Notes under the pieces: model-generated
The model's input: only the letters and a program-made list of their open reading frames with translations
Database searches by the model: none
What the model was told of the DNA's origin: nothing
From: Dysidea avara
Lineage: Eukaryota; Porifera; Demospongiae; Dictyoceratida; Dysideidae
Length of the DNA: 64,000 nt
NCBI RefSeq assembly: GCF_963678975.1
Contig: NC_089281.1
Coordinates: 2,234,437-2,298,436, forward strand
Reading direction: 5' to 3'
Translations under genes and position numbers: made by a program
Part shown: positions 1-64,000 of the stretch, piece by piece
Layout: the number at the start of each line of letters is the position of its first letter
Position numbering within the stretch: the stretch's first letter is position 1

Positions 1-372
1 AAAATAGTTGAGAAGACACTCCTGTACATAATTAAAGTAGTAAGTTTGTTCGAGTTACTGTATACTTCCTTAGCAGTGCATAGAGACATAATTAGGGAAT
101 TTTAAATTATTCATGAGTTACAAAATACATTGAATTGTAGCAAGGGATAGTATTAACCTCATGGGCGGTGACTGGTTTTTAGAAGCAGCACATCAACTTT
201 TTCTTTGGTCCTCAGTGGTAAAATTTGCTGATGGTACAATGCAGTGCTTTAAAGAGTTTTTAAAACACTGTTTTAAAGCATTGTCACATGCAACCTTAGA
301 CATGTCCTCAGTGACTGAGTCATCCATTGTAATTACAGTCTTTGTACTATACACATCTCTCTGCTTTACCAG

Positions 373-3300
373 ACAAGCTGTAAAGCCACAGCCGCAAGTC
401 ACACCATCACATCAACTAAGAATAGACACTCTACTGAGCAGAAATGAAACTCACACTCACATCATTACAACAACTCCCTCGGACAATCTCAAGACTGATA
501 TTCTAGCAGACAGTCCTACATCAGTGGCTTCAGAGAGTGACGTCAAGAGCTGTTGTGGACAAGTATCGTACAGTGATGACATTAGTGATGATGTAATTGA
601 TTGCTTGTTTGATGATATTGATTATCTTGACAAGTTCTTTGAGCCAGAGCCGTTACCATTAGCAACAGAGAGTCATCACTGCAGTGTTCCTGTTAAAGTG
701 AACTCAGACCAGACGGAGACTGATATTGCACCAATTGTTGTATCACATGATGATGATGATGATGTCATTGATTTGTCATCTATTAGTAGTAGCTCTGGTA
801 AGTGTGATTACACTACCGTAGCTTTCTGAAACTTCGGTACCATACAACAGGAAATTTTGATGAAAGAAGTTGACAAATCAGTTAAATTCATCAAATTTTA
901 ATTCATTGAATGTTCCATCTCCTTAAAATTTTTAGTTCAATAATTTCTTGATTAAATTTTTAATTTATCAATACACTGAGAAGTGTGGATTTGTCAATTT
1001 TTCCTTTTGTTAAAATTCCTGCCATGCAGTAAATGAACCTTTAACACTGAAAGTGACTGTTCTATTGGAGTATTTTGTTACTGGTGTACGTCCTATTAGA
1101 GTAGTTAAACAGACTCCATTTCTCAAAGCATCACTTTGAACTAGTGCACAGGTGTTTAGAGTTCCCACTGTATGAGCAGTAGATCCAGTACAGTGGAGCC
1201 TGTATAATATCAACACTTTAAAACCAATTAATAGTGCCCTAGTTATATCAATGTGTCTTGACTTTCCAGGTAGTTTATGTACTAAGGGATACTTTAAGAC
1301 TTTACCTAAATGTTTATGTAAGTGTCCTCAAGCGTCCACATTAACAGGTCCCAGTGTAAAATAAACTTGTTGTTAATGTGGACACTTGAGGACACATACA
1401 TAATCCACACACTTAGTTAAGGTCCCAAAGTCAGGACACCTTGATAATCAGGACATCATTCCAAGGTGTCCATTTTACATTGGTTCAATGTATTGGATCT
1501 ACTGTTCTATTATAACGTATACACACTTCCCTGATAATACGGCCATTTGTACGTTCTCATACAGACAGCACCATATCTGGTGATGATGTAGTAATCAAGG
1601 AGAAGAAGGGGAAATCCTATGAACTCAGTAGGAGGACGATATTTAAGGACACCTGGTAAGTGTGTGTAATAGTGTTGCACTTGTACATGGAAAGAATGAA
1701 ATAAAATATCTCTATTTGTAATCTCTGTACATGTGGTTCTAATAAAACAGTCAAACTAATATATTTATAAACAGTTTAGAGATTTTCTTTAGGCTTAATC
1801 TTACAAGGGTAAATTTGAAAACTGTTTTGGGAGCATTCCAGATCCTTTGCTGTATTCTACACTGTGTAGTTGATTCCTGGATTGGTGTTGTCTTCCTGTG
1901 CCTATGACAGTGAGCATGAAAATTTTGACTGTTTGTACCCTATGTATGTGGTAGGCAATGCAATGTAGCTGTATGGCATCGTTTGATCTCCTGTATGATG
2001 TCACTCTTCCAGTACTGTCAAGGAGCTAACTACCAAACAGATCGGCCGGTGGATGGTGTTCCGTAAGAACTTCATCAGAGACATCATGGCAGGAAAAGTA
2101 AGGGAAAATCCCTAGGGTATTGGTTTTGTATATTGTGCTTACGTTTAGTGGCATTGATTATTCTCATTCTAAAATGTTGATTACGTAGCTTTACACATAT
2201 ATAAGGTCTTACAATTTAAAACGGCATGATTTCGTAGTAACCTGAGGCTCAATGTTCACCTGGTACAACTGTGTTGTCTCACAGCCTATCCATTACCATC
2301 TGTATTTGTTGTTGCTACAGATTCCATGTGAGAGACACAACAGATACAAAGAAGGGAATAATGCCAGGAGTAAGTGTGGAGTGCACTGGACCCTGCTAAT
2401 GTGGACACTTGAGGACACCTACATAATCCAGACACTTAGTTATGGTCTCAAAGTATCCCTTAGTACATAAACTGACCTGGAAAATCAGGACACCTTGATA
2501 ATCAGTACGCTAGTAGTCGGTACCAAGGTGTCCATGTTATCCACTTAGTGTATTGAGTGTTTTTGTATGGTTAGGAATTATCAGGAATGAGTCGTTCATG
2601 ATAACTGCCTTCAGTCGGGAACAGCTAGACTATATCATTGACCACCTAAAGAAATTGTTTGAGCTTGATGGACTACTGGTAAGCCTCTTGTTTGAATGTA
2701 AGGACATTAATCCCTGCTGTACTGACCTGTATTAATAACTCTTTATGTGCCTTAAGGCACTGCTGTTGACACCAATATTAAGTATTAAGGTCTTTACACT
2801 ATTTAGAGACCCGAGGATGATGTGGGTGAGGCTACCCACAAACTTAAATTACTGAAGCCGCAGATTGAGGTAGTTAATTGTGGGGTAGCCAAGCCCACAT
2901 CATCTGAGGGGCTCTTAATAGCATATAAGTACTTTAGTAGAAAATTTCCCCCAGGTGAAGAAAGTGCAAACTGGCTGCTAGTTTCAACATTCACCCTTCA
3001 AGTTTATTGTGTTAGTGCCATGCTATGACATTAGTGTATCAGTACTACCATACAGCGTGTGGCTTGTCTTAACACAGACAATCTACAACATTGGGTACAT
3101 CATCATAGTAGGGTTCAGTAGTTTGGGTGACTGGGTTAATATTCTCAAGTTTTTTTTGTTTCTACTTTAATGTCTGAGGTTACTAAATGCTGTTACTAAA
3201 TAGTTAGTAACCTGTGATCAAGCCCATGGTTGTTTACTACGTTCATCAAACAAAAATCATCAAAGCCAAAATGAAATGCCCTTACTGTTCTGTGCAAGAC

Positions 3301-4922
3301 AGGTGCCCTCAGTTGGGGGTGTTGTCACTATCTCATTCTCATATCACACTCTCAAAAAAGGCTATATGACACTTCATGATGTGTTACTTTTTATAAAATC
3401 GTTGTATGGTATTCAAACATAGTTCTGTAGTTTACTATAATCTTATTAGCTAAAAGTGTTGATGTGTTGTTTATTGTCCTCCACAGAACTATGACTATGT
3501 TATGAGTGTACTACTAATTGAAGTGTGTATCCACATCATCATGGATCTTCATCAGGTGGACTATCACACTGTAAGCCTTTAATATAACACTTGTACCCCC
3601 TCCCTCCACCACCACCATATACTTTGGAAGTCAGGACACTGACCCTAGCTAGAGGCCGTAGAGGGTACAAGTGCATACCTGTAAAATAGAACATCACTAT
3701 TGAAGACATTCTAATGAGATACATTATATGGTATAGTCATCTTAACCCCAACCCCACCCGTCAATGCATCATTGGCATATACAAGCTGACCTGTCAACTT
3801 TAGAAATTTTGGCATGTTAATTATGCAAATGTGATGTGAATATCACAAAATTTAATTTTGTAAATTTACTTTTTCAATAAATCTTTAGTATATTTGCCTC
3901 CTCATTCTACAGCCCTTCTGCTGCGCAGTACACATCTTAAAGGTGCAAACTTTTAGCTAGCTAACTCCCAGACACTCCCCATTGGACATGATCAGTAATT
4001 CGTTGCAAATGAAATGTTTTCACATTCAAACTATTTAACCCATTTATGGCCAAATTCTCCAGGACCCCTGGCCAAATTGCATCATGCTAACCGTCCAGTA
4101 CACAGAACTACTTAGTAACTATATATCTAAATACTCGCTATAAACTAAGGAGGCCGACTATGCTGTTTTTGTGTACATAACAGTAACCGCAGTGAAGTTA
4201 TCGAACAACAAAGTCTAAACTTTGGTAAAAACCAATCCAAACAAACAATGGAATCCCAACTAGCTATTTACTACACTCCAAAGAACTATTCTATACAGTT
4301 TATTTACAGTGTGATCCATTCCACAGCTGGTTTCTTTGTGATTTGTCCCATTTCTGCTGTTGTGCATGTGTATTCGCACTCGTGTCCACCATGCGACATT
4401 TGGGATAAAGCAGTTGACTGTCAACTTTACCTGTCTCCATCGATGTATAACACTTTCTTTGTTATCAGCTACTAGGTTTTAAGTTGAAGAACGATTTAAT
4501 TCGCCTATAACTAGGGTAAACTTTACGCTATTGTATAACAAACGTGCACTAGTCCAGGAAGGATCCGGTTATCCCAGAAACGGGACCTCTATGGATATGT
4601 CCGTTTCAGTACTAGCGCATCTTGCTATGAAATGCGTTTTACACAAGTTATAGCGAGGCTAAGTTTATTCTATGAGTAAGTTATGATGTCATGGCGGCAG
4701 TGACCATTAATGGGTTAACCTTCAAACTATTTTTCTGCCATGCAATTATACAGATAATGGTAGATGTTCACAGGGCATGTAGTCATGAAAGTTCACACCT
4801 TGTATAATATAAATATCCTGTTTGTAATACCATGCTGGCACTTCTGGGCGCCTAGACAGATTCTAATATTATTATTGTATACACTACAGGCTGAGAAGAC
4901 TCTGATGACATTATCATTTTGA
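373..4922 (+). CDS. 3' part of an unrecognised multi-exon gene with a SUMO-interaction-like motif
   Basis: Eight exons join with GT-AG borders and matching phases: 373-797, 1565-1655, 2013-2097, 2321-2369, 2575-2678, 2807-2869, 3487-3570 and 4890-4922 (TGA). Together they give 310 residues. The first exon has a good acceptor (pyrimidine tract then AG at 371-372) and starts mid-codon, so earlier exons probably lie left of the window. The open frame also runs back to an ATG at 161, which is an alternative start. The first exon is Ser/Asp rich and ends with DDDDDVIDLSS, which looks like a SUMO-interaction motif (hydrophobic VIDL next to acidic and serine residues). The remaining exons encode a basic then helical region (for example RRTIFKDTC, GRWMVFRKNF, FSREQLDYIIDHLKKLF, YVMSVLLIEVCIHIIMD). 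I do not recognise a family. The exon chain is strong evidence that it is real; the function is unknown. Confidence 0.62.
849..1020. mobile_element. Diverged copy of a GGAAATTTTGACG-type TIR element
   Basis: It begins ggaaattttga and ends in the inverted form (gttaaaattcc), with repeated caaattyaattcrtc-like words inside. It is an older copy of the elements at 9237-9414 and 14713-14914, and lies in the first intron of the upstream gene. No coding capacity. Confidence 0.5.
1325..1500. repeat. Interspersed repeat, 'gtggacacttgaggacac' family, copy 1
   Basis: This stretch and 2385-2550 share the same order of words (aatgtggacacttgaggaca, cacttagttaaggtc, caggacaccttgataatcag, ccaaggtgtccat). 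Both lie in introns of the gene at 373-4922. Shorter relatives occur near 40,400 and 43,400. Probably a non-autonomous DNA element. Confidence 0.55.
2385..2550. repeat. Interspersed repeat, 'gtggacacttgaggacac' family, copy 2
   Basis: Direct copy of 1325-1500 in a different intron of the same gene, with a small insertion after the 'cacttagttatggtc' part. Confidence 0.55.
4039..4714. mobile_element. piggyBac-like non-autonomous element with TTAA flanks
   Basis: It starts CCCATTTATGG after TTAA (4035-4038) and ends CCATTAATGGG before TTAA (4715-4718). CCC...GGG ends with a TTAA target duplication are typical of piggyBac-type elements. No transposase is visible in its 676 bp. It sits in the last intron of the gene at 373-4922. 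Confidence 0.55.
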
Positions 4923-5259
4923 CAAGTGTATAGCTACTCATCACAATCCGTCATCATCACAATTAACATTTAATTTCCATGTAATTATGAACATTTCACA
5001 TACAATAAGTTTTTTATTCTGTATACCATACTATCATGTGACTACATACTATCATGTGACTACATACAATAATAACTTTTACACCTCTAAATATTTACTG
5101 AAAATGTTTACTGGTATACAATTAATCTATAGTTATGTGAGCTGTGTGTGCCATGTCAGTACAGTCCACCATACTACACTATATGATGAGTATAAACTTC
5201 ATGTGGTATTAATGGTGTATTGATATTATCAGTCAATGAAAATTTATTACCGTTTACTG

Positions 5260-5600
5260 TGACAATCTACTTCATGTCTTAAGATACTGCCACGTGCTGG
5301 TGAAGGTGGTTATGTAATAATATGGTGACCTGCCACACTGAGTCCTTGGATTCTTCAGTATAATATACTGAATAGAGTTTACTGTTGCTGATGTAGTTCA
5401 ATAGTTGGATGTCATTATAACCACCCTAACTGATAGGTGGGTAGAATACTACACAATGTATATATGTCACCAGCAGCAGCATGGATATGCAGTCGCAATT
5501 GAAATTTTCTCCCAAAGTGTATGTGAATGGGTCACTAAACCAGTTGACATCATTTCTGTATTTCTTGCACTCTATTTATAGATCTGACATCTTCACAATA
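5260..5600 (-). pseudogene. Decayed TRAF/MATH C-terminal fragment
   Basis: Base-level similarity to the 3' end of the gene at 7162-8994: 'aagatactgccacgtgctggtgaaggtgg' against 'gaggtactgccaagtgttagtatatgtgg' style matches, 'agtttactgttgctgatgtag', 'cagcagca', 'gggtcactaaaccagttgac', 'tgtatttcttgc', in the same order and strand. It is full of stops and small indels and lacks the RING half, so it is a truncated dead copy. Confidence 0.6.
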
Positions 5601-5874
5601 GGGATGGATACCTTTATTAGTAGACCACTAGAGGCTATGAGCTGTTGAGCATCATCTGCACACAGGTCATGCTATGCCAGACTAAATTTAATGGTAAAAG
5701 CTTCACGTAATATTCTGATGATTGATTAGTAATCACATGCAATTTTCACTGTTATTAGTACAAACATTCCCTAATTGCACAAAAATGTGTGTCAGTGATT
5801 ACCTACTAATTAATCACATACCAGTTGTGATAAAACGTAATGGATACTTCACTTTTCAGACAATAATTGGTAGC

Positions 5875-5945
5875 TGGGGCGCAAAGTGCCATTTCTTTTG
5901 ATGCGATATGTGTGGGTTCACCAGTCATAATAATTTTATTTTACA
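5875..5945. repeat. Short interspersed repeat shared with 34845-34915
   Basis: The words 'tcttttgatgcg', 'tgggttcaccagtcataat' and 'aacaaacaag' occur in the same order at both places. The rest of 5600-7160 shows no gene that I can support. Confidence 0.45.
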
Positions 5946-7161
5946 AAAAAAGTTAACAAACAAGTACACAAAAATAATTGGTATTTTCAACTAGAGTAGG
6001 GACCATAGCACATAGATAAAAAGTACTGAAACAACCTGGAGTAGTGTACGATATTAAATCAATAAGAAGTGTTATATCCCTACTGTGCTCTTCTTTTTGT
6101 GTATTTGTAGCTATTAGGGTGACTTGTTGCACCACTAAGGGTGTCATTTATAGCTGCAGTGAGATCTACTGAAGTGATTTACAAAGCTGAATGCTCTACA
6201 GGGTGATTTGTTTGTAGCTGAATTGACTCTACATGGTGACTTGACTGAAAAAGAAGAATTAGAAAAGACTAAGAAGAAAGTATACAATGATAATATGATG
6301 AACTTTGAAGGCAAGTACACATCTGTGATGGCTGGGCGGATTAGACTCAAATTTGGAATGGGAGGTACCCTACCCTGAACTCCCTTACTCTTAATGCAAT
6401 CTGTACAAAAATTGTACTGTAAACGTGCTATGCTCCTTACTGCTCTTCAAATTTGTAAAGCATAACAGAGCTGCAATTCTCTAAAGTGTTGCCATCAAAG
6501 TTTGTCTTATTTTCATTTTAGGCAGATTTGACTCAAATTTGAAATAGGAGGTGAAGAAGTTTCCATGCACAGCAAAATTAATTAATTTCCATGTACAGGC
6601 ATTATCAAGCTACAGATATATGACATAGCGTTTTCTTGGTTCCTTTAAAACACACATTTGTCTGCCACACGTACACAATAGCTGTATTTGGCCATGTGAC
6701 ATTTTATCGTGTGTTCTGATATCAGCAATTTAACATGAATATGAAAGACAAGTCGGATGCTTTAACTAAAATATAGGATTTATATTTTTATGTGTTTTCT
6801 TTGTACTCCTCTGTACTGCAAGTGGCTTCTGCAGTTTAATAGCTATGATAGAGTTCCACATGAGATCTCATTAAAATATGTAAATCAGTACCACATTTAC
6901 TCAGTTAAACACTTCAGTACTAATTACTTTAGTTCAAAGCAATAGAACTATTCAAACTTGACCACTATTCGTACCCGAAAATGATGCAAAATCAAGTGTG
7001 GAACTGCTTAAGTATGGCTACTATTTCAGATGCAGCATTTAAACGGTATTTATGGTAGGAATACATATAATTATGTACGTACGTACTTAAACCATGTACA
7101 TAATTTGTTTATCGTAATATATTATCATTGTATACACCTTATTATATGGTTTATGCAACTA

Positions 7162-8994
7162 TCAATCCAAAGCTGTACTGCAATCTATTTTTTTTTTAAT
7201 TGTATCACTTTTGAGGTACTGCCAAGTGTTAGTATATGTGGTCAGGTAATCATTGGTGATGAAGTCAGATTTGTACCATACAGCATCCCTATGGTGTTGG
7301 CCATAATGTGACACTGAGTAGTGTTTACTGTTACTAATTTGATTCAACAATTTCACCTTACAGTTGTTTACACCAAGCCTCGATCCCTTTAGGAGAACCA
7401 CTTTCACTGACAGATGAGTATTATAATAGTTAATCTCACCAGCAGGACGAACATTCAGACACAATTGATATCTTCTTTCATATGTGTAAAATGGTTCACT
7501 AAACCAGTTAACATTATTCTTGTATTTCTTGCTATACTCAGTCATTTTCACAATAACTGGTACAATTTCATTACCCGATGACAACTTTGATGACTCTGAA
7601 TATAGTTTATTATTCCACTTGTTGAGACTTTGTGTTACATCATGACTTTGTGTTTCATCATATGAATAATACCCAAACAATGAGTAAATCCATTTTAGAA
7701 TGGAACTTTCCTGCTGAACTACCTCCTTATGAACTACATGTGACTGTTCTTTAGCAAGTAGTGTTGTGTCCCCTTTTCCAGAGTATATGCCAATCTTTTG
7801 ATCACCATTTCTTGGTTGATTGTTGTACATAGATAGTACTTGTGTAATGTTATCAAGTTCTGTTTTAATAGTTGTGATGCTATTCTTGTCACACAATTCT
7901 GCTGGAGTGTTGCTTGCACACATCAGCCAAGCCACCAACACTATTAAAACCGACACAAAACATAACCAGAGTATTTTCTTGTAATAATCAGCATTAGATG
8001 ATTGCCTTCTCAGTTTCTCTGCAGCTAACTTGTTTTCATATTCTAGAAACGTTTTGCTCATTTCTTTTCTAATGTTTTCAATTTTATTATCAATGGCATG
8101 TTGTAGCTGCAGTTTTATAATTGAAAGATTTAAATTCATTGTGTTCATCGCATTCTCTTTAGGTTCATTTGAGGTAGCCAGGTCTTTTTCCATCTGTGAA
8201 AATTTCTCATTTTGTTCTTTGCTAATATCTGATACCCTGGCACCCCAAACTGCTTGAGTGTTATTTACTTCATTCAACAGATACATGGATAATGACAAGT
8301 GCTCTTCCATCTTTGATTTGTTGTGTCTGGTCTGATATTTACGAATTATCCTGTCCTGACAGCCTACCACGTGATACTCACACTGAATTAACTCCATTGG
8401 ACATATTTTCCTGTGTTCTTTTAACTCATTTCTTGGGACACTACCACATCTACACTTGTTGGGACATGGTATCGGGAACTTGGGACACATTTTCTTGTGC
8501 TCACTCTCAATAAACAAATATTGTCCTGTCGTATGGCAATATAAACATTCAGCTTCACGACGCAGACATTTCGTACTGACATGAGCTGTGAGACAACGTC
8601 GCTCTAAAGTGATCCCACAATTATTAGGACAAGAAACTGTTTCCAATTTGCAACCATCACTGTTACCTAGGTGATTGATGATGTCATTCACTTCACCCTG
8701 CCATTCACATCCTTTCCCCTTGTTAGTACAGAACATGTGAAGGCTCCTCACTGCTCGGTCAGCTTGTTTGTTAGCAAAGGCAGAAAACTGTTCACTACGA
8801 CACATGGGACAAACACGAACAGCCATGGCTTGTTGTGCACCCTTAAGACATGATTTACAAAATGTGTGACCACAACACTTACTAAGATAAGGTTCTCTAC
8901 TAGCACAGTGACATATCCTACACACTAGACTATCAGCTGGAGTGTCTAAGAACTGATAAATGTATCCACCCACCTGAGATGCCATTCTAGTCAT
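7162..8994 (-). CDS. RING / TRAF-zinc-finger / transmembrane / MATH-like protein
   Basis: Single-exon gene of 610 residues, probably a ubiquitin ligase-type signalling adaptor. In order: a RING finger at about 25-65 (CRIC, CCGHTFCKSCL, CPMC), TRAF-type zinc fingers at about 89-225 (CTNKGKGCEWQG, CPNNCG, CPNKC repeats), a charged coiled-coil-like stretch at about 255-335, a strongly hydrophobic segment at 341-359 (ILWLCFVSVLIVLVAWLMC), and a MATH/TRAF-C-like domain at about 478-606 (FYTYERRYQLCLNV). Known TRAFs are soluble, with the coiled coil leading straight into the MATH domain. A membrane segment between them is unusual and would place RING and MATH on opposite sides if it really spans a membrane. 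The start at 8994 has a second ATG three codons later. A close paralogue lies at 26615-28423, with decayed pieces at 5260-5600, 24840-25400 and 26295-26500, so this is a local tandem family. Confidence 0.88.
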   Translation of the reverse strand: MTRMASQVGGYIYQFLDTPADSLVCRICHCASREPYLSKCCGHTFCKSCLKGAQQAMAVRVCPMCRSEQFSAFANKQADRAVRSLHMFCTNKGKGCEWQGEVNDIINHLGNSDGCKLETVSCPNNCGITLERRCLTAHVSTKCLRREAECLYCHTTGQYLFIESEHKKMCPKFPIPCPNKCRCGSVPRNELKEHRKICPMELIQCEYHVVGCQDRIIRKYQTRHNKSKMEEHLSLSMYLLNEVNNTQAVWGARVSDISKEQNEKFSQMEKDLATSNEPKENAMNTMNLNLSIIKLQLQHAIDNKIENIRKEMSKTFLEYENKLAAEKLRRQSSNADYYKKILWLCFVSVLIVLVAWLMCASNTPAELCDKNSITTIKTELDNITQVLSMYNNQPRNGDQKIGIYSGKGDTTLLAKEQSHVVHKEVVQQESSILKWIYSLFGYYSYDETQSHDVTQSLNKWNNKLYSESSKLSSGNEIVPVIVKMTEYSKKYKNNVNWFSEPFYTYERRYQLCLNVRPAGEINYYNTHLSVKVVLLKGSRLGVNNCKVKLLNQISNSKHYSVSHYGQHHRDAVWYKSDFITNDYLTTYTNTWQYLKSDTIKKKIDCSTALD

Positions 8995-9140
8995 TAGTGG
9001 GTGTGGTCTTTGTTTTGTTGCCGAAACTAATCACGATGAGTGGCCTGACAGTTTGAATATCTCTCTTGTCTCTTTTGTATGTCGATACGTAGCGAGGTAG
9101 AATCAAGGTAGACTCGCGTACGTCTCCGAGCAGGCGCTTT

Positions 9141-9490
9141 AGTCTCGCGTGGCCAGACCCACTCTTCGCGCGGCGCTTATCGATTGATAATTATAAGCGC
9201 CTAGCTACGAGAGAGTGTGGTCTATGGTCGTATGTAAGGAAATTTTGACGTCAAAAAAATTTGACGAATCGGTTTAATTCGTCAAATTTAAATTCGTCAA
9301 ATGTTTATAAGCGCCCTTAAAAGTACAGGTTTTGCCTACGATTTCTTCATTTTTGTCAACATTTTATTCGTCAAATCTGCTGAAGTCTGAATTCGTCAAA
9401 TTGTAATTTCCTTGCGTACGGTACATTATTAGCAAAAAAAAATATTAATCGATAAGCGCCGCGCGAAGAGTGGGTCTGGCCACGCGAGAC
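9141..9490. mobile_element. TIR element with 44-bp near-perfect arms, interrupted by a second element
   Basis: The arm at about 9141-9184 (gtctcgcgtggccagaccc ... gcgcggcgcttatcgatt) is repeated in inverted form at about 9448-9490. Between them lies the separate TIR element 9237-9414, so this looks like a nested insertion. Related ends (agtcttg..tggc..gacc) bound the element at 15129-15473. Confidence 0.6.
9237..9414. mobile_element. GGAAATTTTGACG-type TIR element (nested)
   Basis: It begins aaggaaattttgacgtcaa and ends with the inverted word caaattgtaatttcctt, with many 'attcgtcaaat' words inside. Near-complete relatives are at 14713-14914 (opposite orientation) and 849-1020 (older). Confidence 0.6.
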
Positions 9491-9549
9491 TACAGGCGCT
9501 TATAATTTCCAATCGATAAGCGCTGTGCGGAGAAATACCCATAATAATG

Positions 9550-10130
9550 GATGAATTTCATAATAACAAAAGTTGTCCCTAGCAACCTGAATTTTGCAAT
9601 ATTTGTAGGGGTAAATGTCTATAGTAACATCTCCAAATTTTAAAAGTATAGCATTAATAGGTCATGAGATATAACATTTTAAAGTTTATCGTTTTCCCAT
9701 ACATTGTCTATGAGAGGGGGCAACAGTTGCCCCTTCTGGGCAATCACATGGATAATGTGTGGGAAAACAACAATTCAATCAATGTCATTTCTCAATTTAG
9801 CTAACATTATTTGTAGGTGTGAATCTCACAATTCATCTCTCCAAATTTTAAAATGATGATAGAGTATATAAATCATAAGATATGACACTTTGAAATTTGT
9901 GGTTTTCCCATACATTATCCATGTGATTGCCCAGAAGGGGCAACTGTTACCCCCTCCCATAGATAATGTATGGGAAAACTGCTAATTTTAAAATGTCATA
10001 TATCATGACCTAAATATGCTATGCTTTTAAAAATTGGAGATGTTACTTTTGACATTCACACCTATAAAATAATGTAAAATTCAGGTTGCTAGGGACAACA
10101 GTTTAAAATTCCTTATTATGAAATTCATCT
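9550..10130. mobile_element. Long foldback element
   Basis: The left arm runs from 'gatgaatttcataataa' through 'gttgtccctagcaacctgaa', 'aacatctccaaattttaaaa' and 'gttttcccatacattgtcta' to 'ggggcaacagttgccccttc'. The right arm carries the same words inverted in reverse order up to 'ttattatgaaattcatc'. A third partial copy of the unit lies in the middle (about 9800-9905). No open frame. Confidence 0.65.
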
Positions 10131-13100
10131 ATTCACCCAGTTCGCATGTTATTATCCAGATACGTAACTGGAAGTTATTACTGTTATTATCAGATTCTAT
10201 CTGGTTCACATGGGAAGCGTAATTTATCTGAATTACAAATACTACTGTAAATAGTCGTGCTACATTAAATAGTATGGATTACTGGTATAGAGTAGCTAGT
10301 TGCTGGACTAGCAGACGCCCAAAAGTTGCTGGGGAGTGATGATACTGTCTGGTTATAGTAGCTGTTGTGCTTGTGTGGATGTTTTGGGGGGAAGGGTGGG
10401 GATTAAACTGAGAGGTGGATTAGTGTGGGCCTACACTTGGGATTGCAAGGATGCCCTGAACAGCTTTGAATTATTATTGAGGTCTTTCAGAGATGAATAG
10501 CCCTAGTGATAAATTTAGCCCTCACGCCCTGTGATAGGCCAGACCACTTTTCCACTTTGTATAACTTTATTGTACTACCCACTGGCATGCTAGGGATAGA
10601 GTGACCCTGCAACTGCAGCCAAGCTGAAGGTCAAAAATACACTGTCACAGATCAATTATTGGTAACCACAGGTCACAATAAAACGTCATTCGCTCAAGAC
10701 TTCAACTGCACTCACAGTTTCACACTGTGCCGAAAACCCCCATACTAAAACTGTAAATAGGCTAATTTTCCCTACCAGGGTTGGGTAAAGTGAAGATTTG
10801 TAAAACCTGTGTATTATATGGGTATGACAGGATCTACATATATACACTAATTGTGAAGGTGTCTTGATTTTTAGGGTCACTGTATGATACTTTTAGACCA
10901 TTAAGACAGTCCAGTGTTGTAGGCCGGGTGTCCTATTCCAAGTGGGGTCAATTAACACTACAAAATTCTCCCTATTATTTACCTCAGGAGTCACCAACTA
11001 AAAATCCTGGATCAATACCTGTAAATTACCTAGGCAATTATTTCTCTGACTTCATATGATAAAAAATCCTTACTAGTTATATAATTGTGAGAATCAATTG
11101 ATGTGTGTGAAATGGTAGTCCGGGACCACTCTAGTGAGTATGGAGAGTGTTTTTCTCAAGCATGTTATGTGAACACTTGGTATCAAAGTTATTGTGTTGG
11201 CTGTATTATTGGACCAACTATTGGCGTGGCCAGCACAATAGCTGATACCCAGTGTTCACAGTTATATATATGTTTAGACCTCTCTCTAAAGACAAAGAAT
11301 ATTAGACTCTTTGGTATAGTCAGTTGGTGTCATAGGCAAACACTGTACATTGGTGAATCTGCAAAATGTGCCATTAAAGTCTTTAAATGTTATCTTACCT
11401 GTAACTTGCAGTGTTGAAGCTGATCATGACAAAATTCAATTAAGGGTTTCGATTTTTGTCCTTAACAGTGGTCAAAACTGTTGACCTAGAGTTTGATCAA
11501 GGTCCCAGATCAACCGCCTGTGTGCCACCACCTTGTATACTGATGGTCAGGTACCACGATACAAAAATGAACCAAAAGGCAATGAATTAAAGCACCAGCT
11601 GACAAACTTATCAAAGTTACAATACAACATAGCTAGCTCATTTCATAGATTTGGAAGGAACAAATTGACTGATACTTTGCTATGCTAATACTTACATACA
11701 TTTTATTTGATGAACTTTGATCTTTCCCAGGGCAGGTACAGCCACTCAATAAATCTATAATACTTGAATCTATCCTACCTCCTGGCAGATAATCAGCAAG
11801 TCTCAAAAAAAATTAATTGTCTACCCATCTGTTGGCAGTAGGACTAGTCCACTTGACTTGATGCAATGTATTTAATATGTGATGCTTGAGACTATTTATT
11901 GTATAAAACATTGATGAAGAGGTTCCATAAGGTTTGATAGATATTTGAGTTTTACTGTCAGTGTTTGTACCATAAACTTTTGTGACGGAAAAGAGCACCA
12001 TTGTATAGAACTGAGCATTCCAAAATACCAACATGCATTAGTTACCAACATACTGCTAACAGTCTTGTTTATTAAACAACCACATCCATGGTGGATATAT
12101 TCCTACAGAGAGGTAGAAGAATCAATTTCTATAGAATGTACATTGTGACGCTAAGGACCTTATGCAATTACATCACCAGTTATGTGGGCTCGTCCTACAC
12201 TGCCTAATTATTGACTGGTTGTGCCTGCCCTGGAAATGATTAAATAATGCTACTAGTAATTCACCCACCAATACTTAGTAATGTTATTTGCATGTAGTAT
12301 AGTACTGCACTTTGGTGCTATTTGAGGGTGCAATACTAATCATTGGAATAAATAAAATAAATTGACCACTTGAAATTAGGAAACCTGCATAAAAAACTCA
12401 CTTAGCAGCCACCTCTTTAATATAGTGGCCATTTTTTTTTTAGAAGGTCCTAAATAGACCTCATTAATAAGACCACCTCATTATATATTGAGGCCAAACT
12501 TTTGGTGGCTTATTTATGAAACTACACTGTATTCCCTGGTAACACCAAGTCCCAATTAGTATATTGCTGTTTCCCCTTTTTAACAGCACACAATTCCCAA
12601 CAGCACCTGAGCATCTATGTTCCACTCTGAAAGCATGTACCTCTGATGTACATAGAGTTGTAAGCACACTTTTGTACTTGCAAGCTACCTAACAGCTTTG
12701 TACTGTTAAACAGTTGAATATGTATCCAAATTAAGCCTGTAATTGATTTTTTAATGGTAACACAACTGTAGCGTGTGTGTATATGTGTGTGAAATAGAGC
12801 TAATCAAAAGGCTACACATGATAGCTAGCCGCAGTACTGTTATAGTTTCCTTTTAACAATAAACTTAATCTGATACACTGTATAATAGGAAATTGATGAT
12901 AAATGTGTGAAATAACTGGTGATCTTAAGAGCATTTCCAAGTATATAGTTGAGAGTGGCAATTAATTTCCAAGATGGGTGTGGTACATGATCTGTTATTA
13001 TAGTAACTGTAGTCTGGACATGTGGACCATTAATGGTGGTAAAACTTCATGTACAATGCATATTTTGCACTTAGCTATAGCGTGCAGTGAATATTGTAGA

Positions 13101-14050
13101 AGTTATGTGCAATTATGTACACTGTACTCTGATGATAATTATGCCCACATACATTTTATTGTTACACATAGATGTCTTTTAAAAGTCAAGACAAGTGCCA
13201 CATTTCACCATCAAGGCTTAAATCAACGAACACTTGTTAAGGTGAGTATAGAGCCATGCATTTGTACACTGGCAATGGTGGTATATTATGTATAAGGAGA
13301 TTCAGACAAACGTGTGACACAATAATTGTTGGCTGGACAGTCACTGAAGAAATTTGTGAACATTAAGTAAATATAATTTGCACTTTATTGAAACTCTCAA
13401 TAGCAAATACTAAGACTGCTTATTGCTTTCATGATGTCTACATTAATTTTACTGATTTGATATTATTGTGAATAATACATTCTAAACAATGGCTATTCTT
13501 GTGACAAATAAGTTATTATCAATGTTTCGTACATTCATATCGCAATGTGCACAGTTATTGATTCTTGAAATGTGACTATACATAGGTATATACCCAGTTT
13601 GAGGGTACTGTACTTGCTTATGTTTTCATAATGTGTAAACTGTAGTAGCGCAGGAAATCCTGAGTATGTGGTGTAATCAATATGGCTGTACTTTGATTTT
13701 TGAACATTGGTTAGAGCAAGAATCCACATCAGAGAGGCTTTTGGTTAGAGTTTTGTGTTCGAATAATCATGTATGCACTATGTATGTGTTCAAATAATCA
13801 TACATGCATTACATATTACAATACCCACTTACTTATACAATGAACAATTTGCTTTATATGTGGCCTCCTCCTTTAATAAGAGTCAAGGAGCTATAGCCTC
13901 ATATACGTAGAGTGAAATATATTGTGTTGATACATACATTCTGTACCTGTTGTTTGTTATAAAGTGATTTTATGTTTTATAGGAAAGGCTGCTATAAAAG
14001 AAAATATGTTGGAGTGAATAAGTGAGTCCCATGCATGTATTTCAATTCAC
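10131..14050. other. Gene-poor stretch
   Basis: I see no exon chain or convincing protein here. A 104-codon open frame at 11103-11417 has no recognisable motif or splice context. A pogo-like repeat fragment lies at about 12397-12500 (cctcattaataagaccacctc), and a 37-bp unit ending ataatcatgtatgcatta is repeated at about 13755-13815. Confidence 0.5.
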
Positions 14051-14579
14051 ACTACTATGGTATGGAGGGAAACTTTGGTAGAGGTATGATTTGTAAAGGG
14101 GCATTGGCATTGCTAACAGTTTGCCAAATTTTTATTCTGCCAACTGTGATATTTTGCTTCATTCGCCAAATTTCCCCTGGTGTGCCATGTCTGGCGTATG
14201 CTATATTCAAGACTACATATGCAGCAATTACAGTAGCTACCCATTCTCTAATATTGAATATGGTAGTACTCGTGCTTTGTCTGGACTCCAAGGTTCAAGG
14301 ATACCATGTGTGTACTACTTAGCTCAGCGATCAATGGCACTGGCTTGATAGCCTAGTGGTCCTTGGCCCTGGTGATGCAGAGTGGACTGCTTGGTTAGAT
14401 GAGCAGTAGGGTATACACACTTAAAATTAACCTTGGTTACATGCTAGTAAGCAAGCCACAAAAAGCAGCTGTTTTCATTGTGAGCAAAATAAATTGGATG
14501 GGGAAAATGAAAATGTTATGGTCATTTGCTGATTTTATCTAATTTTTGCTGGCGCAAAAGTTTCCCTCCATACAGTAGT
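14051..14579. mobile_element. TIR element (ACTACTATGGTATGGAGGGAAACTT type)
   Basis: The left end 'tggtatggagggaaacttt' at about 14058 is matched in inverted form by 'aaagtttccctccatacagt' at about 14549-14575. No transposase inside. Confidence 0.5.
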
Positions 14580-14712
14580 TTCACATTTTGAGGAGGGTCA
14601 TGCTTATGTATGTTAAGTTGGTTACATGGTAAAAACTGCAGCAGAAATTAATTTTAATTCCTAATCACTTAATTTATGGGTACTATACCATGACATTGCA
14701 GATACTATATGA

Positions 14713-14914
14713 AAGGAAATTTTGACGTAAGAAAAAATTTGTCGAATTCAGACTTTAGTAGATTTGACAAATAAAATGTTGATGAAAATCAAGAAATTGA
14801 AGGCAAAACCTGTACTTTTAAAGGCGCTTATAAACAATTGACGAATTTAAATTTGACGAATTAAACTGATTCATCAAATTCATCAAATTTTTTTGACATC
14901 AAAATTTCCTTGCA
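14713..14914. mobile_element. GGAAATTTTGACG-type TIR element, inverted copy
   Basis: Same family as 9237-9414 but in the opposite orientation. It shares 'aaggcgcttataaac', 'acctgtacttttaaa' and 'gaatttaaatttgacgaatt', and is bounded by gaaaggaaattttgacg and catcaaaatttcctt. Confidence 0.6.
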
Positions 14915-15128
14915 TAAGGTAGGCTTTTCCTTCTCCACATGCCCTCCAGGTAAGTAATACATATTGCTTCTCTGAAGACTTCCCTGCAAGTGCACGGACA
15001 TGCAGTTATAATATACACTAGTTTTTTATATTCAATAGCTCTCCTAGTTTCTTCAGTATGATTATGTGCTTGTTTATCTTATGTGCAATTGGATGACTTT
15101 CATGTGCTAGCTGCTCTCCTACTTTAAT

Positions 15129-15473
15129 CAGTAGTCTTGCATGGCTCGACCACTCTTTTTTCTGTGTCATTGGATAGGGAGAAAATAGGGTTCAAATCCC
15201 ATGCACATTTATCTTGACTCTACCTCGATAATTGGGTGGTGTTAACCAAACAAACGTGATGCATTTTCAAATAGTAGCTATTTGCATCCATAAATTACAA
15301 ACATGTATTTACAAACCATTGATGTCTAAAGCTGCCTTGGAGTCTACCATAGATCAAATCAACTATTAGTCATTCAGGACCTTGTGACATGTCAAGATGA
15401 GCATGGTGTTCCAGACCTTTTTTCTCCCTACCCAATGACAAAGAGAAAACAGCTGTCTGGCCACACAAGACTA
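15129..15473. mobile_element. TIR element with tRNA B-box-like core
   Basis: The left end 'agtcttgcatggctcgacc ... gtcattggatagggagaaaa' has an inverted counterpart at 15415-15473 'ttttctccctacccaatgac ... ctggccacacaagact'. Inside is 'gggttcaaatcccatgca', which resembles a tRNA B box and may be a SINE remnant. Confidence 0.45.
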
Positions 15474-15680
15474 TTCAATCAGCCCTGTACCTATACACCT
15501 ATTAATGTATTGCCTCACCATCCCCCTGAGGATATATGGGGCTATTATTGGGGATTTGACTCACGTTAAAGTCATAGTTTGGCAAACCTAACATGTCAAA
15601 TCCCCGCCATAAGCCCCAGTTACAACACAGGGATTTGATGTCATACATATTGTAGCAGCAAAAAACATTTGAGTGCTTAA

Positions 15681-17210
15681 ATGGTTTAATAAACAGTTGT
15701 ATAATTCCTCATGGTGGGGTAACAATTATGTGTCAGTATCCCTGTAAAGCCCCACCTATGAGAGTAGGTGGGGCGATATATTGACTGGTGCATTATACAT
15801 TATACAGAATTTTGCATTACGTCATGTTGTGGTGGTACAATTGTTAGGTAGATTGGAGCAGAATTCGGCTTTATCAACAGTCACGCCTGTACACAAGTAA
15901 GTCCTGTCTTGTTTTAAGATATCTGGTGACCTTTAATTTCGTTCAGCTGGGCACTATTTTTCTTAGACTGCATGACCTTTTTAAATAATTTAAAACAGTC
16001 AAATATCTGCCAGTCATCTCCCTTATACTAATGTTTCTATAGCACATATCTGTGTACATCCTTTTACAAAAATGTGAGTGGCCATAATTACATGGCTAGA
16101 TATGTATCTAGGCAACAGTTGCCAGACATTATCATGAAGGGACTGCAACTTCTAGCTGTATAGATTTTTAATGTGTGTATAAAGCCATTTAGTAAGGTAT
16201 AGTTACATGGAAAATTTGGCAAGCAATTAATATTGACAGTTTCTCTTATATCATCAAATTTAAAATCTGCCAAATAGCTGGTGTATTAAACCCAATTTCA
16301 GGAGTGACGTTAGCATACATTTCTGTCAGTGGCAGAATGCATTGTTCTTGGAAGTACTTGAAGAAAAATAGAGAATATTATGGGTTGCCATCTAAATTTT
16401 GGATTACTGAACAATTTACCGCTAGCAAATTGAATCAAACCTAAGGAAAATTAAGTTTGACACCAGCTATGTGGAGAAATTCAAGGGCCAGGGGAAACCT
16501 GTATCTATTCTGACAAAGATGGAGTTAATATTGCAAGATATGCTACTGAGGATGGTCCCATACTGCAGCCAGTAGTGTAATATGTTAGGATTTTTGTGCC
16601 AACAGTATTTTCAAGGTGCTTCACAAATTCTTCTACTGATGCATCCCATAATATATCTACTGTATCTTTGTAGTCATGGTAACAGTGTGATTGTAGTCAT
16701 GGTAACGGTTGGATGTAGATATCACTTGAGTTGCCATGAATATCACTTGAGCTGCCATGACTATCACTTGAGCTTTCGCACCACAGAAATTCCTATGGTA
16801 TACAGTAGCTAGTGTATGCAGTTAGTGCAAACACCTGCGAACAAGAGGTTCCATGAATTCAAAATTCATAGGCATATTGGTCAATTTTCCAAAATACATA
16901 ACCCGTCAAATTTCTGCCATTACAGTATAATACAGTATAGTAATTAATCAATGTACTCTGTATGAATATACTTTCACATCTGCTATAATATGTGTACTTA
17001 TGCTCTTGCTCCATGTGTAGGTATGTGCCTGTGATGAAGCTTAACTTATTTCATAGTGAAAGAAGTATCTCTTGCATGGAAGAGACAATGCATCCAACAT
17101 TATAATAGTTTGTATGGCAATGTACTTACTGTTAAGTGTGGTTTTCACATAATGATGGCACTCTCATTGTTTAAAAAGTCTGGATATAGGAAGTGTTGTG
17201 GTAAATGATA
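15681..17210 (+). repeat. Left arm of a ~1.5-kb inverted duplication
   Basis: It matches 20750-22315 in inverted order over its whole length. Anchors include 'aataaacagt', 'ccccacctat', 'aggtagattggagcagaatt', 'atatctggtgacctt', 'gactgcatgacctttt', 'attgttcttggaagtactt', 'tagtcatggtaac', 'gcatattggtcaattttcc' and 'tgtaggtatgtgc'. Divergence is substantial, so it is old. Inside, 16303-16578 has protein-like sequence (DKDGVNIARYATEDGP) broken by TAA and TGA. Confidence 0.6.
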
Positions 17211-19397
17211 CCGAGAGCTAATACAAGTAGGGGAGTAGAGTTCTGTACTTATATAGTACGGACCTTACAGACGATCAGCATGCGTAATTCTGAAACAACA
17301 TTATATAGCCTGTTTAGATGTGGAACTGCTGGGTTATATACATCCACAATAGAGCAATCCACACAATCTTATAAAGAGACCTGTCACTATCAATATCTGT
17401 TTTGGCTTCTTTTAAACATGCCTAGATTGTATGTTGCTAGGGATCAAGGGGTCTGGGATTTTACATTCCACACAGTTTTAGCTACATGTTTCTGACTTCC
17501 TCCTCTATTTACTGACTTAGCCTTCTCACAGATCCATACAGAAAGAAATTTCAAGAAGACAGAGCAAGTGGTCTTGAAATTTCAACATATATATATTATG
17601 AATTATTGCTCATACTAGGCATATGTAGTCGTATGTATTGTTAGGTTATATTACAGTTCTGTATTGTAGTTCCAAGATCTGTTCAGTATACAGTGGAACC
17701 TTTCTTATCTGGGCTAGCTATCATCTAGATCTGTATCTCAGAAATGTCTGCAACCAAGAATAAAATGCTATTATGCTAAAGTGACTATTTTAAATGCAAG
17801 TAATGTTAAGTTACTTAAGTACTATGCAGTTTAGTGGGTAGAGGGGAAGTCACTACATAGCATTCGTGGTCACTCTGGTCCCTAGGCTGCACTAGTGGTA
17901 GTTATTATTAGTAGAATAAACAAGCCACCAAACAAGTAAACAGCAACTCTCTCCTTGTACGTTAATCTAACCCAAACTTCATCATAGTCAATACACTACA
18001 AGCCACATTTAAGCTGGGCTGTCCAGACAAAGGAGGTTCCCAGGTAATAGAAAGTAGGATCCACGTACTGTACACCATATTACACTTACATATATAGTTA
18101 TGTAGGACATACAGTCACTTATACTATTCCAACTCAATGAAATATATGCTTGCTGGTGAGCAGCTTCGATCCCCATATACAATTATATGAAGCTCACAAT
18201 CAAAACAAGAGAGTTAATCCCATACCGTATATACTATACACATAGCTAAGTACAGGCATATATAATGTGAGACTCTGAGGTTATAGTATGTGCTATGACT
18301 AAAATATTGAAGGTGAGAAACTGGCATGCACTATAGCTACATACAATCATAATCGCTGCAAAGCAATATTAGAGTTTATGATATCATGCTTGTAATAACA
18401 ATAATAAAATCTAATTGTGCATTCACCTGTACATGTATGACATTATATTATTGCAGCCTTTCACAATAAATAATACACTGACTGAGAAATGTACATTTCA
18501 GGACCACTTGTCTTGGCTTAATATAAGGTTGTATGGACAGTTCTATTGAGAATATATTGTGGACTGGATGTGCAAAAGGCGGATGGGAGTCTTATATATA
18601 TCCTTCCAAGTTTCACTAAATCGATGTATCACCTTCATACACCAAGCAATAGTGATAGTTTTCCCAAATTAGCTGTGTGTACTGCATGTTTCCCTATATA
18701 CATATACAAATTTTGAGGATACATTTGTGGGACCTGCCTTAGGAAATAACAAGTAGACAATGAAAGCACCCCTGGGTTCTGTAAATGTGTACAGTGGAGA
18801 CACTAGCTATACATATACAATTATTTTGTTTGCCCTCTAACTTCTATAACATTATAACAATACAAGTAGAGAAAAGTACAAGAGGTTGATGATAATAAAT
18901 TGTACTAAAGCAATGAATTTTGTGATCATCTGTAAAAATTACAAAATATCAGTATCATACGTTGGGTACATTCTGCAAGTAAGAGATACTATGGTCGTAT
19001 TCTCTCTTTGACATGAAAGGTGACACAATCTCAAACACTGCATCTTTATCACAAAACCTCAACTATACATGCATATGGAATAAGAACATAGGTACACACA
19101 CCAGACATGGAAGCATCTTTATGCAGAGTATATTGACTGTGTAGACATGTCATATATATAATGAAAATGGCAATACATAGATCAAATTAATATTCAGAGT
19201 GGTCCACAACCAATACCGTAATTTTTCTAATTTTCCAACCCCTCATTATGCCTGGTCTGTAATTCCTTAGCACTATTGCTTAGCAACCACAGCCCACTCC
19301 ACAATTGTGGTTGCTCACACTTTTGCAACAGAGAAGTATATAGACATGCTTAGGAAATTCACCAATATCTTGTTTCCCAATTGCAATATCTAACTAG
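17211..19397. other. Gene-poor stretch
   Basis: No supportable exon. A pogo-like terminus (tacagtggaaccttt) lies at about 17687. Otherwise it is AT-rich unique-looking sequence. Confidence 0.4.
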
Positions 19398-19405
19398 TTT
19401 GAGAG

Positions 19406-19816
19406 TAGGCACCAGCCTATTATGCTTTTAGTTTTGCCTATTATGCTATGCTCAAAATTTTTGCCTATTATGCTCATAATTATGCTCAATATTTTTGCCA
19501 CAGTTCCAATGTTTTGTTACTTTCTATGGATAGTAATAAACTTTGGCTTATGAACAACTGGTTAAATGTAAAAAGTACTTGTTGTGCATTAAGAATTTGG
19601 CTACATTGTAAACTATAATAACGGTCATGTCAGATAATTACTTAATGCCATATAAGTGGCATTGACTGTTTTATTATTGTAAGTCAACCTTATTCTGTGG
19701 CATGCATTTTTGCTTACAGTATGACAATTATTCTGCCTATTATGCTAGCATTATGCTTGATGCTTTCAGGCACCTATTATGCTCAAAATTATGCCAGCAT
19801 AATAGGCCGGTGCCTA
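19406..19816. mobile_element. hAT-type non-autonomous element with perfect 8-bp target duplication
   Basis: The direct repeat TTTGAGAG flanks it exactly (19398-19405 and 19817-19824). Its ends TAGGCACCAGCCTATTATGC and the inverse of TAGGCACCGGCCTATTATGC match at 19 of 20 positions. The interior is built from many 'cctattatgct' words. No transposase in its 411 bp. Confidence 0.8.
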
Positions 19817-19849
19817 TTTGAGAGGGATTATTAGCAGATAAAATGTCAG

Positions 19850-20060
19850 ATTTTACAATTGACAGTTTCAGACCTTTACAAATGTTATGCAGTCTAACAA
19901 AAATGGATGAGAAAATTAAAGGTCACCAGATATCTTTAAGCTAAATAAGGCAGTGCTTACTGGTGTATACATGTGACTTTGACTGATTCAGCGATCCCAA
20001 ATTCTGCACCAACTTACCTAACAATTGTACTATAACATGATGTAAAGTTAATTCTGTAAG
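19850..20060 (-). repeat. Third partial copy of the 15.7/22.3-kb duplicated unit
   Basis: It shares 'gcagtctaacaaaaatg', 'ggtcaccagatatct', 'ccaaattctgcaccaac' and 'acctaacaattgtac' with the arm at 21.9-22.2 kb, in the same orientation as that arm. Confidence 0.5.
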
Positions 20061-20749
20061 CACATGTAAAGGTACAGGACTGCAGATAAAAATTCAATAT
20101 TCCCAATTCAATTGCATATCAACAAAGACGTACAAGCACATAATTATATTGAAGTAGATAGGAAAGCTACTACGTATAAAAATTACTGTATATTACAGCT
20201 GCATGTCCATGCACTTGCTGGAATACCCTGAGACAAACTATGTAATTATTTTGCCTATCTAGGGGGCATGCGAAAAGACAAAACCTTCATCACAAGCAAA
20301 TTTGCCACATGTAATATTAAGGCATCACCAAATGCTGGAAATCAAGAAAGGAAATAGAAAATACTGCATGCAGTGTTGCAGGACGTTTTGCTCTTGTGGT
20401 GAACAGTAGTATATGACTTATAGTTATATCTACCACAGGAGCTGATCAACTTAGGACTAGCCCTCTCCAGAAGATTTAATTGTGAAAACACAGTATAAGA
20501 TTGCAGTGGAAGTCATGTTTAGTTTAAATCTTATAAATTACTCCACAATAAATTAAATTCTAATAAGTAGTACCAAAATTAGTGCCCATATAGCCTGCAA
20601 ATTCATAAATCATTGATGCATTGATTTTGTTATATGCATAGTACACATTAATTCATATAAACAATTATTGTAGCTATACAGCATGTGATCACCCATAAAT
20701 CAGACTGCATCTGAGCAAGCTATAGACGTTGCTTCAGGCTAAACTGTAT

Positions 20750-22315
20750 GTATGGTCCATAGTTTACCACTTACGTCCATACATTTTATACAATGGGTTT
20801 GTCATCATTATGTAACAGTTATACGTAACAGTAAATACATTGCTGTACACATTATACAATGTTGGAGTCTGTTATATACAAGTGATATGTCTTTCGCCAT
20901 GAAATACGCTACAACCTCAATAGTTTTTTGCAGCTAATCACAAGCACATACCTACATGGAACAAGAACATACAGCAGACGTGTAAGTATTTTCATACAGA
21001 GTGCATTAATTAGTTACTACACTGTATCATACTGAAATAGCATGAAAAATTGACAATATATAGGGAAAATTGACCAATATGCCTACGTTGATAAATATTA
21101 AATTCCTGGACACTCCTGTTCACTGGTAACTGCATACACACCACATTCAACCTTTTAACTAGCTACTGTATACCATAGGTTCTTTATAGAATTTCCTTGA
21201 TGTAAATGCTAAAGTCTTAGTTATGGCAGCTCAATTGAGACCTTCATATTATAGCTGCATTCAACCATTACCATGACTACAAACACACACCATTACTATG
21301 ACTACAAACACATACCATTACCATGACTACAAACACACACCATTACCATGACTACAAACACACACTGTTACCATGACTACAAACACAAAGTAGATATATG
21401 TGATGCATCAGTATAAGAAATTGTGTGAAACACCTTGCAAATGCTGCTGGCACAAAAAAAATCCTAACATTTTTTACTAAACAATGTCTGTGGGACTATC
21501 CTCAGCAACATATCTTTCAATATTAACTCCATCTTTGTCAAAATAAACTACTACAGACCTTCCCTTGGTTTCCCCACATTTCTGATATCAAACTTAATTC
21601 TCCTCAGGTTTGCCAGGTGGCAACCAATATTCTTTATTTTTCTTCAAGTACTTCCAAGAACAATGTATTCCGCCACTGACTGAAATGCATGCTACAAAGT
21701 AAGCGTCACCCCTAAAATTGGGTTTACAAGCTACACCAGCTATCTGGCAAATTGATAGAAATAATTCCTTGCCAAATTCTCTGTATATGCAGATTAATTG
21801 CTAAACGGTTTATGCACACATTAATAAATTCTGTACAACCAGGATCTTTTGAAGTTGCAGTCTCTTCATGATAATGTCTGGTACCTGTTCCTACTGTTGC
21901 CTAGATACATGCAAATATTGCCACTCACATTTTTGTGAAGGGATGTAAAAATATATTTACTTGTTTCCCTTTTACATATGTATGCAATCTGATAGGTAGC
22001 AGATAGATTGTGATGATTACAAAAGGTCATGCAGTCTAAGAAAAATAGTGCCAGGCTGAACAAAATGAAGATCACCAGATATCTTAAAAACTGATTAAGA
22101 CAGGACTTACTTGTATACACATATAACTTGGTAATGCCAAATTCTGCTCCAATCCACCTAACAGTACCATACTGTAACATTAAATTATCCCATGCCCAAT
22201 GCACAAGCCACTATGATTTATTGTCCCACTTACTTCTCCTTGGGAATAGGTGGGGATTTACATAGGAACTGGCACAAAGTCGTTGCCCCAACATGAGGGA
22301 TTTTATGACTGTTTA
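20750..22315 (-). repeat. Right arm of the ~1.5-kb inverted duplication
   Basis: Inverted partner of 15681-17210. On the minus strand, 21711 down to 21477 reads as one frame with protein-like stretches (YFVACISVSGGIHCSWKYL, then VVYFDKDGVNIERYVAEDS). It is interrupted by the same TAA and TGA pair as the left arm, so both arms descend from an already broken or intron-bearing ancestor. I do not recognise the protein. Confidence 0.55.
21285..21390. repeat. Minisatellite, ~26-bp unit
   Basis: About five tandem copies of a unit containing 'accatgactacaaacacac'. Two copies of the inverse word stand at the matching place in the left arm (about 16670-16705). Confidence 0.7.
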
Positions 22316-22839
22316 TTAAACACCAATATATATATATATATTTTGTGTCAAATCCTTGTGTTGCAACTGGGTGGGCTAGGTTTACCCTATTCAGTGTTAG
22401 GTGTAATGCATTGCATTAATGCAGTAACAAAGTAATACAGTGTGCTACATTTTTAAAGAGATATTTTAGGCTAACAAAATGATACGAATACTATGCTGTA
22501 CTGTAAGGTATTTGGAGGTACTATACGTGTAGTTCTGTGCTTTAGTTAGGCTGAGAAACTGGGTAACTACTCGTGTCATGCATTTTCAATAACATGTAAA
22601 ATGTACGTAGCTACAAGTACATGTGATTGTCCAAAGATTGCATGAGAGTAATGTAGTTCGAGCTGGTCAGCTAGTTGGTTCAACTCCAGATTATTGGTCC
22701 AGCTCAGGCCTGACCAACCGGACCGTCTCCTCCGGCCTTGGTATTGTACTCTTCGGATATTTATTTTATTATTTACACTGAGCAGTCAGCCCTGCTGGTA
22801 CGTAGCTATGTTCTGGAAAAAAAAAGCTACAATATAAAC

Positions 22840-23100
22840 CATACAAGTGTGATAAATAAATCTGAGTCAGAGGTTTCAACAATATTGTACATGGCAAGGT
22901 GTTCCATTCTTTAATAGTTCTGGACTCGAAAAGTAACTGTTCTGATATGATCTTGTGGATGAAGATGGTGTGATGAAATGTAATGAGTGGTATGATCTGG
23001 TTGCTCTCATTGATGGTAATGGAATGGAGATAGCAAGCTGGTGATACAGTGCCTTGTGTAGGACTTGTAATCTAGATATCCGTTATGACAGGTCTCAAGA
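22840..23100 (-). pseudogene. LINE reverse-transcriptase C-terminal remnant
   Basis: On the minus strand the translation resembles the conserved end of non-LTR retrotransposon ORF2 proteins: an RRxxxRL-type approach, then TVTFRVQNY, RMEHLAMYNIV and SDLFITL, in place of the usual SF.PR.I..WN.LP..VV....F pattern. A stop falls inside the motif and nothing of the upstream polymerase remains, so it is a truncated fragment. Confidence 0.45.
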
Positions 23101-23736
23101 GAGAATACAGTAAGTAAATTAGTTAATAACCTACATTAAGTAGATTATATAAAATAGCTATAGACACTATGGTTTAACAAAATTAGGAGGTTTGAGGTGC
23201 TTATTACATTTATTTACTTAGGACACAGAAATGAAAAAAGTGCATGTATTGGTAGGCATGAAATGGCCTAGACAGCCAACTTCAATATTTTGTGCGTACT
23301 GTCTAGTACATTTTGTTTGTCAGTTGTACAAAATAAAAACCAACCAGTTTCGTACAAAAAGTCTGAATGGGAGTCATGTGAAAACTGGCCAATGAGTATC
23401 TTAATGGCTGTTTTCAGGTGATATCACCAAATTGTAACTGACAACTGTCTTGTAATCTGCTGTACAATAGAACATTTACAGTACAGTATGAATAGAACAC
23501 AATTATAAAAGATAGCTAATACGCCTATACATATGTTTCAATGTATCAATCAGATTCTTAGGAATTGACCAGCAACCATCCCTTCATTTTTGGTGCTTAC
23601 AAACATTTTTTTTTGCAATTTTAAATTGCAATATTGTTTTGATGTTGGTCTGCTTTGTTTTGTGTGTTGTAGTAACTTCCAGATTTTCTGAAGGCTTTGT
23701 CTACATGACACAAGATTGAATAGGTGTGGCCTAGCA

Positions 23737-24009
23737 CATAGGTGGTGGAGACAGGGGGGCCGTGCCCCCCCCCCCCCACTTTTATGGAACACTGTTTGCA
23801 AGAAAAGATCGAGATACTCTAATAGAACAGTCACAGTATTCAAAGAAGCAGTGTAACAAGCTACTTAGCTACGTATGTGTAGCTATAAATAAGGAGATAT
23901 TATTGGTGGAGAGCAGCTATTGTGAGCAGGCTGTGACCTTTTTTTTTTTTTGTCTTCAACTTACAGCTGGCCTGGCCCCCTCACTCTTTAGCCTGCTCCA
24001 CCGCCCCTG
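23737..24009. mobile_element. hAT-type non-autonomous element with perfect 8-bp target duplication
   Basis: GCCTAGCA flanks it directly (23729-23736 and 24010-24017). The ends are catagg-tggtggag-acaggggg and the inverse of caggggcggtggagcagg. It holds a poly-C run (about 23763-23777), a poly-T run, and one copy of the dispersed motif ACTCTAATAGAACAGTCAC at 23816-23834. Confidence 0.8.
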
Positions 24010-24180
24010 GCCTAGCAGTCAGGTTGAATGACACAGTATGAGTGGCACACAAATCACCATCTTCATATCACTGGAGCAATAAGTGACATCAGAAATCATC
24101 GTCAAACCTACAACATCAATCTGTTCATCTTTGTCTACTGGTCAATATCAGAATTAACCTGCAGATCTGTAGCAAACACT
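24010..24180 (-). pseudogene. Decayed copy of the last exon of the Artemis-like gene
   Basis: Matches 35525-35865 in order: 'tga.tgac.cagtatg.gtg', 'actggagcaat', 'gtgacatc', 'catcaat.tgttcatctt' and 'ctggtca.tatcagaat'. It has indels and lost frame. The hAT element at 23737-24009 is inserted at its edge. It shows that an Artemis-tail paralogue once existed here. Confidence 0.55.
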
Positions 24181-24839
24181 AGCAATAACTTATGTTTGTA
24201 GAAGTCAACTATTGGAGCAGCCAGTATTATTAAAGGGGGAATGGGGGAAAAATACTAATTAGTCTAACAGTGCATGGCCAGTTTTATAATAGAATTAAAC
24301 AAACCAATGACAGTCATAGTATACAAGTATAAAGGATAGATGATACAAGGTTTATTATATGCTGACTATTCTGCTATCATTCAGAACATTATCCATTGTA
24401 CTAACCAAGTGAGGGCTCCGTTGAATGCTTAGAGATTAGAGTACTTTGAAAATCTCTGACAATTTTAGAGCACCAGATATTCAGTTTTGTAAGGTCTCAC
24501 TGAAGCCTAGCTATCTCCAAACTTGAACATTTCATAGCTAAAATAAGCTATAGTATTCACATTTTTTGAATGGAAAATATGTTGATGTGATCCTCTGTCA
24601 CATGTAACCACAGAACATGTAATGTCTTGTGTTACCGTATGTGTTTGTGGGGAGTACGTTTGCAGACTTGTCCTTTTTCACAACTTAGTCTTTTGACAAA
24701 ATTGATAATAGATAAATAATGCTGTTAAATAAATTAACACCTGATGTAGGCATGACATTGAGTGAAATATTTGGCTATAAGCTGCATGCTTTTAATCACA
24801 CGGCTTAGCTCATCACATCATCTCACTCATCAGTACAAC

Positions 24840-25400
24840 CACAATACAATGTAATAAGGTCACCTGACACATCTTCATGTGATCTTCTACAATCATCTCT
24901 TGGGAGACTACCAACCTCACATGTACACTTGTTGGGGCATGGTGTGGGGAACTTGGGACACTGTTACTTGTGTACACCTTCTATTATTAATATGCTCCTA
25001 TTTCATGGTAGAATTTACATTTAACCTTGTGAGTAGTACTGAGATGGGTAATGAGATATTGTCACTTTAAAACAACTCCACAATCATTAAGATAAGTTAT
25101 GTTGTTAAGCTTGCAACCATAATTGTTTTCAAGGTGACTGCTGATATCATTCACTTCACCCTGCCACTCACATCCTTTCCTTGTTAGTACAAAACACACA
25201 AAGGCTCCTCACTGCTTGGTTAGCTTGTTTGTTAACAAAGGAAGTTGTGGTCATACATTTTGTAAATCATGTCATAAGGGTGCACAACTAGCAATGGTTG
25301 TTCGTGTTTGTCCCATGTGCTGTAGCTAGTGAACAATTTTCTACAATAAGGTTCTGTACTATAGCACAGTGACTGAAGTTTGGTTCTCTTAAGGTAATTT
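24840..25400 (-). pseudogene. Decayed RING/TRAF gene fragment
   Basis: It matches the zinc-finger and RING part of the neighbouring intact genes ('cttgttggggcatggt', 'aacttgggacactgtt', 'tcattcacttcaccctgcca', 'ctcacatcctttcc', 'aaggctcctcactgc', 'gttagcttgtttgttaac'), with indels and stops. No MATH half. Confidence 0.65.
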
Positions 25401-26294
25401 TTTTACTATAGTTATTAGGCTGTTCTTGTATAATGTAACTTCCAGCCACCGATACAGGATACCAGGAGTGAAGTTTTAAATAATAGATATTTTTTACATA
25501 GCCACACAATTTCACAAAATCAAAAATTCTTATAGAGTAATAGGTGAGGGTGAACTAGGGTAGGTATGTGGAGCAAGGGGTCTGGAGTTGCGGCTAAAGG
25601 TGCTATCATTGTGGTGGATTTTTAAGTGCTACATGTGGTGACTGCTCTATTAGAGTATTTTACTGACTGCTCTGTTAGTCGATATAAGAGCATCTCGATC
25701 TTGTATGATGTTTTGAGAGGAGGGGCATGTTGTACATGGTGTATTTATAAAATAAGACAATTATCACACAGGTTGTTTGACTTTTATATTGATTCAAATT
25801 ATATACTTTAGAAGCACTTTATAATTAAAGAAGCACGATGTTCGACTGTTGAAGTATTTAGCCTCATTACTTGTGGCTTGGCTCCCTATATAGTTGCAAG
25901 ATTAATTTCTACTTCTGCCAGCCTGAAGAAATTGGTTACTACACATCATATATCCTATGCTTTGAGATAACACAACCAAGAATAATGCCAAGTTACAGGT
26001 TGTTTATCGATTAGGTGTGGATTTCTTGTGATACCCGGAAGTCTTGTGAACTTGTTTAAAGTCTGGGGGTCAATATTCATCTTATGTGAAGGGCCCTACA
26101 CGGACACATATATATATAGAACATAGATGCACTAAACAATATTTTGCATTGATCTGAGGTGTTCATTCAATTGCAACATACATCACATTACTTTTTTTAG
26201 AGGAGCTTGTAATTATTATGGAATTGAAGTGTCACATGTATGCTACCATACGATGTGAAGACTTCCTAGGTGCTGTATAAGCAGCTCAAAAACA

Positions 26295-26500
26295 TCTCAT
26301 TTCGGAGGGCAAACATTGTTTCCAAGGTGATTGATGATGTCATTCACTTCAGCCTGCAGTTGCTACTCATGATCATGATCACATCCCTCTGCTTGTTAGC
26401 ACAGAACACACAAAAGCTCCTTAGTGCACAGTCAGCTATGTTAGCTAAGACAGAAAACTGTTCACTTTGACATAATATGGGACTAACACAGTGCATATTT
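26295..26500 (-). pseudogene. Second decayed RING/TRAF fragment
   Basis: Aligned with 8660-8820: 'tttccaaggtgattgatgat', 'gtcattcacttc', 'cttgttagcacagaaca', 'aaagctcctta', 'agacagaaaactgttcac'. It is short, frame-broken and just downstream of the intact gene 26615-28423. Confidence 0.6.
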
Positions 26501-26614
26501 GTCAGTGTGTACATAATGTGTAAGAAAATCCCACACCCCCTGTAAAAATTTTATCTTTTCATCCAAGATCACTAAACATACTAATTATTCTAGTACTATA
26601 CACAAAGTCATAGT

Positions 26615-28423
26615 TTAGTGTGCATGCAGTTTGCAGTCTACTTGTAAAAATATCATATCATTCTTGAGATATTGCCGAGTAGCAGTAATGATCCGAATAC
26701 TTTTGTCGGTTATAAAATTGGGGTCATACCACATGTAATATTCACTTCTCTCCCTTTTGGTAACCTTTTTAGAAACGTCCATGTCATAAGCAGTAGACCT
26801 TGAATGATGTTCATCGTCACTGATCTGGTTTAACAACTTCACTTCACATTGTCCCTTCAGTGGCCATTTCAATTGATTATCATAAGGACCTTTCATGAGA
26901 TACAGCTGCACTGAAAGTCCACCAGCAGCATTAACATTCAAACACATTTTGTAGCCTTTATTGTGTGTGTAGAATGGAGTACTAAGCCAGTCACTGTTAT
27001 CCTTGTACTTCTTACTGTACTCTGAAATCTTCACAATTACTGGAACAACTTGATCCCCAAATGATAGTTTTGATGCTTTACTGAATAATGTTTGCAACCA
27101 GTACATGTGGTCTTCAGAAGCAGCCAAGAAGCCTCTTAGATCTGTTGTAGTAGTGGCTAAGTCATTTTCTAATTGCAATAGCTTTTGATCATAAAATTTA
27201 GCCAAAACTGCAAGTACAATTGCAATTATAACCATACAGAATATTCCCCATCCATAACTAACAAGTGCTGAAGACTTTTTTATTTGCAACAAACTTTCTT
27301 CATGTTTGCGTTCATTGGTAGCAAGTTCTTGCATTAACTGCTGCTTTGCAGCTGCTAGCTCCTGACTACTATTTAATTCCACAATAGCTACATTGCTTTG
27401 CATGTCAGTAAGTTTATGCATAGCAAAGGCCAAGTGCTCTTCTATTTTCTCTTTGTTGTGTTTTGTTTGGTCCTTACGAACAATCCTCTCCTCGCAACCC
27501 ACCACGTGATACTCACACTGAATTAACTCCAGAGGGCACATCTTCATGTGTTCTTCTACATCACCTCTTAGGACACTACCAACCTCACACTTGTTGGGAC
27601 ATGGTATGGGAACCTTTGGACACTGTTCCTTGTGTTCATCCTCAATAAACTGGTATTCTTCTGTAATGTGGCAGTACTGACAGGCAATCTTACGGCACAC
27701 ACACTCCTCCTCGACATGACTAGTAAGATACTGCTGTTGCATGGTAATTCCACATTCATTAGGGCAAGCAACTTCTTCCAATGGACACACCTCCCTGTGT
27801 TTGTCAATATCCTCACGAGGTATCTCATGGATTTCACATTTGTTGGGGCAGGGTACAGAGAACCTTGGACACTGTTCCTTGTGTTCACCCTCAATAAACT
27901 GATGTTCTCCTGCAATGTGGCAGTACTGACAGTCAACCTTACGACATGCACACTCATTCTCAATATGACTGGTCAGATATTGTCTCTGCAAAAATGTTCC
28001 GCAATCATTAGAACAGGCAACTTTTTCAAATATGCAACCATTGCTGCTCTGAAGGTGATTGATGATGTTGTTCACTTCACCCTGCCACTCACATCCCTTT
28101 TCTTTGTTAGTACAGAACACATGAAGACTCCTCACTGCTCGATCAACTTGTTTGTTGGGCATTGTAGCAAATTTTTCACTACAACTGTGACATACTGGAC
28201 AGGCATGAGAAATGCTGGTAGCTGTGGCCCTATTTTTACCCTCAAGGCAAGACTTACAAAAAGTGTGACCACAACACCCGCTAAGATAAGGTTCTCTACT
28301 GGGAAAGTGACATATTTTACACACCAACATGTCTGAAGGAGTATTCACGAACTGATAGTCATATCCTCCACCCTCATCGCTGGGCGTGGCATCCTCAGTA
28401 GCACCAGTAGGGACTTTTGCCAT
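26615..28423 (-). CDS. RING / duplicated TRAF-zinc-finger / transmembrane / MATH-like protein
   Basis: Single-exon gene of 602 residues, paralogue of 7162-8994. RING at about 35-79 (CKIC, CCGHTFCKSCL, CPVC). TRAF-type zinc fingers cover about 104-320 and include an internal duplication (about 137-216 and 219-300; both contain RKxxCQYCHI and CPNKCE), absent from the paralogue. A coiled-coil-like region covers about 330-385, a hydrophobic segment about 391-410 (GWGIFCMVIIAIVLAVLAKF), and a MATH/TRAF-C-like domain about 459-600 (VPVIVKISEYSKKYKDNSDW). RING ligase activity and signalling adaptor function are inferred from the family, not shown. The membrane segment between coiled coil and MATH is shared with the paralogue although its sequence differs, which suggests it is kept. 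Confidence 0.88.
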   Translation of the reverse strand: MAKVPTGATEDATPSDEGGGYDYQFVNTPSDMLVCKICHFPSREPYLSGCCGHTFCKSCLEGKNRATATSISHACPVCHSCSEKFATMPNKQVDRAVRSLHVFCTNKEKGCEWQGEVNNIINHLQSSNGCIFEKVACSNDCGTFLQRQYLTSHIENECACRKVDCQYCHIAGEHQFIEGEHKEQCPRFSVPCPNKCEIHEIPREDIDKHREVCPLEEVACPNECGITMQQQYLTSHVEEECVCRKIACQYCHITEEYQFIEDEHKEQCPKVPIPCPNKCEVGSVLRGDVEEHMKMCPLELIQCEYHVVGCEERIVRKDQTKHNKEKIEEHLAFAMHKLTDMQSNVAIVELNSSQELAAAKQQLMQELATNERKHEESLLQIKKSSALVSYGWGIFCMVIIAIVLAVLAKFYDQKLLQLENDLATTTTDLRGFLAASEDHMYWLQTLFSKASKLSFGDQVVPVIVKISEYSKKYKDNSDWLSTPFYTHNKGYKMCLNVNAAGGLSVQLYLMKGPYDNQLKWPLKGQCEVKLLNQISDDEHHSRSTAYDMDVSKKVTKRERSEYYMWYDPNFITDKSIRIITATRQYLKNDMIFLQVDCKLHAH

Positions 28424-28653
28424 TGTCTAAGCACTCTAAGGGAGGCAGTGACTGTGACACCTGATAAAAGGCAAAGGAATCACGGTCGCCTCGCACTTGG
28501 GTGGGGGTATTTCCCTGTCGCCCCCACACAAAGGGAGACTAGAGTCACGTGCGCAACAAAGACATGCCTGCAAAGGGGCGTGCGTCATTCATATTGGACT
28601 TGTCAGTCATAATTATGTCAGAGTCATATCGCAGGCCCGTAACCAGGTGGGGT

Positions 28654-28710
28654 TCGAGTGGTTCGGACCATAGATAATATATACCTTAAGGGTAAGGTAT
28701 ATATTCGGAC
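28654..28710. repeat. Hairpin inside a repeat
   Basis: atatatacctta / taaggtatatat forms a perfect 12-bp stem with a 4-base loop, with ggttcg / cgaacc further out. It lies in a repeat that also carries the dispersed motif at 28895-28913. Confidence 0.55.
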
Positions 28711-28919
28711 GAACCCCCCTCCAGGATTACCAATTGTAAAAAAAAAATTAAGCTGGCGTATAAGACATGCATGGGCGCCCGAAAGGTAGAAAGGGGCTAT
28801 ATGTAGGGCACTGAAGGCTGAGGTGTTAACTGAAGTGGAGCTAAGCCCCACCTCTACACAGCTAAGATCTGGAAAATTCGTTAAAAGATCGATATACTCT
28901 AATAGAACAGTCACTAAAA

Positions 28920-31179
28920 TACTCTAATCATTCATGGTTAAAGCTTTCAAACAATTAAGATCTAGCTGAACCTCTTCTATAATGTCAGGCTTATCTGAAC
29001 ACTGTGCTATACCTATTTTTCAGATATGTAGTCATGGCTAAAATCATCAGATTAGCTACTATTATTAGTAAAGTGTAGACAACCCAAATTATTAATTTGT
29101 GGCTCCTTAATGAATTGTACTGATGTAGCTGAAGAGGTCTGCGTTTTATGCCAGGAACCATGCAATAGCTTATGTGCATGTAATGCTCTTGATGTTCAGT
29201 TAAATATTTAGTTATTGGGATAGTGCTGGCCAGCTAACTATATATAGCAAGGAAATTCACAATAAAAAATATCTGTATGAGTATAAATTATTTGCAAAGT
29301 CCTAGCTCTTTCACTGATGTGCAGGGGTGTACACGGGCAGGCATGCATGGGCTGGGGTTCTGGAAACTCCCCTCTGAAAATTCAAGCTAAAATAGCTGTA
29401 ATAATAAAGGACTAACCATACAATAAGAAATCATAAATCAATGTAATTTTGAAATATTTTAATGTTTAAAATGTGTCAGTATAGTGGGGGCTATGCCCCA
29501 AGACCCCTGCACTTATGAATCACCATCAAATGTGGGAATCACCACCAAATGTAGTAGTGAACCACCTTGGAAAATGCCTTGTGTATTATTTTAGCTATGT
29601 ACTTGACCACTTAGTCTGCATGTGCACTGTGCACCTCTGTCCTAAGAAACCACAACATTGTACAGTACAGCCAACAAGTCACATGTGACTTAGATAGCTC
29701 ATGTCACTTAAGTGTGACACAAAGGAATAATAGCTATTGATTGAGTACTGAGCAAAACACTGATGAGTAGATAGTGAATGGATAACTTCATGTGTTGATT
29801 ATTTCAATGTATAGAAGAAATGTATCTAGTTAAAGTTATTAAAATTAATCCAAGTATGTGCAGTTGCTGCACATACTGAAGTTGAGATTAACTTCAAATT
29901 ATACAGTATGTCAGATTTGAAGAGATTAGTCAGAATTATACACTTGCAACTGTTTTACCATGACATCAAGCATCAGAATTAAATTTTTTACACTCAGATG
30001 TTTTTTTTTTGTTTTGACTACATGCATGTCACAGAGTCACAGTACCTTTGTTTTAGCCGAAGATTTTTTTCCTTTGTATGGCAATCCCAGGAGAATATGG
30101 AAACTTAGCCTTGTGTATAGTCCCAAGGATCACATAAATATTTCTATCTCTAAAATTTTTCTGTTGCTTTCCATTGAAAAGTCCAGGAAAATGTTTGTAA
30201 CTCATGCAACTTTACAAATTTTTTTTTAGTACATTGATCACATTTTGACCTTCCTTATATTATCAGCAAAAGTCACCTTTGCAACAGTAGCTGCATGCAT
30301 TCAGCGTCTGGGTCTTTAATCAAAGCATGAAACAAATGAGACATACATTTACAGACTTGTAGTTGAGCTAGTGGACATTATATTCCTACTTCAGCCTGTC
30401 AATAGTAACTTATAGCATTAAGATGATGGTAAAATGGCTACTAAACAACTTACAGTATATAATACTGAACAGTGTGTTCAACTTTGCATGTAGTTATACT
30501 CAGTGCCATGCAATGTCAGGGACTCAGGATCATACAGTGGCATTGAGAGTCTGAGACCAAGTGTGAACTGTTTAGCTATAGCCATGCATGTATAAGGCCA
30601 CAAAAAAGTTTATTATGTGTTTCTGGTTCCATTTTTTGCTGAACGAATTGTGCAATCACCACAATAATTTATAACATTTGTTGAAAGGTTTTGATGTCTT
30701 GTAAACACTCCTTTCTTTCTTATAAAGATGCACTAACTATCAACTTTGTTTTTCCATATAATTCCATGTACTGCTATGTCAAATGTAGCGTACCACATCA
30801 AAAATTTGTTGCAAAAAAGCCTGTCATGATCATCTGGTCAATTATGAGGAATTGGTATAGGACCAGAAAATATAATAAACTTTGCACGGCCTTTGTATAT
30901 AGCCATATACTAATGCTAGTTATGTTGCTATTACTTATTAGTGCATGGACTCTTTATCCAAGAAGATTGGATAGCTAAACACTTACAATTCAATGGATAT
31001 ACTGTGCTTCACTTGCTTGCAGTGAGAATCACATAATATAAGGTGTATAAAAGTTAACAATTACAGAATTCATAAATTTTGCCTAACATTTTCTCTGTGA
31101 ACTCTTCTTGGTGAGCTGACACAATCAATTTGCTGTTGTATGAGTGTTTGACCATACATTTAGTAGGGTTTCTAGGGCG
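28920..31179. other. Gene-poor stretch
   Basis: No exon chain, RNA gene or clear element found on either strand; only short AT-rich open frames. Confidence 0.4.
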
Positions 31180-31234
31180 ATGGCTTCTGGAGGCAAAGCA
31201 ATTACTATAACATCAGTGCCAGAAATCTCACCAG
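31180..31234 (+). CDS. Possible first coding exon
   Basis: ATG in the context gggcgATGG opens 18 codons (MASGGKAITITSVPEISP) ending at a good donor (CCAG|gtgagt). No partner exon was found downstream, so this is weak. Confidence 0.2.
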
Positions 31235-31649
31235 GTGAGTTACAAATAGTAGACTTTCTGTATCAGTATAGACTACTGATACAATTGAACCTCTCTTAAC
31301 AAACAAACTATAGACAATAATTAATCAGTCAAGTCTATAAGTGACTCTCAACACACACTAGGTCAACTGCTGAGTCCTTTAAAAGAAGAACAAAAACGAT
31401 GACCTAGAAAAGCAATAGCTGAGTGGAGAGTATATAAAGAAAAAATTAACATGCACCTCATCCAGTGAAGTGTCCTACAGTAAGGTTGCCCAGAATGTTC
31501 AGACAACAAAGTAGCAATATACATTGGACCCACATGAAAAGACCAAAGGAGTAAAAGTTCTGGTACAAGGGAGCTAGACGATAGAACAGAGGACATTAAC
31601 AGTTCTATGTTAAAATGATTCACCAGACAATGTTTGCAGGAGGTTCAAC

Positions 31650-32935
31650 CCCAACATTGCCCAAGGGTGGATTTAGGGGAGGGGAGGTGCTTGGGGTGCT
31701 GAAGCACCACCCTCCAAAATTTTACTATGTGCAAGCTAGAGGAAGCTTCTATAAATTGCAGTACAGATGCAATTGCATCTTATCCATATATATGCATGGG
31801 CAATAAAAAGATGGAAAGAGAAGGGAGAATGGTTAATCTTTCCTTAGAAGTACTAAGAGGGATTCAAATTATACTTTTGGTGTGAGACTTAACCCAAAAG
31901 CTGCTAAAAATTGAAATACTCTAATAGAACAGTCAATTAGTCTATAGAACATCCATCATGAAATTATCAAGAAGTTACCAGTGTGTCTTCTTGCATTGAC
32001 CTGTGCACTGCTATTTTACCATTGTTCCAAACATCCTGCCACATACTAATCACTTTCTGGGAACAGCTTCTGTCAAATAGTTTAATATCACAGTGTGTAT
32101 TTTCAGTTGTTGCTACAAACTAGCTAGATGCTTGGGTAAGTAAAAAAAAGTGAATTTCTTAGAATGTACAAAGTTAACAAGGCTGTAGCATCTGAGAACT
32201 ATAGTAGCTACATGTTTGTGTTTGCTTTATCAGTACCAAAGTTCCATGTTGCATTTATCTGAACTCCCTATTAATTTTTAGCATCAATTGAAGCTAATGC
32301 CATACAGAGTTTGCACTCCCAAACCCCTTAAAGTTCAACTTTATAAGCTCAAATATTACTGCAGCATTTACACTGTCAGTGTGCCCGGGTTATAAGGGGG
32401 TTGATTAGTTGTGGTCAAAAACTAGTTGTACATGTAAGTGACTTTGGACTCTGGCTGTAAAATATGGTGATGGGGCCATATTACAAAAAAATCAGATTGA
32501 AATAGCAACAGAACAGCTGTCTGTGGCCATAATAGAAAGTTGAAGTTATTATTGTGTGCTTTCATATATACATGTGACTAAATGACCTTAACATCCAATC
32601 CTGTGTATTGTCTTCAACAATCCACTATTATGTATTGCTTTATAATCCAATAACATTTAAAAGTGTAGCTCTGTTTTTTGCTTACAATTGAACTCATCCA
32701 TGTTGTACCAACAATCTTTCAGCACAATAGAGTATTTGGTTAAACATATAGCTTCCAGATTCAATCTTGTGATAGCTATATTCCAAAAATGTCCAGAGGG
32801 AGCATCACCCAAGACCACCTATATAGCTGTAAAGTTCTATACATGTGTGCAGCATGTACTCTACACACTGGTGAGTTTATACTTGTCTCCCTCCACCCCC
32901 CCCCCCCCCTTCTGAAATCCTAGATCCGCCCCTGT
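31650..32935. repeat. Pieces of 'ggcggatctagg' type hAT-like repeats
   Basis: Left-type end at about 31664 (gggtggatttaggggagggg), dispersed motif at 31916-31932, and a right-type end at about 32900-32936 (poly-C, then aaatcctagatccgcccctg). No matching target duplication, so the two ends may belong to different insertions. Confidence 0.35.
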
Positions 32936-33279
32936 CGTTGGTGGCATATTTCAGTATACACATCTCTTATTTCATAGTAAACCTGCGCAGGGACATACAA
33001 AGGCATGCTCAACTGAGAATTGCTTGCCACACACACACACAGCTTGAAGGAAGTAATGATGCTCGCCAGCCATACCAGAGACAAAGAGCATCCCAAAAGG
33101 CCCCTTTGTGTAAACTAAAGTCATGTTCAGATAAAGGGAGTGTAGTTGGCCAAATGAAAGAGTCCTTTTCAGCAGCTAACATTATGGAATGATGCAAGGA
33201 TGATGATAGCCAAGGTAAAGAGTATCACAATACTCTAAAACAGGATTGATAAGCCACAAAAAGTTGTTTATCTAGCGGC

Positions 33280-33560
33280 TGGTTGGGTTGGTGGCCAACT
33301 GTAACCGTAGCTTGCGGAGCCGGGGCCTGGAATGGGTTGAGGTCGGGGTTCCCACTGGTGACAGCTCTATGTCGATCTGGCGTCCGCGCTAAGCTAGACA
33401 TCAACATGGGCAGCGCTGATGATTCTCGGCTGTCCAGGTTGTATAATGAGAGGCGAACCGGCCAAGGCCAGAGATGGAGCAGGCAAAAGCACTCCGTGCC
33501 TAGCAGTAGCGGGATCGCGCTAGTGAATAGGCTGTCATCAGTGGCCCGCCCAATAGAGTC
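33280..33560. other. GC-rich island of unknown origin
   Basis: Markedly richer in G+C and CpG than everything around it (gcttgcggagccggggcctg, gatctggcgtccgcgctaag, gcggatcgcgctag-like words). A 115-codon plus-strand open frame covers it (33283-33630) without a recognisable motif. It could be a young retroelement 5' piece or a promoter island. Confidence 0.3.
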
Positions 33561-34059
33561 GAACCAGGTCCTTTTTTTTTTTTCACCTGCAAAGTGTTAT
33601 TCAAGCTGTACGCGCCCGTTTCGTTGCTGAACTAAAAGCTGCAATGTTTCATGTACGCCATGTTTTCTTTTGTGGCAGGCTACCTTTTGGAACACACATT
33701 TTTAGCTGCACACAAACAGCCGGCCAAAGGTGGGCGTGCGCGTGGCCTCTAAAGTTTCTGAAGTGTAAAAAACCTGTTTCAATGCCAAGTTTCTTTTATT
33801 ATGATTACAGTACCTGGTAAAGGCAGAGCCTGTATACCAGAAGACCTTATAAAGGCCTAAGATGTTTATATTAACTGCACTAAATATGTTTGAAAAGTAG
33901 CAAGAAAAAAAAATTATATTGCTAAATGCCTCAGCCGGCTTACTCTATAACTAGAATATTCATACTGAACTGATTGTGTCAAAACATGTCAGTTCAGATG
34001 CTCACATTGCACATTCTTACACTATATTTCCATCAGTGAAGCATCATACAGTATGGTAG

Positions 34060-34915
34060 TACTGTATATTAGGGATCATGGAGATTTGGGTTTTCCCAGC
34101 CAAAAATTCACCCAAAAACCAGCTTCACAACTCCATCCTGGCACCTTGGCAGTATTGGTTAGGTATAACCAAGCCCAAAAGTGCCTTCAGTACAATCTTA
34201 AAAGCTTCCAATAAATTGTTACAAAATTTAAAAAAAAAAATCATTCAATGGAATTTTCTACTGCCTGCCTGCCTGCCTGATGCCTTCAGATAAGCGTAAC
34301 TCGATAACGGCTAAGGCTATGGGCTTGATTTTTTCACTGTTCGACGTTGCTTCATCCTGAGACGTGCCTTTTGGCATACCGCAGCACATACTATGCATGC
34401 ATCATGGACTTACCTTTGTGTCACATTTCTTTTTGCTTACAGCCCAAGGTGTCGATTCACGGTAGTACAATGCGTAGCTTCCCTACAGTACGTTTGTACA
34501 TTGGAATCATTCGTATTTTCCGTGGTGACTGGACTGATTGCATAGATGATTCTAACACTGTGTAACGGGCTGAACATAGCTGAAAGTGAAGCGTAATGGC
34601 CACTGCACTTTCGAGGCAGTAATTGATAGTTGAGGGCGTGCGAATTGCCGGTATTTTTGTCTTGATTTTTGTGGTGACTGGAATTGTTGCAGAGGCACTT
34701 CTTCTACTGTTTTTTGTCTGTAGCACTGTGTAACGGGTCGAACATAACTGAAAGCGAAGCGTAATGGCCACTGCACTTTCGAAGCAGTATTTCATAGCTA
34801 GGGCGCACGTTCAGACGTTAACATTTATTCTGGTGCCATCCTTTCTTTTGATGCGGTATGCGTGGGTTCACCAGTCATAATATTGTTGTTGTAAAAATTA
34901 AACAAACAAGTTTAA
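34060..34915. repeat. Composite interspersed repeat with internal ~170-bp duplication
   Basis: 'cactgtgtaacggg..gaaca' to 'gcgtaatggccactgcactt' occurs twice (about 34556-34630 and 34728-34800). Parts of the unit recur at 36000-36300, at 48170-48370 (inverted) and at 49640-49830 (its 'tattagggatcacgg ... ccaagcccaaaa' start). Confidence 0.5.
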
Positions 34916-35390
34916 GACTGAATTAGGGATTAAATGTTCACTAGTATATCTGCAGGTGTAGGCCACCTACTTGTTTCCCTACTTTTTTTTCTATGATCAC
35001 TAATCAAACTTAAATTTTTAAATTTTTTCTTAAACTTGTTCTAATAACTACTCCACCCAACAAAATGATAATATAAAAAATGTTTTTTCCTTAGGGATCA
35101 TTTTTACTACAATGCGGCCTTTACTACCCCAAGGCATCATTTAACTACAAAGGATTGATATTTGTTCACAATGAATTAATATACTCTTGTTAGCTACTAT
35201 GCAGTACTTGGATGCAACATAGAAACCAGCCACTGAAAAAAACACATCTGCAAAATAAGCAAGTGATGTCACAATACACAATTACACATAATATAGTTCT
35301 AAATGTAATATTTAGTATTCCACATAAATAAAGTTATATATTTACAGAATTCAAATTATATACAATTGCAATACAATTATACTCTTTAAC

Positions 35391-38300
35391 CTAAAGAGTC
35401 CCACGATAGGACAGTACAATACTACCAGCTCGTGGTGTATTGTGTTCTGGGGTGGCTGGTAACACAAAATGATCATGTAGTGATGGAGGAGAGGAGTTGT
35501 GATGACAAGAGGTAGCGGTCGGGCTGAGTGACGCAGTATGGGTGACATAAACATCATCATCTTCACCACTGGAGCAATACGTGACATCTGAGTCATCATC
35601 ACTTTCAGTCAAATCGATCACATCAATGTGTTCATCTTCACAACAAGCTTTCAACGGTGTACTAGTTAGGGGTGGTCGTGGTGATGTGTGGTGTGATTTT
35701 GTTGCAAAAGTGTTTATGCTTGTAGTAGGTGTAGCTGGTGCTGGTGGGTGTGGCTGGAAGTTGCAGGGTATGGCATCATCGTTGTTACCAATATCTGATA
35801 GAGGATATGATAGTTCAATTGATGTCTGCTGGTCACTATCAGAATCATCAGCACATGCACCTGTAACAACAAATATAAGTCATAAGAGTAAATAAGTACT
35901 GTATAGTAAGGATCACGACGATTTGTGCTTTCAAAGTTTCACTCAAACCCTCACCTTTCCTTCACAACTGCCTAACTATATTTCAGCCAAGCATAACTCA
36001 AATGCTATGGGCTAAATTTCTTCACTGTTTGAAGTTACTCAGACCTGAGAGGACCATGCCTACTACTGTAGCTATACAATATGTTCATCATGGACTCTCC
36101 TTTGTGCCCCAATTCTAGCTTTCTCCATTACTGCATAGGTGTTGAGTCTTGGGTAACGTTACTAATGTGGTAATGATTTCTGTACTATGAAAATCGTCTG
36201 TATGGTTTCCATATTTATTTCAGACGTACTTCTCCTACTGTTCTTCACTGCATAATGGCTGGAACACAACTGAAGGAATGACCATGTCACTTCATAGTTA
36301 GTGCATTACTATCAAACAGTACAGTAATACTGTTTAAGTAGGGATTGCCCCCAAAGACTTCGCACACCACCCAAAATTCCACCTTTGAAAACCATCCTAG
36401 AGATATCTTACGCAACGAAAATCGCCTTTATGGAATAGTACTAGTCCATATAATATATAATACAGCATTAAATATAACAAAACACTTACAGGTGGCTGGA
36501 TATAGAATTTTTTAAAAACTGCCAAATTTTAGTCTCACTGCCAAACTGTCTGACCACAGTCGCAAGACTAGAGGCCAAACAAAGCAGCGCACGGCCACCA
36601 TTTTATGCCACAATAACAAACTCACCAGTGGGATGTGCCTTTTGGGGTTCTGACGAGTGTAGGCCCTCTGTGTCTTGTCATTTCTTTTATCTTCAATCAG
36701 GCTGCTTGTTTTCTTCTTCATCCAACAAAATCGTATCGAGGCGTTAATATTCCATATCAACACTTTCTTTCAGCAGCATACTTAGATACCAAAGAATTAT
36801 TTCAGATCTGGATTCTAGAAGCACTTCAGTCCTGGTGCAACTATAAAAGGTGTACAATATCTGCAATTTTGCAATTGGGATCCCTACAGTAGGTTCATGA
36901 CCACACCAATCAAATAAAGGTCTAGATTGACTAATAGCAATGGAGTATGGAGACCATACCTCAGTGGCGGACCACGGGGGGCACATGCCCCCTCCTCAAA
37001 AAATTGCATACAGATTGAGATACTCTAATAGAGCAGTCAATTGTCAATTACTCTAAAGCAGTCACAGTGTTCATGAGGCAGTGTAGCTTACGTGTGAAAC
37101 TATAAATAAGGATTTTATTTTACATACATGATATAATATATATTTGGTAAAGAATAACTAGCTACTATTGCTGTGACCTTTTTTTTTTTGCTCTTCAACT
37201 TTTTTCAGCAAGGTGCCCTCCCTCTTTCCAAACTCTGGATCTGCCTCTGCACCTCTTAACAATCTAGCTATTTACTTAACAGTAAACAAGATGACCTCAC
37301 CCCTTGTTCGTCTAGCTAGCTGCACATCACTTGTCTGACTTGAGATACTCTAATACAACAGTCACTCTAATACAACAGTTCATACATTAATACCATACCT
37401 GTTTCACTGCCCATACAAAAGTCTCAATAGTAGCAGAGAAATTTATCCCGTATTTCACTGACAGCAGTGAAAAAGTTGTAATTGCAATTTCATTGGCTAG
37501 AATTTATGTTAACAATGTAGCGCCAATTAGTGTCGACGCGTGTTTAATACATAGTGACAAATTGCGTACATGGCAACGCTAATGCACAGCATGTGTATAT
37601 GCAGCGAGTATGGTATTAACTGGGAATAGCATGGGTAGCAGTGAAATTTGGGATAAATACCACTCTTGTTGTATTGGAAATGGTAAATTTCACTTGGCTT
37701 CGCCTCGTGAAATTTATCCCCATTTCCAATACAACACTCTTGATATTTATCCCAAATTTCACTGCTACCCATGCTATTACTAGTACTAATGATATTCTAA
37801 TAGAACAGTCACAAGTTGCACTGCAGCTAGCTGTACTACAACAAATAAACTAAACGAACTAGTATTTAAAAAAAAATTGTTAATTAAAAAAAGATGTAGG
37901 GATCTATGCAATAAAAGTAGTGCAACAAGAAATGAATGATGGTATTACAGCATAGCTTGGTAGGAAAGTCCTGATCATAGTCAGTCAAAGTCAGGACTTT
38001 CCCACCAAGCTATGCTGTAATACCATCATTCACTACTTTTTATTGCATAGATCCCTACTTTATTTACAATCCTCTAAAATACTAGTTCGTAAATCATGTT
38101 ACAAAGTTAGCAAACAAGTATAAAAATTACACTTGAGAAGGATCATAGAAATAACAAAAAGGGCTACTAGTATAACTGTAGGTGTAGGTAACCTCCCTTG
38201 TTTATTACTATGATCCTTACTCATTCTTTTCCCTTGTGCTTGTAGTATATAGGGCAGTATGAAGGCCTAGAAATAAGGTTTCGTCAGTATACACTGCTAC

Positions 38301-41300
38301 CTGTAACCATTGCATTAGGTACCAACTACTGTATGATTGTTCTGTTAAAATAGTTAAAGCCCCTGACAATATTACAATTTAGAGATGTTCAAAGAATGGT
38401 CCCCACAGATTCAGGTTTGTAACTATGGTTACAATGTGGTTTTTCAAACCTACAACCTTACCATTGTATTTCTTCACTGAACACAACTCCAACTGTTCCA
38501 AACTACTATCCCCTTGTGAAGAGAACAACGATCGTTTAGTACTGGGACATTTTCTTGTTTTAGTGGTCTGTTGTGGGAACAATTTGTGATTGGCGTTGTC
38601 ATTATGATGTACTGGTGACGCCCAATCAGAATCAGTGTCATCACCTGATACCCAGTGGGTGTGGTCAGGTGTATCCTTATTAGGAAGTACATCAGTGACC
38701 TGGTCACCAAAACAATCTGACGGTTGTGTACCAACGTCTGTATGATGACCTGTTTGTAGTAGGTCCTTGAGCCTGACCAAATTATTGTTTACAAGTATAA
38801 ACATGTTAAAATTTAATACAAAGTTCATGTGAACATACACAGTATCCCATTATACAAAACAAATTACCATCTTTACTTGGTAAAATGCCACTTTAGAATA
38901 GGTTGTTACCCTTGAATAGTAGCCGTGACATTTATAGTTTTAATAGTAAATAAAAATTGTTGTTATAAGAAGAGTATGTACTAGTAGCTTTAGTACAATT
39001 CACTGTGATGTGCACTAAAAGGAATCAGCAGATAAATGGTAAGGCCTCTCAATACATGATGTAGAACAACTATTGCTCTTTTCCTTACTGATAACACTCT
39101 GAATAACTAGTACATTATTTGTAAGAGGTTGTACTGGTACTGAGAGAGGAATGAGTACACCATAAGCATCAACATAAAGGAGGATGGAGTAGCGGGTTGT
39201 TGGGATGATAGTGCTATATACCCACAGCAGGCAGAGTGAAACATTTTGGATCATGTGATCAAATAGAACATGTGAGCTGCATTCTTGGTACCTGCTGCAG
39301 TGGTGGGTAGAATGTATTCCCAATGCAAGCTGATTTCTGTCCTGCCTGCATTCCGGGGATATTCATGGTAAACTATAAAAACACAGCACCAACCCATTGT
39401 CACATCAGCTGGTTAAGGGAACCAGCCAATGGAAAGGGGCCATCTAAATCACCATGAAAGGAAAACGAAGTTTAGAGAGGTGGGTATTGGGGGAAAATTG
39501 ACAAGCTGCTACAAGTTAGCACTGTAAAACTGCAGGGATACTGCAGCACTCCATTACTACAGCACTATTCATAGACCTAGCAAAGAAGGTCAAACCAGAC
39601 TTGTGTAGCTTCCCTTGAACAATACCAGAGCCAGGTAGGTAACCCATGGGAGGTTAAGTCTACCCAGGGTATTCAATCATGTGAAATCCATAAACACGTG
39701 AATTTCATTACCCTATGAAATCACTGAACTTGAGCAAGGAGAGATTCCACTGCAGAAAGTTGGTAGAAGCTGATACCTTTTCCAGCACTGTGCCTTCAAA
39801 CACAGAGTGCATTAATGGTTACAGCCCCTCAATTAAACCTTTTAAACCAAAAGCACATGCCACCAGTGAGTCTGTTACTGTGGCATGAAATGGTGGCTGT
39901 GCACTGCTTTGTTTAGTCTCTAGCCTTGTGACTATGATCAGGCAAGTAGGCAAGCCAAATATATATATATAGCATTTAAAAATATCTGGTCGTCTGTAAG
40001 TGTCTTTGTAACACTCCATGAATTTGAAGTTAGACTATTCTGTAAAAGTGTTTTTTTTTTTTTTAATGGCAGCATTTGGATGGCACCTGTCATTTTAGGG
40101 GGAACTGTACTATTTGATACTGCAGGATAGTCTATTTTACCTTCCTAACCCAAGGATAAGCAGAAAACACTTTAGAACAATCGAGGACTATGGATTCAAA
40201 TAATAGTAGTGGTGTTTATGCTTTATCTAGTGTGGCTACTATTCAAAAGCAGCAACTATCAAAGGTGCAGCTTTTGACAAGGAAATAGTATACTTTATGA
40301 AAGTATGGCTGTCAAGCAAAATACATAGGAGAACCTGTATACACATGGATTGTACAAAAATGTACTGGTGAGTACTAAATGACATGCTATGTATTCTTCA
40401 AGTGTCCACATCAACAGGTTCCAGTGTAATACTGTAGCTCACCTGTCGCACACATCCATCGGGTGATTATCATTTAGAGCAGTCACACATGGCACAATTG
40501 CTTTTGGCCTGAGGTACCCAACAAAACTTCTAATCTACAGTATAACATTCCTTCATTACTGACTATAAACACAACATTAGAAACCAAAGTGCATACAATA
40601 TGTGTGTTGAGTATGAATCCCACAATATTACATACATAAGATGTCAAGAGACCCCAGTAATGGCCAGTATTACAATCAGTGTGTTCATTAATTTTAAAAA
40701 TCAATTCAAATACATGTAAATGCAACCAGCTGAGCAAAAACCTACCATGCTCACAAAGTTATATTTGCTTTTTAAAAAAGTATTGAAATACATTGAAATA
40801 CATGGGTAGAAAACTCATGCTACATAATTTACAATACAAATGTTTTAATCACTTCAGTACACCGTGAAACAAAGTTCAAATCAACAAAACCTACTTTATA
40901 CACCATCAGATTGGCCTGTTCATGGAGTTAGATATCTCCTTGTTTGTGTCTAGGGCAGGCGAGTTACAGGCGCTTGCTTATGATGCAGTAGAAACAATGT
41001 TTATTATCATCATATTTCACTGGAAAGTGTTCTTATTTGCACACATGGAGGAGTATCAGTAAAGAAACATGCCATGATGATTTCACCTGTTCATAGCAAA
41101 CACACTGAACCAAGTCCCATCTGTATACCCTGTTCAAGTAAATAATTAAGTGCTCGTAATTTCTTGCTGTTCCAACTATGTAGTACTATAACTCCCAAGT
41201 ATTTGTCTGAAACATTGGCAGTCCACTCCTCATTGATTAGAGAAATTCAAGGAATGTGTAAACTTGGTAGCAGCCAGTCACAAATAGAAATGTAAACTCA

Positions 41301-44300
41301 AAGAAAAGTTTAAAAGCAAAATAACCTATACAGTGGATCCTCACTAATCTGAACAGCTCTGTTCTCAAGTTGAGAAAAGTCTGTTCAGATTAGTGAATTC
41401 GTTTGGATTAGTGAACCATTGATTATATACAGAGCCTAGTTTAATTACTCTAATAGAACACACACTAGTTGACAAAATACTCTAATAGAACAGTCACTTC
41501 TACTGTTCAGATTAGTGAGCATTCGGATTACTGGAGTTCGGATCCACTGTAATGGCTGTATGTAGTAAATACAGGGTAGATTGCCTATCAGTCCATTGAA
41601 AACTTATACCTTACCATTATATAAACTTTTAAGATACACATCATAAATAGAGCAGCCAGTTGTATTAAACTACATGTACAACTAGGTAATGGTGTTGCCT
41701 TACCTCACTGTAACTGGCATGCATTGAATGGAACACTCTGTAGAGGTTGAGACGAGGAAGATGTCTATCATTAAATGAACATTACACAGTTGTAACTACA
41801 GCAGCAACAGCAGATAATATTTGCAAGCAGATGGCTAAAATGAGACTATAACAAAAGTGACTGCTTTATTAGAGCAGTTATCAATTAATTTGTACTATGC
41901 AGTGATACACAGAATCACATTCTTTAACAACATGCACATAAGACAAAACATTGACAGATATTGAGTCCATATATACACATATCTACTAAGTTGAATCTTA
42001 TGGGACCAACACTAAATTAATGTTATCATCTAAGGTCACCTGTCTAGATAAATCATCCCCAAACATGTTATTTGTGCACAAGTGACCTAGTCACCCTCTT
42101 AATGTCAGAAATATTCCAGCCATTAGCTAACAAGGCTAGAGCAATGTAATAGCACGATGACTTGCTTACACACAAGTGCTCTTTGGTACAGATGGCTGCA
42201 TGAAGAACCACTGAGCTGATAGCTTAATCTTCATCACCTTCGGATACCCTTCCTTCTCATTAGTGAATGCTCCACAAGGCACTCCACTACCATAACGTTT
42301 CCCCTTCTATATCAATAACACAATGATGATGTAATTGTCAATGATGTCATTATGCTGACCATTGGAACACAAGCATGTACACGAGTCTTTGTACCATCAG
42401 CAGTTACACAGTCACCAACAGCTGTCATCTCATTGTAACCTCGTACCTTATTACCAGATACATGCACCTACAAGGAGGCATACACATCATGTGATGTACT
42501 GTACCTACAGGTCTAATCCAGCTAACGCAAAGGACAAATGGCCAACCTTACTAATAAGACATTGAAGAAACTGATATCTTAAAATGACAAAGCAGAAGAG
42601 ATGTCAAGGTAACATGCTGAAGCTTTCAGTGTCTTCAAGTCTCCCAGTGTCACCCTCAAGGTATCTTAGTTGCGTATTGAGTATAAATCTTGGGAGATTA
42701 AAGGTGGTACATGCATACCATTCAAATTGCTACCTACAAGAGGTAGATCACTTTGTACACAAATGACACATTAGTGATCTCCAAGTTGGCTGGTTTAGAC
42801 AGATGACCTTATTACAGTGACCTTATTACACAGTGACCTTATTCGGGATTTTCAAGTTGGGACAAATTATTACACAGAGCTGAATCTTCAAAAACATTTA
42901 ATAACTCATGGATGCAATTACACATGATCTTGAAATTTGGCTTATTTGTAGTACTACTTGACCCGCTAAAAATATTTCAAAAACTTTTTGATTAAATGTT
43001 TGACATAATATTTACCGCCAATCAAAATTTTCACAATACATTTCCTATAGGGAAGCCATAAAAGTACAGTGCCCATTACAGCCCTCTCCTGAACTTGTAA
43101 TGGAGCCAAGCTGTACGTATCTGTTGTTGACACCTTTGCTGTTACCAATAATCATCTGGTTGGCTGAAATGTTAACTCTGTTGAGAAAAAATCCACTTTT
43201 AATTTTTAGCTGTTTTTCAGGATTCAGCTCAACGTGAACGTACTATAGAGTATACCTTAGTGTGAAACTTCTCAGCAACCCCAAGGATAACATGCTCGAA
43301 CCCAAACATGAACAAGTTTAGGTGAACAACATGTCTGTCACTTTTGTTGAGCCACCTGAGGAAGACAACAGTGTGTAGCACATCACAAGACTTCCAACAT
43401 GTCATACAGTGGAACTACATCAAAATGGAAACCTCAATGTGTGGACACTCTGATAATCAGGACACTTATCCATAGTCTGGGATGTGAACGTATTATAGTA
43501 TGTTCACGTTGAGCTGAACCCTCAAAAACATTTAATAACTCATGGATGCAATTACACACGATCTTGAAATTTGGCTCATTTGTAGTACTGCTTGACCCGC
43601 TAAAAATATTTCAAAATCTTGTTGTTCAAATGTTTGACATAATATTTACAGTCAATCAAAATTTTCAAAATACATTTCCTATGGGGAAGCCATATAAGTA
43701 CAGTGTCCATTACAGCCCTTTCCCGAACTTAAAATGGAGCCAAACCGTACGTGTCTGTTGTCGACACCTTTGCTGTTACCAATAATCATCTAGTTGGCTG
43801 AAATGTTAACTCTGTTGAGAAAAAAATCCACTTTTAATTTTTAGCCGTTTTTCAGGATTCAGCTCAATTTGAACATACTATAGTACATACACTTAACTCC
43901 TGAAAACAGTACACCTCACTAATAAGGACACTTTTCCATTTGTATAGTGTACACACATTTAGATCGCTGAAATCAGGATACCTCAGTAAGATAGGGTTCT
44001 ACACAGTAGGAACCTCAGTTAACAAATTCTCCAAATAAAGAAAACACCTCCATAATAAGCTTGGTCCCAACAGGTCTGGTCAATATATTTTTTACTTCTG
44101 AAAGAGGAAAACCTCTATATTACAGCTAATAGAGGTCTAAATTTCTGAGTACCAAATTGTCTGTGATAAAGAGGTTTCACTGTACTCTATTAAAACAATC
44201 ACTTACTCATCCATTAGTGACAACACAACATCTCGTGATTCTTCCTACAGTGGAGACAAAAGTTGTCTCAACAACTCACAGGCTAAAGGAACACTTACCC

Positions 44301-46533
44301 TAGTTGGGATATTAGCTGCTTTAGGATGACAGAATGTGGTGTCAAGGTATACACTGTCTAATTCCAACAACCTAGTGAGATACTATCATACTAAAGTTCT
44401 GTTGGTGATTATATACATTTGTGTGTGTTGTGAAGGTGTTTTTTAAAAACATGCGTCTACTGTGCTTTGAAATAGGTTGGGTCACTCCATCATGGTGTAA
44501 GGACTGGTTTGCACACCATTAGTGCCTCTACTGCAACGAGTATCTTGTCTACTGAAAAACATGTGTGTTGGAGTATGTTGATGGTAGTTTCTTGGCCCCA
44601 TACAACAAAATGAGAATAAACTTGTAGATACTAGGGTACCTGAGGGTGGTGACAATAAATACACACTAAGTATGAGGTTGATTGCTACAATTCTTGGCAA
44701 GTTAGTTTGCTAACAAGTGGACAGACAGCTTTCAGTAGTCATATCTCACTTCATACCATAAAACATTCACAGTCAAGCAGGAGTGGTCATTCACAATATT
44801 AATGATTTATACCACAGTGTACGATGACAATACAACTGAAATTTAGTCATGTTGTGTGCTTCTAAATGACTACTTCTACCCTAAGTTGTACTAGTTACTG
44901 TATACTCTACCACTGACTATTAAGTGTACTACAGGTAGTCAGGATAAAGCAGTCAAACATTTTAATACACTTTAATATAACAGTCAGTTATGTGCATACC
45001 CAAGTATAGTGCTGGCAATATCATGACATTATCATATATTGGCATATTTACATCTGATACCATCTTCAAATTGTAATAGTGTAATATTGTAATTTTCTGT
45101 ATTTAGTGTAATATTGTCATATCGTAATTTTCTGTACATATTTACATACAATTCTTTGACAGAAGTGCTAGTCAAATTATTTCCAAAAAAGTGCTGGTTA
45201 TTTTTGCTATACCAGTTAAGTATGGATATTGTGATATTTAGTAATAGAGGTGGTAATATATCGTTGGTATAGCGTAGGCATGCGAAATACACAAGCCACC
45301 AACGGTTGTTCGAGCCTGAGGCTAGAATTTTTCATGGACACCATTTAAACGAAGAAAATTTGTTACCTGCCACTGGAGTGAAGAATTGGAATGTGTTTTA
45401 TGTCTTCTGCTTGTAGTCTAAAGTCTCCGGTATAGAGAACGGAATAAGTGCCATCTTGTAACAGGAACCTGTACTGACATCATTACTAAGATCATGTGAT
45501 CAGTGGTTCACTCACATGACTGATCCTGGACAATGACCAGCTGGTAGTAGTGTGACTGTTACTTGTAGAGGCTGTGGGGAAAATGGTTGAGTGTGTTGTG
45601 TAGTGTGTGTGTGTTGTGTGTGCGTGTGTTGCATGTGTTCTGTGTGTGTGTGTGTGTGCGTGCGTGCGTGTTGTGTAGTGTGTGTTGTGTGCATGTTGTG
45701 CATGTGTACTGTACATCTATTGATGTCTAATATTTTTTAACAAATACCGACAATATAAATATCATACCATTCCCTGCAAAATGCATGCATGGGCATACGA
45801 AAACAACAGCTTCTTAGGACTGTACAACTTGTATTTTATAAGTGATAAAATACAATCACCAAACCACTACAGCACTACCAAGTCATCATTCATTTGAACC
45901 AATGTCACTATGATGATGTCTAACTGTGAATACTTTAACCAAGGAACAACTTCTCTTGCAAAAGGTAAATCTTTCTTGTAATTCATTCTAGTCATAAAAG
46001 CAAGTGCTACTCACTTTCAGGTGCATGTGAGCAGGCAGTGACAACAGCACGGTCTCCTCAATCGGCAGTGACTTCTAAACAAGTGAGAACAAATGAAAAA
46101 ATAAATGAGTTACAGGTAAAAAAACTAATCCATTGGTAAAACAAAGTCAAACAAGAGCATGTACTTCAGTACTCAACACTCTGTATAACAACATTACAAA
46201 GTTTGTGTTGATGATCTTTACAGTTGAGCACTGGAGGGGGAACATAGAGGACACAAGGTGTTTGCCATGAGCGTAAGAAAATTGTTTTCTTAAGTAAGGA
46301 AATAAGGACAAATACCTGAGAATAGTGAACCCATTGTGATTACACCATGCGAGGTGTTGCACTCCCCGGATTCCAGTAAAAGATCTGTGGAACTAGTTTG
46401 CAACACTTCCTTTTACAACCTTCATGTCTGTGTACAAGCATCACTGCTTACCAAATAAGGCACTAGGTGGGCAAATTCTTCATCTACTTGCAGTAAAGCT
46501 TTAGTCACTTCAGAGCAATACAAACTGCAGTCC
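35391..46533 (-). CDS. DCLRE1C: Artemis-like DNA nuclease (beta-lactamase / beta-CASP), 5' end not found
   Basis: Fourteen exons join with GT-AG borders and unbroken phase: 46533-46452, 46074-46015, 45571-45516, 45468-45367, 44371-44299, 44244-44207, 43355-43256, 42467-42360, 42306-42170, 41737-41704, 40534-40443, 39291-39089, 38749-38462 and 35860-35391 (stop). They give 613 codons. Family motifs in order: YCSEVTKALL; LLPAGHCPGSVM (metal-binding motif 3); YTGDFR (motif 4); VYLDTTFC (beta-CASP motif A); RHVVHLNLF; RVHAC (motif B region); GVPCGAF; FHSMHASYSE (motif C). Artemis opens hairpins and trims ends in non-homologous end joining. LLPAGHCPGSVM and the long acidic tail fit Artemis better than SNM1A or Apollo. 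The tail ends with DVIDLTESDDDSD, a SUMO-interaction-like motif. The HxHxDH exon(s) expected upstream were not found. They may lie beyond the transposon at 50-55.7 kb. Confidence 0.85.
36962..37249. mobile_element. hAT-like non-autonomous element in the last Artemis intron
   Basis: Ends cagtggcggaccacgggggg and the inverse of cagaggcagatccagagttt, with the dispersed motif near the left end (37021-37039) and a poly-T run. It resembles 23737-24009. No clear target duplication. Confidence 0.5.
37625..37778. repeat. 154-bp hairpin
   Basis: aatagcatgggtagcagtga ... is matched by its inverse ... tcactgctacccatgctatt. The stem continues through gtattggaaatgg / ccatttccaatac to a ~13-base loop. It lies in the last Artemis intron. 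Confidence 0.75.
37854..38090. mobile_element. Foldback element, 237 bp
   Basis: Outer ends acgaactagtattt / aaatactagttcgt. The inner arms gtagggatctatgcaataaa and gatggtattacagcatagct pair with inverse copies around a ~16-base loop at about 37970. It lies 75 bp from the previous hairpin. Confidence 0.75.
38142..38222. repeat. Short TIR element, 'aaggatcatag' type
   Basis: aaggatcatagaaataac is matched by the inverse of ttattactatgatcctt, enclosing 'actgtaggtgtaggtaacct'. Similar cores stand at 34938-34996 and 49920-49980. Confidence 0.5.
41331..41549. mobile_element. pogo-like MITE with TA target duplication
   Basis: CAGTGGATCC ... GGATCCACTG flanked by TA (41329-41330 and 41550-41551). 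A second inner repeat pair reads tgttcagattagtga. It holds two copies of the dispersed actctaatagaac motif. CAGTGG ends with a TA duplication are usual for pogo/Tc1-mariner relatives. Confidence 0.75.
42877..43248. mobile_element. TATAGTATGTTC-type MITE, copy 1
   Basis: Shares its whole interior with 43494-43882 and 47141-47528 (taataactcatggatgcaat, ttgaaatttggctta, caatacatttcctat, gttaccaataatcatctggt, gttaactctgttgagaaaaa). The left terminus is damaged. The right terminus (gaacgtactatag) stops 7 bp from the 5' splice site of the Artemis exon 43256-43355. Confidence 0.7.
43494..43882. mobile_element. TATAGTATGTTC-type MITE, copy 2
   Basis: Ends tatagtatgttcacgttgag and the inverse of tatagtatgttcaaattgag. 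389 bp. Inserted in the Artemis intron 43356-44206, same orientation as copies 1 and 3. Confidence 0.75.
44004..44182. mobile_element. pogo-like MITE
   Basis: cagtaggaacctcagttaac at the left and aaagaggtttcactg at the right are imperfect inverted ends. The interior has no coding capacity. It lies in an Artemis intron, 25 bp from the exon 44207-44244. Confidence 0.5.
45588..45705. repeat. GT-rich microsatellite
   Basis: Imperfect (GT)n with ttgtg and gcgtgcgtgc variants, in the Artemis intron between exons 45516-45571 and 46015-46074. It gives spurious His/Thr open frames on the other strand. Confidence 0.85.
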
Positions 46534-46586
46534 CTACAAAACACATGCAACACATAAAATGGTAACTTCTTGGATAGAAAAAAATT

Positions 46587-46658
46587 TTCCCATTCCGGGA
46601 ATTGAACCCGGGCCACCTGGGTGAGAGCCAGGAATCCTAACCACTAGACCAAATGGGA
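46587..46658 (-). tRNA. tRNA-Glu (CTC)
   Basis: 72 bases with full cloverleaf: acceptor TCCCATT/AATGGGA, A box TGGTCTAGTGG, anticodon loop CTCTCAC (anticodon CTC), T arm CCGGGTTCAATTCCCGG. A T7 run follows directly (Pol III terminator). It lies 54 bp upstream of an Artemis exon, same strand. Confidence 0.9.
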
Positions 46659-46697
46659 CAACCATGATGGGAAGAGTAAATCTCACCATTTTATACA
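46659..46697 (-). promoter_or_regulatory. Conserved TATA-bearing 5' flank of tRNA-Glu
   Basis: Read on the minus strand it is GTATAAAATGGTGAGATTTA followed by about 20 bases to the tRNA start. The same flank precedes the units at 47975 and 55825. TATAAAA stands about 30-37 bp upstream of the mature 5' end. Confidence 0.45.
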
Positions 46698-47140
46698 AAT
46701 ATACATGTAGAACCTGACATAAGCAAAGAAAAAAAAACATACAGTACAGTAGTACTGTATAGCAAGGGTGATGAAGGTCCTGCCAAAAAAAATTCAAAAA
46801 AAACCAGCCCCACTTATGACATATAAGTGCCTTCCTTGTTCTTGTTTGTTTCTATGACCCCCACCTTTTTCCTTGTACTTGTTACAGGAGGATAGGACAC
46901 ACACATATGTATACTAAACCAATCAAATTATGTAGATTACAAAAGTGCAAGTAAAAGTATTTTATCTTGTACGTGTTCATAGTGATATAACAAACATGGA
47001 TGATTGTATACGGTCATTTATGGTCACATTTAAATTTGTAACATTGAAAAACAGAACCAAATGTAACTTAATCCCCAGTGATCCCCAACATCCCCAACAT
47101 CCCCAACATCCCCCCCACACACACCTGGAATTTTACAAGC

Positions 47141-47528
47141 TATAGTATGTTCGCGTTGAACTGAATCCTCAAAAACATTTAATAACTCATGGATACAATT
47201 ACACACGATCTTGAAATTTGGCTCATTTGTAGTACTGCTTGACCCGCTAAATATATTTCAAAATCTTGTTGTTCAAATGTTTGACATAATATTTATGACC
47301 AATGAAAATTTTCACAATACATTTCCTATGGAGAAGCCATATAAGTACAGTGTCCATTAGAGCCCTTTCCCGAACTTGTAATGGAGCCAAACCGTACGTG
47401 TCTGTTGTTGACACCTTTGCTGTTACCAATAATCATCTGGTTGGCAGAAATGTTAACTCTGTTGAGAAAAAATCCACTTTTAATTTTTAGCTGTTTTTCA
47501 GGGTTCAGCTCAACATGAACATACTATA
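47141..47528. mobile_element. TATAGTATGTTC-type MITE, copy 3
   Basis: 388 bp with ends tatagtatgttcgcgttgaa and the inverse of tatagtatgttcatgttgag. Interior nearly identical to 43494-43882. Confidence 0.75.
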
Positions 47529-47974
47529 GTAGGATCGTTACAATAACAAGTGCTTAAACAAGAGCAACATCACTTGAAGCACAAATGTAATAGCCATGCT
47601 GATTGGTATGGCCTAAAATTGGTTGGGATTAAATATGCACTTTTGGTGGTGTTTAGGCACTTTTTAACAATCCCTACTACTCTACGAAAACAATTTTCCT
47701 CACACTAGTGTTTAGGGACATATTTGGTCTTGATTTTACCTAACCAATACCATGACAGTATTGTGAGACTGGTTTTTAGCTGATGTTATTTCTTTTGCAG
47801 CAAACTACACCCCCTACCATAGAGTTATCACACAATGTATGATATGGACACTTGACTATCAGTATGTAATGAAGGTAGCTATTGTAGATCTTCCTTCAGT
47901 TACTACTGTACTTTATCATGCTGGTTTGAGTTTACACTCCTGCACTACAAAAATAAAAATTCTTTTTAAAAAAA

Positions 47975-48046
47975 TTCCCATTCCGGGAATCGAACCCGGG
48001 CCACCTGGGTGAAAGCCAGGAATCCTAACCACTAGACCAAATGGGA
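47975..48046 (-). tRNA. tRNA-Glu (TTC)
   Basis: 72 bases, same fold as 46587-46658, with anticodon loop CTTTCAC (anticodon TTC) and canonical T loop TTCGATT. A T7 run lies just downstream. The 5' flank (48047-48085) carries the same GTATAAAATGTTGAGATTTA block. Confidence 0.9.
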
Positions 48047-48807
48047 GAACTGTGATAGGAACAGTAAATCTCAACATTTTATACACTATAGAAGTGGACA
48101 TTGAGGACACCTACTTATGTATGGTGCCAGAGGTAATGTTTTCGACTGAACACACATTCCAACTATCAATTACTGGCTTGAAAGTGAAGTGGCTGTTACG
48201 CTTCACTTTCAACTATGCTCAGCTGTTTCACAGCACTACAAACAAAGAACAGTAGTAGAAGCTCCTCAGCAATCAATCCAGTCACCATGGAAAATACAAA
48301 TGATTCCCATTTACAAATGTAGAGTTGGTAGGGAAGCCTTTGAGCTACCACAAATCGACACCTTGGGCTGTTAGCATGCAAAAGAAATGGGACACAAAAG
48401 AGGACAAAGGCGGTGCGTGCATTGTATGTACTGTATATGCCCATAGCCTTAGTTGTTATCAAGTTACACTTGTCTGAAGGCATCAGTCAGAGTAGAAATT
48501 CTACTACTTAAAATTTCGTAGCAACTTTTTAAAGTATTTCAGGTCATACTAATATAAGGCACTTTTGGGCTTGGATACCGATACTGCCAAGACGCCATGA
48601 AAGTATTGTGAGACTGATTGTAGGATGTATGTTTTAGGTAGAAAAGTCCTAACCTTCATTATCCCTTATACTACTACAGTAATGGAATCCAGTAAACGTA
48701 GATACCTGTAATACACTTTCATGTACCAATCATTAGTCTATAAAGCACGACAGGCCTACTTAGGTCCTTTATTATTAATTACTAGGTCCTACAGTGATCT
48801 TATCAAA

Positions 48808-48826
48808 GGGTTAGGGTTAGGGTTAG
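48808..48826 (+). repeat. Interstitial telomere-like (GGGTTA)3
   Basis: Three perfect head-to-tail copies of the metazoan telomere hexamer, flanked on both sides by ordinary sequence. Confidence 0.7.
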
Positions 48827-49174
48827 GCCTGCATTGTCTATATCTTGATAAGATAGTGAAAATCTCTGTAATGAAATAACAACATGTGTGATACACAGAA
48901 AAGCACAGTTTCCAGCAATTATCATTTAGATAGCCACTTGTTAAAAAGCCGATACACTATCAAATTGTCATATGCAATTGAAGTAAGCAGCACACAACGC
49001 ATGTCCTACCTCCTCTGATGTAAATCTGTGCTCGAGACATTACCATGATACTGTAATATCTATAGGCTACAGTATAGCTGTATATCAACAGCATATATGT
49101 TTGTGATCCAAGCAGCTGTGACAATGCCATTTGGCAACTGCCTTAAAAATTGCAAGAAAAAAGTACACTAAAAA

Positions 49175-49515
49175 CTTACAAAGCGGTCACCTCTTTAATA
49201 GACCACTTAGTGGTCATCTCTAGAAGATCCAGCAATAATGTAAGACCACCTCATTGCCAAATAGGTCCAAAACATATGTAGCAAAGGCATACTTCACGAC
49301 CTCATTCATGTTATTGAGTCTCAAACACAGCTAAGGTGTAATGGCTAAGGTGTACTTCATGGCCTCATTATAGTGACCATGTCAAATAGGTCCCATACAT
49401 AGCTAAGGTGTACTTCATGACCTCATTAATAAGATCACCTCATTATAGTGACCATGTCAAGTAGGTCCCATACATAGCTAAGGTGTACTTCATGACCTCA
49501 TTAATAAGGCCACCT
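49175..49515. repeat. Tandem ~75-bp units inside a pogo-like repeat
   Basis: 'agctaaggtgtacttcatg' and 'cctcattataagtgaccatgtca'-like words recur about three times in the same order. The outer parts (ggtcacctctttaatag, aataaggccacctcatta) match the family at 60241-60419 and 12397-12500. Confidence 0.6.
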
Positions 49516-50716
49516 CATTAAATGCGAAAAGTGTAAACCTCCATGATCCCTAATATACAGTACTCTAGCCCCAGTTACCTGCATCGTTGGCTGGTTTTGT
49601 ACTGTGATTATCATACAGTACGGGTAGCATACAGTACAACTGTACTGTATATTAGGGATCACGGAGGGTTGGGACCCAAAACAATACCATCCTGCCGCCT
49701 TGTCAGTATTAATTAAGTATAGCCAAGCCCAAAACTGCCTTCAGTACGACCCTAAATGCTTCCAATAGATTGTTAAAATTTTTTTTATTTAATGGATTTT
49801 CTACTGACTAACTGATTCCTTCTTGATAACAGCTATATTGGATGTGTGTGGAAGACCCCTTTTCGCAAATCCGGTCACATTTAATCCCTAACTAAGTCAT
49901 GGGTATAGACTGAACTAGGTATTAGTATATCTGTAGGTGTAGGCAACATCCCTTGTTTCCTTACTGTTTTTCTATGATCCCAGAGACTCATGTGATCACA
50001 GAGACTCATGTGATACCAGTATACAATGGACTTTATCCACAATGACGTCACGTAACAAAATGGCCGCGTTATTTGGGGTAGTTTTGTATTGACACCAATG
50101 GAGAATTCGAATGAATTCGAGTTTTCAGACAGCGTTGAGCAGTGTAACAAACAAGGTACACCTTAAATGATTAGTATTAGTTATAATACAACACTGTGTC
50201 ATGTTTCAGATGGATGCGCAGTTCCCAGTCAGGTTCCCAGCAACCCTTGTGTGTTGCTTAGCCCCGGCGACGGAGATTTTAACCTCGATTTTAACCAAGA
50301 CGTAGATGGTGAAGCAGAGTCCTATTCAGATAGTCATGAATTACTTACGTTAACGGAATTGGATATTCCTGGTGCATCTCTTCATGGTAAAGAGCCAAGC
50401 CAGTTGAATGTTATACAACTGAAGAGGTGGTTGGCTTGTCGCGGAGCACCGGTGAAGGGTAATAAGCCTGAGCTTCTTGAAAGGTAGCAAATCAAATAAA
50501 TGTCATTGTGTATGTAATATTGGTAGTGAATTAGCCAGTGTGCAGCTCAGTAGGGGGAATTGTAAATGTTATGATGAATTCCCTTGGCTCTGTAATATAC
50601 TCTGGAGGCAACTGCAGTTGATGAATCCTACTGCTTGCTGCTCTACTTGGGGCTTACAGTAGTTATAGCTCAATATTTATAGGTGACAGTGATAAAATTA
50701 TATAGTTGTATAGGTA

Positions 50717-50864
50717 CAATGGAACCTGTGACTAAGCCAGTTAACCAAGAATGGATTTGGCCTTAAACACAAATTACAGTATAAATCTCTTACTCACAAA
50801 ATTTGAGGTTTGTCTCATAGCGGGCTGGTATTGTTAGGAAGGTGACTGAAGACAGGTTCCACTG
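50717..50864. mobile_element. pogo-like MITE in intron 2 of the transposon's fusion gene
   Basis: CAATGGAACCTGTGACTAAG at the left and the inverse of CAGTGGAACCTGTCTTCAG at the right, flanked by TA (50715-50716, 50865-50866). An element within an element, so it is younger than the host copy's lineage. Confidence 0.65.
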
Positions 50865-53056
50865 TAATGGTATATTTATAAGCTTATTTTTATGCTGTGT
50901 AATGTGTTTGAAGGGTGATTTGTTACATTAAACATGGATGGGATCAGTACTTGGTAGATTCAGATAGAGGTGAAAATTGCCACAAGAAACTAGCCTCAGT
51001 AGCATCTAGAGAACCAGAGTCATTATCTTTTCGATTACATCAATCTATACCACCAGCTAGTGATCAACAATGGACCAGCCAGTTGCACAAGTTACCAAAA
51101 GTATCATACAGTACAATCTATGGCTTTTTGGTAGATCGAAAAGTGCTTCTTAGGAAAGTTGGCTATTTAGAAGATATTGTTGATAAGAATACTGGCATGG
51201 ATGAGAGTAATGATGAAATTGAGGATTCTGAGAAGCGTAAAGAGTATGATGCGTACGAGCCTATTGAATATACCAGAATATTTAACAAAGGGTATCGTTT
51301 CTTCAGAGATGGCCATGTTCAAGAAGTTAGATATCACCCGATGCCACATGAAGTAAATTATGTGTGTATAAGGTCAAGTGTTCTACCATCTATGAGAAAG
51401 GACCGGGTTTACACTACAAAAATTGTCCTCTGTGAATCCACTGCAAGTGTTGCAAGTGCTTATTGTACTTGTACTGCTGGTCTCTCCGGATGCTGCAATC
51501 ATGTAACAACAACTTTGTACTTTCTGGAGGGGTACATTCATGCAGGTCTATGTGAAGATGAGCTGATAGGATGCACAGATCGGTTGCAAACATGGATTAA
51601 ACCAAGAAAGCAAAATGTGGAAGCTCGTCCAACTGATGAGGTTGTATTAAACAAGATGGAGTATGGAATTGAAAAAAGACCAAAACTTTACCGCATAAAT
51701 TCATGGGACTGTTGTCCTGTATCAAGGAGAATTATTGATCCCAACAGAGCTAGGAATCTCAGGGAACGTTTATCTTTGCTTGAGCAGTGTAAAGTCGAAG
51801 CTGCTGACAAAGCTCTCCTTTGTGCCAGGAGTGAGACTGAAAAGAAGAAAGCAATGAAAACAAGATCACTACTTAATCAATATGGAACTTCCTGTTTCCT
51901 ACAGCTGCTGGATGAAGAGGCTCCTAGTACTGAAAATCGAGTGGAGAGAATGAGGACAGAAAGGCTGAAAAAGGCGACAGCACAGAAGAAGAAATTGCTT
52001 GACGATTTATCTGCTTTGCAGAAATTACTTCAACTTGACCATCCGTACAGCTGTCCCACTGCTCTGAGTGACAGGTGTAATGATTCAACTATTGAAATGC
52101 CTATGGATATGCAGCAGGATTTAGTAAATAGGCTGTACAGAAATCATGTTTGTCTGAGCCCACAAGCTTGTGTACAAGTTGAAGCCAAGACACAAGCACA
52201 ATCACAAACTTGGCATCACGAAAGAAAGTTATGAATTACTGCTTCTATAATGAAAGAAGTTTGCCACTGAAAGTCATCTACCAGCTGTGAGGCTTTCATT
52301 CGAAAGAAACTAGGGTCAAAGTCGATCAATACACCTGCAGTTCGTTATGGACAACATAATGAAACAATTGCAGTAAGATCATATGTGAACTACCAAAACA
52401 AACGTGGTATAATGATTCAGGTAAATTCCTGTGGCCTTTCGATTGACCTGTCAACACCTTGGTTGGCTGCAAGTCCAGATGTAATTGTAGTTGATCCTAC
52501 ACAGAAGCATCCTAAGAGAGGATGTCTGGAAGTAAAGTGCCCCCTTTCGTGTGAAAAGATGTTGTTTGCAGCTGCCTGTAAGAATATTTCCGGGTTTTGT
52601 CTTGTGCAGAAAAATGGTGAATTGTCTCTGTCAAGAACACATGCATATTACTACCAAGTACAGACTCAAATGCATGTCACACACATCTCATGGTGTGATT
52701 TTGTAGTGTGGTCGCCGATGGAAGATGTGTTTGTTGAACGTGTGTACTACGATCCTGCCTTTATGACAACAGCAATGTCGAAAGCTCAAGAATTTTATTT
52801 TAAGAAATTTTTGCCATCAGTGGTACCATACATAGTGATAACTGGTGACACTGAACAGAAATCCGCTACTTGTATCATCTCACCCGTCACAACAGTGACA
52901 AGTGCAGTCCCACCAGCTACAGCATCACAGAATATGGTACCAACAGCTACAGATGTGAAGACAATCCTACCAGCCACAGCAGTAAAGAACACAGCACCAC
53001 TATCCACAGCAGTACAGAGTCCAACCACAGCAGCAAAGAACACCATACCAATCCAA

Positions 53057-53296
53057 CCAGCCACAGCAGTAAAGAACTCCTTACTACCAGCCACATCAGT
53101 GAAGAAGACAATTCCACCAGCCACAGCAGTAAAGAACTCCTTACCACCAGCCACACCAGTGAAGAAGACAATCCCACCAGCCACAGCAGTAAAGAACTCC
53201 TTACCACCAGCCACACCAGTGAAGAAGACAATCCCACCAGCCACAGCAGTAAAGAACTCCTTACCACCAGCCACACCAGTGAAGAAGACAATCCCA
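53057..53296 (+). repeat. Four 60-bp tandem repeats in coding sequence
   Basis: The period is exactly 60 bp and keeps the frame. Each unit encodes two related decapeptides (PPATAVKNSL, PPATPVKKTI). It links the nuclease to the OTU domain. A degenerate 30-bp form starts at about 52900. Confidence 0.9.
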
Positions 53297-53948
53297 CCAG
53301 TTACAGTGAAAAATACAATTTCAGCAGACTTCAAAATCACTTCTGTTACAAAGAGACATTCACCAACTCTGAATAGTGTTTTGCAACACATGCGTGTCAG
53401 AAAACATTCAGTAAGTGGGGATGGTAGTTGTATGTACCATGCTGTAGCTCATCAAGCAGGCCTTATCCCTAAAGACAGTAGGGGTGACAACATCATCAGT
53501 ACTCTTTTAAGACAGACGGCTTTGAGAATGATGACAGATCACCCTGCTGTTCGTTTAGAAGATGGCTTATCTCCAATACAGTGGCTGCAAAAGAAACAGA
53601 CAATCCTTGACCCTGCTGAATGGGGTGGTGATTTGGAATTGCGGTTATTGGCCATTGGTCTGAAAAGAGATATTGTGGTACTAACTGCCGTACATGATGG
53701 CTCTACTTATGCACGCCAATTTCCTTGCCAAGCACCTCCAATTCCCAAGATGAGAGGAGGAATTTTTATCCCGCTATCTTCTAATGAACTTTGTGGTCAG
53801 TGGACATCACTAGATGCCACTCCATTACTAGTAATATACAACGGACATAGCCATTATGATTCAATGTGTAAGTAATTTCATTTATAAATAACACTGTGTG
53901 TACATTCAATCATTCAATTGTGTAAACAATAGTTATGTAATCAATCAT

Positions 53949-55547
53949 TCAGCAAACTAATGGGGGGCTAAGATTTGTTAACATGCAGCAAACATATATT
54001 ACTTCATTAAGTGAGTCCCACATAGCACTGGGAATAACACCTTGCAATATTCTATATTCCTTGACTCGTCCAATAGCTCTCTCCACATGTACTCTTAACT
54101 GAGCTATTTTCTTTGTAACGACAACATCTTTCATTGGCATTTGCTGCTTTGAGCACACAAGTGGAGGCACATTTAATCTTACACCCAGTGGCGCAAGAAG
54201 GTCCTGAATCAAAAAGCCTTTGTCTGCCATTAACTCATCTCCCGGCTCTAGCATTTGTAGGAGCCCACTAAGCTCAACTAATTTCCGATCAGATATTGAT
54301 CCTTCATAACTCTGAAACACAAATGATATGGCTCCGCTTGGTGTAATTCCAATCAGAACTTTAACAGTGTTTCTGTTTTTATAATTGGAAAATGTGCAGG
54401 CCTGATTTAGAAGCGATGAAGGTCGTTCTATAAAAAACTCGGTGGCATCTATTATAACTCTAGTATCTGGATACAGCTTTTTGAAAACTTCTGGCATATA
54501 TTTATTAACAACACTCCATGATGGAAATCGTTCAATAGCTTTAAAATTGTGGTAAAGCAAATTTATCCAAGTCATTGTAATGCGCGACACAGTTGATTGT
54601 GAAACACCAAATCGATTTGCCAAATCTAACTCTGGAAATGCCATACGCAGTCGCACTATTGTCATAAACAACTGCTCTAACAAAGGAAGCTTTTGAGATC
54701 GCCCACATTTTATTTCGTCAAAATCATCTTTCGAATTCTTTCCTTTCCAAATTCTAATTACTTCTGCATCCCCCTTCAAGATTTCTTCATAAAAAATTAT
54801 TAAAGTTGCATAGTCTGGGATGCCTGTATACAACTTCACTAGCTCATCATTGTTTTTGATATTTTCCAAGCGAAATAGTTGCTTTTCTGATTCATTTTTA
54901 GCTTGGTACAATTCATTTTCCAACTCCCTAATCCTTAACTCCAATGCATGTACTTTGCTTTCCAAAGCTTGGAGTTCACTTGATTGTGAGTCCATTGTGT
55001 CATCCAATCCATCATTTGGCAATAGTTCATGATTGAAGTCACATCGCTGCTGAGATGAAATAGCTACCACTGATGTCCTACTCTTACGCTGAAAAACCTG
55101 ACCTGTCCAGGGAAAGACTGATGGGACAGCTGTTGGCCTGAGGCGGGGCTTGCTTGATGGAAGTTGATACTCACTGTGTGTGTAATCATCAGGTTTGAAA
55201 TGCAGTGAACAAATTTTAGTATTTATGTTTATTTTGAAGTTTACACCAGGATCCCTTCTTATCTTTACAATCCAATCCTTTGCTCTGGCTGTCTTCAAGT
55301 CAGGGAAACTATGAAATGAAAGCGTTGGCATTCCCAATCTTCTCCGTTCAGACTGGTCCCCTGAGGAACTACGACACAGTGGGACACAACAATAATGTCC
55401 TTTCCACGCCTTCATTGCTGCAGTTACATGCACTTTCTTACGGAGGGGCACCGAAGAATCGCCACTACCTGATCGCGAGTTATCCTCAGACTGGGAGCTC
55501 GACTGAAAGGCATCATCGTCAAAATTCTCGTCAAAATCAGCCTGCAT
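53949..55547 (-). CDS. THAP-domain DDE transposase (DDE_Tnp_4 type)
   Basis: One open frame of 532 residues. THAP zinc finger at about 52-150 (CCVPLC, DWIVKIRRD, CSLHF, then AVPSVFPW), the DNA-binding part that recognises the element's ends. A coiled coil follows at about 190-230 (ELQALESKVHALELRIRELE), then a helix-turn-helix region (LANRFGVSQSTVSRIT). The DDE core is IIDATEF (first Asp), MADKGF (second Asp) and HVERAIGRVK (Glu), with the usual spacing. It acts in the nucleus, cutting and rejoining the TIRs at 50028 and 55743. It is convergent with 50098-53875, separated by 73 bp. No frame break, so this gene may still be active although its partner is not. Confidence 0.92.
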   Translation of the reverse strand: MQADFDENFDDDAFQSSSQSEDNSRSGSGDSSVPLRKKVHVTAAMKAWKGHYCCVPLCRSSSGDQSERRRLGMPTLSFHSFPDLKTARAKDWIVKIRRDPGVNFKININTKICSLHFKPDDYTHSEYQLPSSKPRLRPTAVPSVFPWTGQVFQRKSRTSVVAISSQQRCDFNHELLPNDGLDDTMDSQSSELQALESKVHALELRIRELENELYQAKNESEKQLFRLENIKNNDELVKLYTGIPDYATLIIFYEEILKGDAEVIRIWKGKNSKDDFDEIKCGRSQKLPLLEQLFMTIVRLRMAFPELDLANRFGVSQSTVSRITMTWINLLYHNFKAIERFPSWSVVNKYMPEVFKKLYPDTRVIIDATEFFIERPSSLLNQACTFSNYKNRNTVKVLIGITPSGAISFVFQSYEGSISDRKLVELSGLLQMLEPGDELMADKGFLIQDLLAPLGVRLNVPPLVCSKQQMPMKDVVVTKKIAQLRVHVERAIGRVKEYRILQGVIPSAMWDSLNEVIYVCCMLTNLSPPLVC

Positions 55548-55824
55548 GTCTGTTACCTGGCACTCAATCCCTCTGTGATAACGATAGTTAGCTTACTTAC
55601 CATTATCACCGCATCTGATAGCCTTACCTTCGTGTCTTAACTGCTCAACGCTCGAATTTGCTCAAACTCTCGTTAGCGCCAATACAAAACTACCCCAAAT
55701 AATGCGGCCATTTTGTTATGTGACATCATTGTGGATAAAGTCCATTAAAACAAGCAGTGTGCAATACATGTCCAATCTCCTCTCACATTTACACAGCCTG
55801 TAAAAGCAAAATAAAAATAAAAAG

Positions 55825-55896
55825 TTCCCATTCCAGGAATTGAACCCAGGCCACCTGGGTGAAAACCAGGAATCCTAACCACTAGACCAAATGGGA
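55825..55896 (-). pseudogene. tRNA-Glu (TTC)-like unit, probably decayed
   Basis: Anticodon loop TTTTCAC (anticodon TTC) and intact acceptor stem, but the T stem is CTGGG/CCTGG, with two G-T pairs where the other copies have CCGGG/CCCGG. Loss of both CpGs suggests decay. The same 5' flank with TATAAAA stands at 55897-55935 and a T5 run is downstream. Confidence 0.65.
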
Positions 55897-56334
55897 CAAC
55901 TGTGATGAAAGAGTAAATCTCAACATTTTATACGTACGTGTGGAATACAATGAAAAATCAGAACCCAAAAGACACTGGAAAACTCCATTCATTCACTAAA
56001 ATTTACAGCAAAATTTCAATTCACAGAAATTTTAGACCTTGTAACTATATGAAATATTACTGTGGACAATTGACGATACCTACTTAATCCAAATACTACA
56101 AGTAACAGCATGGACTCTTGGTAATAGTTATATCACAACTGTGTCAGATTTTGCTGATTTAGCCCTAAGGCTATGTTAAAGTGGTATATGTACGAGATTA
56201 GCTCGAGTAGGGATCATAGTAAAGAAACTATAGAAGCTTCCTACAAATACAACTACAACTATACTGTATACTTAATTCCTACTTCAGTTTTACAGTTTGT
56301 CAACAGTATAAAGTTGTAATCAATAGTTTAGTTT

Positions 56335-56789
56335 CCTGGGGCTGGAGGGATTTTTTTCCTTACTTTGGCCCCTTTTCTGTTACACCTTTCCAGCTACTGT
56401 ATAAGTTATTAAGTCTAAGTCCTTGAAACTAGGTTAGGTAATCCTAAGGCTGCAGCACATGTTGTTGTAGACCTTCAGTGCTGGTCACTGTAAAGTGTTA
56501 ATAATAAATACCTTAGGATTAAGGAAGAAAATCCATCCCTCCTGGAGGAAGACTGAGTGTGGCCCCGACTAGACATTGGGTGACCTGCAGTTCGATTCCT
56601 GGGGCTGGAGGGATTTTTTTTTCCTTACTTTGGCCCCTTTTCTGTTACACCTTTCCAGCTACTGTATAAGTTATTAAGTCTAAGTCCTTGAAACTAGGTT
56701 AGGTAATCCTAAGGCTGCAGCACATGTTGTTGTAGACCTTCAGTGCTGGTCACTGTAAAGTGTTAATAATAATAATAATAATAATAATA
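56335..56789 (+). repeat. Two direct SINE-like units with AAT tail
   Basis: Copies 56335-56510 and 56598-56789 are nearly identical (ctggggctggagggattttt, ggccccttttctgttacacc, ctgcagcacatgttgttgta), ending in (AAT)n. The second is preceded by a tRNA-like head with the B-box word gttcgattcc. This is consistent with a tRNA-derived SINE duplicated in tandem. Confidence 0.6.
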
Positions 56790-57288
56790 GTCCTAGAGGA
56801 AAAGTGAGGCTGGCTTATGGTGATATTTCTGGACAGGAAAGTCCAAACCTTCATGATCCCTACTACATGGTACTACCATACTGTGAAATAGGATGTACGT
56901 ATCTGTAAGATCTCAAAATAGATTTAATACAATAACTTGATGCTTGTGATTTGTTTCAAGGTGTTGTAACACACCTCACTCAATTCCTGGAATGGGAATA
57001 TTTCTTTCCTGCCCCTTCATTTTGAATTTTTTGCAAAGGAGGACACTCCAGGATAACTAGACAAACTGATCTCATAAAATTCAAAATCATTGGAACTACA
57101 ATACTGACTCTAGCTAGTAACAATTCATGAATAAAATTTTACAAATGAAATATCACTTGCCTAATTGTGAAAATTTTCCCTCTCAAAAATATCCTGCTAT
57201 GTACATACGATATGCAAAAAAATAAATAACAAAAAACAATAAGCTGGTAAAGTTACATCACAGTTCTTGTACACCTGTGTAATAACAA

Positions 57289-57913
57289 CCCATCCAAAAA
57301 CAGCTTGTAGCTGTAAAAAAGTGCACGTCCAAGTAAAGCAGAGTTAACTGCGACAAAAAATAATGATATCATAATGCGGCCATGTACGAGGTGTGCAAGT
57401 TGTAAAATTAATATTAACTAATCAGATAATACAATATTATTGTTAAAGTGTTAATGAGAACTATGTGATGCTGCTAGTTTTTAAGTGTGTGAGCATCTTC
57501 ATAAATGCCACATAAATTTGATTCTCAATAAAGCAATGTGTATAGATTCTCTGATAGCAATAAATAGTTTGAGTTTGGCCGCCTTTCCTGTGTACGGCAG
57601 TGCTATAAACAAAGGAAAGGCAGCCAAACTCAAACTATTTATTGCTATCAGAGAATCTATACACATTGCTTTATTGAGAATCAAATTTATGTGGCATTTA
57701 TGAAGATGCTCACACACTTATAAACTAGCAGCATCACATAGTTCTCATTAACACTTTAACAATAATATTGTATTATCTGATTAGCTAATATTAATTTTAC
57801 AACTTGCACACCTCACACATGGCCGCATTATGATATCATTACTTTTCGTCGCAGTTAACTCTGCTTTACTTGGACACGTACTTTTTTACAGCTACAAGCT
57901 GTTTTTGGATGGG
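57289..57913. mobile_element. 625-bp foldback with 301-bp near-identical arms
   Basis: Arms 57289-57589 and 57613-57913 are inverted copies differing at only a handful of sites, around a 23-base loop. Outer ends cccatccaaaaacagcttg. Both arms encode the same spurious 72-codon frame. No target duplication was seen. Confidence 0.85.
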
Positions 57914-58110
57914 ATTTCAATACTTTTTGTTAGAGACTTAGAGTAAGCATATACTGTTGAAAACAATAGGTGAGTTTCCATGGTTTTGACAGAAACTCCA
58001 GATTACAGTGATAGAATATTAAAATACAACTGTAATTTTAGTGGCATGCAACTGCAGTCAACTAACACTAGTAAACCCTTAGTAACACTTTGCCTTTCAA
58101 CTTGTACTGC

Positions 58111-58315
58111 ATCAAGATACTCTAATAGAGCAGTCACAAAACAGCTGTAACACAGCAATCAATATTACAGCATATTTACAACTTCTGCCTAACACTGGAT
58201 TGCATAGTTTAAATCATTAGCTACCTACAGACTTTACAATATAAAAATACAGCACTTGTAGAAACGTGACTGTTCTGTTAGAGTCATTGACTGCTCTATT
58301 AGAGTATCTCGATCT
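58111..58315. mobile_element. Short element whose ends are the dispersed actctaatag motif
   Basis: gatactctaatagagcagtc at 58114 and the inverse of gagatactctaatagagcag at about 58290-58312. The motif is repeated once more near the right end. About 200 bp. Confidence 0.55.
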
Positions 58316-60238
58316 ACTTCACGCATTGACTAATTCAAGCGGAGAAACCACGCCTTTGCAATAGGAACTCTTGTGAAATGAAATAAGAATAGTAGAGAAA
58401 TGGCAAGTATGTACAGAGACAATAGAGGGGCGCGTAATCATGTCCTGTTGTAAATAAACGCCGTTAAAATTTATATTACTACTAAATAAGTGCACTAGAA
58501 TAGGCTGTGATCTTTGAGAGGCTGTTGTCTCATTGCTTGCCTTTTCGTGTAGAAGGGATTTAGTGCTACTGAGACACAATTGGTGAGTCTAACTATACAT
58601 GTATTTGTGTTGTAAAACTTAATTGTAAAAAGGCGATTAGCGCATACCGGCATGCTAAAACATGTGTTTGTATCTCAGTTTGTACAGTAGAGTCTCTCAC
58701 GATTATTAGAGATAGAGTGGTAACACCTGACATCACAGTCGTTACATAATCACTTCCCCGGGGCAGAAAATGTATGCATACCATTGGGGCACAAGTTTAC
58801 TTTGCCTGAGGTTTGTTGAGACTGTCTTTCTAAATGAAACCACGTTGTCAGGAACAAAGAAGAGAGTAGTATAACAGATATTTAAGTAGTGCAGGTTAGT
58901 TTGATCCGTGCTGGGCGAGTTATGGCTGATAATTGCGTGGGAAGCCGTTTTATCCTTTTAACCTGGGTAAAACCAACCTGACAACAAGATTGGGCAGAGT
59001 TTGTCTTTGTGCCCACTGTGAGCATTTATTATTGATTTATATTATTATCAAAGCTACTAGCTACCTTTCAAACCAACCTGATGCCCAAGTGATTTATTTT
59101 CATCATGTTTCTCATCTATGTCCTGAGTAAGTTTCATGCCGAATGGAGCACCAGAAGCCAAGTTGCAGCCTCTTGAAGGTGCTACGCCATTGAATTTGCC
59201 CCACTTTTGTCCCACGGAAGTTGCGGTTACACATTTTAACGTAATTTTGTGACGTAAAAGTTATCGCTCTATTGGACCAGGGCAAAAATTTTACTGCTAT
59301 ATTTAGAGGTTGTAGCATTTGTATATCTTAGTATCTTAATAAATAATCCTCCATGATCACTAATCACTAATAGTACAGTGAAAACTGGTCATTATTCAGG
59401 TAGACAAAATTTTCTGACCTAGTTTATTAAGGAGGTGGCTGCATTTTGCGGCCTTAAAATGGTAATAAGAAGCATGCTGTTCTAACTGGCTATAGAGATG
59501 GATTTAGTGTGAACAGTGTATGAGACAGTGAGTACCGGCAGCAAGGGGGCAGCCAATCTGTTAGAGCACCAAAGGCACTGCTTCAGACATAGGCAGTTGG
59601 CTGTCAGCCCAACGTGTAAAATTTTTCACTTTTGGTCCTTATAAGTGAAAATGATGAAGTCATTATCCATAGGATATTATATTATATTTTTCAGAGTATC
59701 CCTTCAGTTCTACTATATAGTAGCCAAGCATAAGATGAGCATAACACAGCATTCCAGTGGTTTAGTGGTGACCACAACACTGCCTGAGTTAAACTGGTGA
59801 GATTTGAGACTACCAGAAGCCCTGGATGCCTTGAACACATGAAATACCAAATATCTAATGCCTGGCTTTCATCCACAGTGGACCTGTCTTGGTGGCCACT
59901 TGTACAGAAGGGGAACAGCTGCCACACAGTCTTGCGAGCGAAACAGTTGCCATACCCTTAATTATCAATCTTTAAAATTTTGAGCAAAATTGTGCGTGCA
60001 AGCGAGTGCGATGTTGTGCTTTGGCAGTGCCGTGTATATGGTAGCCATATCAGATACTGCCTAGCAGTGACACATCATGAGTATTTAAGTCATAATGCAT
60101 TACTTTATCATCCATCTAAATACTATCCCTGAATGTGTCATTTTGTGTACAGAGCAATCTGCCACAAGAAGTGACCTGAGTAAGGTTTCAGCGTATTATT
60201 GTTAACCATTAATATTGTTCACCATTGTTAACCATATG
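58316..60238. other. No gene that I can support
   Basis: Short open frames only. Some GC-richer words around 59130-59230 (gccgaatggagcaccagaag, cccacggaagttgcggtt) may be repeat-derived. Confidence 0.35.
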
Positions 60239-60240
60239 TA

Positions 60241-60419
60241 TAGTGAAACCTCACTTAGTGTCCACCTCTTCAATAAGACCACCTCATTATATTGGCCACC
60301 TATAGAAGGTTCAAAATATAGATAAACAGTAGTTTATGACCTCATTAATAAGGCCACCTTGTTATTCAGGCCAAAATTTTTTTGGTCCCAGAGCTGGCCC
60401 TATAAATGAGGTTTCACTG
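60241..60419. mobile_element. pogo-like MITE with TA target duplication
   Basis: TAGTGAAACCTCACTTA ... ATGAGGTTTCACTG flanked by TA (60239-60240, 60420-60421). The interior 'cctcattaataaggccacct' is shared with 49175-49515. Confidence 0.7.
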
Positions 60420-61365
60420 TATTTATGTGCATTTTTATTTTTTGTAACTTTTCTTCAAGTTTACTGATGGGCACTATGAAGCATTGTTGACTGGTCCGTA
60501 CATAATGTGGTGACTTGAAATGCTAAACGGTATGTAGCATGTCTTGTATGCACATGTTGTAATGTGTCCACACATCTTAGAAATAATTATAACTGTATTC
60601 TCTATAAATAGTCAGTTCCATTGTGCCACTGGGTCATAAGTGGGTTGAGTATGGATCATCCAGGACATTTGGGTCAAATTTTGTCCTGGTCAAGTGGATC
60701 TCATCCACTGACAGAATATACAAGATCAGATCACTGCATACATTACGGTGGAACTTGATTATTGCCACCTTCACTCAATAAGCAGGTAGCAGTGTATAAA
60801 TTCTCAATTTGGAATTGGCTTTTCAAGAGAGGTTGCATTTCTATACTGGTGGCCCATTAAGACAGGTTGTACTGATGGAGTGTACATACTAGAGATGCAA
60901 CAATATCCTCCACTTAGTGTCGTTTGATAGTGCTACAATGGAGACTATGTATTGTTGTAAACTATACTATTATATTGCAACTCTAGCACATATTTATAAC
61001 AGGAATGTTTGTCAACTGTTTAGACATACTGGAGCCACACCCACTCATCTGGATTCTACAAATGGAGTCATACCAACTTGTGACTGCACTTATTACTCGT
61101 TACTCCCACTGTGTTTGGATGAATATACATGCCGTCGTGTGAGACTTGCTACCATGGCGGGCTACTGGAGAGAGTTTCATAGCAGTTATATCACAGTCAT
61201 TGTTGTACAATTCTTACATTATTGTTGTGAAAACTATTTGGTATTCATGTGTCCTCTGTATGTTGTAATTTCATGTGTAATTTTGTGTGGGGGTGCTATA
61301 AAATGCATGGTGACAATTGTAAATTTTTCAGGTGATTTTGCATACTTCCTTCAGCTACATGTGCT

Positions 61366-61690
61366 AATTACTTATAGCTTGTGTCAACAACTGGTAACCG
61401 CAGTTGTGCTCTGTGCCATTCTTTAAGCCGCACCCTTAGAGAGCAAATTACATGGGGGCGACTAATCTCAAAATCGAACGATGGTATGCAGCACCATAGA
61501 TTATAGACTATAATCTATGGCAGCACACTTCTCTTTGTGGCTACATGCACTGATTAACTACACACAGCGCCAGTTCATCAATAACCAGTGACCGCAGTTG
61601 TGCTCTACGTCATTCTTTAAATTCCGAGTTAAATTCTTACAGAGAGCAAATTACGTGGGGGCGACTAAATTCAAATTTCAAACTAGCCAT
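61366..61690 (+). repeat. Direct duplication of ~130 bp with an inserted palindrome
   Basis: 'accgcagttgtgctctgtgc' to 'gagagcaaattacatggggg' and 'cgactaa' recurs at 61588-61669 with few changes. Between the copies lies the palindrome 61494-61520 (ccatagattatag c-centre inverse). Confidence 0.6.
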
Positions 61691-62109
61691 TCTCGAAAAC
61701 ATATGTTTCAATCTCAACGAAATTTTTAGAACAGTTTAAAGACACATTGCCCTACATGCCAAGCGAGTATTGTGGAAAACAACAATCTGGGGCTTGTATT
61801 TGGCCTCTAGGTCGACTGAGGACGACTGAAACTTCGTTTGGTGCTGAAATTACGACTGTAGGGTAATGATATCTGGTGAAATCAATGATGTGAATCTTGA
61901 GGCGATCGAGATAGTACTGAAGCGATAGCAGGGCAATTAATGTTCGGAATGCACAAAGGAACGCAATGCATGCACCTGCGGTTGCGTCTAACCGCATGCG
62001 GAAAAAAAAAAAAAAAAATGAAACATCCCCTTTCATGTCGGCAATCTCGATCACAAAACAGTCGGCATGGATTTGCTTCACTGCTTGTGTGGTAGTCACT
62101 AGTGACACG

Positions 62110-62153
62110 ATGAGTTTAACTCTAGAGTTTCAGAGCGATAGCGTAAAAGACGG
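62110..62153 (+). CDS. Possible first coding exon
   Basis: ATG opens 14 codons (MSLTLEFQSDSVKD) to a strong donor (GACGG|gtgagt). A phase-compatible open stretch follows an AG at 63796 (to about 63893). I do not recognise the protein. Confidence 0.25.
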
Positions 62154-62335
62154 GTGAGTTATAGACAAGCCAAATTTGACAACGTTCGTTCCTGTAAAAT
62201 CCTCACGGTAGTGGTCGCGTCATTTATTGCCTTTGGCGCGTGTTTCTGCTTTACTGGCCACGCGACTCACTACCGTGAGTCTTGATAAATTTAGTTTACA
62301 GATTGGTTGAGGTAGTATTTTACTTGATTAATTAA

Positions 62336-62821
62336 CCCTTCCAATCCAGTAAGCCTATAATTTTTAGGCTTTGACACATCAAACTAAAATAACTTCGCAA
62401 GTGTTAATGATGGAAAGATCCCACAGCCACTACACATTACTCACAATGAACTCCACGATAAAATGCACCAAGCATCGATGCAGTTGGGTACAATGCCTTT
62501 CATCACACCACTTAGAAAACTTCATTAATGTCCGTCATGGCTGTACACTGCTTCATTAAACAAGGAATATCTGGGGCTAAGCGCCATTAGAAACCTCATG
62601 TGCTATAGAATCTAGTGGTATACAATAGATCATTAAAAGCGCTACAAGTTCCAACAAAGACTATGTCTGCTGTTCATCGCTTCGGTTCAAAAGTACTCTT
62701 TAGTGTTGTATAAATGCATAAAATTATGTTTCATTTCATTTACGTAGAAGAATACCCTGTTGTACAGTAATAGAAACCTGCCTTGTATTTCATGATCAAA
62801 ATTAATTCTGGATTCGAAGGG
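62336..62821. mobile_element. piggyBac-like non-autonomous element with TTAA flanks
   Basis: TTAA|CCCTTCCAATCCAG at the left (TTAA 62332-62335) and CTGGATTCGAAGGG|TTAA at the right (62822-62825). The ends match at 13 of 14 bases. 486 bp, no transposase. Confidence 0.7.
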
Positions 62822-63149
62822 TTAAGGTTACGGTATAGTCACGGGCAATCATTCAAATTTTTAAATGTCTATTGATACTCTTTGAGAAGATCATAAAACC
62901 AGTCTACTAAGTCTAGCAGCGTGAAAGGTTTAAAGTGAACACAACACCCTTCATATTTAATGTTTTTATGTTGCTACAGTGTAGTGTGAGGCAGGTGGAA
63001 CACTACATGTTGTAGCAAGACAGGAAAGCCAGCCCATACATCGCTCAGCTCCAGCTGTCACTACCATGTTTTTCTGCTGCCAAATGCAACAAAAGCTGTA
63101 GGCTCGATGGGCAGTTCTGGGGCATGGCGATACTGTACATTAAATTTAT

Positions 63150-63297
63150 TAGGTCCTGTGGAAGCATTTTGGCGTATTTCTTCCCAGTGACTGAGATACA
63201 AGCCTTCAAAGAGTTTGTTTCACTCGAAGAAACTACTAAAAGTTTAATAAAACGTCTTCACAAACAGTAACTTAAAATATCACTTCCACAGGACCTA
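63150..63297. mobile_element. 148-bp TIR element
   Basis: TAGGTCCTGTGGAAG and its perfect inverse CTTCCACAGGACCTA bound it. No coding capacity. Confidence 0.6.
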
Positions 63298-63854
63298 GAT
63301 ATTTCAGTTGCTTAGTTACTTGTGTCAAAATTATAGGGATTCAGTAATCCAAGAACAGTTGTCTTCTGCAGTATAAACAAGTACAAATAGTTGTATTGCT
63401 TCCACAACACAGTTGGTAAAATTATTAATTTTATCCCTTGCTTGGTTTAGAGCAGGTTCTGTAATTTGTTCCACCCACGCATTTTAAAATTATCATTTGA
63501 GGGACGGATTCATATATTATCAGGAGCACATCAAATCCTATGGACAAGGGAGTATGTAACTTTGTAAAGAGAGAAATTCAAACATGGCTGCCATGTACTG
63601 TAATAAGTAACTTTTAAAATTTCCTAATCAGGATATTATGCGGAGGCACATGCTTGAGTACGTCATGTTCCCGCTGCGACAAAGCGAAGTTATGGAAATG
63701 AAGTTTACTGGCACAACGGAGGAACAGTAGCACAGGCTTAGCAGGACAGTTTTCTACAATTATCACACAAAATTACTCCATTTGACTATTCCAAGTTTTA
63801 CCTTCGACTCAACGATCTTCCTATCAAAGCAGCTTTACTACCTCACACTAGACG

Positions 63855-64000
63855 ATGGAGTATCAGCCCATTCAGTGTATCCCTGTTGCGTGTAAGAATG
63901 ATGTAACCAATTATATACATAGTAACACTGGATGCCATGCCTGTAGTATTGGTAGTGTACGGAGTTACATGCTCCCTTGTCCATTGGATTCGATGCGCTC
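63855..64000 (+). CDS. Partial open frame running off the right edge
   Basis: ATG at 63855 opens 48 codons with no stop to the window end (MEYQPIQCIPVACKNDVTNY..., then CHACSIGS, MLPCPLDSMR). It is Cys-rich. The composition and length make a real 5' coding part plausible. No family recognised. Confidence 0.35.
   Translation, partial: MEYQPIQCIPVACKNDVTNYIHSNTGCHACSIGSVRSYMLPCPLDSMR

Follow-up and report, generated by a model that had tools for sequence, protein, structure and literature searches.

A partly decayed ISL2EU-group DNA transposon in Dysidea avara with a predicted OTU cysteine protease domain at the C-terminus of its YqaJ-type accessory nuclease

A DNA transposon was located at positions 50028-55743 of the window, the whole 64,000-nucleotide stretch of the Dysidea avara genome that was analysed (C10:2234437-2298436). 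Judged by its ends, its target duplication and its domain content, it is almost certainly an autonomous cut-and-paste element of the ISL2EU group (PHIS superfamily), partly decayed. Beside its transposase the element carries an accessory gene in which a YqaJ (lambda-exonuclease type) domain is followed by an OTU cysteine protease domain, and the same fusion was found in an uninterrupted frame elsewhere in the genome. The explanation that we consider likely as a whole is a decayed ISL2EU-group element whose accessory nuclease gained a C-terminal OTU domain that would work in transposition or repair.

Structure of the transposon

The genome searched comprised 550.8 Mb in 108 contigs. Feature coordinates within the window are collected in Table 1. 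As extended by the search tool, the inverted repeats (50025-50098 and 55673-55746) were 92% complementary, and GGACTTTATCC, with its GG start, opened the repeat at both ends of the element. The left ends of two other copies, C3 and C7, deviated from the GG start (TG and GA, respectively). AT flanked both sides of the C3 copy, of the C7 copy and of seven of nine short copies; the two short copies lacking AT have common flanks, as if one were a duplicate of the other. A search for an empty site with the joined flanks returned 22 matches, none uninterrupted: two were the flanks in the window itself, and the other 20 were short hits to one flank.

The transposase matched the Pfam families THAP (E = 1e-16), HTH_Tnp_4 (4.4e-16) and DDE_Tnp_4 (6.4e-44), and it is arranged tail-to-tail with the accessory gene on the opposite strand. 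In the available text of PMC4482050 and PMC9179366, ISL2EU elements are described with a THAP-HTH-DDE transposase, a YqaJ second gene, an AT duplication (A|AT|T being the preferred target) and GG ends; the window element resembles them in all four respects. A sequence-only reading of this DNA had named SWIM and YqaJ beside a THAP-DDE transposase as a known pairing, and the combination of YqaJ with THAP-DDE is the published ISL2EU layout (PMC4482050, available text).

Short non-autonomous copies of 346-378 bp (e.g. L089-L097) carry the same inverted repeats and are likely MITEs mobilised by the transposon family of the window. At C9:21085145-21093540 two inward-facing inverted-repeat matches, 93-95% identical to those of the window, lie about 8.4 kb apart, perhaps as a further complete copy or as a nested insertion. 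The octamer TGACGTCA, which we take to be CRE-like, was seen in inverted repeats close upstream of genes in the window (50043), L069 (6213), L070 (614 and 5864) and L071 (1896), with one-base variants close to the opposite ends of L069 and L071; a search of L073-L076 found none. The whole window holds three exact matches against about one expected (64000/4^8). A built-in promoter is possible.

Elsewhere in the window, two similar long open frames on the minus strand (7162-9030 and 26615-28426) encode a TRAF zinc finger and MATH, with RING below cut-off. Three tRNA-Glu genes or tRNA-like repeats were found on the minus strand (46587-46658, 47975-48046 and 55824-55896), the last starting 81 bases past the right end of the element. 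To its left, at 49363-49520, a 75-bp unit is repeated 2.1 times in tandem with 96% matches.

Table 1. Features of the transposon and its two genes, in window coordinates
Feature	Position	Strand	Basis
Left AT target-site duplication	50026..50027	.	Sequence; target reads A/AT/T
Left terminal inverted repeat, starts GGACTTTATCC	50028..50098	+	Inverted-repeat search
Exon 1, ATG to splice donor	50098..50155	+	Phase-consistent splice model, predicted
Exon 2, with SAP domain (Pfam match 50398-50484, final base beyond donor)	50210..50483	+	Pfam SAP, 5.4e-7
Exon 3: SWIM-like motif, YqaJ, repeat linker, OTU	50914..53875	+	Pfam, splice model
SWIM-like zinc-binding motif C-x-C...C-x-H	51464..51502	+	Motif
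In-frame TGA stop, codon 551	52232..52234	+	Reading frame
Second in-frame TGA stop, codon 563	52268..52270	+	Reading frame
YqaJ (lambda-exonuclease type) domain, Pfam-matched part	52319..52684	+	Pfam, 2.5e-11
YqaJ-OTU linker, repeat-coded, 30 and 60 bp units in frame	52969..53300	+	Tandem-repeat search
OTU cysteine protease domain; Cys codon 53429-53431, His codon 53852-53854	53384..53872	+	Pfam, 2.8e-7
Transposase open frame, 547 aa: THAP + HTH_Tnp_4 + DDE_Tnp_4	53949..55592	-	Pfam
Right terminal inverted repeat	55673..55743	-	Inverted-repeat search
Right AT target-site duplication	55744..55745	.	Sequence

Accessory gene of the window copy

Spliced as in the three-exon model, the frame stays in phase through 1098 codons, the final one being the stop. 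The SAP, YqaJ and OTU matches each lie above the curated Pfam cut-off in plus-strand frames. The sequence-only reading had placed SAP, SWIM, YqaJ and OTU in one chain; the model and the three profile matches agree with this, but two in-frame TGA codons between SWIM and YqaJ break the window copy, which is therefore unable to encode the whole chain. An intron spanning both codons was considered and rejected, as the frame continues through them and relatives are open there. The C3 copy, 99% identical to that of the window, is open at both TGA sites but frameshifted before OTU. The donor GT closing the SAP exon was present in all eight elements examined and the acceptor AG opening the next exon in all six in which it was located, near copies being included in both counts; by this comparison the splice that joins the SAP exon to the remainder is conserved among elements.

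The SWIM zinc finger of the same reading holds at the level of the motif, without a significant profile match. Of 20 loci examined, 12 showed the C-x-C...C-x-H motif; the remaining eight begin downstream of that region. The SWIM profile gave no match in the window (Pfam, E up to 1 in a first search and up to 10 in two later ones), and the sole Pfam match of the window's motif fragment was to another family, below cut-off. SWIM was matched below cut-off in one of five proteins covering the motif (L074, E = 0.0069) and in two of six motif fragments (L070, E = 0.011; L002, E = 0.087), with no match in L071, L072 or L075.

YqaJ-OTU fusion in relatives of the same genome

A DNA search of the genome with a 1605-base YqaJ-OTU query gave at least 50 matches among the best 40 of 70 candidates, and a protein search with the OTU domain, in which all 135 candidates were scored, gave 122 matches at 98 loci. 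Thirty-seven places with an OTU match were fetched, 30 by way of the protein search and 7 more by way of the DNA search. At 18 of these, the window included, YqaJ and OTU were nearly whole and shared a single stop-free frame; these places make up 19 alignment rows, L052 and L071 being one place. The remaining 19 were broken, partial or cut by the end of the stretch. One relative, L070, has a stop-free frame of 1099 aa with SAP (Pfam 4.6e-8), the SWIM motif, YqaJ (1e-16) and OTU (2.4e-8), and thus all four parts; between SAP and SWIM, this frame seems to run through an intron that is open by chance.

The stops in the window copy would fit an OTU domain encoded by its own, adjacent gene, or an OTU frame that is open by chance. 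Against this stand the uninterrupted YqaJ-OTU frames at 18 places and the 1099-aa frame, by which a chance frame was rejected and a separate gene is refuted as far as sequence reaches; we regard either as very improbable. On the same evidence the YqaJ-OTU fusion is taken to be real, as the sequence-only reading had it.

Between the two domains the linker measured 43-184 residues across the 19 open rows. Such variability, together with the repeat coding of the linker in the window, might be expected if OTU were a protease acting on a polyprotein, cleaving within the long linker so as to release the nuclease from the C-terminal portion. The linkers have no common length, however, and the relatives that lack OTU have no such linker; moreover, OTU enzymes hydrolyse ubiquitin and ubiquitin-like conjugates. 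A polyprotein protease is in our judgement improbable.

The arrangement with the transposase was also followed. An OTU match lay tail-to-tail, 56-440 bp away, in 66 of 78 transposase loci, which derive from 85 matches among the 79 candidates scored out of 1047, those nearest the transposase of the window. The 12 other loci were 38-42% (nine), 59% (two) and 64% (one) identical to the window's transposase; the last abuts an OTU fragment, and the two at 59% had no OTU match within 8 kb. Conversely, 30 of the 98 OTU loci had no transposase match within 8 kb among the scored candidates. Loci with only one of the two may reflect decay or loss, candidates left unscored, or a link that is looser.

Conservation, selection and predicted fold

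The OTU profile match of the window had been named as a check on the first reading, as had the catalytic Cys/His pair; both were found. Residues Asp13, Gly14, Cys16 and His157 of OTU (DGxC plus His) were invariant in 19 of 19 open rows from the 18 places. In YqaJ, the PD...ExK and Q-x-Q residues P69, D70, E87, K89, Q129 and Q131 were likewise invariant in all 19. The open-row set excludes broken copies and therefore leans toward conserved copies.

Under a codon model fitted to 17 distinct rows, omega was 0.134 (OTU) and 0.127 (YqaJ). Fixing omega at 1, while kappa was kept close to its freely estimated value, lowered lnL by 286 (OTU) and 289 (YqaJ). By this model the OTU domain of open copies is under purifying selection as strong as that on YqaJ. 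Simple pairwise dN/dS, a weaker measure because few pairs were usable, gave medians of 0.33 for OTU (8 of 171 pairs) and 0.20 for YqaJ (16 of 171). For the linker the median was about 1.1 (25 of 171 pairs), its between-family values depending on a poor alignment.

The best AlphaFold2 model of the OTU domain, built from a 16-row alignment, had a pLDDT of 85.5. Foldseek with VIA-align matched it to the OTU domains of Crimean-Congo and other nairoviruses, to a Wolbachia OTU and to OTUD1 and OTUD3. A sequence search of the PDB with the domain also returned OTU enzymes (best E 5e-5), with DGxC and His aligned to those of the Crimean-Congo virus OTU. The fold is thus shared with the nairovirus enzymes and OTUD1/OTUD3, whereas identity is 14-21% and the domain context differs.

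Taken from sequence and model, the OTU domain of the open copies is probably enzymatically active. By its title, one paper reports a loss of activity among OTU family members, and a dead or non-catalytic ubiquitin-binding module could be proposed on that precedent; the invariance of Cys, His and the DGxC Asp in all 19 rows and the omega of 0.134 speak against it, and we hold it to be slightly less probable still than the linker-cutting protease.

Origin of the OTU domain

In trees of the transposase core and of YqaJ alike, all OTU rows fell on one side of a single branch, with support of 100/100 for the transposase core (18 rows with OTU, 8 without) and 100/99 for YqaJ (24 with, 10 without). 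Entry to the trees was limited to best matches without stops, of at least 200 residues for the transposase or at least 150 for YqaJ, others being dropped; the trees are in effect unrooted, with some long branches and few rows lacking OTU. Four of the eight such rows in the transposase tree are near copies (L002-L005), and one C14 place may be counted twice in the YqaJ set. The label 'no OTU' refers to the fetched stretches, which extend 1.5 kb per side for L001-L008. The simplest reading of these trees is that OTU was gained once and that the lineage then multiplied in the genome.

Five of the nine transposase loci at 38-42% identity (L072-L076) were fetched, and the tail-to-tail layout was kept in them. 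All five had a SAP match, short in L075, and the SWIM motif. A stop-free YqaJ entered the tree for L072, L073, L074 and L076; L075, whose open frame stops inside YqaJ, was left out. In L072, L073 and L074 the frame terminates 51-60 residues past the Pfam YqaJ match. Two more distant YqaJ loci have a PHD-like finger at the C-terminus, in the place of OTU (L001:1111-2253, PF00628, E = 3.9e-4; L002:859-2394, PF23011, E = 2.2e-3), both matches being below the Pfam cut-offs. With these fingers in view, the accessory protein seems to have an interchangeable C-terminus.

A profile of the transposon OTU domains matched 12 other sampled OTU loci of the genome weakly in all cases (best 14.7 bits). When prokaryote genomes were scanned with the OTU alignment, a single distant relative came up (L100), from a Legionellaceae MAG and with 27% identity. 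On viral contigs, 59 stretches fitted a search pattern and none was confirmed. The genome also holds other multi-copy OTU families, with repeated frames of 176 aa and 240 aa, and long OTU frames of 1613-2078 aa that may belong to other transposons.

Comparison with known systems

Unlike published ISL2EU elements, the window element has a second protein that terminates in OTU. OTU occurs zero times in the main texts of PMC4482050, PMC9179366, PMC12730594 and PMC9587614 on ISL2EU; SWIM occurs zero times in the first two and SAP zero times in PMC9179366, as far as the available main texts go. No paper joining YqaJ with 'OTU domain' was found in the literature searched, which was mostly open access and lay apart from the Repbase reports, and among the titles and abstract openings listed by the other searches none was recognised as describing OTU in ISL2EU. 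This agrees with the sequence-only reading, to which the fusion was unfamiliar. Within that literature OTU in ISL2EU is apparently new; priority is not proven.

A C-terminal OTU (or Ulp1) domain is carried by Ginger1, for which a role in repair during transposition, by removal of ubiquitin from host proteins of repair or silencing, has been proposed (PMC2836005, available text). The window element is similar in having a DNA transposon protein that ends in OTU; in Ginger1, however, OTU sits on a Gypsy-integrase-like transposase, and here on the accessory nuclease of an unrelated transposon. Membership in Ginger1 was rejected, the transposase being THAP + HTH_Tnp_4 + DDE_Tnp_4 with no Gypsy-type integrase. 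Helentrons carry OTU or VTD deubiquitinases (PMC4067079, PMC9741609, available text) and so are likewise transposons encoding a deubiquitinase-like enzyme. They are rolling-circle elements with Rep/helicase, whereas the window element has a THAP-DDE transposase and YqaJ; membership was rejected on the DDE_Tnp_4 transposase and inverted repeats found instead of a Rep/helicase with endonuclease. KolobokE shares with it a lambda-exonuclease-like PD-(D/E)XK nuclease but belongs to another superfamily and has its nuclease downstream of its transposase (PMC9587614, available text).

Proposed function and significance

The accessory protein is plausibly a transposition or repair nuclease with an added deubiquitinase, whose activity and substrate we infer from sequence. 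ISL2EU-family transposases cut and paste at AT, and YqaJ-type enzymes resect 5' strands. In the mechanism that we propose, the THAP-DDE transposase would excise the element at AT, and the SAP and SWIM-like parts of the accessory protein would keep it on DNA. The YqaJ domain would resect 5' strands at the donor break or at the element ends, and OTU, tethered by the variable linker, would free proteins at the site of ubiquitin or a ubiquitin-like modifier, the candidate substrates being the transposase, histones or repair factors. This could prolong the complex or steer repair so that the element is kept. OTU might benefit the element through a transposase that lasts longer, a different choice of repair pathway or reduced silencing.

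That OTU acts at the site of transposition or repair rather than elsewhere is, in our estimation, slightly less likely than not. The sequence-only reading had suggested removal of ubiquitin from host repair or silencing proteins, which is plausible. Alternatively, OTU may protect the element's own transposase and accessory protein from proteasomal degradation and have no role in repair or chromatin. OTU shares a chain with YqaJ and an element with the transposase, and for the VTD deubiquitinase of Helitrons, which is unrelated, such a role has been put forward (PMC9741609, available text). Yet a shared chain that includes a nuclease and DNA-binding parts agrees at least equally well with action close to the DNA, and we think simple protection possible but rather unlikely. 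Carrying local action further, the C-terminus of ISL2EU accessory nucleases could be a place for modules that deal with the host, either left empty or occupied by a PHD-like finger or by an OTU deubiquitinase. The protein of the OTU branch would then be an active deubiquitinase and exonuclease anchored to DNA; by altering ubiquitin marks at the transposon's own DNA break it would tilt repair toward retention or copying of the element, and acquisition of OTU would have accompanied the spread of the branch. This extended scheme is offered as a speculation, and in full it is doubtful.

The element adds a further kind of DNA transposon with OTU beside Ginger1 and Helentrons, here with OTU fused to a DNA-end nuclease. 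With many open copies in one genome, activity, substrate and effect on transposition can be tested, the relatives lacking OTU serving as a natural control. Unrelated transposons have repeatedly gained ubiquitin hydrolases, which suggests that transposition is limited by the control that ubiquitin exerts over repair, protein stability or silencing.
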